Made by a program: the position numbers and the translations under genes. Below are positions 1 to 64,000 of a DNA stretch of 64,000 nucleotides, piece by piece. This DNA comes from Bifidobacterium bombi DSM 19703 (GTDB lineage Bacteria > Actinomycetota > Actinomycetes > Actinomycetales > Bifidobacteriaceae): NCBI RefSeq assembly GCF_000737845.1, contig NZ_ATLK01000001.1, forward strand, positions 558,001-622,000, read 5' to 3'. Every line of letters starts with the position of its first letter. The stretch's first letter is position 1. Below the pieces are notes generated by a model, which saw only the letters and a list, made by a program, of their open reading frames with translations, did no database searches and had not been told where the DNA came from.

Positions 1-260
1 ATACTCGGGTTGCCGCGATTCGATGGCAATTCCCATCGCAGCAAGTTTCGCGCGATCCCTTTGGAACTGCTTTGCAAATGCAGCTTTGGCGGCTTGATCG
101 ACAAGTTCTCCATATGAATCCGCATATGCCTTTACTCGTTGCGCAATCTGCCGGGAAGTCAACCATTGGGGAAATGCTGAAGAGAGCACTGCCAACACAT
201 CGAGCTCATGCTTACCCCATTTATCGGAAAACCGCCGCCTTCCGTTGCTTCCTTCTGCCA
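1..260 (-). CDS. WYL-domain (PafC-like) transcriptional regulator, N-terminal part
   Basis: This is the first 86 codons of a minus-strand gene that runs off the left edge. The visible part is a helix-turn-helix region: a segment reading LTSRQIAQRV is followed by a second block ending FQRDRAKLAAMGIAIES. The pattern 'F.RD...L..MGI.IE' is typical of the N-terminus of WYL/PafC-type regulators, in which a DNA-binding domain precedes a ligand-sensing WYL domain. That domain lies outside the window. The ATG at 260 is preceded by GAGGA at short spacing, and an in-frame stop lies just upstream. The family call rests on the N-terminus only. Confidence 0.7.
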
Positions 261-292
261 TCAGTCCTCACGTATCGTTAATGTCGCTACTA

Positions 293-314
293 GTGTGTAC
301 TTTCAAGTTCACAC
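293..314. promoter_or_regulatory. Dyad-symmetric operator-like site upstream of the WYL gene
   Basis: Two 10-base arms, GTGTGTACTT and AAGTTCACAC, are separated by 2 bases and are complementary at 9 of 10 positions. The site lies about 33 bases upstream of the WYL-regulator start. On the minus strand an AT-rich TATAGAAT-like segment sits just upstream of it. Autoregulation is an inference from position. Confidence 0.35.
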
Positions 315-388
315 GTATTCTATATTAGATGCTTTTTGTGGAAAAACACATCATTTTGCACATTTCACATTGTTTTTTCTTTTTTGGC

Positions 389-411
389 GCACAAAACCCA
401 GCATTTTGTGC
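389..411. terminator. Short perfect hairpin downstream of UGPase
   Basis: GCACAAAA and TTTTGTGC form an 8-bp stem around a 7-base loop. The hairpin lies 51 bases past the UGPase stop codon. No U-tract follows on the minus strand, so a role as terminator is only suggested by position. Confidence 0.35.
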
Positions 412-461
412 AGTCCTGTCGGCAACCATATGCCTCGTCAAGAACAGGTGCGCGCTACGCA

Positions 462-1913
462 TCACCATGAGTCAGGCTCTATGCCTTGAGGTCCGACGAA
501 TGACCCCTTCGGCACGTAGCTGGGCTTGCCACGGTCTTCCAACACGGCATCGCCGTAAAACATGACGTTCTCCCCGAACGTCCAATCTCCCTCGACCGTG
601 ACCGACTTTGCGGCTGCCAGAGAAGGTATGGAATAAGGGAAACGGTTGTTGAAATCAGTAATATACGTATAGAAACGAGGGTCAAGACACACCGACGGGA
701 AATCGTAATTGCCATCCTCCATCTCGTACGAATCCGTCAGATGGAAACGATCGGAGCGCATGATGAACAAATCATTCGTGGTCTTCACAGGTAGGAAGCG
801 CATACGGTCTACTTGCACGCATATAGCGTCATCAAAGAACTTTATCGCAGCTCCCATGGCTGTCTCCAGCTGCACCACCTTGGTGGTGGACGGATCGGTA
901 GGGTCCGCAGTCTTATAATTGCGGATCACCGGCAACGGAAGCACGCCTTGGCACTCACTGAGCTTTTCACGTAATGCATCGATCCTGATCCAGACGCTGT
1001 TCGTATTGAAATATGGGTGACGGGAGACGTCCTCCGCATCTTGTTTGTCTTGTTCTGACACCTGAGTCATCTCACGCAAAACAAGACGTCCGGTTTTGAT
1101 ATCACGGACGAAATGACCACCTTTCCGGTCTGCCTCCGTCCTTTTGGCAACCTCGACCATGAACGGCTTGCCTGAATTCTCGAAATACTGGGCAAGCGTC
1201 CTCGAAGGACGGGCCCCAAGATTATCCGAGTTGGAGATGAACAGGTATTCAAAACCTTGATCCAATAACGTATCCAACAGACCTGTCTCCCAAAGCGTTG
1301 AATAGATGTCGCCGTGACCCGGCGGACACCATTCCAACTCGGGGTTATCAGGAAACTCCACCGGCAGACCGCTGGATAAAACAATTTTGGGCTCCTGATG
1401 CTGGATGATCTGCGTAGGGATGGACTTCTGAACAAAGTGATGATTCTTTTTCAAGACGTTCATGGTGTCTTTGGACGTACGGAACGAATTCATGAACGTG
1501 ACCGGCAATGGAACCCCCAGCCGGTCTCTGGCAGTGGTGATCTGTCCTAGGATGATGTCGATGAATCGCATCTGCCGTGCCTTATGACGGCGCACGGGCA
1601 GCAACGACTTCGCGGCCTCAAGCCCCATAGATGTGCCCAGACCACCATTAAGTTTGAGGAACGCTGTTTTTGCGAAGGCGTGCACGGCCTGCTCATGATC
1701 TATGGTCTTGTAAATGTCATGGAAACTCGGAACTCCCTTGAGAGGCTCGATGTCGGATTCACGAATATAGGAAGCAGTCATTCCCCCACACTGGGGTTGC
1801 CTTTTCTTCTCATCCACCCAATCGGTATACAGATTTTCGAACTGCGCAACGGCTACTTCGCTCATACCATGTTCGCGCATCTTTTGCGCAGAGTGTCCGA
1901 ACAGCTTATCCAA
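462..1913 (-). CDS. UTP--glucose-1-phosphate uridylyltransferase (eukaryotic-type UGPase)
   Basis: The enzyme makes UDP-glucose from glucose-1-phosphate and UTP in the cytoplasm. It feeds cell-wall polysaccharide synthesis and, in bifidobacteria, galactose-containing sugar metabolism. The protein carries the UDPGP-family nucleotide-binding loop LNGGLGTSMG at about residues 88-97, followed by FMNSFRTS and CPPGHGDIY motifs. This is the eukaryotic-type fold, not the short bacterial GalU type. I chose the TTG at 1913 because AAGGAG sits 5 bases upstream, giving 483 residues, close to the family's usual size. The frame stays open to 2060, but that extension has no RBS. GTG at 1919 and ATG at 1880 are less likely alternatives. 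Confidence 0.93.
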   Translation of the reverse strand: MDKLFGHSAQKMREHGMSEVAVAQFENLYTDWVDEKKRQPQCGGMTASYIRESDIEPLKGVPSFHDIYKTIDHEQAVHAFAKTAFLKLNGGLGTSMGLEAAKSLLPVRRHKARQMRFIDIILGQITTARDRLGVPLPVTFMNSFRTSKDTMNVLKKNHHFVQKSIPTQIIQHQEPKIVLSSGLPVEFPDNPELEWCPPGHGDIYSTLWETGLLDTLLDQGFEYLFISNSDNLGARPSRTLAQYFENSGKPFMVEVAKRTEADRKGGHFVRDIKTGRLVLREMTQVSEQDKQDAEDVSRHPYFNTNSVWIRIDALREKLSECQGVLPLPVIRNYKTADPTDPSTTKVVQLETAMGAAIKFFDDAICVQVDRMRFLPVKTTNDLFIMRSDRFHLTDSYEMEDGNYDFPSVCLDPRFYTYITDFNNRFPYSIPSLAAAKSVTVEGDWTFGENVMFYGDAVLEDRGKPSYVPKGSFVGPQGIEPDSW

Positions 1914-2306
1914 AACCACTCCTTCATTCAATAGACCTATGCCTACCAGTGTATCCTCATTTTGGCTTTTGCCAAACTCAATGAAGGTGCCGAAGGTCTG
2001 GTTTGAACCTATAGCACGCGTTGTCGGTTCTTTTACCGGAAATGAATGATGGATCAACAACGCTGCTCCGCGCGAATACTTTTCACAAGTCTTAGCGGTT
2101 CAGACGCATTTGTGCGTGAGGAAATGAATCGGCGTAACCTTCCAAGCTCCTTGGTTGCAGTGATCTTCCCATGAAGATAAGTCAGTTCAAGCTTTTGTCT
2201 CGGTTCAAAAGTACCTGTCAATAACATTTCAAAAGACATGCGCCACGCCGAAGATAGCGATAGCCGGTAATTATGGTACACTTCTTTCTTGGTGTTCATC
2301 ACCGTT
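1914..2306. other. Intergenic region between UGPase and tRNA-Pro
   Basis: This stretch must hold the minus-strand UGPase promoter and the plus-strand tRNA promoter. The UGPase reading frame continues into it but without an RBS. I see no other gene. Confidence 0.5.
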
Positions 2307-2380
<74 letters not shown>

Positions 2381-3357
2381 CGAGATAGCAGGGAATCCAA
2401 GGGTGTTTCCCCTGTTTTCTATTTCCTAAATGACGAGGTATCGTATTGGTTTTATGTGCCCGACGGGCTCGTTGCAATCTTACTGTATTACTTTCGTCCA
2501 ACGCCAACACTCCCACTTCTGTCGGTACCTCGCCACACGTCCTATCAGCAGTTGATGGAGCTCGATTTTCCGTGCTCCAGGCAATCTTCATGCCGTCCAC
2601 CGAAATCACACCCTAATTCCCAACGTCTCACTGACATCAGCAGCCTTTCAGGCACCGAGCGCCTGATTCTCTTCTCATTACATCAATCTGGCTCACACTT
2701 GTTCCATTTTCAGCGAAGGCTGTCGTCGGCTTGTGGTGTTCACCGCTCATTGTAATAAGTTGCCATTTACGCTTATGAGCATTGGTCCGACAAAGGCATG
2801 AACATACGATTGATGGTTAAAAGCTCAGATGCCACCCAGTAGATAGTCATGATACGAAGTCGGACGCCCTCATCTGTGAAGCAAGTTCCGGCTGTGTACA
2901 TAAAGAGATCCAACTAGATGAGGATGCCCGAAAAAACCAAAATCAAAGGACTACGAAAGGGAACACTGGCGGGCGAAGTCGTTGAATTCGAGTGCCCTCA
3001 AGAACATTTTCCCAAACGGGTATTGTTTTCATCCGAGAAGCAATCGAATATACGAACAGGTGACAAGATGAAGGAATCAAACCGAACGTTCTCGGACTTC
3101 TCTCGCTGTCCTCGGTACCATTCGTTCTGGAATTCTTTGCACAACAACTGAAGACTTCGAACTTGGTCCCACACTCACCCCAAGTATTTCGAAGTATGTT
3201 CGAAAAGGCTCCTTTCTGTTTTTTATAAACGTATTTTCACCTAAGCTGACGGCTGTAACCTCTCTCCTAGGACATTATTGAGGCTATCCGACCAACTCTT
3301 TTACCGTGCGCAAACGTCAGGATAAAACCATCTTGGTGTTACCCTGCGCCTTGTACG
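2381..3357. other. About 1 kb without a convincing gene
   Basis: Only short open frames occur here, including a 77-codon plus-strand frame at 2918-3151 and an 87-codon minus-strand frame that reads into the tRNA. Neither has a credible RBS or a recognisable product. I see no transposase, integrase or direct repeat of the tRNA end. It may be decayed accessory DNA. Confidence 0.5.
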
Positions 3358-3409
3358 AATCGGCTCCTTTGAGGGTGCGTAAGCCGTGCCATACTCAAAG
3401 AAGCCGATT
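3358..3409. terminator. Long hairpin downstream of cmk-der
   Basis: The arms AATCGGCTCCTTTGAG and CTCAAAGAAGCCGATT pair over 16 positions with one mismatch, around a 20-base loop. The hairpin lies 27 bases beyond the cmk-der stop codon. There is no U-tract on either side. I infer a transcription terminator of the kind lacking a U-tail. Confidence 0.6.
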
Positions 3410-3435
3410 ACATCTCATTGGCCTAATTGTAGGTC

Positions 3436-5574
3436 TCATTTGCCTTTGGTCTTGCGCTCGCGAATGTTCACTGAAATCTGAATAGGCGTACCTTCGAAGC
3501 CGAATTCCTCGCGAATCTGGCGTTCCAGGTAGCGTCGGTACCCATGCTCCAGAAATCCGGTAGCGAAGACAACGAACCTCGGAGGCCTCGTCGAAGCCTG
3601 TGTGGCGAACAGGATACGCGGCTGTTTCCCACCGCGCAAGGGGTGCGGGTGGGCGGCCTGAACCTTGCCGAGGAACGCGTTGAGCTTCCCCGTGGGGATG
3701 CGTTTATCCCAGGAGGTCAGAGCCTCACGCATGGCACGTGCCAAACGGTTCGTATGCCAACCGCTTTTCGCGGAGAGATTGACGCGTTGCGCCCAAGTGA
3801 CTTGGTCGAACTCGGTCTTCCACAGCCGTTCCATCCGCTGCCGGTCGAAGTCGTCCATGAGGTCCCACTTATTGAACACCAACACCATGGCTCGGCCTGC
3901 ATCCACCGCCTGACTCATGACCTTCAGATCCTGATCGGAAATCGGCTGCGAAGCGTCGAACAACACCAACGCCAGTTCGGAACGCTCTATCGCCGCTTGC
4001 GTACGCAGCGAAGAATAGTATTCGGCTCCCGAAAGCTTGTGCTGACGCCGTTTTATTCCCGCGGTGTCGATGAACAGCCAATCCTGACCGTCCAAAGTGA
4101 CGACTTCATCGACGGGATCGCGGGTGGTACCCGCCAAATCATCCACTACTGAACGTTCCTGATGGGCAAGTTGGTTGAGCAGCGAGGACTTGCCTACGTT
4201 GGGTCGTCCCACCAAAGCGATGCGACGCAAATTCGAAGGCGTGAGGAATCCGGACATCTTTTTCGCCTGAGCCAGGGTTTTGATTGCGACATCCAGCAGC
4301 TCACCGATGCCACGTCCATGCATTGCGGATATACCATATGGCTCGCCAAGACCCAATTTCCAAAAATCCGCTGTTAGGTATTCTTCGGAAGAGCCATCGA
4401 TCTTGTTTACGGCAAGAATGATTGGCTTTCCTGATTGCCGAAGCATGGACACCATGCGGGAATCGGTATTGGTGACGCCCACTTGCGCATCCACCACAAG
4501 TACGACGGCATCAGCGAGTCCCACTGCGATTTGAGCCTGGGAGGCTATCGCCGAATCCATGCCTTCGACGCCGGTCTCCCAACCGCCGGTATCCACCAGC
4601 TTGAAATGAGTGCCGGACCATTCGGCATCATAACTGACCCTGTCTCGTGTGACGCCTGGAGTGTCTTCCACAACGGCCACACGTCGTCCAAGAATTCTGT
4701 TTACCAGTGTTGACTTGCCTACGTTGGGTCGTCCCACCACGGCGAGCACTCCAACGACCGTTTTCGCGTCGTGCCCTTCACCATCATCGACGGTCCTGGC
4801 AACCAGGGCACGGTCTGATTCGTCAAGCTCGTAATCCTCGAGGTTCGCGGCGTAACGCTCATATTCCCGGGCTTCTATGGCATCGTCGACGAGCTCGATA
4901 AGTCTGTCCAAAGTCTGTTCGAACGTAAGATCGGAATTATCGAGTGTCGTTACTCCTGGTGCTGCATCAAGGAAATTCGTCGTTCCTGAGTCCGCCTTAT
5001 CGCGTGCGGAGACATCCTCCGAACCCACGACCCCTCGGGAAATGGAAGACTGCCCGGATCGACGTGCCTGGCGAACTTCGGGTCTGGCTGTGAGCAGGAC
5101 ACGCACCTCGGCCTCTGGCTCAACAACGGTCGTGATATCTCTGCCTTCAGCGACAACGCCTGCACCTTGAGAAAACGAATCCTCTCCTGCCTCGCCGTCG
5201 ATGTACGCCCGTTGTGCGGCGATGAGCAGATGACGCACGGGAATGACGTTGGACACCTTGGAGACATGCAACGAGACATCCGCATCACGTATCGCATCAC
5301 CGATCTCGTTTCCATTGACACGGACATACGGTCGATCCGGATCAAGACCGATATCGAAATGCCCGTCGGTGAACAAATCGGCGACGCATTGCGTCACTAT
5401 GCGCTCATCGACCGAATCTGCATCCAAATCGATGCCTTGCTGCAAACACCACCAAGCGGCTGCGCGATACATTGCACCTGTGTCGAGATAAGCATAACCG
5501 AAATATTTCGCCAACGCCTTTGACGTAGAAGACTTACCGACACCCGCCGGCCCGTCTATTGCCACACGGATCAC
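3436..5574 (-). CDS. cmk-der: Cytidylate kinase fused to GTPase Der (EngA)
   Basis: This 712-residue protein joins two enzymes. Residues 1-240 are cytidylate kinase, which phosphorylates CMP and dCMP; the P-loop GPAGVGKSS is at 8-16. Residues 270-712 are Der, the double GTPase needed for 50S ribosome assembly. Its two G domains show GRPNVGKS at 281-288 and 456-463, NKID at 390-393 and NKWD at 568-571. A KH-like C-terminal domain follows from about 630. The fusion is known in bifidobacteria. It shares a 4-base overlap with the upstream pseudouridine synthase, so the two are very likely co-transcribed. All key loops are intact. Confidence 0.97.
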
Positions 5575-6353
5575 AGACCAACCTCCTTTGAAAGCGCGGT
5601 GAGCTCGGCTTGGGAAAGCATACGATAGGAACCGGGCTTAAGTTCACCTAACTTGATCGGACCTATCTGCGTGCGCACCAATCTACGTACCGGATATCCG
5701 ATGGCACCGAAGATACGGCGCACAATCCTGTTCTTGCCCGAGTGCAACACCACTTTCACCATGGTGGAATCCCTATTCGAATCCATGATGGCACAGTGGT
5801 CGAGACGAATCAGGCCATCGTCCAGGTTCACACCTTGCGTGACGAGCCTGCGGCATACGTTGCCCCCGATCTTCCCTTCCAATGTTGCTATATAGGTTTT
5901 CTCCACCTCGTATTTCGGATGCATGACGTGCTGACTGAGTTCACCATCATCCGTCATGAGAATCAGCCCTTCGGAATCATAATCCAAACGGCCCATGTGG
6001 AAGATGTGCTCATATCTGTCACCGACAATGTCACGCAGAGTATAACGCCCTTTCGGGTCGTCCATGGTCGAAAGGACCTTCTTCGGCTTGTTGAGTGCCA
6101 AAGTCACATGCCTTCCGCTGATGTGTATCCGTGAGCCATCCACACGAATCTGCTGTTTGTCCGGGTTCGCTCTTGCCCCCAACTGCGTGACCAACTCCCC
6201 ATCGACCTCAACCCGGCCGGAAGTAATGATTTCCTCGCATTTTCTTCGCGATCCGAACCCCGCCTGAGCCAGAAGCTTCTGAAGTCGGACACCTTGATCA
6301 TTATGATTATCTGGATTATGCGCTTTTTCCGCGCGTGAATATACGTTTGGCAT
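5571..6353 (-). CDS. RsuA/RluB-family rRNA pseudouridine synthase
   Basis: The protein has 260 residues. An S4 RNA-binding domain spans about residues 22-80 and begins [19 protein letters not shown]. The catalytic domain carries [12 protein letters not shown], whose Asp124 is the expected nucleophile for uridine isomerisation. The family modifies large or small subunit rRNA, and the RluB branch fits best because of the KYEVEKTY motif. The stop codon overlaps the cmk-der start by 4 bases. The first 20 residues are polar and not conserved in the family as I know it, so a slightly later start is possible. Confidence 0.93.
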
Positions 6354-6600
6354 CGTTCTCCCAACGTGGCCTGGCGACTCCCGACCGGAGCCGCGTTCTG
6401 AACATACTCAACCCCTTGCTATAGACAAGGAGGACACCAAGGATAACGATAAGCCAATGGGCGATGGCCGCGACGAAGCTCCTCGGACGTACCTGATACA
6501 CAATACACTATTACATGCCCAGTGATATCATAGTATTCGTCTGTGTTGCCGTTTCAAAGATATTAGACGCAGTACATCACGAATGGAAGGCATGAGTAAC

Positions 6601-7605
6601 ATGAATATAATCAATACTGATTCCGATGAGGCCACGACACGATCGTATGTGGTCCATCTCATCGCCGCTTTCGGTGCCGAACTTGTCGGAACCTTTTTGA
6701 TTTGTGCAGCGAGCTACATCGTTTCCAGTCTCAGTTCCGCTCTTTATGGCACGAGCATGTTGCTAATACTGCTTTCAACCGCGGTCGCATACGCCGCCAT
6801 GACTCTGTTGTTCGGTAGGATTTCCGGAGGCCAATTCAATCCCGCGATCACCATCGCCGCGGCACTGACAGGTAAGACCAGCATCATTGAGGGAATTTGC
6901 GATATCATAGCTCAGATCATTGGTGCCATTGCCTCCGGTGCACTCGTGACGATGATTATTCCTCGTTCAAGCAAGGCAACCGCCATGATTTGGTTCAGCG
7001 GCACTGTAAACGGGTTCGATAAGGCATCCATTTCAAGTACTCAAATCTCTCATGTGGGAATCTCCTTCAACATTTGGTTCGCGTTCGCCGTCGAAGTACT
7101 GGCGACCCTGGTTATCGTGGCGATGGCCATGCGCACTATGAACGAACCGGACATCACGCCTGTGGCTCATGCGGCGGGAATGGGCTTTGCCTATGCAGTC
7201 GGTGTCGCCATGACTTATCCGATTACCGCCTCCGCCCTCAACCCGGCGCGCGCCACAGGCATCGCAATCTTCCTTCACAAAGAGAACATGGCCGCAGACC
7301 CACTGAAGCAAGTCTGGCTGTTTTGGGTCGCTTCGATTCTTGCCGCCGCTGTCGTATCCATCGTGATCATTGTGTTTCAAATGCTGCAACCACATGCTTC
7401 TCAAGACAATATCCAAAATGCCAATGACGACTTTCAATCATCGGAAACGTCCGATGTCCTCGAGGCCTTTCCGCAAGCCGGAATGTTGAGGACAGCACAC
7501 TTAGTCAACGCTCCCGGTGAGAACGAGGACGGCACAGGAATCGGGAAAGGTGCAGATGTCAACGGCAATTCCAGCATAGATCAGGATAAGGGATCGACCA
7601 TCTAA
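6601..7605 (+). CDS. MIP-family aquaporin/glycerol facilitator
   Basis: This is an integral membrane channel for water or small neutral solutes. Both MIP signature loops are present: GGQFNPA (NPA at about 80-82) and SALNPAR (NPA at about 214-216), within six hydrophobic segments. I chose the ATG at 6601 because GGAAGG lies about 10 bases upstream. ATGs at 6583 and 6592 are in frame but poorly spaced. After the last membrane segment there is an unusual acidic, hydrophilic tail of about 70 residues. The gene stands alone and ends at a strong shared terminator. Substrate cannot be decided by eye. Confidence 0.9.
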   Translation: MNIINTDSDEATTRSYVVHLIAAFGAELVGTFLICAASYIVSSLSSALYGTSMLLILLSTAVAYAAMTLLFGRISGGQFNPAITIAAALTGKTSIIEGICDIIAQIIGAIASGALVTMIIPRSSKATAMIWFSGTVNGFDKASISSTQISHVGISFNIWFAFAVEVLATLVIVAMAMRTMNEPDITPVAHAAGMGFAYAVGVAMTYPITASALNPARATGIAIFLHKENMAADPLKQVWLFWVASILAAAVVSIVIIVFQMLQPHASQDNIQNANDDFQSSETSDVLEAFPQAGMLRTAHLVNAPGENEDGTGIGKGADVNGNSSIDQDKGSTI

Positions 7606-7663
7606 ATCTATTTCGTTCGTGGCCTATTGAAATTCTCTCGTAAGAAAGAAAACCGTAAACCAT

Positions 7664-7712
7664 GACAAAAAAAGCGGCAGTGGTTATTTGTGCCCACTGC
7701 CGCTTTTTTGTC
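7664..7712. terminator. Bidirectional intrinsic terminator
   Basis: An A-tract followed by GCGGCAGTGG pairs with CCACTGCCGC followed by a T-tract. The stem is about 19 bp and has U-tracts on both strands. It lies between the convergent aquaporin and TRIC-type genes and can serve both. Confidence 0.92.
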
Positions 7713-7736
7713 ATAAAGCACACTCAGATGACACCA

Positions 7737-8432
7737 TCACAGACTATCCCAGTCATTCCTTCTTGTCGATAACGTTCTGGTTCGCTTTAGAGCGACCGGA
7801 ACCTTCCAGTCGAATTTGACCGAGGCCATTCGGAACAGTACGACAAGGAACACAATCACCAAATCCAAAGCAACTTCCCATGAAAAGTCAATGTCGTGCT
7901 TCATATAAGCTCGCGTGACAAAAACGGAAAGCATACTGGCAATGGCTGAGAGCAGGGCGTACCAATGCCGGTCGCCAACGATTGCCGGAACCGCATTCAA
8001 GAGCACGTCACGGATAAGTCCCCCGCCCAAAGCTGTGGCAAGCCCCATGAAGCATGCGGTCATTCCTGAAGCTCCATACATCAAGGCTTTTTGCGTGCCA
8101 TTGACACTGTACAATCCAAGAGCCAAAGCATCCAATGTCAGCATCGTCCATTTCATTTGATTGGCCTCAGGATAGATCACGGCCACTGCCAGACCAGCCA
8201 CGATGCAGGTAACGACGAGACCCTTGTTGGAAACACCCACAGGAGGCACAACGCCAAGCAGGACATCGCGTATGAGGCCTCCGCCCAAGCCTGTTAGCCA
8301 TACGGTAAGCATGATCGCAATGAAATCATAACCACGTTTGACCGCTGAAAGTCCGCCCAACAACCCGCAGCAGAATGTGGCGACATATTCGACGCCCCAA
8401 AAGAAGACATTGCTCTCAAGTGCCAATTGCAT
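7737..8432 (-). CDS. TRIC-type (UPF0126/YadS) cation channel family membrane protein
   Basis: The protein has 231 residues and about seven hydrophobic segments. It contains the duplicated signature of this family: GLGGGLIRDVLLGVVPP in the first half and ALGGGLIRDVLLNAVPAI in the second. Family members form trimeric cation channels, and some bacterial relatives have been linked to small-molecule uptake. The ATG at 8432 has GGAG 6 bases upstream. A longer frame from 8468 lacks an RBS. It is monocistronic by position. The cargo is not known. Confidence 0.9.
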   Translation of the reverse strand: MQLALESNVFFWGVEYVATFCCGLLGGLSAVKRGYDFIAIMLTVWLTGLGGGLIRDVLLGVVPPVGVSNKGLVVTCIVAGLAVAVIYPEANQMKWTMLTLDALALGLYSVNGTQKALMYGASGMTACFMGLATALGGGLIRDVLLNAVPAIVGDRHWYALLSAIASMLSVFVTRAYMKHDIDFSWEVALDLVIVFLVVLFRMASVKFDWKVPVALKRTRTLSTRRNDWDSL

Positions 8433-8604
8433 AATAACTCCGTCAGAAACCGCACATACAGTTCTCATTGTTGAGCTAGCCTGAGACAGGGAAACGCCTG
8501 TAAGAAAGAAACAACGGCGCTTGGATGATATCCGGAAGACACCTAAGGACCAACGTCATACAACTCACGTAGATTCATCACCGGCGGTGATGCACATACG
8601 ACAA

Positions 8605-8641
8605 CGGTCGAGACGATGGATTTCAGCCATTGTCTCGACCG
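8605..8641. terminator. Hairpin downstream of ilvE
   Basis: CGGTCGAGACGATGG pairs with CCATTGTCTCGACCG (15 bp, one mismatch) around a 7-base loop, 19 bases after the ilvE stop. The minus-strand tail reads TTGTCGT, only weakly U-rich. Confidence 0.65.
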
Positions 8642-8659
8642 AAGGAAAGCAGGGTAAAT

Positions 8660-9799
8660 TCAGTCTGAATTCTCACAGACCTTCCACATCCAATCGTGTG
8701 TGTCCTCCACTTCACCCAGTTGGATAGCTAAAAGCTCATCTCGCAATTGCACGGTGAGCTTACCTGACTCTCCGTTACCTACGGTAACGTCAAAGTTTTC
8801 GGACTTGAAACGTCCGATAGGCGTGATAATGGCTGCGGTTCCGCAGGCGAAGACCTCGGTTACCTCACCAGAGCGAATGTCGTTAAGCAGGTCTTCAAGC
8901 TTAATCATGGTCTCAATCACATCACGACCCTGATCATAGGCAAGTTGTATGAGCGAACGGCGAGTGACACCCGGAAGGATGGTACCCGTCAGCGACGGCG
9001 TTTCGAGATGCCCATCCTTGTGAACCGTGAACATGTTCATGCCGCCTAGCTCCTCAAGGTACGTTTTGGATGCGGCATCAACGAAGCATACCTGGTCACA
9101 GCCCTGGGCTTTGCCCCGATATTCACCAAGCAATGAAGCAGCATAATTGCCTCCGCACTTCGCGAAACCAGTGCCACCGGGACCAGTGCGGAACCATTTG
9201 TCCTCAACCCAGATGCTTACCGGCCTTACACCGCCAGGGAAGTACGGGCCCGAAGGTGAGGCTATGACGCAATAGTCCACGGTGTCAGGCGCTCTCACTC
9301 CCAGAAAGGCCTCAGACGCGAACATGAAAGGTCGGATGTAAAGGGTGTATTCACGTCGTTCGGGAACCCAGTCGACATCCTGCTTGATGAGCGCAGCGAC
9401 CGAACCTAGAAAATCATCTGTTGAAAGCTCAGGCAGGTACATCCTCTTGGCAGAATTCGCAAAACGCTCGGCATTGGCATCGGGTCTGAACATCCAAGTG
9501 CTGCCATCCGCATGACGGTACGCCTTGAGACCTTCGAAGCACTCCTGCGCGTAATGCAGCACGGATGCGCCGGGATTCATGGCAATGGGACCGAACGGCA
9601 CGATTCGGCGGTCAGACCAACCCTCTTCTTTCTTCCAAACCATCTTTGCCATTGAATCTGAAAACACCTGTCCGAACGACGGTTTGTCAATCAGCTTCCT
9701 ACGCTTGTCCACTGCCACGGGATCCGCATTTGGTTCCACGCGGAACATCTCGGCCAACTCATTTAACGCCGTTGGATCATGATGTGATCGCTCTGCCAT
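8660..9799 (-). CDS. ilvE: Branched-chain amino acid aminotransferase
   Basis: This PLP enzyme carries out the last step of leucine, isoleucine and valine synthesis, exchanging the amino group with glutamate. The 379-residue protein is of the longer class IV type. It has the substrate and PLP segments HYAQECFEGLKAYR and FAKCGGNYAASLLGE, with the Schiff-base lysine near residue 214, and the C-terminal CGTAAIITPIG motif. The ATG at 9799 lies 8 bases after GAGG. An ATG at 9805 in the same frame is too close to it. The gene appears monocistronic, with an inverted repeat in its upstream region. Confidence 0.95.
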   Translation of the reverse strand: MAERSHHDPTALNELAEMFRVEPNADPVAVDKRRKLIDKPSFGQVFSDSMAKMVWKKEEGWSDRRIVPFGPIAMNPGASVLHYAQECFEGLKAYRHADGSTWMFRPDANAERFANSAKRMYLPELSTDDFLGSVAALIKQDVDWVPERREYTLYIRPFMFASEAFLGVRAPDTVDYCVIASPSGPYFPGGVRPVSIWVEDKWFRTGPGGTGFAKCGGNYAASLLGEYRGKAQGCDQVCFVDAASKTYLEELGGMNMFTVHKDGHLETPSLTGTILPGVTRRSLIQLAYDQGRDVIETMIKLEDLLNDIRSGEVTEVFACGTAAIITPIGRFKSENFDVTVGNGESGKLTVQLRDELLAIQLGEVEDTHDWMWKVCENSD

Positions 9800-9851
9800 G
9801 TTCATTACCTCACTTAAGCCGTTTCAGGGCTGTTCCGAAACTTCAACGTAT

Positions 9852-9886
9852 GATAACGTAGTTTGGAACTACTGTCGCACGTTATC
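9852..9886. promoter_or_regulatory. Inverted repeat in the ilvE upstream region
   Basis: GATAACGT and ACGTTATC are perfect 8-base complements separated by 19 bases. Inside lies a second complementary pair, GTAGT and ACTAC. The site is 53 to 87 bases upstream of the ilvE start. It could be an operator or a hairpin in the leader RNA. I recognise no known riboswitch or T-box element. Confidence 0.4.
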
Positions 9887-10088
9887 GCCTTCCATACTGG
9901 GAAACGTTCACGATGTGAAAAAGTCCGACATGACTGCCGGTATCGAAAATGCTATGATGTCCAACTTCAAACCAAACGACCGGACATCCACCCATGTTTC
10001 ACCGAATCATTGAGTTGGTGCATGGAAAGACAACCGGCCGTTTCACTGCAGCCGAATCGCGTCGAGCGCCTCGGCCTGACAAAGCGAG

Positions 10089-10739
10089 TTACTTCGATTC
10101 GGTCTCAGCGGTTTCAGCCTGACCACCTTCAGCGGCCGAGCCTTCACCTTCGGCACCAGCTTCCGTGCCTTCCGTCGAAGCAGTGGAAGCGGAAGCATCT
10201 TCAGGAACTTCGACGGTGACTACGGACTCCTCTGGATCGGTGCTTGAAAGTTCAACGCCTTCAGGAAGGTTAAGATCCTTGGCAAACACCTTCGCACCAC
10301 TCTCCAGACCATCGACATTAACATCGATGCGCTCAGGAAGGTTGGACACGTCGGCGCGAACCGGGAGACGTTGGATATCCACAAACGCCACTGCTGCGCC
10401 CTTCGGAAGCCCAACAGCGAACACGGGCACTTCCACCTCAATCTTCTCGCCGGCCTTGACCTCGTAAAAATCGATGTGCTCAACGATACGCTTGACAGGA
10501 TTGCGCTGAACATCCTTCACGACGGCCATCTTCGAATCCGCGCCGTACTTGATGGTGAACAGCGCATTCCTCCGGCGCAGCCCCAACGTCGTTTCCTTCA
10601 TCGGCAGCTTGACGAATACGGGATCCGCTCCCCCTGCGTAGATAGTGGCAGGAATCTGCTGGGCGACGCGCATGCGCCTCGCGGCACCCTTGCCGAACTC
10701 GTCACGTACCTGTCCTTCTATCTCAATGGTGTTTGCCAT
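10089..10739 (-). CDS. rplY: 50S ribosomal protein L25 (Ctc-type)
   Basis: The protein binds 5S rRNA in the large subunit. It has 216 residues and is the long Ctc-type form: an N-terminal L25 domain (about 1-95, beginning MANTIEIEGQVRDEFGKGAA) and a C-terminal beta domain ending in VPEDA. A low-complexity Ala/Glu/Gly/Ser tail follows. The ATG at 10739 is preceded by AAAGGAGC, a strong RBS. An upstream in-frame ATG at 10781 has none. The gene stands alone on the minus strand. Confidence 0.95.
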   Translation of the reverse strand: MANTIEIEGQVRDEFGKGAARRMRVAQQIPATIYAGGADPVFVKLPMKETTLGLRRRNALFTIKYGADSKMAVVKDVQRNPVKRIVEHIDFYEVKAGEKIEVEVPVFAVGLPKGAAVAFVDIQRLPVRADVSNLPERIDVNVDGLESGAKVFAKDLNLPEGVELSSTDPEESVVTVEVPEDASASTASTEGTEAGAEGEGSAAEGGQAETAETESK

Positions 10740-11193
10740 CCGTGCTCCTTTATGTATGTCTTTGTCGATCACTCGCCTCACGAGTCACAACCCGTAAACG
10801 CCCATAATCGCAACATTACCTTATTTTGTTTCAGCTCAACGACGCGCCGAAATCAACTCGAAGAACACGTTTACCGCGAAAGAGTCGTTTCCAGCTCAGT
10901 CGATTACGGGAATCACTCCCCTCGCCAAAGCCGACATCCAATGAATCGACAAGCGTGAACCCGCCAATATCATGTCAGTCACAACAACTGCAAAACTAGC
11001 ATAGCAGCATGACATTCAGGCGAGCGGCTCGCTATCGCTCATTCGCATCATCATGGCCCATCCACTGCAGGCCCGTGGCAAGGGGTAGGAAATGCGTGCC
11101 GCATTGGTGCGCTTACGCTACCGTAAGGTGACGAAACACGCAATTGCGCCTATTATTGCCTTATACGAAAGACCTGTGGAACGAGGAGAGAAC
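10740..11193. other. Divergent intergenic region rplY / acyl-CoA synthetase
   Basis: About 450 bases separate two divergent genes. The reading frame of the downstream gene extends back to 11092, but that part lacks an RBS. I find no conserved RNA structure or additional gene here. Confidence 0.45.
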
Positions 11194-13227
11194 GTGTTCG
11201 ATAATGCAACACTGCGTGAGTCCATCCAGAATTTCGGTCGAAATGCGTTCCATGTGAACGCTGACTTCAACCATCCTGGACACATCGATGCAACGGGACA
11301 CAACAACAGAACGGAAATAGGCAAAAACGTGACACCCATAGATACTTCGAGACTTCCATACACCCATGAATGGGGCCCGGGATTCCCCACCACTACCTTC
11401 ATTGACGATACGACAGGTCTCCTTACGGTCAAAACGGCGGGAATTGAGTCCATAGACGAAGGCATGAGCATTTACGACCTGTATGTCGACCGTGCTCGCC
11501 GCATGGGAGACGACCCTCTGTACACCTATCACGAGGGTGAACACTGGGTAACCAAAACCGCCAATGAGTTCATAGCGGATGTACGCGCGGTAGCCAAGGG
11601 TCTGTTGCATTATGGCCTGAGGAAGGGCGATGGTGTGGCTTTCATGAGCCACACGTCGTATGACTGGGACGTCATTGATGCCGCCGTCGTGTCCATCGGA
11701 GGCATTCTGGCGACGATTTACGAAACAGATTCTTCCGAGCAGATCCGGAACATCGTCAACAATTCGGACGCCCGCCTGCTTATCGTAGAGACGCGAGACA
11801 TGCAAGAGGAGGCCGAAGACTCGGTCGAAAGCTGCCCCTCATTGGAAAGAATCTACTGCCTTGAAAAGGGAGCCCTTCAAGAACTTCGCGATTACGGCAT
11901 GACGATAGACGAGGACACGCTCGATGAACGAATCAACTCCGTCAAAAAGACCGACGTATGCTCCATCGTGTACACCTCTGGATCAACCGCCGAGCCTAAG
12001 GGAGTGGAGATGACCCACGAGCACTATTGCACGACAGCCTTAAACCTGCGCGTCTATATGCCGAAACTCCTTAGTCAGAAGGACCAGTCGGTGCTGCTTT
12101 TTCTGCCCCAGGCACACACATTCGCCAGGGCGGTCAATTACATTGTAGTGGCTAGTGACCTGCGCATCTACATATCGCAGGGTACGAAGACATTGCTGAG
12201 CGACTTGCAGGCAGCGAAGCCATGCGTGACGATCATGGTGCCACGCGTACTTGAAAAGGTGTATAACGCCGCTTCCCAAAAGGCCGGACACGGCGCCAAA
12301 GGTTACGTCTTTACCTCGGCGGTCATGGCCGCACAGCGCTATGTCAATGAGAAGGAAGCTGGGAGACTCAGCTTGAGAACCAAGGCACGCCGGGCGGCAT
12401 ACGACCCCCTGGTATACAAGTCCTTGCGGCACGTCCTTGGTGGGCGGGCGCAATGGTTCGTGACCGGAGGTGCGCCTCTCGACCCGCAATTGCTTGCGTT
12501 CTTCAGGGGCGCAGACATTCCTGTTCACGAAGGCTATGGTCTTACCGAGACCACGGCACCGTGCGCTTTCAATCCCAAGGGAACTCCGTTCCACGCCGGA
12601 TCAGTGGGAGTGCCTTACCCTGGTTTCAGCATCCGACTGGCCAAGGATGGCGAGATTCAGATCAAAGGTACCTGCGTGTTCCATCGCTATCACAAGAACG
12701 ATGAAGCGACGAGACTGGCCTTCACCGATGACGGCTGGTACGCGACGGGCGATCTCGGCAAAATCAACGAGGAGGGGTTCCTGTACATCACCGGACGTAA
12801 GAAAGATCTGATTATCACCGCTGGCGGCAAGAACATGGCCCCAGGCCCGGTGGAAGAGGTAATACAGCGCTGCGACATCGTATCCCAGGCACTGGTGCTC
12901 GGCGACAAGCGTCCGTTCATTTCGGCCCTTGTGACGCTGAACGAGGCGGCTGTCCGCTCCTGGCTCGATTCGCAACATTTGGATTCCTCTATGCCAATGG
13001 AGGAGATTGCCAAAAACGCCGTTGTCCGGGCCGAAATTCAGAAATATGTGGATGAGGCGAACGAAGGTGTCTCTAGGGCTGAATCCGTGAGGAAATTCAT
13101 CGTCCTGCCCGAGGAATTCACCCAGGAAAACGGCATGCTCACGGCATCAATGAAAGTCAAAAGACCCGTGGTGATCAAGCATTACGCAGAACTGCTCAAC
13201 ACACAGATGTATACCAAACGGAAATAA
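11194..13227 (+). CDS. Long-chain fatty acid--CoA ligase (AMP-forming)
   Basis: The enzyme activates fatty acids through an acyl-adenylate to acyl-CoA. The 677-residue protein has the ANL-superfamily motifs in order: YTSGSTAEPKG at about residue 260 (ATP/AMP loop), YGLTET near 447 and YATGDLG near 515. A C-terminal lysine-containing AGGKNMAP segment follows. The GTG at 11194 has GAGGAG 5 bases upstream, a strong signal; an earlier ATG at 11092 has none. The first 65 residues precede the conserved fold and are not informative. Bifidobacteria have no complete beta-oxidation, so a role in lipid or exogenous fatty acid handling is inferred. Confidence 0.92.
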   Translation: MFDNATLRESIQNFGRNAFHVNADFNHPGHIDATGHNNRTEIGKNVTPIDTSRLPYTHEWGPGFPTTTFIDDTTGLLTVKTAGIESIDEGMSIYDLYVDRARRMGDDPLYTYHEGEHWVTKTANEFIADVRAVAKGLLHYGLRKGDGVAFMSHTSYDWDVIDAAVVSIGGILATIYETDSSEQIRNIVNNSDARLLIVETRDMQEEAEDSVESCPSLERIYCLEKGALQELRDYGMTIDEDTLDERINSVKKTDVCSIVYTSGSTAEPKGVEMTHEHYCTTALNLRVYMPKLLSQKDQSVLLFLPQAHTFARAVNYIVVASDLRIYISQGTKTLLSDLQAAKPCVTIMVPRVLEKVYNAASQKAGHGAKGYVFTSAVMAAQRYVNEKEAGRLSLRTKARRAAYDPLVYKSLRHVLGGRAQWFVTGGAPLDPQLLAFFRGADIPVHEGYGLTETTAPCAFNPKGTPFHAGSVGVPYPGFSIRLAKDGEIQIKGTCVFHRYHKNDEATRLAFTDDGWYATGDLGKINEEGFLYITGRKKDLIITAGGKNMAPGPVEEVIQRCDIVSQALVLGDKRPFISALVTLNEAAVRSWLDSQHLDSSMPMEEIAKNAVVRAEIQKYVDEANEGVSRAESVRKFIVLPEEFTQENGMLTASMKVKRPVVIKHYAELLNTQMYTKRK

Positions 13228-13232
13228 ATCCA

Positions 13233-13270
13233 AGGTGCGGTGATTCCTATGGCATGGGGTCGCCGCACCT
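13233..13270. terminator. Hairpin shared by convergent genes
   Basis: AGGTGCGG and CCGCACCT form an 8-bp perfect stem with a 22-base loop. It lies between the acyl-CoA ligase stop and the era stop, and its right arm touches the era stop codon. There is no U-tract. Confidence 0.5.
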
Positions 13271-14292
13271 CAGAATCCCAAGCGCTCCAACTGCTTGGGA
13301 TCCGATTGCCATCCTTTCGCGACCTTGACGTGGAGGTCAAGTTTGGCCTTCTGCCCGACGAGTCGGTTGACTGCCGTGCGTAGTTTCTTCTTGACTTGTA
13401 CCAAATGCTCGGCATGATTGCCTATAACGATCGGTTTCTGCGAATCCCTCTCCACATATATCGATATCATCACATGCGCCTTGCCGCTCAAGGTTTCCGG
13501 GTCATCGCTCCGACCGGGACGTTCGATGGAATCAACTACGACGGCCAATGAATGAGGAAGCTCATCATCCAGCTCTTCCAGGAAAGCACCACGTACCAAT
13601 TCCGCTATCGTATCTTCAGGACGTTCCTCGGAAATCTGATCATCCGGGTACATCTGAGGACCTTGGGGCATATTGTCTATGAGGACGTCGCGTACTTCGC
13701 GCAGGTTGTCATCCTCTAAAGCGCTCACTGGAACGATGGCCGTGAAATCCGCGAATTGAGAAACCTCAACCATCTTGTCCATCAGCTGCCTCTGACTGAG
13801 TGCATCGATCTTGGTGACTATCGCGATAAGGGGGACCTTCCATGAGAATGACCCATCATCGAGTTTTTTGGCGAACTCGGTACGCAACCTTCCGAGAATC
13901 CTCCTGTCACCTGGGCCAATTTCCTGGTCAGCGGGAAGCAGGAAGGCGATTTCGTCAACATCGCTCAGGGATTCGTCCACGACATCATTGAGGCGCTGGC
14001 CGAGCAAGGTTCTGGGTCGATGTATTCCCGGGGTATCCACCAGTACAAGCTGCGCGTCAGCCGTGGTGAGGATACCCCGTATGGGCTTACGTGTGGTTTC
14101 GGGGCGAGATGAGGTTATCGCCACACGAGCGCCAATCAAGGCGTTGATCAGCGTCGATTTGCCTACATTGGGACGACCTACAACGACGACGAATCCCGAA
14201 TGATACGGCTGCAAGGCACGAATCGGATCATTCCTGCCTTCCGTGTTCAGCGCCCCAATGTCGCCTGATATGTCGTTCGCCGCATTATCCAT
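13270..14292 (-). CDS. era: GTPase Era
   Basis: Era binds the 3' end of 16S rRNA and helps 30S subunit maturation. The 340-residue protein has the G domain with GRPNVGKST, the DTPGIHRP switch region and TKID, then a C-terminal KH domain containing the ISIYVERDSQKPIVIGN segment. The ATG at 14292 has AAGGAG 4 bases upstream. The open frame continues to 14463, but that stretch lies over the corC 3' end and lacks an RBS. Era is last in the phoH-ybeY-corC-era run, 100 bases after corC, a common arrangement in Gram-positive bacteria. Confidence 0.97.
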   Translation of the reverse strand: MDNAANDISGDIGALNTEGRNDPIRALQPYHSGFVVVVGRPNVGKSTLINALIGARVAITSSRPETTRKPIRGILTTADAQLVLVDTPGIHRPRTLLGQRLNDVVDESLSDVDEIAFLLPADQEIGPGDRRILGRLRTEFAKKLDDGSFSWKVPLIAIVTKIDALSQRQLMDKMVEVSQFADFTAIVPVSALEDDNLREVRDVLIDNMPQGPQMYPDDQISEERPEDTIAELVRGAFLEELDDELPHSLAVVVDSIERPGRSDDPETLSGKAHVMISIYVERDSQKPIVIGNHAEHLVQVKKKLRTAVNRLVGQKAKLDLHVKVAKGWQSDPKQLERLGF

Positions 14293-14392
14293 AATACTCC
14301 TTATTGTTGTTGCATAATCGTATCGTGTAGCGGTCCGAAAACCCATTGCCGGGTATGCCAGCCGATGTGGTTCTCCTACGCATCTTGCGAAA

Positions 14393-15850
14393 TCATTCCC
14401 CACTGATCTGCGATGAAGGTTGTACACGCATGTCATCATTTTCATCGTCCCGATTGCCGCCAATCAGGTCCGAATCGTCCGCTGCCCCCTCATTGGTCAT
14501 AATGTCCGACTGCGGCTGTACAAGAATCGTCGAGACCTTCTTTCGTCTGCCTGCGGAATCCACTGCCGTTAGTCTTAATCCATGAGTGCATGCGCTCATG
14601 CCGACGATGGGCACACGTCCGAGCAGCTTGGTGAGAAGACCATACAAGGTATCGACATCGTCTTCGTTCAAATCGACTTCGAATATCTCTTCCAGCTCAG
14701 TGATCGGCGTCCTTGCAGGCATCCGCCATTCGTTCCTACCGACCTTCCTGGGTTCGTCATGCTGCACGCGATCATGTTCGTCCTCAAGCTCACCGACGAT
14801 CTGCTCGATGGCATCCTCAATGGTGACCAATCCGGCCACGCCTCCGTATTCGTCGATGACGACGGCCACATGCTGGCGGGTCCGCTGCATCTCGTGGAAA
14901 AGATCGTCAACGGGCTTGGATTCCGGAACGAGCATGGGATCGCGACAAATGGAAGTTATGGAGCGCGTCCGTGCCTCTGGATTAAACGCCGTGGCCTTCA
15001 CGGCATCCTTGAGATACGCCATGCCCTTGAGGTCATCCAAGTCATCGCCTATGACTGGAATCCGCGAATATCCTGAGCGGGAGCACAACTGCAGAAGATC
15101 AAGCAACGTGTCATTCTGTGAGGTATAGATCATATCGGTTCTGGGCACCATGATTTCACGCGTCAAGGTATCGGAAAGAGTAAGCACATTGCGCAGCATC
15201 TCCCCAACCTCAGGGTCAAAGTCTGGAGTCTCGACCAACTGCTCAACCAAGGAACGCCCCTCGCTATGCTGAATGCGATCGAGCTCCTCGTCATCGGAAA
15301 GCTCCGTTCCGGTGGAATGGTCGCGCTGATTCTTGCGTCCTTTCGCATTCACAAACGGCGTCAACGCGACTGCAAGGGACAACAATCTGGCGGATCCAAG
15401 CATCGTTTCCTCTGGGCGCAGTAAACCAGGCGAATGCGCCCGGTACAGAACCGATATGACGGCGACGATCAGCGTAAAGAACAGACCTGCAATTAGCACC
15501 ACCCAATTGGGAGCGGAGAACTCCACGGCAATGGCGGCGACGAACACTCCAGACAGGATGTTGCACACGATACGGAAAAAAGCGCATGCACTAGCCGTTC
15601 CCGAGCGGTCAGCAATCATTTTCTGGACACGATGAATCCTGTCGATCCGCTTGTGTTGCACAAGATGGCCAAGCTCGGAATCTGTCTGGACCTCAAGGAT
15701 TTTATTGTTCAGGCTCGATCGTGTGACCCTGGAAACGGCGAATTCATCTGATGAAAGCACCAATGAAAGCCAGACCAACAGTAATGTCACAATCATAAGC
15801 GCCATAATCACAAGAGCGGTCACTGTATCAATCATCATCGTTCGCATCAC
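14393..15850 (-). CDS. CNNM/CorC (HlyC) family transport protein
   Basis: The 485-residue protein has an N-terminal DUF21/CNNM membrane domain. Hydrophobic segments occur at about residues 8-30, 95-115 and 120-140. A pair of CBS domains follows ([11 protein letters not shown] and [24 protein letters not shown] lie in them). A CorC/HlyC C-terminal domain follows that, and the protein ends in a hydrophilic tail of about 50 residues. Relatives are linked to magnesium or cobalt efflux; the older hemolysin label is misleading. It starts within the ybeY stop (4-base overlap), so it is translated from the same message. Confidence 0.93.
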
Positions 15851-16401
15851 CCATTCGATCGTCCGTCGGTATTCGTTCCCGAATGCACCTCATCCCATTC
15901 GACGAGCATATCGTGACTTCCTGCGGGAAGCTCCGCGGGAGGGATGGGGGCTTGTCTCGTCGCGAAGTACGTCAGGAGGAGCTGACGCTGCAAACCGAAC
16001 ATCTGCCGCTCTTCCTGAGGCGTCGCATGATCGTAGCCAAGCAGATGCAAGATCCCGTGAATGGTCAGCAGCATCATCTCCTGCATGATCGAATGTCCCG
16101 CAGCAAGTGCCTGCTGTGAAGCAACCCAAGGACAGATGACGATGTCACCCAACACGCCTTCCACCTCTTCGGAGCCATCACCCGGGCGCAGTTCGTCCAT
16201 GGGGAAGCTCATGACGTCCGTAGGCCCTTCAAGTTGCATCCAACGCATATGAAGTTGCGCAATCGGATCAGGATCCACGAACAGTATCGTAAGATCGGAT
16301 TGAACACTGACCCTCATCTGACTCAATGTCCACATGCCGAGTTCGGAAAAGACTTTTGAATCAATCCTCCACACCGTCTCGTTCGTCACATCCACACTCA
16401 T
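15847..16401 (-). CDS. ybeY: Endoribonuclease YbeY
   Basis: YbeY is a zinc-dependent RNase used in 16S rRNA 3' end maturation and ribosome quality control. The 184-residue protein has the zinc motif [11 protein letters not shown] at 115-125 and the [10 protein letters not shown] and GDIVIC segments. A tail of about 35 residues extends past the conserved domain. The gene overlaps phoH upstream by 4 bases and corC downstream by 4 bases, so the three are translationally coupled. Confidence 0.96.
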
Positions 16402-18104
16402 CGTGCGACCCCTTCGATATCAGACGCACCTGAAAGGCCTGCTCCATCCGCTCCGGGAACGGAAACATCGGCATCAACATACGACGAACGCGATGCGGCA
16501 TCAGAATCGTTGAAACTACCTGCACCGTACACTTCGCTCAGTAGAGTCGCCCCTGAATCGGACTCATCCGGCGACCTAGAACGACTATTCGAAACCAGCC
16601 CACGGGAGACAGCTGGTCCTCCCACGGATCCGGAAACGTCAATGGCTGGATCATGGTGCAGCGAACCAGCGTTTTTGCCCTTGTTTTTCTTGTGCTTCTT
16701 CTTTTCGCTTTTCCTGTTTTTCGTGGTTTTCTTCTGTTCACAGCCATGCTCTGCCGAAAGGTCGTTGGCATCCCGCTTAGCTTGGACCAAGCGTTCATCA
16801 TGGGCATTGTATGCTGCAACGATTCTGCCAACCAATGCGTGACGCACCACGTCTCGTTCGCTGAGATGAATGAACGCAATGTCGCCTATGCCCTCGAGAA
16901 TGCGTTCAATGGTCCCCAGACCTGAATGTCTCACCGCCAGATCCACCTGTGTGACGTCACCCGTGATGACCATCTTGGTGTTGAAACCCAGGCGTGTAAG
17001 GAACATCTTCATCTGCTGCTCGGTGGTGTTCTGAGCCTCGTCAAGGATCACAAACGCATCGTTCAAGGTACGGCCACGCATGTACGCCAATGGAGCGACC
17101 TCAATACTGCCGTCATTCATGTAACGATGAAGCTGAACCGAGCCGAGCATATCCGACAAGGCGTCATATAGCGGTCGCAGATACGGATCCACCTTGTCGT
17201 TGAGCGTCCCAGGAAGGAATCCAAGGTTCTCTCCCGCCTCAACGGCGGGCCTGGTAAGGATGATCCTGCTCACACGCCCGTCTTCAAAGGCACGTACCGC
17301 TTTCGCCACGGCAAGATAGGTCTTTCCCGTACCCGCAGGACCGATGCCGAAGGTTATGGTATGGTCCTCAATGGCACCAACATACCTCACCTGACCCGCG
17401 GTCTTGGCCCTTACAGGCTCACCGGCGGCCAAAGTGATGATTCCGGGAATCCGTGACCTGCGACCACCTGTCTGAATCGTGTGCACCGGTGGAACCTGTT
17501 GAACGACCTTCGCGACATAGCCGAAGTCCGACGTGAGATCCTCCCCATGCATGGCAGGCGCCGCATGACGCCCATGTCGCACAGGAGAGGCCACGACGGC
17601 GAGGCCATTGGACTGCGACGCATCAGACACACGGTCTGAAGCGTCTACGGCTGACAGACGGTCACCATCATGCACATGATCAGCTTCGTCATCGTGTTTC
17701 GCATCACCAGCACTGCCTGAAACAGCGGGAAAGATGGCTCGCCTCATACCTGCTTCGTGCGACCAGTCAGATTCCGCACGAAGAGTCGGACGACCCGCAG
17801 CCTGGAGACGATGCCCGTGTTGCCGCCCCACCGAGTTGCGTTCCAAGGTGCGACGCACGACGGCCGCCTCCACAGGAGCCTTGTAGGCGGCATCAATGAT
17901 ATCGTTGAGAACTTCCAATGCCTGACCCGCCTGTGCATCGTCCCGAGCCGAATACGCACTGAGTTCTATACGGTTGCCCCGTACAAGAATGTCGACTTTG
18001 GGAAACGCCCGTTCCACTTCGGCAAGAACCGCATCACCAGGACCCAGCGCCGCTACCGGGTCGAGATCTTCGGGAATGGTGATAACCCGTTTAGCTACTG
18101 CCAC
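16398..18104 (-). CDS. PhoH family ATPase with large insertion and basic tail
   Basis: This cytoplasmic P-loop ATPase is encoded next to ybeY, as in many bacteria. The Walker A motif GPAGTGKT is at about 255-262 and Walker B FVILDEAQ at about 351-358. A small N-terminal domain occupies residues 10-80. Two parts are unusual. Residues 95-190 form an Ala/Asp/His/Ser-rich, low-complexity linker. Residues 445-568 form a tail with a lysine-rich patch ([11 protein letters not shown]) followed by a Ser/Asp/Gly-rich end. The total is 568 residues, against roughly 320-380 for typical PhoH. The GTG at 18104 has GGAG 4 bases upstream; an ATG at 18134 lacks a signal. The core call is secure, the extra parts have no assigned role. 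Confidence 0.92.
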
Positions 18105-18183
18105 CGCACTCCTATTCTTTGTGCCGAACGGCATCTACATAACAAAGACTCACGCGCTTCACGTCGACGACGATTCAGATGAA

Positions 18184-18528
18184 TCAAAACGCCACTTCCT
18201 GTGAACAGCGTTGACCTGTAAGCACATGCATGTGCGCGTGAAACACCGACTGTCCAGCATCCTCCCCTGTGTTGCACACAAGTCGGAACGAACCGTTGTA
18301 TTCCGCATCCGCGATGCGTTGCGCCACCTGCAGCATATGGGCGGCAAGGACAGGATCGGATTGGGCCACCTGCGCCACGTTCGCATAATGCTCCTTGGGT
18401 ACGACGAGCACATGGACCTTGGCCATCGGGTGGACATCCCTGAACGCCAATGTGGTCTCATCCTCATAGACCTTATCGCAGGGGACGTCACCAGCAATGA
18501 TCTTACAGAACAAGCAATCGTCGTTCAT
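18184..18528 (-). CDS. HIT family protein (HinT-type nucleotide hydrolase)
   Basis: HIT proteins hydrolyse nucleoside phosphoramidates and related adenylates. The 114-residue protein matches the family throughout: CLFCKIIAG at the N-terminus, HVLVVPKEHYANV in the middle and the histidine triad HAHMHVL at 97-103. It lies 79 bases upstream of phoH on the same strand, at the head of the phoH-ybeY-corC-era run. Confidence 0.96.
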   Translation of the reverse strand: MNDDCLFCKIIAGDVPCDKVYEDETTLAFRDVHPMAKVHVLVVPKEHYANVAQVAQSDPVLAAHMLQVAQRIADAEYNGSFRLVCNTGEDAGQSVFHAHMHVLTGQRCSQEVAF

Positions 18529-18668
18529 ATCGCTCCTTGAAAACCTTACCTCAACGCATCATGCGCCACTTCTTTCATGGTACTTCGTCGCAAGGATAAT
18601 CGGTTCAATTGAAACTGAGCGACGACGCTCGCAATGCATTGAATGAACAAGCCATCATCAGGCGGCAC

Positions 18669-19466
18669 TCACCGGAATCTGCCCAAGATTCTGGACAACA
18701 GCGACAGAGCCACAGGACCGGCCGTGGAAGCCCTCATGATATTCGTCCCCAGTGCGCAGATCCGAGCACCAGCATCACTGAACGCCTCTACTTCCTCTGC
18801 TCCGATCCCACCCTCTGGACCTATGACGACACTTATGGTCCGGGGTTTTCCATCGGCCATGCAGCGCCGCTCAAGCTCCTCGACCCCCGCTTCGACGCCA
18901 TCCCAATTCGTGGTTGCATCCTGATGAAGGACGATGACCATATCGCCACGCACGCATGCCCTGCGACAGACCGCCACGATCTCCTTGCTGGAAATGCAGC
19001 CGGCAAGCGATGGAATCCATGCGCGGCGCGACTGTTCAGTGGCGGACCTGAGCACCTTGCTCCATTTTGCGTCGGTCCGTCCGTTCTTCCATTTCGCTAT
19101 CGAACGATCTGCCTGCCAAGGAATGATTGCGTCCACTCCGATCTGCGTCGCCATATCGATGGCTTGCTCGTCGTGCCCTGTTTTTGCCAGCGCCTGTATC
19201 AGACACAGGCGTGTGACCGGTTGCGGCTCGATTGTAAAACCGAGGACACGAGCCTGCGCAAGTCTGGAATCCTCGATAAGAGCATCAATTCGCAGACCCT
19301 GTCCGTCACTGAGCTGAAGCTTCGCTCCATCAGCGAGCCTCATGGCATCTATGGCATGGCGCCTGACGCCTGCGGGCAGTGTAAGCACCCAACCCTCTCG
19401 CACCTCACTGCGATTAATGGGTGCATCGTCGTGTTCTGTATCCAACAGGAAAAGCGGTGCGGTCAT
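18669..19466 (-). CDS. rsmE: 16S rRNA m3U1498 methyltransferase
   Basis: RsmE methylates U1498 of 16S rRNA using S-adenosylmethionine. The 265-residue protein has an N-terminal PUA-like domain and a SPOUT knot with QALAKTGHDEQAIDMATQIG and GPEGGIGAEEVEAF, both hallmarks. It ends TAGPVALSLLSRI, as the family does. It is 140 bases upstream of the HIT gene, on the same strand. Confidence 0.95.
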   Translation of the reverse strand: MTAPLFLLDTEHDDAPINRSEVREGWVLTLPAGVRRHAIDAMRLADGAKLQLSDGQGLRIDALIEDSRLAQARVLGFTIEPQPVTRLCLIQALAKTGHDEQAIDMATQIGVDAIIPWQADRSIAKWKNGRTDAKWSKVLRSATEQSRRAWIPSLAGCISSKEIVAVCRRACVRGDMVIVLHQDATTNWDGVEAGVEELERRCMADGKPRTISVVIGPEGGIGAEEVEAFSDAGARICALGTNIMRASTAGPVALSLLSRILGRFR

Positions 19467-19576
19467 AATGACAGGCTATCCGTTCCCCTAGTCCGTTGGT
19501 ATCAGTGCCACGACACACCGATAGCCGGCGTCCGCCCGAATGGTGTATAGTTTTCTCTGTTGTCACAACGACACCT

Positions 19577-19664
19577 GCCCAGGTGGCGGAATGGTAGACG
19601 CGCAAGCTTGAGGTGCTTGTGCCTAATTTTATCGGGCGTACGGGTTCAACTCCCGTCCTGGGCA
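19577..19664 (+). tRNA. tRNA-Leu (anticodon GAG)
   Basis: This is a class II tRNA of 88 bases. The acceptor arms are GCCCAGG and CCTGGGC with discriminator A. The anticodon stem CAAGC/GCTTG encloses the loop TTGAGGT, giving anticodon GAG. A long variable arm and the T arm ACGGG-TTCAACT-CCCGT follow. CCA is not encoded. Confidence 0.97.
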
Positions 19665-19671
19665 CGGAAGG

Positions 19672-19706
19672 ACTCCTGGAATCATATTTGGTTTCAGGAG
19701 TTTTTC
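19672..19706 (+). terminator. Intrinsic terminator after tRNA-Leu
   Basis: ACTCCTG and CAGGAGT form a stem with a 16-base loop, followed by TTTTT. It begins 8 bases after the tRNA. Confidence 0.85.
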
Positions 19707-19813
19707 GTACCGGAGGTTCATAACGCCGCCGGACAGGGCGTGTTCAGCTTCCACGGCCATCCGGCAAGCGATTTTGCTTGCAATTACAGCGAATCCAGGA
19801 GGGAACGCGACTT

Positions 19814-20803
19814 ATGAGAATCATCGAAATTGATTCCATCGACAACCCACGTCTAGTTGCCTACAACAATTTGACGGAGGTCCAGCTGCGAAACCGACTG
19901 GAACCCGAACGAGGACTGTTCATCGCGGAATCTCCGAAGGTCATCGATCGGGCTTTGGCAAGCGGTCGTGAACCTATGTCTTTCCTTGTCGAGCGTCCAT
20001 GGCTCGACGGCATGAGTACTCTCTTCGACGGCGTTGATGATCGCTGGGGCGATGACGTTCCCGTCTACGTGGCTTCACCGGAACAACTTAGAAAACTCAC
20101 CGGTTACCGACTTCATCGAGGTGCCTTGGGCGCATTCCGCCGCTGGAAACTGCCGACCGTTGAAGCCGTCTGTCAGGGTGCCAGGCGCATCGCCGTCATG
20201 GAGAACATCGTCGATCCCACGAACGTGGGTGCCCTCATGCGGTCCGCGGCAGCACTTGACATAGATGGCGTACTCGTCTCACCATCATGCGGAGACCCCC
20301 TCTACCGTCGTGCCGCGCGTGTTTCCATGGGCACGGTCTTCCAGGTGCTTTGGACACGCATCGTCACTCCTGAAAGCGACATGAATAGCATCCGAACCCG
20401 TGGCTGCAATCGAGACACAGTCATGCAAGGCACCCGAGATGAGGCAGCGGAATGCAAAGACGGGGCGGTGAGGAGAACGGTGACCCATGAGGAAGAAAAC
20501 CGTTGGTGGCCTCGACGCGGTCTGCGTCAGCTACATGACCTCGGCTTCACCACGGCGGCGATGGCCCTGTGCGATGATTCCATCAGCCTCGATGAATTGG
20601 TCCGTCGTCTCAATAATGACGAAAGGCGCGAAGATCATATCGAAAAACTAGCGCTTATTTTCGGAACCGAAGGTGACGGTCTGAGCCCGCGTACCATAAC
20701 CGGTGCCGATCTCACAGTGAAGATTCCGATGAGTCACGGTGTGGATAGCCTCAACGTAGCAGCCTCCAGTGCAGTGGCTTTCTATGCCACACGCGTGCGC
20801 TAA
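19814..20803 (+). CDS. SpoU/TrmH-family RNA 2'-O-methyltransferase with an insertion
   Basis: The protein has 329 residues. An N-terminal substrate-binding domain is followed by a SPOUT methylase domain with the three family motifs: NIVDPTNVGALMRSA, RVSMGTVFQV and LIFGTEGDGLS, then VDSLNVAASSAVAFY. Between the second and third motifs lies an extra hydrophilic block of about 45 residues, rich in Arg, Glu and Thr. It is not part of the standard fold and probably loops out. The ATG at 19814 is preceded by GGAGGG. The exact rRNA or tRNA target cannot be told. Confidence 0.9.
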   Translation: MRIIEIDSIDNPRLVAYNNLTEVQLRNRLEPERGLFIAESPKVIDRALASGREPMSFLVERPWLDGMSTLFDGVDDRWGDDVPVYVASPEQLRKLTGYRLHRGALGAFRRWKLPTVEAVCQGARRIAVMENIVDPTNVGALMRSAAALDIDGVLVSPSCGDPLYRRAARVSMGTVFQVLWTRIVTPESDMNSIRTRGCNRDTVMQGTRDEAAECKDGAVRRTVTHEEENRWWPRRGLRQLHDLGFTTAAMALCDDSISLDELVRRLNNDERREDHIEKLALIFGTEGDGLSPRTITGADLTVKIPMSHGVDSLNVAASSAVAFYATRVR

Positions 20804-20856
20804 GGTCGCACGAAAGCTTATAAATCACCATGAACAAAAAAAGCCTACAACATACC

Positions 20857-20870
20857 GCTTTACGTAAAGC
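20857..20870. terminator. Palindrome near the end of the suf operon
   Basis: GCTTTACGTAAAGC is a perfect 14-base palindrome located 44 bases past the last suf gene. On the minus strand a run of seven T follows about 14 bases later. It is a plausible but weak terminator. Confidence 0.35.
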
Positions 20871-20913
20871 CGCGTGCTAGCTCAGGGACCCTCACAACGC
20901 GAAAGCCGTAGAA

Positions 20914-21486
20914 TCAGTATTTCGGCATATTGGCAAAGTTGAAACCGATCGCCTCCAACTGTTCACGCCCTTCGGGCAGAATCTTGTCTATCGTCCATTG
21001 AGGCGTCCAAGTCCAATCGATACGGAACTCCTCCACCAGACCGGCCAGAACACTTGCGCACTGATCCTCTAGCAAATCAGTCAGCGGGCACGCTGGAGTC
21101 GTCAAAGTCATGGTGATAATGGCACGATGCCGTTCGTCAATCTCTATGCCGTAGACCAAACCCAGATCCACAACGTCGATGCCCAACTCCGGATCGATGA
21201 CTTGATGTAAAGCCTCCCGCACATCCTCAGCCGTGGCCCGACCGATGTCATCCACCGCGGTGAGCGGAATTCCAGTATCAAGATCCGGTCGGGTGATTCC
21301 AGACTCCCCCTCGTTCTCTTTGCGATGAGAGGAGGTACTGTGGTCCGCCCCGGCATCTGCCAATGCGCCCACTGACTGCGGCGAAACAACAGCCTGACGG
21401 CCAAGCTCCTCACTTCCCAGTGCACGCGACGCCGTATCAAGAATCGATGCCTGCGGCTGGGGTACCAAATTGCTGTCTTCGGTCAT
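20914..21486 (-). CDS. SufT-like MIP18/DUF59 protein with N-terminal extension
   Basis: The C-terminal 100 residues form a MIP18/DUF59 domain (DVREALHQVIDPELGIDVVDLGLVYGIEI, given as position about 90-118), including the TLTTPACPLTDLLEDQ segment with the family cysteine. Such proteins help Fe-S cluster maturation or transfer. The 190-residue product has about 85 extra N-terminal residues that are polar and low in complexity. The ATG at 21486 has GAGAGGA upstream. It is the last gene of the suf operon, 56 bases after sufU. Confidence 0.9.
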   Translation of the reverse strand: MTEDSNLVPQPQASILDTASRALGSEELGRQAVVSPQSVGALADAGADHSTSSHRKENEGESGITRPDLDTGIPLTAVDDIGRATAEDVREALHQVIDPELGIDVVDLGLVYGIEIDERHRAIITMTLTTPACPLTDLLEDQCASVLAGLVEEFRIDWTWTPQWTIDKILPEGREQLEAIGFNFANMPKY

Positions 21487-21542
21487 ATCATTCCTCTCTT
21501 CGAACGGCCACGAAGCACGACCGTCGTCCTGTCCACCCACAA

Positions 21543-22091
21543 TCAATCGCGCACCAGCGCTTTGGCTATGGAGTCCTTGAGCCCCACCCAACCCAGCAAC
21601 GCGCATTTGATGCGCATCGGGTATTTCGATACGCCCTGAAACACCACAGCGTCTCCGAGCGAATCCGCCTCGGACTCGTCGCTCAGACCCGAACCACGCG
21701 ATCTCATCAGCTTCTGAAAAGTCTCCTCAAGTTTCATCGCCTCATCAACGGTCTTTCCGCTGACTAAATCTACCATCATGGAAAGGCTTGCCTGCGAAAT
21801 GGAACATCCGCTTCCATCCCATACCAGGCGCTCGATGCGGCGCGGTTCCCCTTCACTCACCTCCACATGAACTGTCACCTGGTCCCCACACGTGGGATTG
21901 AATTGGTGAGACTCCCCAGGCGTGCAATATTCATGTGAGGCACGCACCGTGGCTTCAGCTTCGGAAGCGCCCGACTCATCAGTCAGGTCCAAGGTGAATG
22001 ACTCCTTGCCATGTGGATGCTTTGAAGCATCAAGAATGACTTCCTGGTACATCTGCTCCAGGTCATCACCATCTAAATCGAAATTCTCCAT
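21543..22091 (-). CDS. sufU: Fe-S cluster assembly protein SufU
   Basis: SufU accepts sulfur from SufS in Gram-positive Suf systems. The 182-residue protein keeps the zinc and sulfur-relay ligands: NPTCGD (Cys and Asp), GSGCSIS (Cys) and IKCALLGW (Cys). An inserted acidic segment of about 20 residues lies before the first cysteine. It starts 3 bases after sufS, so the two are coupled. Confidence 0.95.
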   Translation of the reverse strand: MENFDLDGDDLEQMYQEVILDASKHPHGKESFTLDLTDESGASEAEATVRASHEYCTPGESHQFNPTCGDQVTVHVEVSEGEPRRIERLVWDGSGCSISQASLSMMVDLVSGKTVDEAMKLEETFQKLMRSRGSGLSDESEADSLGDAVVFQGVSKYPMRIKCALLGWVGLKDSIAKALVRD

Positions 22092-22094
22092 ATT

Positions 22095-23366
22095 TCACAC
22101 CTTAAAGAACGGTCGGACTTTCCCTACCGCCTCGATTAGCCGATCCGCCTCATTGATAGTGTTATAAACGCCGGTTGAAGCTCGGTTTGAAGCGAAAAGA
22201 CCGAAATGCCTGTGAACTGGCTGAGCGCAGTGGTGCCCTACTCGGATCGCGATGCCCTGCGCGTCCACAAACTGTCCCACATCATGCGGATGGACCCCTT
22301 CGACATCGAACGCTACCGTGCCGATGCGAGCGACGCCGGTCCGCGGGCCGAGAATGCGAACACCCTCGATATCCCCTAGCCTAAGCAGCCTTTCAGTTAT
22401 GGCACGTTCATGATTCTCGATGGTATCCATGCCGATGGCGAGCATCCACTCGGCGGCAACTCCTGCCGCCACGACCTGGGCAACGGGCTGTGTGCCTGCC
22501 TCAAAACGCGCCGGGGGATCCATGTATTGGGCAGGCCTTTCCATCCACGCCAGTTCGACCATGGACCCTCCAAAAGCAGCCGGAGGCAATGCCTCCAGTA
22601 GCTCACGACGCCCATATAGGAAACCGACCCCCGTAGGGCCGTACATCTTATGGGCGCTCCACACTGCGAAATCCACGCCGAGAGCATGCAAATCCACCTT
22701 GATATGGGGTACCGATTGACATGCGTCGAGTATGACGAGGGCACCGACCTCATGAGCCCGTTTGACGATCGGCGCCAAATCGGTTATGGCACCCGTCACA
22801 TTGCTAATGTGCGTGACCGCTACGATTTTGGCCCTATCGGTGATGACCTCTTCGGCGGTATCGCTAAGCATTCGACCATCAGGACTCAAATCGAACCGCT
22901 TGAGCGTGGCTCCCGTCCGCGCCGCAAGCTCCTGGAACGGAAGCAGCACGGAATGGTGTTCGGCTTTTGAAACGACTATCTCATCGCCCGGTTTGAGGGC
23001 GAAACGATTTGCCGCGCTGCCGCCACGACCTTGTGAGGCATTGCCGAAGGCTGTAGCCAGAAGGTTCAGAGAAGCAGTGGCTCCGGCCGTAATCACGATT
23101 TCCTGCTCTCCGTCGGCGTAGTTGGCTCCGACAAATCGCGCCACTTTCGCACGAGCATCCTCGAAAGCGGTCGTGCTCCTGGCAGCAAGCTCATGAGCTC
23201 CACGATGCACCCCAGCATTGATCGTACTGTAAAAAGCGCTTTCCGCGTCTATGACGCATTGCGGCTTCTGAGCGGTCGCTGCAGAATCCAGATAGATAAG
23301 CTGATGCCCGTGAATCTGCTGCCCTAGTATCGGAAACTGCGAACGTATCTGTGACAAATCGGTCAT
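22095..23366 (-). CDS. sufS: Cysteine desulfurase SufS
   Basis: SufS takes sulfur from cysteine as an enzyme-bound persulfide, using PLP. The 423-residue protein is a group II desulfurase. The PLP lysine is in WSAHKMYGPTGVGFLYGR, and the catalytic cysteine is in RVGHHCAQPVHRHFG. The ATG at 23366 is 10 bases after GGAGG. In-frame ATGs at 23375 or further upstream are too close to it or precede it. It lies between sufC and sufU. Confidence 0.96.
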   Translation of the reverse strand: MTDLSQIRSQFPILGQQIHGHQLIYLDSAATAQKPQCVIDAESAFYSTINAGVHRGAHELAARSTTAFEDARAKVARFVGANYADGEQEIVITAGATASLNLLATAFGNASQGRGGSAANRFALKPGDEIVVSKAEHHSVLLPFQELAARTGATLKRFDLSPDGRMLSDTAEEVITDRAKIVAVTHISNVTGAITDLAPIVKRAHEVGALVILDACQSVPHIKVDLHALGVDFAVWSAHKMYGPTGVGFLYGRRELLEALPPAAFGGSMVELAWMERPAQYMDPPARFEAGTQPVAQVVAAGVAAEWMLAIGMDTIENHERAITERLLRLGDIEGVRILGPRTGVARIGTVAFDVEGVHPHDVGQFVDAQGIAIRVGHHCAQPVHRHFGLFASNRASTGVYNTINEADRLIEAVGKVRPFFKV

Positions 23367-23481
23367 ATCACCCATCCCTCCTGTCCACAAGCCGGCACTA
23401 CGCCTAGACTTCCTATGTTTGCTGCACCAACCCGTAAATACTGACCGAATTCAAAGTCATGCGTTGCATATGCCGTTGAAT

Positions 23482-24261
23482 TCACGCCAATGCGGATTCG
23501 GAGTCCGCACCTTCAGGCATGTATTTGTCGTAACCTGTCTCCTCCAACTCGTCAGCCAGTTCAGGACCCCCCGTTTTGACGAAACGACCCTGCGCGAACA
23601 CGTGTACGATGTCCGGTTTGATGTACTTGAGGATGCGGGTATAATGCGTGATGAGCAGTATCCCCAATCCCGTGTTCTCTTTGGCTCTGTTGACTCCCTC
23701 GGAAACAATGCGCAAGGCATCCACATCCAAACCAGAATCGGTCTCATCCATGATGGCGAACTTGGGCTTGAGCAGCTCGAGCTGCAAGACCTCCGCTCTC
23801 TTCTTCTCCCCACCAGAGAAACCTTCGTTGACCGAGCGCGAAGCGAATTTCGGATCCATACGCAGCTTCTTCATTGCATCCGTAAGTTCCTTGGTCCATG
23901 TACGTATGGCAGGTGCCTGCCCATCAACCTCGGTCTTTGCGGTACGAAGGAAGTTCGTCATGGAAACACCGGGAACCTCTTCCGGATACTGCATAGCCAA
24001 AAACAGGCCTTTCTTGGCTCGTTCATCGACGGTCATCTTCAGCAGGTCCTCGCCATCGAGCAGCACCTCCCCCGAATCCACAAGATATTTGGGATGCCCT
24101 GCAATGGTGTAGGCCAGCGTCGATTTGCCCGAACCGTTGGGGCCCATGATGGCGTGGGTCTCGTTCGAGTTGATGGTGACACTTGCGCCCTTGAGAATCT
24201 GCTTACGACCCTCTTTCGTCTCCACCGATGCGTAGAGATCTTTGATTTCCAATGTTGACAT
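23482..24261 (-). CDS. sufC: Fe-S assembly ATPase SufC
   Basis: SufC is the ABC-type ATPase of the SufBCD scaffold. The 259-residue protein has Walker A GPNGSGKST, the signature FSGGEKKRAEVLQL and Walker B AIMDETDSGLD. Its start codon overlaps the sufD stop by one base, so translation is coupled. Confidence 0.97.
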   Translation of the reverse strand: MSTLEIKDLYASVETKEGRKQILKGASVTINSNETHAIMGPNGSGKSTLAYTIAGHPKYLVDSGEVLLDGEDLLKMTVDERAKKGLFLAMQYPEEVPGVSMTNFLRTAKTEVDGQAPAIRTWTKELTDAMKKLRMDPKFASRSVNEGFSGGEKKRAEVLQLELLKPKFAIMDETDSGLDVDALRIVSEGVNRAKENTGLGILLITHYTRILKYIKPDIVHVFAQGRFVKTGGPELADELEETGYDKYMPEGADSESALA

Positions 24262-25487
24262 TACTTATCCTCCAATACGGCCTGCATGGCTTCGGACTCA
24301 CCCCGTGCCAAACGCCTGTCAATGACGTTCATCAAATGTTCCGAGATTGCCGGAATTGCTATTTGCTCCACCAAATCACCGAAGAAACCGCGAACGACCA
24401 ATTTCCTCGCCTCCATCTCGGGAATGCCCCGTGATTGGAGATAAAACAGCTGCTCATCATCGAAACGACCGACAGAACTGGCATGTCCTGCACCCACGAT
24501 GTCACCATTTTCGATCTCCAGATTCGGTTCGGAATCCGCCACTGCACCATGCGTGAGCACCAGATTCCTATTCAGCTCGTACGAGTCCGTACCTGATGCA
24601 CAAGGACGAATCAGTGCGTTCCCCACCCAAGTGGAGTGGGCCTTTCGCCCGTCCAACGCACCTTTGTAAATCACGCGCGAAGTGCAATCAGGTTGATTAT
24701 GGACGACCATCGTACGGTGTTCGATATGCGCGCCTGGTTCAACGAAGTAGATTCCGAGCATACTGAGCTTGCCCTGAGGGCCGCCGAAATCCTGGTCGAT
24801 CCGTATGCGCACGACTTCTCCGCCAAGGGTCACCATCGAATGGCGCAAAGTGGCGTTTGCACCCACATGAATACGCTGGTTGCCCACATGCTTGGACCCC
24901 TTGCCCCATTCCTGAACGAACGTGGTAGAAACATGGGCGTTCTCGCCTACGATGATCTCCACTCCTTCGGCGAGCCTGGCATCACCATGGTGCTCGACAA
25001 CGACATCCGAGGTCACTCCAGGTTCCGCGACAATCACCAGATGCAGAGAATCCAGGTCGAATCCACCACCCTGCACACTGACCAGCACGGGCTGTTCCGT
25101 TCCGCCCTTGAGCGTGACGACGGTCGATTCATGGCCTACATTCCATTCCACTGCGGCCGCACGGTCACTTGGTCGGGACACCGTGCCGGAAGGAGCAACG
25201 TCACGTGCCACGTGGCTGATCTGCACAATCCCACCGTCGATCGCAGTTCCGTCGATGTTCGTCACCGAAACGACGGTCCTCCCGCTGGGCTCGAAGGAGT
25301 CAAGGAACTCCTCGAGCCGCTCCACGGGTGTAAAACGCCAATCATCCTGTTTGCTGGTGGGTTTGGTGAACGCACCAAGGTCGAACGAACGAGGCTCCCT
25401 GTCCGCACTTGACGGCATGGCCGCCGGCATGGCGTAGGGATCGTCGGGATTCATCACCGGAATGTTGATTTCTTTCGTACCTGCCAT
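24261..25487 (-). CDS. sufD: Fe-S assembly scaffold protein SufD
   Basis: This 408-residue protein pairs with SufB and SufC. It shows the SufBD beta-helix region and the C-terminal motif VGRFDDEQLFYLQSRGIPEMEARKL, characteristic of the family. The ATG at 25487 lies 4 bases after the sufB stop codon, inside an operon. The frame is open further upstream into sufB, but that part is not SufD-like. Confidence 0.94.
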   Translation of the reverse strand: MAGTKEINIPVMNPDDPYAMPAAMPSSADREPRSFDLGAFTKPTSKQDDWRFTPVERLEEFLDSFEPSGRTVVSVTNIDGTAIDGGIVQISHVARDVAPSGTVSRPSDRAAAVEWNVGHESTVVTLKGGTEQPVLVSVQGGGFDLDSLHLVIVAEPGVTSDVVVEHHGDARLAEGVEIIVGENAHVSTTFVQEWGKGSKHVGNQRIHVGANATLRHSMVTLGGEVVRIRIDQDFGGPQGKLSMLGIYFVEPGAHIEHRTMVVHNQPDCTSRVIYKGALDGRKAHSTWVGNALIRPCASGTDSYELNRNLVLTHGAVADSEPNLEIENGDIVGAGHASSVGRFDDEQLFYLQSRGIPEMEARKLVVRGFFGDLVEQIAIPAISEHLMNVIDRRLARGESEAMQAVLEDK

Positions 25488-25491
25488 CGAA

Positions 25492-26988
25492 TCAGCCCAC
25501 CGATCCTTCCATCTGCAGCTCGACAAGTCTATTGAGTTCAAGTGCGTATTCCATCGGCAGCTCGCGGCTGATGGGCTCTACGAAACCACGGACAATCATG
25601 CCCATGGCCTCTTTTTCGGGAAGCCCACGACTCATGAGGTAGAAGAGCTGATCTTCGGAAACCTTGGAGACCGTGGCTTCATGCGCCATGGACACATCGT
25701 CTTCGCGCACGTCCACATGCGGATAGGTGTCCGAACGCGAATACTCATCGACCAGCAAGGCGTCGCAGACGACGGATGAACTTGAGCCATAGGCGCCTTC
25801 GACGATCTTCACCTGTCCACGATAGGCAGACCGCCCGCCGGAACGGGATATCGACTTGGAGACGATGGTGGAGCTGGTGTGCGGGGCCAGATGAATCATC
25901 TTCGCACCGGTGTCCTGGTACTGTCCCTGCCCGGCGAACCCCAATGTCATGGTCTCACCCCTTGCGTATGGCTCTGCAAGAATGCAGGCGGGATACTTCA
26001 TCGTGGCCTTGGAACCTATGTTTCCATCGACCCATTCCATGGTGCCGCCCTCCTTCACATAGGCACGCTGGGTGACCAGATTGTAGACGTTGTTCGACCA
26101 GTTTTGCACCGTGGTATACCGCACGCGCGCATGAGGTTCGACAACGATCTCCACGTTTGCGGCATGGAGCGAATCCGTCGCATAGATCGGGGCTGTGCAG
26201 CCTTCGACATAATGCACATAAGAGCCTTCGTCAGCGATGATGAGCGTACGCTCAAACTGTCCCATGTTGGGCGTATTGATGCGGAAATAGGCCTGCAGAG
26301 GAATCTCCACGTGAACCCCTTTGGGAACATACACGAACGATCCGCCAGACCAGGCTGCGGTGTTGAGCGCCGCAAATTTGTTGTCATCTGGAGGAATCAC
26401 TGTGGCGAAGTATTTCTTCACCAAATCCGGATACTCCCGTACCGCAGTGTCGGTATCAACGAAAATCACGCCTTGCTTCGAAAGGTCCTCCTGAATGGAG
26501 TTGTAGATCACTTCCGACTCATACTGGGCAGCGACACCTGAAACGAGACGATTCTTTTCCGCCTCAGGAATGCCAAGCTTGTCGTACGTGTTGCGGATGT
26601 CGTCCGGCAGATCATCCCAGCTTGCCGCTTGCTTGTCAATCGGCTTGACATAGTATTTGAAATCGTCAGCGTTGAAATCACTCAGATCGACGCCCCAGTG
26701 TGGCATCGGCTTGTCGATGAAGGCCCTGTAACCCTGAATCCGGTAATCGAGCATCCATTCAGGTTCGCCCTTGTCGGCGGAGATGGCGCGCACGACGCTT
26801 TCATCGATGCCTTTTTTCGCCGCTTCGCCAGCTGCGTCCGAGTCATGCCAGCCGTAATTGTATTCACCGAATTCATCGATGATCTCGTCGTCCCGCTTGA
26901 TCTTATCCTCGTTGACGCGTTCCCGATCAGCCACCAACTGGCTCATCTCAACGTCAGCAACGGTATCGGGAGCTTGATTGTTCCTCAC
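25492..26988 (-). CDS. sufB: Fe-S assembly scaffold protein SufB
   Basis: SufB is the core scaffold on which the cluster is built. The 498-residue protein has the family landmarks [32 protein letters not shown] and a C-terminal [17 protein letters not shown]. The GTG at 26988 has GGAGG 9 bases upstream. It is the first gene of sufBDCSU-sufT. Many actinobacterial suf operons begin with the regulator SufR; none is present here. Confidence 0.96.
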
Positions 26989-27137
26989 CGCGCGCAGCCT
27001 CCTTTCCCATTGTTCGTATGTTCACCTATATAGGCAAACGTAACAGAAACTTTCATGAACCGCCAGACTTGTCTTCGTTCAATCCATCATTTTTGTGATT
27101 CTCCATACACTCCGATGTAAGCCCCGGGCATACTACG

Positions 27138-27220
27138 AAAACGACACCTGCATTATGCCATCCCCGACCGTGGCCATATGAGCTGGCAACCGGTTTGAAT
27201 GACGGCAGATGCAGGTGTCG
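27138..27220 (-). terminator. Long-armed terminator of pyrG
   Basis: CGACACCTGCAT and ATGCAGGTGTCG are perfect 12-base complements 55 bases apart, 36 bases past the pyrG stop. Further pairing of GCC with GGC continues past a small bulge. On the minus strand the hairpin is followed by TTTT. The long loop could fold further (TGGCCATATGAGCTGGC). Confidence 0.8.
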
Positions 27221-27255
27221 GTGCTGTTGACGCCCGTGCGGCATGCAGCTGGCGA

Positions 27256-28923
27256 TCAAGCGCGGTGACGCGCCTCCTGATGCTCAAGTGCGGCCTTCAC
27301 CAGTCCCTTGAACAGGGGATGGGGCTTGGTCGGCCGGGACTTGAATTCGGGGTGAGCCTGCGTACCGACGTAGAATGGGTGCACATCCACGGGGAGTTCC
27401 ACGAATTCAGTCAGCTCACCATCCGGGCTTTCTCCGGATATCTCCAGCCCAGCCTCACGTAGGCGGTTCTTATAGGCCACGTTGACCTCATAACGATGGC
27501 GGTGGCGCTCGGTGATGTCTGTCTTGCCATATAATTGCGCCACCAGCGACCCCTCCTTGAGCTTCGCCGGATAGGAGCCAAGACGCATGGTATGCCCCAT
27601 ATCTCCCGCCGCAAGAATGTCTTTCTGCTCTTCCATGGTGGCAATCACCGGGTTCTTGCAATTCTCCTTGAACTCCGAAGAATTGGCATCCTCAAGGTTG
27701 AGTACATTGCGCGCATACTCGATGACCATGGATTGCAGACCCAAGCAAAGGCCCAACGCCGGGAGCTTGTGCTCACGGGCATAACGCAACGCGCCTATCT
27801 TGCCGTCGATACCGCGTATACCGAAGCCTCCGGGGATGACGATTCCATCGACATCACGTAATTCGGCCTCCGCGCCCGCCTCTGTCTCGCACAGATCGGC
27901 AGCGACCAGCCTGACGTTCGCCTTCGCCCAGTTTCCGAAACCACCCGCCTTGATGGCTTCGATCACCGAAAGATAAGCATCGGGCAAATCGATGTATTTG
28001 CCCACGATGGCGATGTTCACCTCGGCCTTGGGGTGATGCACGCGCTCAAGCAAATCGTCCCACTCGGCCCAATCCACATCGTGGAACGGCAGCCCAAGCT
28101 TGCGCACAACATAGGTATCAAGGCCTTCATTGAAAAGGATCTTCGGAACATCGTAAATGGAAGCCGCGTCTACGCAGTTGACCACGCCTTCACTGTCCAC
28201 ATCGCACATAAGGGAGATCTTGTCCTTGATGGCGTCATTGAGAGGTCTGTCGCTGCGAAGGACAAGCGCATCCGGCGCGATGCCCAGTTGACGCAGACTC
28301 ATGACCGAATGCTGCGTGGGCTTGGTCTTGAGCTCATGGGCTGCCGGAAGATAGGGAACCAAGGAGACATGAACGAACATGCAGTTCTCGGAGCCCAACT
28401 CACGACGCACTTCACGTGCCGCTTCAAGGAATGGCTGGGACTCGATGTCGCCCACGGTTCCGCCTATCTCGGTGATGATGACGTCCACATCATCGCCTGC
28501 CTGGGCACGCATGCGGCTTTTGATTTCATTGGTTATGTGGGGAATGACCTGCACGCACTGTCCCAGATACTTCCCAGCCCGCTCCTTTTCGAGAACGGCC
28601 TGATAGATCTGCCCTGTGGTGACGTTGGCCTTCTGCGAAAGAAATACGTCAAGGAAACGCTCATAATGACCGATATCAAGATCTGTTTCTGCTCCATCTT
28701 CGGTGACATACACCTCACCGTGTTGGAAAGGATTCATCGTACCCGGATCGACGTTTATATAGGGATCGAGCTTCTGCTGTAGAACGCGCACGCCGCGGCT
28801 TCTGAGCAGCCGACCAAGGGAGGATGCGGTCAACCCCTTGCCAAGCGATGACACAACACCGCCGGTGACGAAAATATGCTTGGTTATGTGTTCCTGCGAA
28901 TTCTCATGATTTCTTCGTACCAT
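27256..28923 (-). CDS. pyrG: CTP synthase
   Basis: PyrG converts UTP to CTP using glutamine and ATP. The 555-residue protein has the amidoligase domain from [20 protein letters not shown], with [12 protein letters not shown], and a C-terminal class I glutaminase with the nucleophile in LGLCLGLQS and a closing [11 protein letters not shown]. The family size is normal. It lies 146 bases after aroQ on the same strand, so it may be transcribed with the aro genes or from its own promoter. Confidence 0.97.
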
Positions 28924-29069
28924 GGAACTTCAGCCTATCAGGAACTTACGACCTCTAACAGGCGCTAAGCCATCGGCTGTTCATGGGCGAAAAAGCATGT
29001 GACCTCAAGGAAACAAGCCCTATCACCGACACTGATTGCGAGGAACACCGTCAGGGAAAGCGACACACA

Positions 29070-29519
29070 TCACTTTTGCCGCAGCAGGTATGCCACGGAC
29101 TCAAGCGCGAGCTTGTAGCCGAAAAAGCCCATCCCCGTGATTGTTCCCGTGGCCACGGGGCTGATCACGCTGTGTTTGCGAAAACTCTCCCTTGCACTGG
29201 GGTTTGATATGTGCACCTCCATCAACGGCAATCCAGCATCAGTGACCATGTGTGCCGCGTCAGCCAGTCCGTAGCTATAGTGGGTGAAGGCGGCCGGATT
29301 CATCACCACGGGCGTGCGTTCATCCACGGCATCATGCATCCAGCCGATGACTTCGGCCTCGTCATCGCTTTGACGCACCTCAACGTCCAGACCAAGCCGT
29401 TGACCCCACGTCACGCAATCCGCGCTCAAGGTCTTTAAATCCTGACTTCCATAGACGTCGGGCTCACGCACACCCAATCTCCCCAAGTTCGGTCCATTGA
29501 TCACCATCACTCTGGTCAT
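29070..29519 (-). CDS. aroQ: Type II 3-dehydroquinate dehydratase
   Basis: The enzyme dehydrates 3-dehydroquinate in the shikimate pathway. The 149-residue protein is of the usual length, with the signature VINGPNLGRLGVREPDVYG at the N-terminus and EVHISNPSARESFRKHS in the second half. The ATG at 29519 is 7 bases after AGGAGG. An upstream in-frame start at 29552 is unlikely. It lies 78 bases after aroKB. Confidence 0.95.
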   Translation of the reverse strand: MTRVMVINGPNLGRLGVREPDVYGSQDLKTLSADCVTWGQRLGLDVEVRQSDDEAEVIGWMHDAVDERTPVVMNPAAFTHYSYGLADAAHMVTDAGLPLMEVHISNPSARESFRKHSVISPVATGTITGMGFFGYKLALESVAYLLRQK

Positions 29520-29597
29520 TTCCCTACCTCCTTCAAAGGCCTGTCTGAACAATCATGAGTCCGTTTCGTGACGTGCCGTTCATCAGTGCGAGCAATG

Positions 29598-31241
29598 CTA
29601 GGGCCTGATGCGCCGAAAAGCCTCTTCCACAGCATCCAACGGCGGATCCTCGACGATGACCGGCTCACCCAGCGTCTTGAGCAAGACGAAACGCAGCGAG
29701 TCGCCACGAGCCTTCTTGTCGCGATGCATCAGCGCGAGCACGTCATCAAAACCCGCACCGTCCCACGACACTGGCAAGCCCAGTTGTGCAAAGAGCCTAC
29801 GATGACGATCGACCAACCCCTGGTCTATGTAACCGAGCAAATGCGACAGCTCCGCCGCGAACACGCACCCAACTGCCACGGCATTACCGTGACGCCATCG
29901 GAAACCTTCGATTTTTTCGATGGCATGAGCCAGGGTGTGACCATAGTTGAGATACTCTCGCAGTCCGGCTTCCCTGAGATCCGCACTGACGTGATAGGCC
30001 TTGACCCGAACAGTTCGTTCGATGAGCTCACAAACCACCTCTTCGAGGGCCGTGTCCAGGAAAGCCGCACCGTCGAAGCCTTTGAGGGAGGCCGAGTTGG
30101 CGTCCAGAACGTCGAGCATCGCCGTATCTTTGATGAATCCCGATTTGACGACCTCACCCAATCCCTCGACAAAAATGTCGTTAGGCAAGGTACTGAGCGT
30201 TTTGATATCTGCAAGAACTCCTGCAGGCGTATAGAACGTACCGACGAGATTCTTCCCATCAACGGTGTTGATGCCCGTCTTGCCTCCTGTGGATGCATCC
30301 ACCATCGCCAACAACGATGTAGGGCAGTTGACATAGCGAATGCCACGCATCCAAGTGGAGGCTATGAATCCCGCTAGGTCCGTGGCTGCACCGCCACCCA
30401 CGCCCACAACCGCATCAGAGCGGGTGAAGCCTTCGGAGCCAAGACGGTGCCAGACCTTATCCGCCACGGCGATGCTCTTGCCTGTCTCCGCATCAGGAAT
30501 CACAACGTCGTACACACGGTACCCCGCCCGTCTCAGTATAGCCCGCACCTGATCACTGTGTCGTTGGACGACCGTGGTGTGGATAAGCGCCACACGCAGG
30601 ACATCCCGGCCCAATGCGTCCTGCAATCCGCCGAGAGTACCCCGGCCTATATGGACGGAGTAAGGCTCGATGCCGTCACCTGTCACATGCACCACTCGTT
30701 GCCGTATCATATTCACCAGCTTTCTAGCAGCCATCCGAGGCGTCGAACCGTGTGTGTGTACATTGAAATTGGAGATTCTTCTGAAAACAGGGTCGCGCTG
30801 CGCATATAATCGCCTCCAGCGAACGTTCGAGTTCCCATCGAGCATGGGACGACCTCCAGCCTTGTTGGCCCGTTCCATCGCCTCCCGCATATCGGCTTGC
30901 AGATATACCAACCGTCCACCATCATTGACGTAATCCTCCAGCAACGCACGCGTGCTTGCAGTCATGGGCGCGCCTCCGCCCAATGCCAGCAGTCCGGTGC
31001 AACATGCAAGAAGCTCAGCTATGACGTCAGCCTCCAAATCACGGAAGCCCGATTCACCGTAACGCTCGAAATACCGAGGTATCGGCATGCCGGCCCTTTT
31101 TTCAATCTCGATGTCGGAATCGACGAAGTCCACACCGAGCATATGCGCACCCTCACGACCCACGCGCGTCTTGCCGGCACCGGGCATGCCTATGATCACC
31201 GCCAATGGACGGTTTCCCGGTGACTCCTCATTCAAATCCAC
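29598..31241 (-). CDS. aroKB: Fused shikimate kinase / 3-dehydroquinate synthase
   Basis: One 547-residue polypeptide carries two shikimate-pathway steps. Residues 1-175 are shikimate kinase with P-loop [11 protein letters not shown] at about 19-29 and [10 protein letters not shown]. Residues 190-547 are AroB, with [13 protein letters not shown], the NAD and substrate segment [13 protein letters not shown] and metal ligands in [11 protein letters not shown]. The fusion is usual in bifidobacteria. It begins 12 bases after aroC, with a GTG start behind GGAAG. Confidence 0.96.
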
Positions 31242-31253
31242 GTTCTTCCATCC

Positions 31254-32441
31254 TTAGCGCATGTGCTCAGGCCATGATCCCAGGTATCCGTCGGCATTAC
31301 GAATGACTTCGGCCACAGTATCCCCTCCGAACTTGTCAATCACAAAACCGGCCAGAGTCAGTCTCACCATGGCCTCTGCCACTACTGAAGCAGCCGGTAC
31401 CGCTGTGTTGTCGGAACGTTGGTTGATGGCCTTCGCAGCTTCTCCCGTAGCCACATCGACGGTTCTCAGAGCACGAGGAATGGACGGGATGGGCTTCATG
31501 GCCGCGCGTACACGTATGGGTTGCCCATTCGACATGCCTCCCTCTATACCGCCGGCTCTATTGGTCAATCTATCGATGTGACCATCCCGGCCCGGCACCA
31601 TTTCATCGTGCGCCTGCGAGCCGAGTCGAGCCGCTTCCAGGAAGCCGTCGCCGATCTCTACCCCCTTGATGGCCTGTATACCCATCAGGGCGGAAGCCAA
31701 AGCAGCATCAAGCCTACGGTCGGATTCCACATACGTACCAAGCCCTGCAGGAACCCCGTAGGCAATGACCTCAACCACTCCACCCAAAGTATCGCAGTCT
31801 TTTTTGGCCTCATCGATTCGAGACATCATACGTTGTTCCGCATCCTTATCCAGCGTGCGCACCGGAGAAGCGTCCAGAACTTCGAGGTCGTCAGGCGTAG
31901 GCAGCCTGCCCCCGTCATCGGCGCTGACCGATCCCAATGCCACGACATGGGCAACGGTGCGTATGTCGAGAGTCTGTTCCAGGAATTTCGCCGCCAACGC
32001 GCCTAACGCAACCCGGGAGGCGGTCTCGCGAGCACTTGAGCGCTCCAACACACCCCGGGCATCATCGAACCCGTACTTGCGCATCCCCGTCAAGTCCGCG
32101 TGTCCGGGTCGGGGACGGCTCAAAGGGGCGTTGCGTCCCGTCCGTTCAATGTCATGGTCCAATGGATCGGCGCTCATCACTTCCGTCCATTTCGGCCATT
32201 CGGTGTTCCTGATCTCTATGGTTACCGGTGATCCAAGTGTCTTGCCATGACGCACGCCTGTCAGTACATGGACCTCATCCTGTTCGAATTTCATGCGGGC
32301 TCCACGGCCATAGCCAAGCCTGCGACGGGCCAATGCCTTCGCTATATCGCCGGACGTCACTTCGACGCCCGCCGGCAGTCCTTCCATCATGGCGACCAAT
32401 GCCTGGCCGTGTGACTCACCGGCCGTCTGCCAACGCAACAT
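31254..32441 (-). CDS. aroC: Chorismate synthase
   Basis: AroC makes chorismate from EPSP with reduced flavin as cofactor. The 395-residue protein has the three family signatures: [34 protein letters not shown] and [11 protein letters not shown] (followed later by [12 protein letters not shown]). The ATG at 32441 is 8 bases after GGGAG. It heads the aroC-aroKB-aroQ run on the minus strand. Confidence 0.97.
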
Positions 32442-32498
32442 ACTTTCCACTCCCGAGATTGTCTTGTACTTCAACAGTGTATCAGCTATCTTAGTGTC

Positions 32499-32957
32499 AT
32501 GGATTACCTGCTCGCCTTACCAAGTCTGCTCTGCGGAATCGCCTTGAGTCTGGAGGACATACGCACGCGGTCAGTTCCTAGGTCATGGGTTCTTGCAGGC
32601 GTGTTCCTACAGTTCGTTGTCCTTACGATGGCGGCGTTCGTTTTCAACGAAGCGAGACTGGCACTGCTGCCGCCATGCTACGGACTGAGCGCCGCTCTGA
32701 TTCAGTACGCACTCTCCTCGATGGCCCACGGGTCCCTCGGTTTTGGCGATGTGACCGCTTCAGCGATGATAGGCCAAGCCGTCGGTGTCTTCGGCATGGA
32801 AGCCTTCCTGCTTTGGTGGACGATAATGGCAGTAATCGGCCTGTCCTCGATCGGACTGCGTCGCGCCACGAAAGTAAAGGATACCGCAATGCCGTTCGTG
32901 CCGGTTCTTTTCATTTCCGCCTTAATGGCCGTCATCTTGGCTCACTTCGTCCGGTAA
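32499..32957 (+). CDS. Prepilin peptidase, A24 family (short form)
   Basis: This is a membrane aspartyl protease of 152 residues with about five hydrophobic segments. It keeps both catalytic aspartates: one in [10 protein letters not shown] near residue 20 and one in the GxGD motif of LGFGDV near 85. It lacks the N-methylase half of full PilD. Its gene is divergent from aroC and faces mltG. No pilin genes are in the window. It may process Tad or similar pilins encoded elsewhere, which is inference. Confidence 0.8.
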
Positions 32958-33133
32958 TAATGCATCGTGCGGTTTCATACCCTGCCTGTTTGCATCTCCA
33001 AATCCAGGTTCTATGACTTGACATGGTGATCACAAGGATGGAAGAATGATGCGTAAAAGGTACATCGGGTCAGGGATGAGATGTCCTCAGACGCCACATG
33101 ACGGACACGCCGGAGCATGTCGTCTAAGGACAA

Positions 33134-34372
33134 TCAGTTGGCGTTCGCATTGGAACGCTTGTACTCATCCCTAAGGTGCGCGAACTCCTGCTCCGAATCG
33201 GTGAAATGGGTTTCACCTGTTTTGAGGTTCGTGGTGACGAAATACAGCCAATCACCGTCAGCAGGTGCCATGGAAGCCTCAATGGCCTGATCGCCGGGGT
33301 TGCTGATGGCCGTGGGCGGAAGACCGTGGTTGACACGCGTATTGTAGGGGTTGGAAGGATCCGTGAGCATCGCGTCCGTCAGTTGCCGCGAATCTATGCC
33401 CAGTCCATAGGCGACTGTGGAATCCATTCCCAAAGGCATGTCGGCGTTAAGTCTGTTCAGAACAACGCGGGAGACCTTTCCGTAGTATTCAGGTAGATTC
33501 ACTTCTGATTCCACAATGGAGGCGATGATGAGGACACGCTGCCGTTGCTCACCGGCCGGGACCTGCAGGGAGTCCAGTTTCCTGATGCGGGCGTCTACGG
33601 CAGGTTTGATCACATCAACGGCACTCTTCTTACCGTCGATAAGATACGCACCGGGTTCCAGCCACCCCTCGAAATTCCCATTCGCTTCGGCAGGCAGCAC
33701 CCCCGAACCGCCGGATTGTTGCAACCGTTGGAACTCCGACCTATCGATTCCTGATGCCTTCGCTGCCTCATCGAACACCTGCGATGTGCGCTCGCCGGCC
33801 TTGACTTGAAAGACACCACCGGCTTTGCTCTGATCGGAAAGTATCTCGATCACCTGAGCACTGGACATTCTTTTTTTCAGATCAAAAACACCGGGATACA
33901 ACGTACTTCTGTTGGCTCCCACCGCACTGGCGAATGCGCTGGCCGATTTGACGATGCCGGCCTTCTCGAGATTTGAGGAGATGCGATTGATGCTTTCCCC
34001 ACTGGAGATTTCAAAACGAACATGCCCCACCCCGGGGCCAGGATAATCCAGGACCTCCTCACCCGTTGAATCGTGCGGAAATACCTCATGCGTAAGCTTG
34101 CTGAGCCCCTGAAAACCGGCGATACCAATGAGCAGCAACGCAATGGCGACGATCATACAGACAATTATGCGTCTCTTTTTCTGGAGCCTGTGTCGTTGCC
34201 TCAACGCGCGGCGCGTCATTGCAGGCTGGGAATGGGTTCGTGAGCCGTCGTCTGCCACGCCGGCATCGGGAGCCATGTCAACCATGGACATATCGTGGTG
34301 AGGACCGTTCCCGTCATGTTGGGAATCGATCGCCTCGTCCAAAGCGAAAAAATCCGCCAAATCATCGCTCAT
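33134..34372 (-). CDS. mltG: Endolytic murein transglycosylase MltG
   Basis: MltG cleaves nascent peptidoglycan strands at the membrane. The 412-residue protein has a cytoplasmic N-terminus of about 65 residues, one transmembrane segment (RIIVCMIVAIALLLIGIAG), a LysM-like region and the YceG catalytic domain. The catalytic glutamate lies in IASIVESEVNLPEYYG, and the C-terminal LTDPSNPYNTRVNHGLPP motif is present. The ATG at 34372 is 10 bases after AAGGA. It overlaps the end of ruvX by 11 bases. Confidence 0.94.
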   Translation of the reverse strand: MSDDLADFFALDEAIDSQHDGNGPHHDMSMVDMAPDAGVADDGSRTHSQPAMTRRALRQRHRLQKKRRIIVCMIVAIALLLIGIAGFQGLSKLTHEVFPHDSTGEEVLDYPGPGVGHVRFEISSGESINRISSNLEKAGIVKSASAFASAVGANRSTLYPGVFDLKKRMSSAQVIEILSDQSKAGGVFQVKAGERTSQVFDEAAKASGIDRSEFQRLQQSGGSGVLPAEANGNFEGWLEPGAYLIDGKKSAVDVIKPAVDARIRKLDSLQVPAGEQRQRVLIIASIVESEVNLPEYYGKVSRVVLNRLNADMPLGMDSTVAYGLGIDSRQLTDAMLTDPSNPYNTRVNHGLPPTAISNPGDQAIEASMAPADGDWLYFVTTNLKTGETHFTDSEQEFAHLRDEYKRSNANAN

Positions 34373-34838
34373 TGGCTTCACATCCTTTCGACAGACGGTC
34401 CAGAGCGGCTTGAAGAATCAACACCGCTGATTGGCGATCCACATCAGGACGATGCGCACGACCCGGCAGCCCCGCCGCATTGAGCTGACGATGAGCACTT
34501 ACCGTCGTCAGGCGTTCGTCCTCCATGACCACGTCTGGAAGATTACTTTCGCCGATCCTTCCTTCCTCCACGGCGCCACGAAGTCGCTTGACTAAATTGG
34601 TGGCCCAACGCCGTGCCTTCTTCGCGGATTTGCCTTCACCACCATCAAGCAACAATGGCAAACCAATGACGACCCGTTCCACCCCGTAGTCAACCACGAT
34701 ATCAACCACGTCATCAAGCACGCGGAAGGAATCGCCTCCTGCTGACAGGTTTTCTTCAGGATGTGCGAAGGAAAGCTCAGGATCGGACATCGCAATGCCG
34801 ACCCTGGCCTCCCCTAAGTCAATTCCAAGCCAAACCAT
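34362..34838 (-). CDS. ruvX: Putative pre-16S rRNA nuclease / Holliday junction resolvase YqgF (RuvX)
   Basis: The 158-residue RNase H-fold protein begins LGIDLGEARVGIA with the first catalytic aspartate and carries VIGLPL and DERLTT motifs. Family members act on pre-16S rRNA ends. The gene starts 8 bases after alaS and runs into mltG. The order alaS-yqgF-mltG is common in Gram-positive bacteria. Confidence 0.93.
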   Translation of the reverse strand: MVWLGIDLGEARVGIAMSDPELSFAHPEENLSAGGDSFRVLDDVVDIVVDYGVERVVIGLPLLLDGGEGKSAKKARRWATNLVKRLRGAVEEGRIGESNLPDVVMEDERLTTVSAHRQLNAAGLPGRAHRPDVDRQSAVLILQAALDRLSKGCEANER

Positions 34839-34846
34839 ACAACGAC

Positions 34847-37543
34847 TCAGTCCTGATTCACGCTTTTCAACGATTCACTGACGGCAGCCAAAGCATCATC
34901 GATCTTCGTGGAATCGACCCCACCACCTTGGGCGAAGTCAGGTTTCCCGCCGCCACCACCGCCGAGCGTCTGGGCAGCGAGCTTGACAAGCTGTCCGGCT
35001 TTCACTCCCTTTTGACGAGCCTGATCGTTCGTTGCCGCGGCGACCATGGGCTTACCTTCCGAACTGACTCCCGCCAGGACCACGACCACGGGAAGGTCGT
35101 CACCAACCTTGGCCCTGACGTCAAGCACGGTTTTGCGCAGTGCGTCGAATGACCCGAAATTACCGACGTTTGCCCCCACAAACGCAAAACCACCATTCGA
35201 TGGCGATGCCTTCACCGCCTGCCTGACCAGGTCTGGCTCGGCCGCCGCAAGGCTCGACTCATACAATGAATTCAGCTTCTGCTCGGTCTCGCGGTTCTTG
35301 GCGAGCAGCACCTCCACGCGATCGCGTAACTCATCCGTACGAACGTTTAGTTCGTCGGCCAGACCGGATACGAGCTTATGCTGCTCACTGATGTATTCAT
35401 AGGCTTTTTTGCCCATGAACGCCTCGATCCGTCTGACACCGGAGCCTACCGACGACTCGGAAGTGATGACAAATTCGCCGATCTTGCCCGTGACATTCAG
35501 GTGCGTTCCGCCACAAAGCTCACGGCTCCAGCCGTCCTCTCCGATGGTCACCAAGCGAACCTTGTCGCCATATTTTTCTCCGAACAGATGCATGGCTCCC
35601 AGGTCTATGGCTCGGTGATAGTCCATCTCCTCCATGGTAACAGGCAGGTCGTCGCGCACACGTTCCACGACACGAGCCTCTATCTCGTCCAACTGGGACT
35701 TGGTTGGCGCGGCCGATGTCTGGAAATCGAAGTGCAGATAATCAGGTGCGACGAGGGATCCCCGTTGGGTCGCCTGTTCGCCGAGCACTTCTCGAATGGC
35801 TTTATGCAACACATGCGTGGCGGTGTGGGAGCGTCCAAGAGCCTTTCTGCGTTCCACGTCGATACTGGCGTTGACAGCATCACCGACGTTCAAGGTTCCT
35901 TCGGTCAAGCGACAGCTGTGAACGATGAATTCTTTGATCGGTTTCTGAACATCATCGACCTCAAGCACTGCTCCATCATCGGTAGTCATCTCACCTTCAT
36001 CGGCGAGCTGTCCACCTTGTTCGGCGTAAAACGGCGTTCTGTCGAGGATAATCTCAACCTGTGCTGGACCGGTGACACTGCTTACCGACCCTTCGCCCTC
36101 CTGGATAATGCCGATGACGTTGGAACGGCTCGTGTATTCCTTATAACCCAAGAATTCGATGGGCTTTTCCAACGTTTTTTTGAAATCGTCGTAGACGCTC
36201 AAATCCACATTATGACGCTTCTTCAACGCGTCCGCACGGGCCCGAGACCTCTGTTGCGCCATCTTCGCGTCGAAGCCGGCGCGGTCGACCGCAACGCCTT
36301 GTTCGCCGGCCATCTCCAACGTAAGTTCGATGGGGAACCCGTAGGTATCATGCAAGGCGAACGCATCCTCACCTGAAACCGTATTCTCGCCGTTCCTTTT
36401 CGCCTTGTCCACAGCCACGTCCAAGATCGAGGTTCCGTTCTCCAGCGTACGGCGGAAAGCGTCCTCCTCCCCATATGCAGCTTCGGACACGTCATGGAAA
36501 GTGCTCTCCAACCCGGGGTAGCTGGCCACCATCGCGTCCTTAGAAACGGTCAACAGCGTAGGCATCACAGCCTCATCTACACCAAGCATCTTCATGGATC
36601 GAACCGTGCGACGCAAAAGACGGCGCAGGACGTATCCTCGTCCGACATTGCTCGGACGAACTCCATCGCTCATTATCATCAAGGCACTGCGCACATGATC
36701 GGCAACCACGCGGAAACGTACGTCATCGGCGGCACTGGATCCGTACTTCCGCCCTGAAAGCCGTTCTGCTGCTTCGATGACTGGATAGACCTCATCGGTC
36801 TCATAAATGTTCTGTTTGCCCTGCATCAGGTAGGCCAGGCGTTCCAACCCCGCGCCCGTGTCAATGTTCTTGTGTTCGAGCTCCCCCACGATATGAAGAT
36901 CTGTCTTGGACTTCACGTTGTCCACGGCGTAATTTTCAAACACCAGATCCCATATCTCGATGTAGCGGTTCTCATCCGCGCTGGGTCCCCCTTCTTTCCC
37001 ATAACGCGGACCACGATCAACGTAGATCTCCGAGCACGGACCGCCAGGGCCAGGGCCGCCGGTTGTCCAGAAGTTGTCCTCCATTCCCAAGATCTGCATA
37101 TGTTCTGGATCAAAACCTTCGTTCCTCCACAGCGACCGAGCCTCGTCGTCATCGGTATAAGTGGTCACCCACAACGTTTCCGGATCGAACCCATAGCCAC
37201 CTTCCTCCTGTGGCTTAGTGAGCAGCTCCCAGGCATAATGAATGGCCTCTTCCTTGAAGTAGTCTCCAAAGGAAAAGTTACCCAGCATCTGGAAGAAGGT
37301 GCCATGACGTGTGGTCTTGCCCACTTCGTCGATGTCGAGTGTACGCACGCATTTCTGATTAGAGGCCATACGCGTCGCCGGAGGAGTCTGCTCCCCTAAC
37401 AGATACGGGATGAACGGCACCATTCCGGCAATCGTGAACAGCGTTGTGGGATTAGGCGAAATAAGGGACGCCGAAGGCACCACCTGATGACCTTGCTGTT
37501 CAAAGTAATGCAAAAAACGATTAGCTATTTCCGAGGTGCGCAT
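34847..37543 (-). CDS. alaS: Alanyl-tRNA synthetase
   Basis: AlaS charges tRNA-Ala. The 898-residue protein contains the class II core ([30 protein letters not shown]), the editing and zinc-binding part with [12 protein letters not shown] and CGGTHL, and the C-terminal DHHA1 region with [14 protein letters not shown]. The ATG at 37543 lies behind GGAG at about 10 bases; upstream ATGs in frame lack a signal. Confidence 0.97.
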
Positions 37544-37878
37544 TGACCTGCTGCTCCTTTTTTCGCGCCTTGACACTGCATTTGGGGTGTCAGGCATAAT
37601 TGATGACCTCATTTTAAATGATGCCGGCGATAGCGGTGTCGTGGCCCTTCACGGTCATTCGTCAAGAACCACATTTCCTTGTGTTTATTCTCATGTTCTT
37701 ATGCATCAAACGTTGACCGGATCTCAACGCACTGAAAACTTCACAAATCAATCAACCCAGTCCCATACCGCGACATCATTCGCATGACGCAACGCCCCCG
37801 TATCTAGGGGACGACAAAACCTTGCATACATGTACATGTGAACTCCGCCGACCGGCACAAACGGCCACATTAACGGCA
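37544..37878. other. Intergenic region upstream of alaS
   Basis: Between the 79-residue protein gene and alaS on the minus strand, about 335 bases hold no gene I can support. No T-box (Specifier or T-loop) sequence was seen. Confidence 0.45.
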
Positions 37879-38118
37879 TCAGCGATGCATATCGTCGGCG
37901 TATTTGCGGCTCAACTCATCCTCACGGTTCCTACGAGCGGCATTAAACTCACCGATCAAGCCTCCCAAGGTCCGGGAAGCGACATTGTCCTCATCAGGGC
38001 CGAGCACGAACTGGCGGGCCTTGTCTGGCGTGTTGGCACGCACGTAGGCCTCAGCTTTGGAGACGGCCACCACCCCAAAGCAGAAGCCCGCCGAAAGCCA
38101 GAAGATTCGTTTAAACAT
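37879..38118 (-). CDS. Small membrane-anchored protein of unknown function
   Basis: The 79-residue protein begins with a hydrophobic segment (FWLSAGFCFGVVAVSKA), followed by a charged tail with GGLIGEFNAARRNREDEL. The ATG at 38118 is behind GGGGGAG. It follows the DUF948 gene by 9 bases and precedes alaS, an arrangement familiar from actinobacteria, where a similar small membrane protein sits before alaS. I do not assign a function. Confidence 0.75.
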   Translation of the reverse strand: MFKRIFWLSAGFCFGVVAVSKAEAYVRANTPDKARQFVLGPDEDNVASRTLGGLIGEFNAARRNREDELSRKYADDMHR

Positions 38119-38127
38119 TCGCTCCCC

Positions 38128-38544
38128 CTACCGTATCGTATGTTTCATCGAAGAAGAGGACGCATGAGTCGCCTTCCGATCCGAAGCCTTCGCGCCCTTG
38201 AAGAACGACCGCGCAGTGGTTTTGAATGCGTATCCCGCAGCCGCTATCTTGATGATCGGCCTGCCGAGGAAGGAACCGTACAGGTCGGTCAAAGCACCAA
38301 GATTGTCGGCTGTTGTCGATGCCGCAGAAGAAATACGGTTGACATCATCGAGTGACTTGTTGACCTGACGGACGGTCGTAACCCCTTCGTCAAGAACCGG
38401 AATGGCATGGTCACCCGATTCTTTGACCGTCAGGGCGATCTGATCGAACAGCTTGCCTAACCGGATGAGCGGATAGATGAGGAACCCCGCAAGTACGGCG
38501 AACGCTATCGCGGCGATGAGTCCAGCAATGTCTCCGATACTCAT
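38128..38544 (-). CDS. DUF948 family membrane-associated protein
   Basis: The 138-residue protein has one N-terminal transmembrane segment (IAGLIAAIAFAVLAGFLIYPLI). An amphipathic stretch follows with the DUF948 pattern of short repeats around VNKSLDDVNRISSAASTTADN, which may form a coiled coil. The ATG at 38544 is preceded by GAGGC; an ATG at 38568 is not. It forms an operon with the next small protein gene. Confidence 0.85.
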   Translation of the reverse strand: MSIGDIAGLIAAIAFAVLAGFLIYPLIRLGKLFDQIALTVKESGDHAIPVLDEGVTTVRQVNKSLDDVNRISSAASTTADNLGALTDLYGSFLGRPIIKIAAAGYAFKTTARSFFKGAKASDRKATHASSSSMKHTIR

Positions 38545-38652
38545 TTCTGCCTCTTTTCTGTAAGGCATGGCTACCCATGCACCTCATGCTGATGACAGCT
38601 TAACGAATCCCCGAGACGCTGCCGAAACGTCATTCTTCCGCGGAGGCACAGG

Positions 38653-39333
38653 TCACTCGTTGTATGCCGTAACCACCAGCGCTTTGTCGAACTTGGCTTC
38701 CGTGTCGAAATCCAGGCTTGTCACGCTGCCGTTCGCAGGCCGCACGGAAAGGTCGTATCCTTCACTTACCGATGCGAATCGGCGCACTAGACTCAGCAAA
38801 GTGTTGCCATGTGAAATCTGAAGGACATGGTCGCCGTCTCGTAGACTAGGATTGCCGGCGATCAACTGGTAGCCTCCCGCTATACGCCGCCAATACTCAT
38901 CGTCGGATTCGGCGTCGTGGAACGGATCCGCCTCTTTCAGGAAATCACGGGTGGCGGCAAGACCAAATCGCTCCACGATGTCGTTATAGGTCTTCACACC
39001 GTGCGGCGCACCGGCCGCCCACCAGGACTCCCCCATATCGCGACCCTCGAAATAACCATAGAATTGCTCCCTGAAATGCATGTCGGAAACGAGATCCGGG
39101 CGAACATGACCGGCCCCTTCATTGACATCGAGAATACGCGACGCCGTCTGTTGGGCACGGGTGGTGTCGGAACAGTATGCGGCGGCGAAATCGAAACCGC
39201 TCAGCTTCCGGGCGGCGGTGTCGGCCTCATCGAGGCCCACCTGCGTCAAAGGCGAGTTCGACCAACCTTGGAGACGATTGTATCGGTTGAAATAGGTCTG
39301 TCCGTGACGGACCAAATGCAAGTGCAGAATCAT
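38653..39333 (-). CDS. Histidine phosphatase (phosphoglycerate mutase-like)
   Basis: The 226-residue protein has the RHG signature LVRHGQT, the FREQFYGYFEGRDMG segment and a second catalytic histidine in QISHGNTLLSL. The family includes mutases and phosphatases of sugar phosphates; the substrate cannot be told. The gene lies about 110 bases upstream of the DUF948 gene on the same strand. Confidence 0.93.
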   Translation of the reverse strand: MILHLHLVRHGQTYFNRYNRLQGWSNSPLTQVGLDEADTAARKLSGFDFAAAYCSDTTRAQQTASRILDVNEGAGHVRPDLVSDMHFREQFYGYFEGRDMGESWWAAGAPHGVKTYNDIVERFGLAATRDFLKEADPFHDAESDDEYWRRIAGGYQLIAGNPSLRDGDHVLQISHGNTLLSLVRRFASVSEGYDLSVRPANGSVTSLDFDTEAKFDKALVVTAYNE

Positions 39334-39724
39334 ATATCCATTATGTCACGCCCGAGCATTCATGCAATATCAGTACCGTTACCGGAGCCACTGCGTCCCA
39401 GGAAAGCCTCACCGGATAGGCAATCGAGACGTCGCGTTCGGGGATATGTCGCGAGGGCAACGGGCGGCACGTCCAAACAAGTCGCACTCCTGTAACACAT
39501 GATGTGCACCGGATCACCAATGCACGTTCCAGCGATACTTCAAGAGGGACGAATATGCACCATTGACTCCGATACCGGCGAAACATCGTCGAACATGACA
39601 GTACGTGATATGAAACGGCACAAACCATGACATTGGCTGCTCAAATGATGAAAGCTGGTGAAATTCTGACGCTTTTGCGACGATAGACTCAGTCATCTCT
39701 GGAGGACATGTCATAATATGATTC
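39334..39724. other. Divergent intergenic region
   Basis: About 390 bases separate the divergent histidine phosphatase and COG1950 genes. I see no gene or clear regulatory repeat. Confidence 0.45.
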
Positions 39725-40090
39725 ATGACACAGTTCCTTTCACGTTGGCTGGTTCTGACCATCGCCGCAGGTGTGATGGTCGCCCTCATTCCAGGCATGC
39801 GTCCCATAGGCAACCCCGCCATCTTCGGCATAGCCGCTTTCGCCCTCTTTATGGCACTGATCAACGCATCGATTAAACCATTCCTGCATATCCTGTCTTT
39901 GCCGTTTACGGTTCTGACTTTCGGTTTCTTTGCTTTGATCGTGAACTGGCTATGCATGGAACTGGCCTCTTGGTTGGCGGTGGCGTTGTTTGGAGTCGGA
40001 GTCGCAATCAACGGCTTCTGGGTTTCGGTGGTCGGCTCGTTCATCATGATGGTTGTGAGCTGGATCGTCGAATCCATCATCGGTCTGTGA
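39725..40090 (+). CDS. COG1950 / phage-holin-4-like membrane protein
   Basis: The 121-residue protein has four hydrophobic segments and reads throughout like the COG1950 (YvlD) family: ALFMALINASIKPFLHILSLP, then a GFFALIVNWLCMELASWL segment. Such proteins are called 'phage holin family' by fold, but they are ordinary chromosomal membrane proteins without assigned function. It is convergent with rpsD. Confidence 0.85.
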   Translation: MTQFLSRWLVLTIAAGVMVALIPGMRPIGNPAIFGIAAFALFMALINASIKPFLHILSLPFTVLTFGFFALIVNWLCMELASWLAVALFGVGVAINGFWVSVVGSFIMMVVSWIVESIIGL

Positions 40091-40217
40091 CCCTAACGGT
40101 TTTCTGCCTATGGCTCTCTTTATGGCGAATCGAAGTTGACCTCGATTCGAATGGTGCAGTGACTGATTAGCGCAACAGACGAATTTTCATCAACAGACCC
40201 GACCGGCTTTATAACGA

Positions 40218-40251
40218 TTTTGGGTCCGGTGCACAAGCACCGGACCCAAAA
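40218..40251. terminator. Perfect palindrome between convergent genes, no U-tail
   Basis: TTTTGGGTCCGGTGC and its exact complement are separated by ACAA, a 15-bp perfect stem. It ends 42 bases before the rpsD stop on the minus strand. The T-run precedes the stem and the A-run follows it on both strands, the reverse of a U-tailed terminator. Confidence 0.6.
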
Positions 40252-40293
40252 TGTATGTTGTATGTCCCTGAAAAGTCCAGGTTGATTCAGACT

Positions 40294-40920
40294 TTAGCGA
40301 GCGTAGAACTCGACCACGTACTGGATGTTGACCTCGACCGGAATCTCCTCCGTCTCCGGCTTGCGGGTGAGCGTCGCCTTCAAGGAGGCGATGTTCACAT
40401 CCAAATAACCCGGAACGGCTGGCAGCACATCACGGTGCACACCTTCAGCGGCAATCTGGAACGGAACCATGGTCTGGCTCTTGGGCTTGACCTGGATGGT
40501 CTGGCCCGGCTTGACGCGGAAGGAGGGACGATCGACGATGTTACCGTCGACCATGATGTGACGATGGACCACGAACTGACGGGCCTGGGCGGTCGTGCGG
40601 GCAAAACCAGCACGGAGGACCAGATTGTCCAGACGGGTCTCCAAATCGGAGAGCATCGCGTCACCGGTCTGCCCCTTGGTGTGAGTCCCCTTTTCGTAAG
40701 CCGCACGAAGCTGCTTCTCGGAAAGGCCATACTGGGCGCGCAGCCTCTGCTTCTCACGCAAACGAACCGCGTAATCGGATTCGGTGCGACGGCGGGTGCG
40801 GCCATGTTCACCGGGGGCATAAGGACGCTTCTCGAAGATGCGCTGAGCCTTGGGGGTCAGTGCGATGCCGAGGGCGCGCGAAAGACGCACCTGACGGCGG
40901 GAACGCTGAACGTTAGTCAT
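40294..40920 (-). CDS. rpsD: 30S ribosomal protein S4
   Basis: S4 is a primary binder in 30S assembly. The 208-residue protein has the usual N-terminal rRNA-binding region and an S4 domain with RLDNLVLRAGFARTTAQARQ. The C-terminus is the typical VEFYAR-type ending. It is transcribed alone, as is usual in bifidobacteria, not in the alpha operon. Confidence 0.97.
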   Translation of the reverse strand: MTNVQRSRRQVRLSRALGIALTPKAQRIFEKRPYAPGEHGRTRRRTESDYAVRLREKQRLRAQYGLSEKQLRAAYEKGTHTKGQTGDAMLSDLETRLDNLVLRAGFARTTAQARQFVVHRHIMVDGNIVDRPSFRVKPGQTIQVKPKSQTMVPFQIAAEGVHRDVLPAVPGYLDVNIASLKATLTRKPETEEIPVEVNIQYVVEFYAR

Positions 40921-41182
40921 TGCTTATATTCCTTTATTCTGTCGTTATCTGAACGGAACGCCACGGACATACGGCCGCTGCGCTGAGCCGGGCCTCTCCA
41001 GTGCTTCACATCGCGTCGAACGCGAACGCCCCAGCCGCCGTCACGAACATCACGCGCGTAAGGCCACCGGACCGCCGACCCACTGATGGGCTAAGACTCC
41101 AGATAATGCCTGTCACATCGGCAGACACAGGAAGTCATTCTACTCGCCAACCATGGACGTTGCCACGGTGACCGGAGACGAT

Positions 41183-42057
41183 TCAGCAATCAGGCTTACC
41201 GGCAACGATGGAGAACGTAAGTGGAATACGAGGCAAGCCTTGTGGCATATGCCATGACCGACGTCGCTCATCGTATTCAAGCATGGGCAGGGACTTCCAA
41301 TCGGACTCCTCATGTTCTCCAAGCTCACGAATCTCGAGCCCTGCATCAAGAAGCACACCCGTCATCTCGGCAAAATCGTGAGCCCAGTTGTGGTTGCGCA
41401 TATGAGTGATCTTCGATGAAGAGTGCCTGGATGACACCGAATCATCGGCAATCAAGGTATATGTCTCATCGCTTTGCCAGGAATCTTCGGCTCCCGAGCA
41501 GTAGTCCATGCTGATGTGCAACGATTCATCCAATGCGAACAACAGCGGATGACTGTCACGGATCATGAACACGCCGCCGGGATTGAGCAGCGCCGCAATC
41601 GAATAGGCCCAGTCGGCCAAATCTGGAAGCCAAGTCACCGTACCGACACTGGTAACGATGACATCGAAACGCTTGCCCTGTAAAGCCTCCGCCGCCTTTC
41701 TCGCGTCGGCCTGCACATAGGTGACCCGCTCACCCGCACGCTCGGTGAGGTCATTAGCATGCCTGAGGGCATTGGCCGAAAAGTCGAGGCCGTACACGTC
41801 TTTGGCGCCGAGTCGGGCCCAGCTAATCGTGTCCGTGCCGATATGGCACTGAAGATGGAGCAGACTCAATCCTTGAACGGAGCCATCGGGAACGTGGGGA
41901 CCAAGCACCTCCAGGTCGCGAATCACCACGCTCGAAACCGCTTGCGATCAGCCACGAATTCGTCAAGATCGCCATAAGCGCCGGAATCTATGTGCACCTC
42001 AGCACGATCGTCCCAGTTCTCCTGGTTGTCATGAACGGCTTCGTTCATCTCGTCCAT
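41183..42057 (-). pseudogene. Frameshifted class I SAM-dependent methyltransferase
   Basis: Two adjacent frames look like one gene. The first (from ATG 42057) encodes MNEAVHDNQENWDDRAEVHI and ends in a stop at 41923. The second begins at 41929 as VVIRDLEVLGPHVPDG, then the SAM motif LLHLQCHIGTDTISWARLGA and YVQADARKA. The two halves join only with a one-base shift near 41930-41940; a single added base would restore a plausible join. The ATG at 42057 is 5 bases after GAGG, with the GAGGCGGGA ahead of it. The break may be real decay, programmed frameshifting or a sequencing error. The methylated substrate is unknown. Confidence 0.8.
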
Positions 42058-42319
42058 TCCCGCCTCTATCACATACGAATACCACAGCCTAGCATGCTTG
42101 ACGATATCAAAAGTATCGGACTGTCCACATGCAATATCGTATTGAATATGACCGCAATCGCCTCGCTGGAAGCGGCCTGTTCCCCGCCGGTGACAAGACC
42201 TCGACAAGACGGGAACACGACCAAGGGTGTCTCACGGCCAAAGTCACCATTGTCTCACCCCCCTCCGGCCATGTATTCGGGTCGTTCACAGACGAGGCCA
42301 ATCCAAAGGCTCCCCGCTC

Positions 42320-45049
42320 CTACAGCTTTTCAATCGGTGCCACACGCAACATGAGACGCTTGACTCCGGCCGAGCCGAAATCCACGGTGATGATCGAGTT
42401 GCGACCCTTATCCTGCGTCTGCAGAACGGTTCCCAAGCCGAACTGATCGTGTGTGATCTTGTCTCCCACTTTGAAATCCGCTATCGAAAGGTTGTTGTCC
42501 TTCTTCAGACTCGAAACAGGAACCACCCGGGAGGACGATTTCGAAGGCGTCACATGACGCGTGGAAACATGCCCAGAACGGCCCGTCGACCTCGAACCAT
42601 GGGAACCGCCCGCGGAGCCATACGACGAACCTCCACGCCCTGGATATGATGATCTGGAATGCGATCCATACGACGAGCGAGAACCATAGCCACCTCCGAA
42701 CGTCGAAAAACCACCGGAACGCGAACCGTAGGAACCGGAGCCATATGAGGATCCATGGGATGATCCGTGCGATGCCCCCGATCCCAAGGAACCATAAACG
42801 CCTCGCGACGAACCGTAGCCGGCGGTGCCGAAATCATCATCCCAACCTGCAAATTCATCGTCTTCGACACCGTCCGCGCCCTCCGTGCCCCAACTGGAAC
42901 GCATCCTCTCCACGCCAGCCTCACGGCGCTTCCAATCGATAAGCCCATCCGGAATCTCATCGAGGAATTGGCTTGGCAGCATCTCCGCGGCCTGCCCCCA
43001 TTGCGAACGCACCGCAGCACGGGTGACATAGAGACGCTGCTTGGCGCGCGTAATACCCACGTATGCCAGACGACGTTCCTCGGAAAGCTCCTGATCATCC
43101 TCTAGGGATCTTGAGTGAGGGAACGTGCCCTGCTCCATGCCGGTGAGGAAGACGACAGGATACTCCAATCCCTTCGCCGTGTGCAGGGTCATCAACGTAA
43201 CTTTTCCGGTATCCTCGCCCTCGTTTGGCAGCTGATCGGAATCCGCCACCAGAGCCGTGGTCTCCAGGAAGCCGGCGAGGGTAGCATCCGGCGTCTTCTG
43301 TTCAAATTCTGCTGCCACGGACTGCAATTGCGAGAGATTCTCCACACGCGACTCATCCTGCGGGTCATTCGAACGCCTTAATTCCTCCAACAGACCCGAT
43401 TGCTGAAGGACCTCCGCTACGACCTGCGAAGGTTTCGAATCGTTTTCCGCGGCGAATTTCGTCAGCCCATGAATCAACTCACGGAACTGACCAAGTAGCG
43501 TACGCGTACGCGTGGGCAAGTCCGGAATGTCCTCAAGATGCTCGATGCCCTGCCAAAACGGGACGTCATGCTCATCGGCATACTGGGCCACCATCGCCTC
43601 GGCACGGGCACCAAGGCCACGTTTAGGCACGTTGAGGATGCGTCGCATGTTGACACTGTCAGCGGGATTGACAATGGCTTGCAAATATGCGATGCCATCC
43701 TTGACCTCACGCCTCTCGTAGAATTTGGTCCCGCCAACCAACTGGTAGGGCAGACCGGCATTGATGAGCGCCTCTTCAAGCGCCCGTGACTGCGCGTTGG
43801 CACGGTACATGATGGCCATGTCGGCATAAGGCACACCCCGTTCGCCACGCAAATCGGCTATCTCATTGGCTATCCAACCAGCCTCCTGCTGGGCGTTGTC
43901 AGCCGCGTAGCCGACTATGGGCTCACCTTTGCCCAAGGCAGTCCACAGCTTTTTGGGTTTACGTCCGGAATTCTTCGCTATGACGGCATTGGCGGCATCA
44001 AGGATGGTCTGCGTCGAACGGTAGTTCTGTTCGAGCATGATCGTCTTGGCACCCGGAAAATCCTTTTCAAAATCCTCGATGTTGCTGATGTCCGCACCTC
44101 GGAAGGCATAGATGGATTGGTCTGAATCACCGACCACGGTGACCCACGCAGGCCCCTGTCTCCCCGCAAAACGTGCGGTAGGGATCACCGGCTCACCAGC
44201 GTCGATTCCGGACAGCTCACGGATAAGCACATACTGCGCGTGGTTTGTATCCTGATACTCATCCACTAGAATGTAACGGAATTTATGATGGTAATATTCG
44301 GCCACCTGCGGACACGTACGCAACAACTCCACGGTACGCACAATGAGGTCATCGAAATCCACCGCATTCGCGGCTGCCAGACGGTATTCGTACTCCGCAA
44401 AGACCACGGCATACAGTTCCTCCACGTCGTCATACCGACCCAGTTGGTATCCACGCTGGCCGGGCTTGTAATCAGGGGCGTACTGCTTGAGAAGACCCTG
44501 CCAATTGACGAGGCCGTTCTTGTAATCCGAGATCTTGGCCAGAATCGACTTGGGTGTATACCGCTTCAGGTCGATGTTGAGATCGGTTCCTATGAGTTTG
44601 ATCAAACGCTGCGAATCGGCCGTGTCATAGATGGAGAATCCTGACTTCAAACCGATTTCCTTGCCGTCACGACGCAGGATTCGAACGCAAGCGGAGTGGA
44701 AGGTGGATATCCACATGCGCTGCGCAACTGGACCGATGAGCGAGGTGAGGCGTTCACGCATTTCGGCCGCGGCCTTGTTGGTGAAGGTGATTGCAAGCAC
44801 TTGACTTGGCCGGGCACCGAACTGACTGAGTATCCAGGCGACACGACGAGTGAGCACACGAGTCTTGCCTGAACCAGCGCCGGCGCCGATGAGCAACGCA
44901 GGCACCTGCGAGCGCACGGCCTCGGCCTGTTGTGGGTTAAGACCGCCAAGGAGCTCCTCGGCACTGCGAGCAATCACCTCAGGATCGGGCCGTCGATCAG
45001 ATGGCCGATTACCGCCTGCTTCCTGGTCAAAGTCCGCGTTCCATTCCAC
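42320..45049 (-). CDS. pcrA: UvrD/PcrA-type ATP-dependent DNA helicase
   Basis: This is a superfamily 1A 3'-5' helicase used in repair and replication-restart. The 909-residue protein has all motifs in order: GAGSGKTRVLTRR (Walker A), VDEYQDTNHAQY (Walker B), VTVVGDSDQSIYAFRGAD, QNYRSTQTILDAAN and VTLMTLHTAKGLE. A stretch of about 85 residues rich in Gly, Ser and Tyr lies between the helicase core and a C-terminal DQFGLGTVLQ domain that PcrA proteins share. The GTG at 45049 follows GGAAGGGG. The frame extends to 45439 without signal. No DNA-binding cofactor domain beyond the C-terminus is visible. Confidence 0.95.
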   Translation of the reverse strand: MEWNADFDQEAGGNRPSDRRPDPEVIARSAEELLGGLNPQQAEAVRSQVPALLIGAGAGSGKTRVLTRRVAWILSQFGARPSQVLAITFTNKAAAEMRERLTSLIGPVAQRMWISTFHSACVRILRRDGKEIGLKSGFSIYDTADSQRLIKLIGTDLNIDLKRYTPKSILAKISDYKNGLVNWQGLLKQYAPDYKPGQRGYQLGRYDDVEELYAVVFAEYEYRLAAANAVDFDDLIVRTVELLRTCPQVAEYYHHKFRYILVDEYQDTNHAQYVLIRELSGIDAGEPVIPTARFAGRQGPAWVTVVGDSDQSIYAFRGADISNIEDFEKDFPGAKTIMLEQNYRSTQTILDAANAVIAKNSGRKPKKLWTALGKGEPIVGYAADNAQQEAGWIANEIADLRGERGVPYADMAIMYRANAQSRALEEALINAGLPYQLVGGTKFYERREVKDGIAYLQAIVNPADSVNMRRILNVPKRGLGARAEAMVAQYADEHDVPFWQGIEHLEDIPDLPTRTRTLLGQFRELIHGLTKFAAENDSKPSQVVAEVLQQSGLLEELRRSNDPQDESRVENLSQLQSVAAEFEQKTPDATLAGFLETTALVADSDQLPNEGEDTGKVTLMTLHTAKGLEYPVVFLTGMEQGTFPHSRSLEDDQELSEERRLAYVGITRAKQRLYVTRAAVRSQWGQAAEMLPSQFLDEIPDGLIDWKRREAGVERMRSSWGTEGADGVEDDEFAGWDDDFGTAGYGSSRGVYGSLGSGASHGSSHGSSYGSGSYGSRSGGFSTFGGGYGSRSSYGSHSRSSYPGRGGSSYGSAGGSHGSRSTGRSGHVSTRHVTPSKSSSRVVPVSSLKKDNNLSIADFKVGDKITHDQFGLGTVLQTQDKGRNSIITVDFGSAGVKRLMLRVAPIEKL

Positions 45050-45514
45050 GCCTGTCCCCTTCCGTACGCCATGTTCCAATATTGCCGACGAGCCAGCCAA
45101 CATAGCGGCCGCGATTCTCGTTTTCCGCGTATGCCAGTTTACGCACACCATGGCCGATATGCTGCGGCTTACCACCACATGTCGCCACGCCGGCCCTATA
45201 TGCATGGACACAGAAAGGAGCTCATACACCAGTGGTTTCCCGCAATTCGTCGTTATGAAACGACATGCCATCGCCATACGCTGTGACGACGCGCCGAGGA
45301 CGAGTATGGGAAGCCACTTATGGACTCGAAACCAACGTTTACGACACAATCGGGAATACAACCCCAATTGGGAAACGATGCGAAGCTCGTACAGGTATTT
45401 CGAAGTATAACAGGCAAGCGGTGTTGATGATTCGCACAAACCCCGCTTGCAAGGTCTCGCCGTACGCCATAACCTTCATCGGCGGCCTCCGGAAGGCTGA
45501 CGCACGGCTTGACA
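45050..45514. other. Intergenic region upstream of pcrA
   Basis: About 465 bases on the minus-strand side before pcrA. The pcrA frame reads through most of it, but without an RBS or recognisable domain. I see no other gene. Confidence 0.45.
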
Positions 45515-46408
45515 TCACTCCGTCGTTTTCCCACTGGGATCGGGGCCTGAGCGACGTCCGGTATCGAGTCCGTCGATGGCGGTCAGTTCCTCGTCGGTAA
45601 GCTCGAAGTCAAAGATGCCGAAATTCTCGACGATACGCACCGGATGAATGGACTTCGGGATGGCCGAGCGTCCTTCCTGTATATGCCAGCGTAGCATGAC
45701 TTGCGCGGCGGTTTTGCCGTGCGCCTTTCCTATGTCGAGTAACGTCGGGTCCTGAAGCGTGCTGTGACCCCTGTCATCCCATCCCGGATAGAAGGTGATG
45801 CCCCCTATGGGTGACCAGGCCTGCGTGAGTACCCCCGCGGCATCGTCTGCGGCTACAACACTTTTTTCCTGGAAATATGGATGCAGTTCGATCTGATTGA
45901 TGGTCGGGGTCACATCGGTGGATTCCATCAAGGCTCGGAGTTGGTTTGGCTGAAAATTGCTTACGCCGATGGCCCGCACCTTGCCGTCGGCGAGCAGTCT
46001 CTCAAGGTCTTTGTAGGCGGCGATGGTGCGAGCGAAGTCAGCGGCGTCGGTCGTTCCCGTCAACACCTTGGAATTCGGCTGATGCAGGATGAGCAGATCG
46101 ATGACGTCGACACCGAGTCTGCGCATAGCGGCCTCGCCGGCACGATAGGTCAGTCCGGTGCCGTAGTCGTCGATCCAGATTTTGGTTTCTATGAAAACCG
46201 CGTCGCGGTCGACCGGCGATTCACGGATGGCCTGGCCTACCTGTTCCTCGTTATGATAGGCGGCAGCAGTGTCGACATGGCGATAGCCGGTCTCCAGAGC
46301 CGCCTTCACCGAAGTGACGGTGTCTTCCGGAGAGGATTGGAAAACGCCGAAACCAAGCGCCGGCATGGTGACACCGTTGTTCAACGTACGAATTGGTACC
46401 TGATGCAT
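45515..46408 (-). CDS. Aldo/keto reductase
   Basis: This NADPH-dependent carbonyl reductase has 297 residues and resembles the 2,5-diketogluconate reductase branch. The catalytic tetrad is visible: Asp and Tyr in HVDTAAAYHNEEQVG, Lys in ETKIW and His in LLILHQP. The C-terminal cofactor site has IPKSIHPVRIVEN. It is divergent from a TetR gene and shares with it a regulatory region holding two repeated operator-like sites. The natural substrate is unknown. Confidence 0.93.
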   Translation of the reverse strand: MHQVPIRTLNNGVTMPALGFGVFQSSPEDTVTSVKAALETGYRHVDTAAAYHNEEQVGQAIRESPVDRDAVFIETKIWIDDYGTGLTYRAGEAAMRRLGVDVIDLLILHQPNSKVLTGTTDAADFARTIAAYKDLERLLADGKVRAIGVSNFQPNQLRALMESTDVTPTINQIELHPYFQEKSVVAADDAAGVLTQAWSPIGGITFYPGWDDRGHSTLQDPTLLDIGKAHGKTAAQVMLRWHIQEGRSAIPKSIHPVRIVENFGIFDFELTDEELTAIDGLDTGRRSGPDPSGKTTE

Positions 46409-46501
46409 ATTGCTCCTTTACAAGGCTCCCCGTTATGCATGTCCGTGTCCCGAACAAGACATGGCCGAGCATACTGCCCCGCACAACGGTTTATATAAAG
46501 C

Positions 46502-46558
46502 GGATATTAAATATCCACTTAAAAGTATATGCTACATGGATATCAATGTTCCACTTAA
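46502..46558. promoter_or_regulatory. Two direct operator-like repeats in a divergent promoter region
   Basis: The site GGATATTAAATATCC (46502-46516) is an inverted repeat. A related copy GGATATCAATGTTCC lies at 46538-46552, 36 bases downstream. Both are followed by ACTTAA; over 21 bases the copies differ at 4. The pair lies between the divergent aldo/keto reductase and TetR genes, the second ending 15 bases before the TetR start. I infer binding by this TetR protein. Confidence 0.6.
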
Positions 46559-46573
46559 GATAGAATTGCGCTT

Positions 46574-47449
46574 ATGGAATATTCATCCCCACACGGCGTC
46601 GACAAGTGCACAGACCGCGCCAGGAGCGCTCGTGGCGCACATTCAAAAAACCTCGGACTGCGCAAGGATGCGGCCCTCAACCGCAAGCGTCTCCTGAAAG
46701 CCGGGCGCGAGGTGTTTGCAGCGCAAGGATTCGAAGCCACGTTGAACGACGTGGCCAGACATGCCGGGCTCGGCGTTGGCACCGCCTACCGGAACTTTGC
46801 CAACAAGGAGGAGCTCATCGACGCCATTGTGGCGCAGCAGGTACATGAACTGGAAGACGTCCTTCACCACGCTTTGGACATGGACGACGCCTGGCAAGGA
46901 CTGGTCTATTACATGGAGCAGAGCCTACGGATGCAGATACATGACAGAGGCATGGCGCAGCTCTTCACCAGCCGTCATGCGGGGCGAGAGCGTTACGACT
47001 GGTCACGAGACCGCATCGCGCCATTCGTCAATGCAGTGGCGGAAAGGGCACGCGGTCAAGGGTCGATTCGCACCGAGATCACAGGTACTGACCTCATCCT
47101 TATACAATTCGGCATCGTGGCCATCGCCGAATCATTGCACGAAAGCGTATTGACCGATACGGATGCAGACAGGACGACAGCGAGCGCACACAGAGCGCAC
47201 TTCGCATGTCATCGACAAGAGCATGAAGGCGGCAAGTCTCCATTGACATCCGGAGATCCAGGCGATGCGGCGGAAGCATCGAAGTCTGCAACGAAACCTT
47301 CTTGCCCTGTTTACCTGCGGTACCTGTGGATCGCCCTCGATGGCATTCGGGCATCGACGATCACCAAAGGAGGTGGGAGAAACGCAGCGGTTCAGCCTCT
47401 TCCTGTGACGGCCTTGGATACCGACGCATTGCATGCTGCGTTGGCATGA
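46574..47449 (+). CDS. TetR family transcriptional regulator
   Basis: The 291-residue protein has a DNA-binding domain at about residues 38-85 (VFAAQGFEATLNDVARHAG, then LGVGTAYRNFANKEELI), followed by a ligand-binding half. A low-complexity stretch (about 205-240) interrupts the C-terminal part before a YLRYLWIALDGIRA segment typical of the family. No RBS is visible before the ATG at 46574, so it may be leaderless or start elsewhere. It probably controls the divergent reductase. Confidence 0.9.
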   Translation: MEYSSPHGVDKCTDRARSARGAHSKNLGLRKDAALNRKRLLKAGREVFAAQGFEATLNDVARHAGLGVGTAYRNFANKEELIDAIVAQQVHELEDVLHHALDMDDAWQGLVYYMEQSLRMQIHDRGMAQLFTSRHAGRERYDWSRDRIAPFVNAVAERARGQGSIRTEITGTDLILIQFGIVAIAESLHESVLTDTDADRTTASAHRAHFACHRQEHEGGKSPLTSGDPGDAAEASKSATKPSCPVYLRYLWIALDGIRASTITKGGGRNAAVQPLPVTALDTDALHAALA

Positions 47450-47659
47450 AGCCGCATCGCCCTGTGTTTGAAACGACGGTCCTCCTCGCCGAGTACACCG
47501 GAAGGTGCCCGCAGACCAACCCCACCCGACTAGGCCAGCCGAACGAACCTCGGCTCTCGCCTCTCCAGGCGCACGGAAAGGCAGGTAGGCGATCGCGCTC
47601 CTGTGCGAAGTCCCCGCAAGAGGCACGCATCAACACGAGCCTGAACAGTCAGAGATACG

Positions 47660-48187
47660 TCAAAACGAACGGATGATGCGACTGAGCGCCGAAACGAAAT
47701 GTTCACTCTCCCCTTCCCCTATGCCAGAGACGATCCTTGTGTTGATGTCATTCAATATCGCGCGAATCTCATCGATATGCCGGTCAATCGTCTCAAAGCC
47801 ATGCTCGGACAGGGAAAGCACGACCTGCCTGCGGTCGTTGTTCAAATGCGACAGATCGACGAGCTTGGCTCGTTCCAGCCGGCTGACGATGCCATGCATG
47901 GTCGGATGGCTGAGCACAAACCGATCGGCGACCTCCTTCTGCGTCACGGTCCGTCCTTTTGAATCATACAGATAGACGAGCAATGTGATCTGCGGACCTG
48001 TCAGACTCAACCCCGGCAACAACTCGGCCACGCGGTTGTTGAGCTCACGCTCTATGAGCGTATTGGCCACCTTGATCAGCGAAGCAAGGTTTCCGTCGTC
48101 TTGGCCGTCTTCGACGGCGTTACGCACCGCAGTCATCGCGGGTTCCACCGAATCGCCAACCGACATAGCACCTTGAAGCCATTGCAT
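47660..48187 (-). CDS. MarR family transcriptional regulator
   Basis: The 175-residue protein has the winged helix of MarR regulators: VTQKEVADRFVLSHPTMHGI as the recognition region, then LERAKLVDLSHLNNDRRQVV as the wing. The ATG at 48187 is preceded by GGAAGGGGAG. An ATG at 48217 in the same frame has a weaker signal. It faces the TetR gene and is separated from xpt by about 570 bases. Ligand and targets are unknown. Confidence 0.9.
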   Translation of the reverse strand: MQWLQGAMSVGDSVEPAMTAVRNAVEDGQDDGNLASLIKVANTLIERELNNRVAELLPGLSLTGPQITLLVYLYDSKGRTVTQKEVADRFVLSHPTMHGIVSRLERAKLVDLSHLNNDRRQVVLSLSEHGFETIDRHIDEIRAILNDINTRIVSGIGEGESEHFVSALSRIIRSF

Positions 48188-48760
48188 GGTCTCCCCTTCC
48201 GCATTCACGTTCGACATGATTCTACCTGATGCCGAACGAGCAGGATCTCATCCACCGATATTCTCGACCTTACGAGCCGACTTATAAACTCTCCCGTCAT
48301 GATATGAGACGAAATTGCGCCCCACTGCCGTATCCATTGTCATTCAGCATCAGACACCGCTCAGGAAATCGCGGCCATGCGAATCTACGATTCCCGTACC
48401 CAATACGAATGGCACCCCAACAGCGTATCGATAATGACTCGTTGCTCCCATACATGCAACAGAGCAAGAACCAATACGCCAGCATCTGGCACGGTAAGCA
48501 TGCAGACCCTCACAGCGTGAGATTTACCTTGTACACGAGAAGATTCTTTCACCGCCGTTCACCTGCACCGAGTCACCATCCACCCATCTATGCTCGGCAG
48601 ACGCCGCTGATCATAGCCGGTATGCAGACGAGACAAAGCACAACACACGTGAATTAAATGTCTGAAAACAAGTCATAGCTCAAAGCTAAGCTCATTGATA
48701 CCATAGCGCGCAAACCGCACCATGGCCGCTCCGGTAGCCGGAAGAAGTTGAGAGGGAAAA
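48188..48760. other. Long region upstream of xpt
   Basis: About 570 bases between divergent marR and xpt. I looked for purine or xanthine riboswitch cores and saw none. No gene is supported. Confidence 0.5.
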
Positions 48761-49339
48761 ATGAAGGAACTGGAAGACAGAATCTTGAAGGACGGCACGG
48801 TGAAGCCAGGCGATGTGCTCAAAGTCGACGCATTCCTCAACCACCAATGCGATGTCACGCTCTTCAACCACATGGGCGCCGAATGGGCACGTTTGTTCTC
48901 AGGAAAACGCGTGGACAAGATTCTCACCATCGAGGCTTCCGGAATCGGAATAGCCTGTATCGTCGCCCAACACTTCGGCAACGTTCCCGTCGTTTTCGCA
49001 AAGAAGACCCAGTCCATCAACCTCGACGGCGACCAATACCAGGCCAAGGTGTATTCCTACACCAAGCAAAAGGAATTCCCCGTCATCGTGTCCAAGCGTT
49101 TCCTTGAACCGGGCGAGCATGTGCTGCTTATCGACGATTTTCTCGCCAACGGAAAGGCCATGCATGGCCTTATCGACATCTGCAACGAAGCTGGCGTCAT
49201 CGTCGAAGGAATCGGCATAGCCGTCGAGAAGGGATTCCAACGCGGTGGCAAGGAACTGCGCGAGGCTGGTTACGACGTGCGCTCGCTCGCCGTCATCAAG
49301 GATATGGACGGTGATAAAGGAGCGATAAAGTTCGCCTGA
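48761..49339 (+). CDS. xpt: Xanthine phosphoribosyltransferase
   Basis: Xpt makes XMP from xanthine and PRPP, a salvage step. The 192-residue protein matches the family over its full length (ITLF-type [13 protein letters not shown] near the start), with the PRPP loop [13 protein letters not shown] at about 124-136. The ATG at 48761 lies behind GAGAGGG. A nucleobase permease gene follows about 300 bases downstream, beyond a hairpin, which fits a xanthine uptake and salvage pair. Confidence 0.96.
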
Positions 49340-49363
49340 GTCCTCGAAAAACACTGCTTGTAT

Positions 49364-49413
49364 GGGTCGATGCCTGTGCTGCGCCTTGGGTGGGCACAGG
49401 CATCGACCCTTTG
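49364..49413 (+). terminator. Strong hairpin terminator after xpt
   Basis: GGGTCGATGCCTGTGC pairs exactly with GCACAGGCATCGACCC (16 bp) around a 14-base loop, followed by TTTGC. It lies 25 bases after the xpt stop. The permease therefore likely has its own promoter or depends on readthrough. Confidence 0.85.
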
Positions 49414-49648
49414 CTAACCCTTTTGTCGCAGCAGTGACGATATCCACGAAAAGAACTCAACACCGCATAAACCGTTGGTATGACAGTATGAAGGTGGATT
49501 ACCTACCCAACATACAGAAGGCCGCATGAGACACCCGGACAGGTCCCAAGTGTTTTCTTCAGCGACCGGCCGCCCGGTTCGCAGTCGCCACCCAGCGTAC
49601 AATTGACCGCTATCAGCACTATCTCATTTCCAATGAAAAGAGACCCTT

Positions 49649-51088
49649 TTGAGCACTGATCGACAGCATGGCGAGGAACGTAACCCCAGGCAAACCCCGG
49701 ACGACACTCAAAAAGAAGCAACGCATCTTCACGAAAGGACGCACGACGGCGAGCCGACACCGTCTACGGCGGAAGCCCTGCGTTCACTGGACGGCACCAT
49801 CGCCTTCTGGCGCGGCATCCCTTTTGGTCTGCAGCATGTCATGGCAATGTTCGTAGCCAACCTCGCGCCGATTTTCCTAGTTACTGCGGCAGCACATCTG
49901 GACACGCAACAGTCGGCTATGATTATTCAGAACGGACTGCTGGTGGCCGGTATGGGCACCTGCCTTCAGCTCTACCCCATATGGCGCATCGGCAGCAGAC
50001 TGCCGATGGTGACCGGCATCTCGTTTACATATGTGGCAGCGGCTATCGCCATCGTCTCCAAACAGGGTTTCGGAGGACTGATGGGAGCCGTCATCGCCGG
50101 CGGATTCATCGAACTCATCCTCGGACTGACCGCACAATGGTGGAAACAATACGTACCGCCAATCGTTTCGGCCATCGTAGTCACCACCATCGGTTTTTCC
50201 CTACTTTCCACCGCCGCGTCATCCTTCGGTGGAGGCAGCGACGCAAAGGACTTCGGAAGCTGGCAGAACCTGACCCTTGGACTGACTTCACTGGTCGCAT
50301 GCCTTGCGTTCCAGCTGCTGGCACGGGGCACTGCAAAGCAGCTTTCGGTGCTTTTCGGACTTGTCATTGGCTATGTCGCGGCCATGTTCATGGGTAAAGT
50401 CGACTTCTCCGGGTTTACCCACCTCCAGGCGCTGAGTCTGCCTCGGTTCATGCCGTTCAAACTTACCTTCGACCTTGGTTCCATCATCTCGTTTGCGCTT
50501 CTTTACGTGGTCTCTTCGGTGGAGGTACTCGGCGACACCGCCGCTCTGACGAAGGTCGGGCTTGACCGGCCGCCGACCGATAAGGAGACCAGCGGAGCCA
50601 TCGCCGCCGACGGCACGATTTCCATCGTCTCAGGTCTGTTCGGCTGTCTGCCGTTGACGTCGTTCGCCCAGAACATCGGTCTCGTATCCTTGACCAAGGT
50701 GGTGAACAGAAAGGTCATTCTTTCAGGAGGCCTGTTGCTCATCATCGCGAGCTTCGTACCCGGCGTGGCGCAGGTCTTCAATTCCATGCCGCAGTCCGTC
50801 CTCGGCGGCTGCACCATCATGATGTTCGGCAACATCATACTTTCCGGCTTCCAGATGATCGCCGAAGCCGGGTTCAGCCAACGCAATATCACCATCACCG
50901 CATTGAGCCTGACGATGGGACTGGGATTCACACAGGTCAGTTCAATCTTCAGGAACTTCCCTGCGTTGTTCCAATCGATTTTCTCCACCAACCCCATCGC
51001 CATCAGCTTCATGGTTGCCGTAATTCTGTGCGTGGTGCTGCCCGGCGAAGAACGTTTCCTGTCGGTCCCACGGAAGGAAGGGAAGTAG
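49649..51088 (+). CDS. NCS2 family nucleobase permease (uracil/xanthine type)
   Basis: This is a nucleobase:cation symporter of 479 residues with about 12-14 hydrophobic segments. The hydrophilic N-terminus (about 50 residues) precedes IAFWRGIPFGLQHVMAMFVA, a family landmark. Later motifs include GDTAALTKVGLDRPPTDKE and GCLPLTSFAQNIGLVSLTKV. The proposed start is a TTG with a weak upstream AAAGAGA, so a different start is possible. Xanthine is the likely substrate because xpt lies immediately upstream. Confidence 0.92.
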   Translation: MSTDRQHGEERNPRQTPDDTQKEATHLHERTHDGEPTPSTAEALRSLDGTIAFWRGIPFGLQHVMAMFVANLAPIFLVTAAAHLDTQQSAMIIQNGLLVAGMGTCLQLYPIWRIGSRLPMVTGISFTYVAAAIAIVSKQGFGGLMGAVIAGGFIELILGLTAQWWKQYVPPIVSAIVVTTIGFSLLSTAASSFGGGSDAKDFGSWQNLTLGLTSLVACLAFQLLARGTAKQLSVLFGLVIGYVAAMFMGKVDFSGFTHLQALSLPRFMPFKLTFDLGSIISFALLYVVSSVEVLGDTAALTKVGLDRPPTDKETSGAIAADGTISIVSGLFGCLPLTSFAQNIGLVSLTKVVNRKVILSGGLLLIIASFVPGVAQVFNSMPQSVLGGCTIMMFGNIILSGFQMIAEAGFSQRNITITALSLTMGLGFTQVSSIFRNFPALFQSIFSTNPIAISFMVAVILCVVLPGEERFLSVPRKEGK

Positions 51089-51137
51089 GAGAGGCTTTTA
51101 CGAAAGTCACCGAATCGCCTGTGTCCAAACAACAGGG

Positions 51138-51182
51138 GTTCCCGTCAACGGCAGACCCACGGCCGGTGGCGGGAACTTTTTT
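51138..51182 (+). terminator. Intrinsic terminator after the permease
   Basis: GTTCCCG and CGGGAAC enclose a 25-base loop that can fold again (CCAC with GGTGG), followed by six T. It starts 50 bases after the permease stop. Confidence 0.85.
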
Positions 51183-51387
51183 CGTGCAGGCTCATGCACT
51201 CGTTCTCGGTTCCAACACACTGCCAAAACACGAACGATTCATGCAGGTACCTTGGTCAATGCAGAGCTTCGGCACTTGCCATATCATGGCATCAATTCAT
51301 GAAACCGACACCGGACGTTCATCCGAATCATCTCCTTTGCGACCTCCCCTACCTCGTTGGTGCCTACGGATGCAGAGTCTGTACGGT

Positions 51388-52572
51388 TCACTCCACGCCC
51401 ATGTACTTCTTCGTGATCCTCTCATACATGTCGATGAACTCAAAGTACATGTGCTTGGGCAGGCTCTCATTCACACAGTGCATGGTGAAATTGCCCGGTC
51501 CAAACGCGAGGCACGGCTGCCCGACCGGCTTGTCCACAAAAAGCCTGCTGGCATCGGTACCGCCGGAAACGCCGACAAACTTAATTCTGTCATCCTTGCC
51601 TTGGGCCTGAAGACTCTCATCGCCGACCTCACGTACGATGTCCCCCAACCTTGATTCCTTCGCACCCACAATGGGAACGATGTCCATGGTCACCTCGTAA
51701 GAAACCTGAGCCTTGTTCTCCGCGTTGAATTTTGCGACCTCATCGTCAACCATCTTGAGAATCTCCTTATTGCTCAAGTCGGGAATGACCCGCATATTGA
51801 TTTCGGCACGCGCGGACTCGGGAATGGTATTGACCTGACTGCCGCCTTTGATGACATCGATGTTAAACACCGTTTCACCAAGATCGGGATTCGTGATTCC
51901 AGCAGTCTGCCTGCGGATCCGGTCGGTCAGCCGATACAGGAACGTCACCAATCCTTCGACGGCGTTCGCTCCAAGCTGCGGCATCGAACTATGGGCCGAT
52001 TTGCCATGCATCGTGATTTCCAGATTGAGCTCGCCTTTGGTTGCATAGACAGGAGAATAGGCCGAAGGCTCACCGATGAGCAATGCCTCAGCATCCTTCA
52101 TATAGCCGCCGTCATGCAATAGCTCAGCGCCCGGCATGTTGATCTCCTCACCTGCGGTTGCCAGGAAACGAACAGTGCCATGCAACCGGCTTTCGACGCG
52201 CTTGAGTCGCAGCATGGTAATCACCATGGCTGCCAGACCCGCCTTCATATCGGTCACGCCACGGCCGTAAATCATGTCATCTTTCTCGACGACCTCGAAC
52301 GGGTCTGTCTGCCAACCTTCCTGCTGCGCAGAGACGGTATCCATGTGTCCTGTAAGGACCAGAACCGGATCGCCGCCTCCGACTTCGGCCACCAGGTTCG
52401 CCCGCTTGGGATCATCCTTAAAGGGCAGAACCGTGCTGTTGACGCCGGCCTCCTCAAATATCCCGTGAATGAAGTCCGCCAAGACCTTTTCATTCCCATT
52501 TTCGGTATGGAAGCCCACGAACTTGCCAAGCAAATCCATCTGCGATTTCTCATCATCATACTGCTCGGTCAT
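51388..52572 (-). CDS. M20 family metallopeptidase (ArgE/DapE type)
   Basis: This di-metal amidohydrolase has 394 residues. Metal ligands are in LTGHMDTVS and GRGVTDMKAGLAAM, and the catalytic glutamate is in TAGEEINMPGAE. A dimerisation domain sits in the middle (GKSAHSSMPQLGANAVEG). Members include acetylornithine deacetylase, succinyl-diaminopimelate desuccinylase and dipeptidases; the context gives no clue which. The ATG at 52572 follows AAGGAG. Confidence 0.93.
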   Translation of the reverse strand: MTEQYDDEKSQMDLLGKFVGFHTENGNEKVLADFIHGIFEEAGVNSTVLPFKDDPKRANLVAEVGGGDPVLVLTGHMDTVSAQQEGWQTDPFEVVEKDDMIYGRGVTDMKAGLAAMVITMLRLKRVESRLHGTVRFLATAGEEINMPGAELLHDGGYMKDAEALLIGEPSAYSPVYATKGELNLEITMHGKSAHSSMPQLGANAVEGLVTFLYRLTDRIRRQTAGITNPDLGETVFNIDVIKGGSQVNTIPESARAEINMRVIPDLSNKEILKMVDDEVAKFNAENKAQVSYEVTMDIVPIVGAKESRLGDIVREVGDESLQAQGKDDRIKFVGVSGGTDASRLFVDKPVGQPCLAFGPGNFTMHCVNESLPKHMYFEFIDMYERITKKYMGVE

Positions 52573-52772
52573 TGCAACTCCTTACCTGCATTCAGGCACG
52601 TCACCCGGCACTCCCGATCGATTGATCCGATTACAACTTTACTGTAACAGCGAACGGTAAGAGACATCTCGATTTTTGCGCAGCGTGTGAAACCACGTGT
52701 AGTATGGTGCGTAAGCGTGACATCGTTCAAGGCAAAACGACAGATACTCAAATACTTATTGAGGAGAACACC

Positions 52773-53123
52773 TTGGAAATCGGAACATTGGCTGAATGGG
52801 CAACAGCTATAGCAGAAACTCTCGCTGTGCTCGTAGCGTTATTCCTACCGTATAAGGAACGCAGGAAGAGCGAGCGAAAAGCTACCAGGAACTTCAAACT
52901 CACACTCTATGCCGCAGTTGTCCGATGCCTTGAGGAAAAGAACATGGATACTGTCCGGACCATAGTCAGCATCTCAAGACTTACTGAAGCTGGAACCAGA
53001 AACAAGGCCGACCTTGACACGGCACAACAGATCCTCAACTTGTACGACAACAGCACGCTCGACCCGGCGTCGCTCGAACGGGAAATCAAAACACTCGCCC
53101 AGCAGATCAAGCCGCAGAACTGA
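52773..53123 (+). CDS. Small membrane-anchored protein of unknown function
   Basis: The 116-residue protein starts at a TTG 7 bases after GAGGAG. Its N-terminus has one hydrophobic segment (WATAIAETLAVLVALFLPY) followed by a basic cluster (KERRKSERKATRNFK), so the bulk should face the cytoplasm. The rest is a mixed-charge helical region. I do not recognise a family. Small proteins with this layout occur in accessory and phage-derived DNA, and the surrounding DNA looks accessory. Confidence 0.6.
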   Translation: MEIGTLAEWATAIAETLAVLVALFLPYKERRKSERKATRNFKLTLYAAVVRCLEEKNMDTVRTIVSISRLTEAGTRNKADLDTAQQILNLYDNSTLDPASLEREIKTLAQQIKPQN

Positions 53124-54922
53124 ATTCTTGTCATTGTCGGCAATATACTCAATTCCCTTAATCACAAAGCCCTTTCCCCTAGGTTGCAATGCCGTTAGCA
53201 GATTCTCTTCTCCCTGGAATTACAACGTTCTTTGTGATTCTTACACACGTCGAGACGCGCTGAATTACATTCCTTTACATAGTCATGCGGACTGGAATGT
53301 AGCTTGTTTTTTCGATACTCTTGCTACGATCGCTGGTCGACCACCAAGTCAGACGGAATGCGATGTGGCTCACACGACACCACGACGAAGGCCACACCTG
53401 CACAACCGACGGCATCGAAGGTCAGATGGAGAGCTTCGAGACAGTCATGACCGTAACTTGGCACCGGACTCGCTCTCCTCCTTTGTCCGATACTCCTGTC
53501 TGTGTCTCGGTGGTGACCTAGTAGACATCGTGCATGTGGTTCTTTAGGTAGATGTCCCAGTGATAGGCAGGTTCATGGGCCGATGGAAGCCTTTGGACGA
53601 CGTATGATCGGCGCCCTGCGGGTAGACTCTGGTTCATCTACAACGGTTCCCAGGTTCGTCGTTGCTGTCATCGGCGTACGGGGTGGGGCCGAACGCGTTC
53701 TCCTGACTCATGCTCGCAGCAATCAGCACCTTGTCAAACCCGCTGGTGGTAGCCTCATCGACCCTTGACAATACTAGTCGAATACCTTCACGCTGTCATA
53801 TCCGCAGGAAGCGGTTACGGCGGTCGACATCAGCAGCGAGAGCATGAGCGCGGCAATCCTGGCAATGTCAAGCATCCCAGCCAGCACCGCTGCCGTTGCC
53901 AACATTGCCACTGTCATGGCAGCCATTTGCTTTGACGGATTCGGATGTCCTCACGGCACTGCAGTAAACGGGCTTGCACTGATCGGGCAGTCATCGAACC
54001 GGCCATATGCAGGGCCTTGTTTGTAAATACTATGCTTTTATGGCGTTTCCCGCTGTTTTAACGGCCGACTTCTCTATGTCCTTGGTCGCATATCTTTGTC
54101 GTATATGGCCCTTCAAAACGCTGCGGCAATTATGCGCCCCGCTTCGGAGCGGGACAACATTCGAGCGCGTCATTCCCGTTGTTCCGATTCCCCTATTCTG
54201 TCCTATCTCCGTTCGACCGACTGTCCGATCGCCTCTTGCGAGACTTCCGGTGATTCAGAGTCTTCTCTTTCGCCTGTTTGGCCCGTCTGCTCCGTGTCTT
54301 TGGACTCGTCGAAGAAGCATGGCTCCCCGATCTTCCGGGTTTTGGCGGTTCCAATCTTACCGACGTAATCGGCACCGTTTCGCTTGTCTTCGGCTTTCCT
54401 GCCTGTATGGTCTTCGAATCCAGTATCGTCCAGTCCGCTTTTCGATGGTGTTACCTCCAGTCCTAGCTTTCTCCTTTTCGGTAATGATGGTGTCAGGTTC
54501 AGCCCCTCTAGTTTTCCGGGCTTTCGTTGGGTGTTAGTCAGACAGGTGGGTGGCAACTCCTTGCTGCTATTAGGTAGAAAGGTAAAAGACGCGGACGTTA
54601 CGTGATACTTTCACCGCGCCAGCAACCCCTTCTCATCGGTCCTGCGACCGCAGTGGCTGTGTGGACATGTGCTCTGTTTGCCCAAGAACTTCAACGAAAC
54701 CTCAATCGCTGCAAACAGCCTCAGCACCAAGCGTGCATGCTGTCCAACCATTACCATACCCGCAGTGCTCACACATACACAACGAGATTTCTTTTCGGCA
54801 TTCACAGAAGCCTGCAAGCATATAAGTCGTTCCAGAACACCCGTCCGATTGTGCCCACTCGGACCAAATGAGAACGGCAGCAAACGTGAATTGAGCATTT
54901 GCCTAGCACCCCATTCTAGTAC
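53124..54922. other. About 1.8 kb of apparently decayed accessory DNA
   Basis: No long convincing gene is present. A 50-codon minus-strand frame at 53774-53926 is hydrophobic and ends TASCGYDSVKVFD. A shifted frame just downstream reads VDEATTSGFDKVLIAASMSQ and then stops. These look like pieces of a broken gene of unknown type. A GC-rich hairpin at 54138-54153 (CCCGCT/AGCGGG) lacks a T-run. Nothing here resembles a transposase. Confidence 0.5.
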
Positions 54923-55509
54923 CTACTTGAATCGGATCGCACAGACCTTGTCGAGATACCTGCGACGACGTTCGGGCGAGGAGTCGGAAACTCCACCGAA
55001 ATTGATCCACTTGCGTCCTTTCATGCCCAGCTGTTTGAGGGTGCAGTTGACGAACAGCCGTTTCACACCGTCGCCAGCGATGAGCCGCAGATAAATGGTC
55101 GGTGAGGTGGAGGTTGTGAAGACATATGCGTGGCGTATGTTGCCCAACTCGCCATGGATGCCAGTGTGAGTGACGGTGTGGCTCAGCCCCTCCCCCTCCT
55201 TCATGATCTTGTCGATGAAGCCCTTGAGCATTCCTAGCACGGAATTCCACCAGACAGGCATGACGAACACGATGCCGTCGGCTGCGCGGATCATTTCAAG
55301 GTATTTCCTGGCCAGTGGGTCTGGGTTCCGCCAGTATGGAAGAGCCGCAGCTCCTCCTTGTCGTAGACGGGGTTGAATCCTTCGGCGTATAGGTCGATGA
55401 GCCGCGTCGAGTGTCCTTAGCTTCTCAGCGCGTCAAGCACACGTCCAAGAACGGCATGGTTAAAGCTCTTCTCGTAAGGATGGCAGTACACGACGACATA
55501 GTTACTCAT
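54923..55509 (-). pseudogene. Broken NAD(P)H dehydrogenase (quinone) / flavodoxin-fold oxidoreductase
   Basis: Starting at ATG 55509 the sequence reads VVVYCHPYEKSFNHAVLG, then GHSTRLIDLYAEGFNPVYDKEEL, as in the KefF/MdaB-type NAD(P)H oxidoreductases. A TAA interrupts it after LDALRS. A one-base shift near 55330 then moves it to the frame carrying DPLARKYLEM, AADGIVFVMPVWWNSVLGML and the rest of the protein to the stop at 54923. At least two disabling changes are therefore present. It lies 83 bases downstream of an intact TetR gene on the same strand, probably its former control. Confidence 0.88.
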
Positions 55510-55592
55510 ATTACAATTGCTCCTTCTTGTTTGTTGATGGTTGAAGACTTTTGTTCGAAGACAACAGCGAGCTCCGTGCTTCGAAAACGAAT

Positions 55593-56162
55593 TCAATAGC
55601 GCTTGATACCCAGAAAATCGTGCAGTGTTATACCAAGCGACCGTTCGTCGTACTTAACGACCCCATGACTGACCAAAGAGCTGTAGCCTTGAATGAACGA
55701 CCATACCTGTATGAATAGAAGATCAGGGTCGGCGGCGTTCTCATTCTGACGGCTGGCCCTCTCAATGATTGCGCGTATCCGAGAAAGAAATTCGGGCTGC
55801 TTGCCACCATCATCTTCTTTCGCCGCTTTCGCATACAAAGGCCCGTAGAAGAAGAAATCGACCAGATTCGGTTCGGTCTGTGTCAGCGAGAGCAGCCCGA
55901 CACCAACGTGCAGAAGCTCGTCGAAAGCATTCTCGCATTCCGGACTATCCGGGAGGATACGTTCGGCGATATCCGCCGAAACCACGTAGCCCGCCTGAAT
56001 CAGCAGATCCTCCTTGGCTGGAAAATGGCGGTAGAGAGCGCCCGTGGTCAGCCCCGCGGCTGAGGCAATGTCGCGCAAGGAAATTCTTCTATATCCATGT
56101 TGCTTGATAGCCTTGACCGTCTCTGCCAATAAGCGCCGCCCCGAATCAGACACCGGACTCAC
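55593..56162 (-). CDS. TetR family transcriptional regulator
   Basis: The 189-residue protein has a clear DNA-binding domain: RRISLRDIASAAGLTTGALYRHFPAKEDLLIQAG. A C-terminal half with FFFYGPLYAKAA and WSFIQGYSSL follows, as in TetR_C domains. The GTG at 56162 is 6 bases after AAGGAG. Upstream starts at 56180 or 56183 have no RBS and would begin right at an operator-like repeat. It is probably co-transcribed with the broken oxidoreductase gene. Confidence 0.92.
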   Translation of the reverse strand: MSPVSDSGRRLLAETVKAIKQHGYRRISLRDIASAAGLTTGALYRHFPAKEDLLIQAGYVVSADIAERILPDSPECENAFDELLHVGVGLLSLTQTEPNLVDFFFYGPLYAKAAKEDDGGKQPEFLSRIRAIIERASRQNENAADPDLLFIQVWSFIQGYSSLVSHGVVKYDERSLGITLHDFLGIKRY

Positions 56163-56183
56163 CAAAATCTCCTTATACATCAA

Positions 56184-56224
56184 GATAACGCTGTTATTGT
56201 ATCACGGAAGATAACAACGTTATC
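56184..56224. promoter_or_regulatory. Two operator-like palindromes upstream of the TetR gene
   Basis: GATAACAACGTTATC (56210-56224) has perfect 6-base arms around 3 bases. GATAACGCTGTTATT (56184-56198) is a near copy, 26 bases away. Both lie directly upstream of the TetR gene start. Autoregulation by this TetR protein is inferred. Confidence 0.65.
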
Positions 56225-56414
56225 AACACATGTTTCATTGCTTGACGCAACGGCACATGGACAGGCCGGTCGAATCAACACATGCCAACGGTACACATCA
56301 GACCGGTTCATTCATCGGATTATGCTACCGTCGGTTCACCTCGCCCTCTTCCCACAGGAAAAGTCAAACCCGTCCCCATCGCGACAAGACCGGCACCACT
56401 TGACGCGACATAAT

Positions 56415-56740
56415 CTACGACACTTTCCGTGACGGCCAGCAAGCGACCACCTGTATGCCTTCGTCGGTCACGCCCGGTTTGGCGTGGATGACCAGACGGT
56501 GGTTGCGGGGCGGATGAGCCTCTCGCGCCAGTGGTAACCGCCGGCTCCGGCGCTGACTTCGGGGCTTCTGACCTTGGTGGCACCAAGTCGCACGTCGACC
56601 GGTTTGGCGGCCGCGTTGAGAGTAACCTTGGAGATGCCGCCAGAATGGCGTTTCCACAGTTCGAAGACGAGTTGGTAGCCATCGGGCAGCGTGCCTTGGA
56701 TGCGAGCGGTGTCGTGGACCGACACATCCATCACCGCGCA
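56415..56740 (-). pseudogene. Fragment of a surface-anchored (VaFE-repeat-like) protein
   Basis: Minus-strand residues DVSVHDTARIQGTLPDGYQL, VFELWKRHSGG and GGYHWRERLI resemble the repeated domain of sortase-anchored surface proteins. The next frame continues IHAKPGVTDEGIQVV, so one frameshift lies in the match. There is no start, signal peptide or complete anchor. It looks like a leftover of a larger gene. The family match is by pattern only. Confidence 0.6.
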
Positions 56741-56987
56741 TCCACCGCAGGAAACGAAATCGTTAAGCTTCCGACGCTCATTGGCGGCTTCACATCTCAA
56801 AATCGTTGGAAAACAAGGAATTCGGAGCCAACCCAGCATCAAGGCAATTATATCCCGGTATTCGAAAGATACTTGTCATAGGTGCCAAAAACTGCGGAGG
56901 TCCGTGCTCATCATGTCCGATCCGTCCGAAATCGGAAAAACCTGAAAAACCGACGTCTTGAAAACGCAGGAACTTCAGGCTTTCCAC

Positions 56988-57020
56988 GTCGAGTAGGCGG
57001 GATTTGAACCCGTGACTCCT
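56988..57020 (-). other. tRNA 3'-end-like fragment
   Basis: On the minus strand CGGGTTCAAATCCCGCC (56996-57012) is identical to the T-arm region of the tRNA-Pro at 2307-2380. Bases on both sides match partly (AGGAGTC against AGGGGTC, CGAC against CGAC). No D arm, anticodon arm or matching 5' acceptor is present. It may be a relic attachment site, or chance similarity between T arms. Confidence 0.35.
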
Positions 57021-57325
57021 TGCCACGTCTTCCATAGAGACAATGAGATTCCCATGTCCCACCATCGGCGCAAAGAAGAACGGTTTCAAAGCTATGAACG
57101 AAGGTGGGCACAAACCATGATGACTGCATGATCTAACGCGCGACGGTCCGCTCTACATAGAAAGGGCAGACCATTTTTTCATGAGTTAACCTTGCCTCTG
57201 CCGTTCCGGACGTTGCTCGGAAACAAGATCGACGAATCGATGTCCAGTCATACCGGCTCTGAAGACGAATGGCACCGCACACAACCGCAAACCGGCTCGA
57301 GAAAGACGGCACATACGGACATGGC

Positions 57326-58888
57326 TTACTCCCATTCGATGGTAGCCGGCGGCTTGGAGGTGCAGTCCAGCACCACACGGTTGATGCCCCTGCACTCGTT
57401 GGTGATACGCGTCGAAATCGTGGCCAGGACGTCATACGGCAAATGGTACCAATCCGCAGTCATGGCATCCTCGGAAGTAATCGGCCGCAGCACGACCGGT
57501 GAGCCATAGGTCCGCTCGTCACCCTGCACGCCGACTGAATGCACATCCGCCAGCAGCACGACCGGGCACTGCCATATGTCACGGTCCAGCCCCGCCTTCG
57601 TCATCTCCTCACGAGCGATGGCGTCGGCCTCACGCAGCAGATCGAGCCGCTCGCGCGTGATCTCACCGATGATACGGATGCCCAGGCCAGGCCCGGGGAA
57701 CGGCTGACGCCACACCATGGCCTCGGGCAGGCCGAGCTCGGTCCCGATGGCGCGCACTTCGTCTTTGAACAGCGAGCGTAATGGCTCGATGAGCTTGAAC
57801 TTGATGTCGGAAGGAAGACCGCCAACATTGTGATGTGACTTGATGTTCGCCGCGCCATCACCGCCGCCGGACTCCACGACGTCCGGGTACAGCGTGCCCT
57901 GCACAAGGAACTTGACTTCCTTGCCAAGCGCTCCAGCCTCCTTGATGACCTGCCGCTGGGCCTTCTCGAAGGTTCTGATGAACTTCTCGCCGATGATCTT
58001 ACGTTTGCGCTCGGGCTCCGTGACTCCCTTCAAGGCCTCCAGGAAATCCTCAGAGGCATCCACCTCGATGAGCCTGATGCCGGTGGCCTCAACGAAATCG
58101 TGACGCACCTGCTCAGCCTCGCCTTTGCGCAGCATGCCGTGGTCGATGAAAACGCAGGTCAGCTGGTCACCCACCGCCTTGTGGACCAATGCAGCAGCCA
58201 CCGCAGAGTCTACGCCTCCGGAAAGCCCGCAGATGACCTGTGCGTCGCCCACCTCGGCCCGTATTCGGCTGACCTGGTCGTCGATGATGTTCGAGGCGTT
58301 CCAATCATCCGGCAAACCGGCGCAACGGTGAAGGAACGTGGAGATGAGTTCCTGACCCAGCGGAGTGTGCTTGACCTCGGGGTGCCATTGGACTCCGTAA
58401 AGCTTGTGAGCGGAATCTTCCATGGCCGCAACCGGCGCACCCTCGGTGTGAGCGAGCACCTCGAATCCTTCGGGAGCCTGCTCAACCGCCACGCCATGGC
58501 TCATCCAGGTATCCTGTTCGTTGGGCGAGCCGGCGAGAATGCCACGCGCCTCATCCACCATGACTTCGGTCTTGCCGTACTCCCCCAACGCTGCTTTGTC
58601 GACCTTGCCGCCCAGTTCGTGGGCCATGACCTGGAACCCGTAGCAGATGCCAAGTACCGGAACGCCCGCTTCGAACACCTTCTTGTCGATGCTGGGAGCA
58701 CCTTCCTCGTATACGGAGGCAGGACCGCCAGATAGGATGATAGCCTTGGGGTCTTTCGCAAGCATCTCATCCACTGGCATGGAGTGCGGCACCAATTCCG
58801 AGTAAACGTTCGCTTCGCGTACTCGTCGAGCTATGAGCTGGGCGTATTGAGCCCCGAAATCGACTACAAGCACTGGACCTGATGCCAT
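57326..58888 (-). CDS. guaA: GMP synthase (glutamine-hydrolysing)
   Basis: GuaA converts XMP to GMP. The 520-residue protein has the class I glutaminase with nucleophile in GICYGFQVM and His/Glu in WHPEVKHT. The PP-loop ATP site is [14 protein letters not shown], and the C-terminal dimerisation domain ends [10 protein letters not shown]. The ATG at 58888 lies behind GGTAGGGAAACGC. An earlier in-frame ATG at 58903 is less well placed. Normal length. Confidence 0.97.
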
Positions 58889-59218
58889 GCGTTTCCCTAC
58901 CAATCCTGTTTGTCCTGATTATTACCGACGATAAAATCGACTATCGTACAATTTACTACCATTGTCAATGCTCAATACGACAAAATCGACGTCGTGCACG
59001 CTGCGCCTCAAACGAACAAATCAGAACGTAACGCACATCAACACGCCGAAATCAAACACACCGAATTGAACATTGCAAAAGGTTGGAAAATGGTCGCTAT
59101 CGCAACATTTCAACGTTTTAAAATCTCGAAAAGTCTTGGAACAAATTCACAAGTAGTCGAAATATTTTCACATTTTCAATCAGCGATATTACATTTTCGC
59201 ACACAGCAGCAAAAAAAA
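58889..59218. other. AT-rich divergent region guaA / xfp
   Basis: The region is AT-rich and holds the promoters of guaA and xfp. It contains similar segments GATAAAATCGACTATCG and GACAAAATCGACGTCG, about 50 bases apart, near the guaA side. No gene is supported. Confidence 0.4.
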
Positions 59219-59287
59219 GTCCCATAAGTCTGCTTGTCCGGGTACGATTATAGGCGATTGGAGCGAATACCCGAAGTTCTATGGGAC
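59219..59287 (+). promoter_or_regulatory. Nested inverted repeats in the xfp upstream region
   Basis: GTCCCATA (59219-59226) pairs with TATGGGAC (59280-59287). Inside, CGGGTA (59239-59244) pairs with TACCCG (59268-59273). The element ends 67 bases before the xfp start. It could be a folded leader or an operator. I recognise no known riboswitch. Confidence 0.5.
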
Positions 59288-59354
59288 AAGGGAATTCGCA
59301 CTCTGATGGTAAACAAATCAAGCGCACATTACGTGCAGGAGTACAGGAGTACAC

Positions 59355-61832
59355 ATGACAAGTCCTGTTATTGGAACACCGTGGAAGAAGCTAGATTCTC
59401 CGGTTTCCGACGAAACCCTTGAAGGCGTCGACAAATACTGGCGCGCCGCGAACTACCTTTCGATCGGCCAAATTTATCTGCGTAGCAATCCGTTGATGAA
59501 GGAACCCTTCACCCGCGAAGACGTCAAGCATCGTCTGGTGGGCCACTGGGGAACCACCCCAGGCTTGAACTTCCTGCTTGGACACATCAACCGTCTCATC
59601 GCCGACCACCAGCAGAACACCGTGTTCATCATGGGTCCGGGCCATGGCGGCCCCGCCGGCACCTCGCAGTCCTATCTGGACGGCACCTACAGTGAGTACT
59701 ACCCGAAGATCACGAACGACGAGGCGGGACTTCAGAAGTTCTTCCGCCAGTTCTCCTACCCGGGCGGCATTCCTTCCCACTTCGCCCCTGAGACCCCGGG
59801 CTCCATCCACGAAGGCGGTGAGCTCGGTTACGCTTTGAGCCATGCCTACGGCGCCATCATGAACAACCCCAGCCTGTTCGTTCCCGCAGTCGTCGGTGAC
59901 GGCGAGGCCGAGACCGGTCCGCTGGCGACTGGCTGGCAGTCCAACAAGCTCGTCAATCCCCGCACCGATGGCATTGTGTTGCCGATTCTGCACCTCAACG
60001 GCTACAAGATTGCCAATCCGACCATTCTGGCGCGCATCCCCGATAACGAGCTCCATGAGTTCTTTGAGGGCATGGGCTACGAACCCTTCGAGTTCGTCGC
60101 CGGCTTCGACGACGAAGATCACATGTCCATCCACCGTCGTTTCGCGGCCTTGCTTGAAGAGGTCTTCGACAAGATCTGTGACATCAAGGCGAAGGCGCAG
60201 ACCAACGATATGGAACGCCCGACCTACCCGATGATCATCTTCCGCACTCCGAAGGGCTGGACCTGCCCCAAGTTCATCGACGGCAAGAAGACCGAAGGGT
60301 CTTGGCGCGCCCACCAGGTGCCGCTGGCTTCCGCCCGGGACACCGAGGCCCACTTCCAGATCCTCAAGGGCTGGCTGGAGTCCTACAAGCCCGAAGAGCT
60401 CTTCGACGAAAACGGTGCCGTGCGTCCTGAAGTCACCGCGTTCATGCCCAAGGGCGAACTGCGCATCGGTCAGAACCCGAACGCCAATGGCGGCCGTATC
60501 CGCGAAGATCTGAAGCTGCCGAAGCTTGAGGACTACGCAGTGACCGAGGTCGAGAAGTTCGGACATGGATGGGGTCAGCTCGAAGCAACGCGCCAGCTGG
60601 GCAACTACACCCGCGACATCATCAAGAACAACCCGGACTCCTTCCGCATCTTCGGACCGGACGAGACCGCTTCCAACCGTCTCCAGGCCGCTTATGACGT
60701 GACCGACAAACAGTGGGACAACGGCTATCTCTCCGCTCTGACTGACGAGCACATGGCCGTCTCCGGCCAAGTCGTGGAGCAGCTCTCCGAGCATCAGATG
60801 GAAGGCTTCCTCGAGGGCTATGTCTTGACCGGTCGTCACGGCATCTGGAGCACGTACGAGTCCTTCGCCCATGTGATCGACTCCATGCTCAACCAGCACG
60901 CCAAGTGGCTCGAGGCCACGGTGCGTGAAATTCCGTGGCGCAAGCCCATCGCCTCCATCAACATGCTGATTTCATCGCATGTATGGCGTCAGGATCACAA
61001 CGGCTTCTCCCATCAGGATCCGGGTGTGAGCTCCCTGTTGCTGAACAAGAACTTCAACAACGACCATGTGATTGGCGAGTACTTCCCCGCCGACGCCAAC
61101 ATGTTGCTGGCCGTGGCCGAAGAGGCGTTCAAGTCCACCAACAAGATCAACGCGATCTTCGCGGGCAAGCAGCCCGCCTCCACATGGCTCTCGCTTGATG
61201 AGGCCCGCGCTGAGCTCACGAAGGGCGCCGCCGAATGGAAGTGGGCTTCCACTGCCAAGAACAATGAAGAAACGCAGGTCGTCCTGGCCTGTGTGGGTGA
61301 CGTTCCTACCCAGGAGATTATGGCGGCCTCCGACAAACTCAAGGAGCTTGGCATCAAGTTCAAGGTCGTCAACGTGGTGGACACGATCAAGCTGCAGTCC
61401 CCCAAGTACAATGACGAGGCTCTCTCCGATGAGGAGTTCACGGAGCTCTTCACCTCCGACAAGCCGGTTCTGTTTGCTTATCACTCCTACGCAAACGACA
61501 TCCATTCGCTGACTTTCGACCGCCCGAACCACGATAACTTCAACGTTCACGGTTACAAGGAGCAGGGTTCCACCACCACTCCGTACGACATGGTTCGCGT
61601 TAACGACATGGACCGCTACGAGCTGGAGGCCGAGGCGCTTCGTATGGTCGATGCCGATAAGTACGCCGACAAGATCGCTGAGCTTGAGAAGTTCCGTAAG
61701 GATGCCTTCCAGTTCGCAGTCGATAAGGGCTATGACCATCCTGATTACACGGATTGGGTGTATTCAGGAGTGGATCCGACCCATGAGGGTTCGATCTCCG
61801 CAACCGCCGCTACCGCTGGCGACAACGAATGA
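59355..61832 (+). CDS. xfp: Xylulose-5-phosphate/fructose-6-phosphate phosphoketolase
   Basis: This is the key enzyme of the bifid shunt. It splits fructose-6-phosphate or xylulose-5-phosphate with phosphate, giving acetyl-phosphate and erythrose-4-phosphate or glyceraldehyde-3-phosphate. It needs thiamine diphosphate. The 825-residue protein contains [28 protein letters not shown], the diphosphate and Mg site [14 protein letters not shown] near residue 181, the C-terminal [15 protein letters not shown] and closing [19 protein letters not shown] precedes the ATG. The gene is strongly biased towards preferred codons. It heads a run with pta and ackA, each apparently with its own signals. Confidence 0.98.
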
Positions 61833-61885
61833 TGAACTGACGTGAATGCGCCGACCGGCCTGACCACGGCTTGGTCCCATCACTG

Positions 61886-61930
61886 CAGGTGAGGATACTT
61901 GGATGACTTCCGGTATCCTCACCTGTTTTT
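61886..61930 (+). terminator. Intrinsic terminator after xfp
   Basis: CAGGTGAGGATAC and GTATCCTCACCTG form a perfect 13-bp stem around a 14-base loop, followed by TTTTT. Confidence 0.93.
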
Positions 61931-62089
61931 CATTTGTCAAGTAACGGTATTAGGGCGACACCACCGGCGCTCAACAATCTCCTGATGCGCCGTCTTTGAG
62001 GGATTGCGTCAAGGACTCCCCTAGAATGGAAACCGTTGCTTGGCAACAACGCCAAGTCATGGTCGGAACGTTCATGAAGGAGTGTAACC

Positions 62090-63772
62090 TTGACAAACAA
62101 AGTTGTTTACATCGCCAGCCCAGAAGGCGGCAACGGCCGCAATGTCGTGGCCTGGGGGGTCACCAAGGCCTTGTCGTCACAAGGCAGGACCGCGATATAT
62201 CGATCGGTGGCATGTGAAAAAAACGACCCTTTGACCCCCGTGCTGCTCGATGCCACGAACTGCGGTCAGGACCTTCGCAACGTGATCGGCGTATGCCCAC
62301 GCAGGGCGCTGCAGGACAAAACCGGTACTCGAGGTGATGTCGCGGCCGCCTTCCACGCGTCCGTTGACGATCTGAACCCCGATTACACCGTAGTAGTAGG
62401 CACCGATGGGTCGAAGATTTTCGACCCCGAAAACTTCGCCCTGAACGTCGATATCGCCGCAGATCTGGGGGCTCCCGTATTTCTGGCCGTCTGCACCATA
62501 CCCCGCAACGGCCAGCAGGTGAAGGCCACGGTGGAGGCGTGCACCCGCAGCGTTGAGGCCGCAGGAAGCAGGGTGGCCGGCGTGTTCGTCACCGGTTGCA
62601 CGGACGAGAAGGCCGCCGACGCCCAGGAGGCGCTCGAGGGCTTCCCGGTCCCTGTCTGGACGATTCCCGCCCTCGATTTCCCTGATGATGCGAATGCGAA
62701 TGCTTGCACGGATGCCGACAGGGCGTTCAACAACAACGCCCCGGCCTCACAAGTGCTCGCCGCCTTGGACACTCCGTTCGCAGCTCCGACCACCCCGTAC
62801 GCTTTCCAGAATAGTCTGCTTGCCAGTGCCAAAGCCCATAGGAAGACCATCGTGCTGCCGGAGGGCTCGGAGGACCGGATCATCAAGGCGGCAGACTACC
62901 TGCTGGAGCGCGACATCGTGGACCTCATCATCGTGGGCGACGAGTCGGCGATACTTGAACGAGGCAGGGAACTGGGTCTGAACTCACTGTCCAAGGCCAG
63001 CTTCCAGGCGATGGACGACGAATCCGTACTGGAACCGATGACGGCGAAACTGTGCGAGCTGCGTGCGAAGAAGGGCATGACCTCCGAACAGGCACGCAAG
63101 CAGCTGGAGGACCCAAGCTACTTCGGCACCATGCTTGTGGTGATGGGCAAGGCCGACGGCCTGGTATCAGGCTCCATCAACTCGACGGCGAACACCGTCC
63201 GGCCGGCGCTTCAAGTCATCAAGACCAAGCCCAACGCATCGTTGGTCTCCGGCGCATTCCTCATGTGTTTCAAGGACCATGTCGCCGTGTTCGCCGACTG
63301 CGCCATCAACCTCAACCCCACCGCCGAACAACTTGCGGACATCGCCATCCAATCTGCGGACACCGCCCGCTCGTTTGGCCTTGACCCCAAGGTTGGCATG
63401 CTCTGCTACTCCACCCTCGGTTCAGGCAAAGGACCGGATGTGGATCTGGTCGAGGAGGCTACGAGGATAGTCAAAGAGAAGGCGCCGGAACTACCGGTCG
63501 TCGGCTCCATCCAGTTCGATGCGGCTTGGAGTCCGAGCGTGGCCGCCACAAAGGCCAAAGGCAACGCTGTGGCGGGTCACGTCAATGTGTTCGTGTTCCC
63601 CAGCCTTGCCGCTGGAAACATTGCCTACAAGGCCGTACAGCGCACTTCGGGTGCCTTGGCCATCGGCCCCGTGCTTCAGGGCCTCAGCAAACCCGTCAAT
63701 GACCTTTCGCGTGGGGCCTTGGTGGAGGACATCATCAACACGGTGGCACTGACGGCCGTCGAGGCACAATGA
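62090..63772 (+). CDS. pta: Phosphate acetyltransferase
   Basis: Pta interconverts acetyl-phosphate and acetyl-CoA, linking the phosphoketolase product to acetyl-CoA. The 560-residue protein has an N-terminal P-loop-like regulatory domain (about 1-230, beginning VYIASPEGGNGRN) and a C-terminal PTA_PTB domain with IVLPEGSEDRIIKAAD, SKASFQAMDDES and GLVSGSINSTANTVRPALQ. It is shorter than the 714-residue E. coli form. The TTG start lies 7 bases after AAGGAG. Confidence 0.96.
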   Translation: MTNKVVYIASPEGGNGRNVVAWGVTKALSSQGRTAIYRSVACEKNDPLTPVLLDATNCGQDLRNVIGVCPRRALQDKTGTRGDVAAAFHASVDDLNPDYTVVVGTDGSKIFDPENFALNVDIAADLGAPVFLAVCTIPRNGQQVKATVEACTRSVEAAGSRVAGVFVTGCTDEKAADAQEALEGFPVPVWTIPALDFPDDANANACTDADRAFNNNAPASQVLAALDTPFAAPTTPYAFQNSLLASAKAHRKTIVLPEGSEDRIIKAADYLLERDIVDLIIVGDESAILERGRELGLNSLSKASFQAMDDESVLEPMTAKLCELRAKKGMTSEQARKQLEDPSYFGTMLVVMGKADGLVSGSINSTANTVRPALQVIKTKPNASLVSGAFLMCFKDHVAVFADCAINLNPTAEQLADIAIQSADTARSFGLDPKVGMLCYSTLGSGKGPDVDLVEEATRIVKEKAPELPVVGSIQFDAAWSPSVAATKAKGNAVAGHVNVFVFPSLAAGNIAYKAVQRTSGALAIGPVLQGLSKPVNDLSRGALVEDIINTVALTAVEAQ

Positions 63773-63803
63773 GCATGAAGTAAGGCGATGGCCGCATACC
63801 AAA

Positions 63804-63849
63804 GCCGTGGGATGAATGTTCTAGGAGGAATTCAATCCCACGGCCTCTT
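63804..63849 (+). terminator. Hairpin between pta and ackA
   Basis: GCCGTGGGAT and ATCCCACGGC form a 10-bp perfect stem with a 21-base loop, followed by CTCTTT. It lies 32 bases after pta. ackA therefore probably has its own promoter, and the U-tract is weak. Confidence 0.75.
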
Positions 63850-63970
63850 TATAGCCACTGGAAACTCCAAACCCTAGTCAAAGATGTTGTAAGAGCTTGT
63901 GAGTAGACTTGTATTCCAGCGGCCGCTTGCAGGCGGCACTTATTTATCACTGCTATGGAGGAAGTAAGCA

Positions 63971-64000
63971 ATGGCGAAAACCGTACTTGTCATCAATTCC
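63971..64000 (+). CDS. ackA: Acetate kinase, N-terminal fragment
   Basis: Ten codons of a gene cut off by the window edge read MAKTVLVINS, the usual start of AckA. The ATG follows GGAGG at 9 bases. Position directly after pta supports acetate kinase, which makes ATP and acetate from acetyl-phosphate. Confidence 0.9.
   Translation, partial: MAKTVLVINS

Follow-up and report, generated by a model that had tools for sequence, protein, structure and literature searches.

What lies between the promoter and the start codon of xfp in Bifidobacterium bombi, and does it help to set the expression of the gene? Phosphoketolase, the product of xfp, is the hallmark enzyme that defines bifidobacterial sugar metabolism, and xfp is a strongly expressed gene. 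In the window, that is, the whole 64,000-nt stretch of the B. bombi DSM 19703 genome analysed here, it was recognised as a reading frame for 825 aa (59355..61832, + strand) with matches in 111 of the 112 genomes of our genus sample. An initial annotation had pointed to two nested sets of inverted repeats upstream of this frame, and the arms do occur where it placed them: an outer 8-bp pair, GTCCCATA (59219-59226) with TATGGGAC (59280-59287), encloses an inner 6-bp pair, CGGGTA (59239-59244) with TACCCG (59268-59273).

The genus comparisons rest on an alignment of 108 xfp upstream regions, 103 of them distinct. A locus cut by a contig end (L081) was left out of the upstream sets and a second xfp copy with no leader (L110) out of the alignments. 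The N-masked L050 was kept in the promoter and arm-pairing counts, the z-scores of 99 leaders, the covariation in alignment A1 and the building of model R1 (both described below), and excluded from the folds and accessibilities of 98 leaders, the codon comparison, the unpaired probabilities and the held-out covariation. With one of the 103 distinct rows masked, 102 were readable for the promoter. In these, an AAGTC box (59226..59230, + strand) has A59226, G59228, T59229 and C59230 in 102/102 rows and A59227 in 92, and 12 nt separate it from an inferred -10 element, TACGAT (TAnnAT; 59243..59248, + strand), of which T59243, A59244 and T59248 are invariant in 102/102. No canonical -35 was seen before this -10 element, and the promoter scan of the window did not list the element. 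Further downstream stands an invariant G, with C or T before it in 93 rows; because PMC4782308, in its available text, reports a pyrimidine-purine rule at -1/+1 in each of the four gut species studied, B. pseudolongum among them, the transcription start is predicted to be G59256 (59256, + strand). As a separate observation, the xfp promoter (59226-59248 in the window) is marked by an almost invariant AAAGTC box. The exact pattern AAAGTC-N10-CGTANNAT is present in 64/112 genus genomes, and coordinates place 61 of these 64 sites at xfp; the window's own version deviates and lacks the exact pattern.

The leader that would begin at this position spans about 59256-59370 and comprises an imperfect 5'-terminal hairpin, P1 (59257..59307, + strand), delimited by folding and covariation, followed by an A/U-rich linker, a small hairpin, a tandem Shine-Dalgarno sequence and frozen codons. 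The segment 59256-59310 has a predicted folding energy of -18.5 kcal/mol (z -3.17), and for 59256-59354 (z -3.28) only 1/200 shuffles folded as well. Across the genus, 99 unique leaders, one of them masked, had a mean z of -2.94, with 79 below -2, and in 86 of 98 minimum-energy folds no more than 4 unpaired nucleotides precede the first pair, counted from the inferred 5' end. An ATG at 59305-59307, out of frame with xfp, lies in the leader of the window, and some ATG is present in 73/98 unique genus leaders.

Compensatory changes were sought in two alignments, a structure-blind one of 62 rows (A1) and a model-fitted one of 91 rows (A2), the latter leaning towards the structure. The named helices contained 164 double-changed cells in A1 against 80.7 in shuffles (reached in 0/500), a count that is not to be taken as a probability, here or in the other covariation tests, related sequences being non-independent. 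The number of A1 pairs changed on both sides was not unusual (14 versus 12.4 in shuffles; 85/500). The top covarying pair among 5015 column pairs of A1 belongs to P1, and four helix pairs fall within the top 16, the other sixteen ranking from 54 to 4220. In A2, 83.8% of cells pair, 338 cells are double-changed compared with 116.9 after shuffling (0/500), and 19/20 pairs have changed on both sides compared with 13.8 (0/500). Thirty held-out rows, outside the building of the model, gave 85.5% pairing and 124 double changes, the maxima over 500 permutations being 70.4% and 58, respectively. These comparisons show that a helix at the inferred 5' end is kept by compensating base changes, and P1 is the part in which such changes are clear. 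Its apical part has little conserved sequence and is absent from some relatives (L158, L164), as expected if a helix alone is needed; in Alloscardovia only a short hairpin remains in place of P1. RNAalifold applied to the MAFFT alignment alone recovered just part of P1 and another pairing of the Shine-Dalgarno region, which was not adopted.

Between P1 and the reading frame, the conserved A/U-rich linker (59308..59323, + strand), a proposed standby site, is mostly unpaired in prediction (mean unpaired probability 0.76 for the 12 nt before the GCAC arm). It is followed by the small hairpin GCAC (59324-59327)/GTGC (59333-59336), helix 4 of the covariation tests (59324..59336, + strand), and by the tandem Shine-Dalgarno (59337..59349, + strand), composed of AGGAG at 59337-59341 and AGGAG at 59345-59349. 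Part of one family genus, g5, has lost one Shine-Dalgarno copy (L147, L148, L152-L154, L156-L163), and at those loci the small hairpin directly adjoins the remaining one. Comparative sequence reveals near-invariance in codons 3-6 as well as around the two Shine-Dalgarno copies. The frozen series ART-CCT-GTT at codons 3-5 is complementary to the Shine-Dalgarno: within the genus, codon 3 is AGT or AAT and is followed by CCT and GTT in 108/108 loci and then by ATT in 107/108. Deeper in 30 of these genes the same codons account for 0.3% (AGT), 3.1% (AAT), 11% (CCT), 16.4% (GTT) and 11.6% (ATT) of usage per amino acid, and synonymous entropy rises from 0.02 bits at codons 3-6 to 0.75 at codons 7-50.

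This complementarity defines a predicted hairpin, P4 (59343..59368, + strand), in which ACAGGA (59343-59348) pairs with TCCTGT (59363-59368) and the loop contains the start codon. Its predicted pair probability is 0.79, exceeding 0.5 in 92/98 leaders, and the start codon is predicted to be unpaired with a probability of 0.87. All six pairs can form in 75/80 distinct leader-bearing rows; no row retains the complementarity once the register is shifted by 1-3 nt, and it is present in 0/4 xfp copies that lack a model match. In this comparison the four Alloscardovia rows were assessed at the GGA closest to the start, which is probably not their Shine-Dalgarno. No compensatory changes were detected in P4, where changes occur only on the Shine-Dalgarno side and keep a wobble pair (11 rows); in L222 both sides have changed without compensation. 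P4 is thus a strongly conserved, predicted hairpin rather than a proven helix. When native codons were compared with usage-weighted synonymous ones in every second unique leader (49/98), accessibility was 0.27 versus 0.52 for the Shine-Dalgarno and 0.87 versus 0.43 for the start codon. Nor did the native upstream part raise Shine-Dalgarno accessibility (0.27 versus 0.31 with the upstream part shuffled), and both comparisons leave unsupported a simple translational enhancement in which the leader frees the Shine-Dalgarno. The accessibility of xfp is not an outlier among 31 genes of the window. The predicted layout is of the standby type: an unpaired segment precedes a Shine-Dalgarno that is itself base-paired.

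To delimit the distribution of the leader, a covariance model, R1, was built from the 62 rows of A1. It matches 110/112 genus genomes, 109 of them with one match at E <= 2.3e-7 and one (G076, region masked) at E 0.0015; the two genomes with no match are G078, which has no xfp match, and G094, whose xfp match starts at the edge of a contig. The search of the 112 genomes gave strong matches nowhere but at xfp, and four weak extra matches (L171-L174, E 0.005-0.07), which have no xfp start by motif, were taken as chance. At 108/108 genus xfp loci (L050 masked) the last matched base is followed immediately by the start codon. In the family, R1 matches 158/189 genomes at E <= 0.1, in 8/16 genera; outside the genus it matches 48/77, and in 34/34 out-of-genus matches inspected it precedes an xfp start. 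Fourteen further out-of-genus xfp upstream regions (L211-L224), from 8 genomes with no match and 6 with E 1.6e-4 to 0.05, were searched singly: nine match R1 at the xfp start (E 2.6e-6 to 0.0056) and five, all Alloscardovia loci, do not. The minimum-energy folds of 13/14 of these regions, computed from starts picked by eye, place a hairpin near the chosen 5' end, L220 being the exception. Four genera gave no R1 match despite the presence of xfp relatives: g4, g10 and, as deduced by elimination, g12 and g13. The named genera encountered include Bifidobacterium, Gardnerella, Alloscardovia, Scardovia and Aeriscardovia. In an even, order-wide sample of 297 genomes searched with stricter filters, there were 21 matching genomes at E <= 0.01; they fall in two family genera, with no match outside the family. 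A second xfp is present in some genomes of the family. In G126 both copies bear the leader (L228, L243, L244), one of them appearing as two split matches; in G090 and G158 the additional copy (L110 and L225, respectively) has neither an R1 match nor the leader. Compensatory changes together with a constant position before one gene identify, on comparative grounds, a conserved cis-acting structured 5' leader.

As to previously described elements, the initial annotation held that no described bifidobacterial riboswitch fits, which agrees with Rfam release 15: no matching family was found in the window, nor any at E <= 0.5 in 15 relatives. We recognised no description of an xfp leader in the portions of the open-access literature searched. 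The available text of PMC5746004 lists FMN, TPP and ykoK elements for B. breve UCC2003 without an xfp leader among them; neither "xfp" nor "phosphoketolase" appears in what is available of its main text, and the same holds for the available text of PMC10832533. Like the FMN, TPP and ykoK elements of PMC5746004, as far as its available text describes them, the xfp leader is a bifidobacterial 5'-UTR RNA element; unlike them, it has no Rfam match and no recognised ligand pocket. The xfp leader is not an operator palindrome, and it matches none of the described riboswitch families.

The reading that we favour, at about even probability, is that xfp mRNAs of the Bifidobacteriaceae carry a conserved structured leader of ~100 nt in which an mRNA-protecting 5' hairpin is joined to a standby-type structured ribosome-binding site. 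P1 would keep the 5' end out of reach of 5'-end-dependent decay, the linker, conserved and unpaired, would act as a ribosome standby site, and P4, a weak hairpin whose loop contains the start codon, would hold the ribosome-binding site; a waiting ribosome would capture the binding site when P4 opens, and the combined effect would be a high, steady output of the enzyme. A 5'-terminal stabilising hairpin of this kind is known from the E. coli ompA leader. The xfp leader is like it in that the hairpin is predicted to lie at, or close to, the very start of a strongly expressed mRNA, in a host whose genome has RNase E/G and RNase J family matches (the RNase J model matches many control genomes too), and unlike it in that the hairpin is kept by family-wide covariation and joined to a structured ribosome-binding site, its stabilising effect being a presumed one. 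According to the available text of PMC3997798, RNase E prefers accessible over base-paired 5' monophosphate ends. Standby-site leaders, as presented in the available part of PMC3936740, share with the xfp leader a single-stranded stretch, predicted in our case, upstream of a sequestered Shine-Dalgarno; the xfp leader differs from them in being natural, gene-specific and conserved. The 5' hairpin, the RNase matches and the unpaired stretch fit a leader that may protect the mRNA and tune initiation.

Among the alternatives, the one that fares best, although we consider it unlikely, takes the leader for a regulated sensor. It would be a metabolite riboswitch, or else be recognised by a small RNA or by a protein, whether an RNA-binding regulator or Xfp; in each case P4 would be opened or closed and bifid-shunt flux thereby adjusted. 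Binding sites are another possible role of the conserved linker and codons, and their invariance makes a regulated role possible, as do the sequestration of the Shine-Dalgarno and the strict link to one central gene. The available text of PMC6882875 reports that AraQ and MalR1 bind at other bifid-shunt genes and that the xfp transcript is up 1.5-fold in a regulator mutant; xfp is absent from the regions in its Table 1, tested with AraQ/MalR1, which also speaks for a sensor. However, the poor conservation of the apical part of P1 and its loss in some relatives, which show it to be dispensable, argue against a ligand pocket there. Moreover, no junction or covarying alternative helix emerged, the one tested, a long-range closing helix GCGATTG/CAATCGC, being 80.5% paired with no covariation (480/500 shuffles reach its score), and strong matches of the model are confined to xfp.

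It is unlikely, in our judgement, that P1 is a 5'-end mRNA stabiliser and nothing else, the invariant codons serving another purpose such as slow early elongation or another contact. The clear compensatory changes in P1 and the 5' hairpin retained by the short versions are what such a leader would display, but the complementarity of the codons to the Shine-Dalgarno, so widespread in leader-bearing rows and confined to a single register, is at odds with it.

Far less credible than either, and in our estimate highly improbable, is that the nested repeats themselves are a functional element, whether as RNA structure or as DNA operator, perfect as their arms are. With a start at G59256, both left arms would be untranscribed: the outer one (59219..59226, + strand) lies upstream of the start, outside the RNA, and overlaps the conserved promoter box, and the inner one (59239..59244, + strand) overlaps the -10 element. 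The two right arms fall within P1. Among the 103 distinct rows, the outer-arm columns pair in 171/621 cells (27.5%) and the inner-arm columns in 154/548 (28.1%), and full pairing of each set was found in 1/103 rows, the window's own, which speaks against conservation or covariation of the arms across species. Their pairing is absent from the best fold of 59205-59300 (z -1.59; 14/200 shuffles as good). When 59100-59354 was dinucleotide-shuffled 1000 times, 14.6% of the shuffles had at least one 8-bp inverted repeat with a gap of <=60 nt (one was observed); for 58904-59354, also shuffled 1000 times, the figure was 32.4%. The nested arrangement is rarer (1.1% of 1000 shuffles for the 255-nt region and 2.2% for the 451-nt region), which is weak evidence in their favour, the pattern being post hoc. 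A 20-bp operator palindrome of the AraQ/MalR1 type, as at eno and pyk, was also considered and rejected: the arm sequences differ from the operators in the available text of PMC6882875 and are unconserved. The nested repeats look like a coincidence of one species, partly outside the transcript. The proposal that they stabilise the 5' end or control expression is lost for the repeats, unconserved and with left arms upstream of the inferred start, and survives, as the best reading of its role, for the conserved leader with its compensating base changes.

A protective hairpin joined to a standby-type ribosome-binding site remains the reading that we prefer for the xfp leader. Should the leader instead be a family-specific, RNA-level switch of the bifid shunt, in which a metabolite, phosphoketolase or a small RNA opens or closes the helix that codons 3-5 form with the Shine-Dalgarno, a speculation that we hold to be improbable, translation of xfp would follow carbon flux. 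A covarying, family-wide leader with no Rfam match offers a directly testable control point for xfp and, as a natural expression leader, a candidate for trial in laboratory strains.
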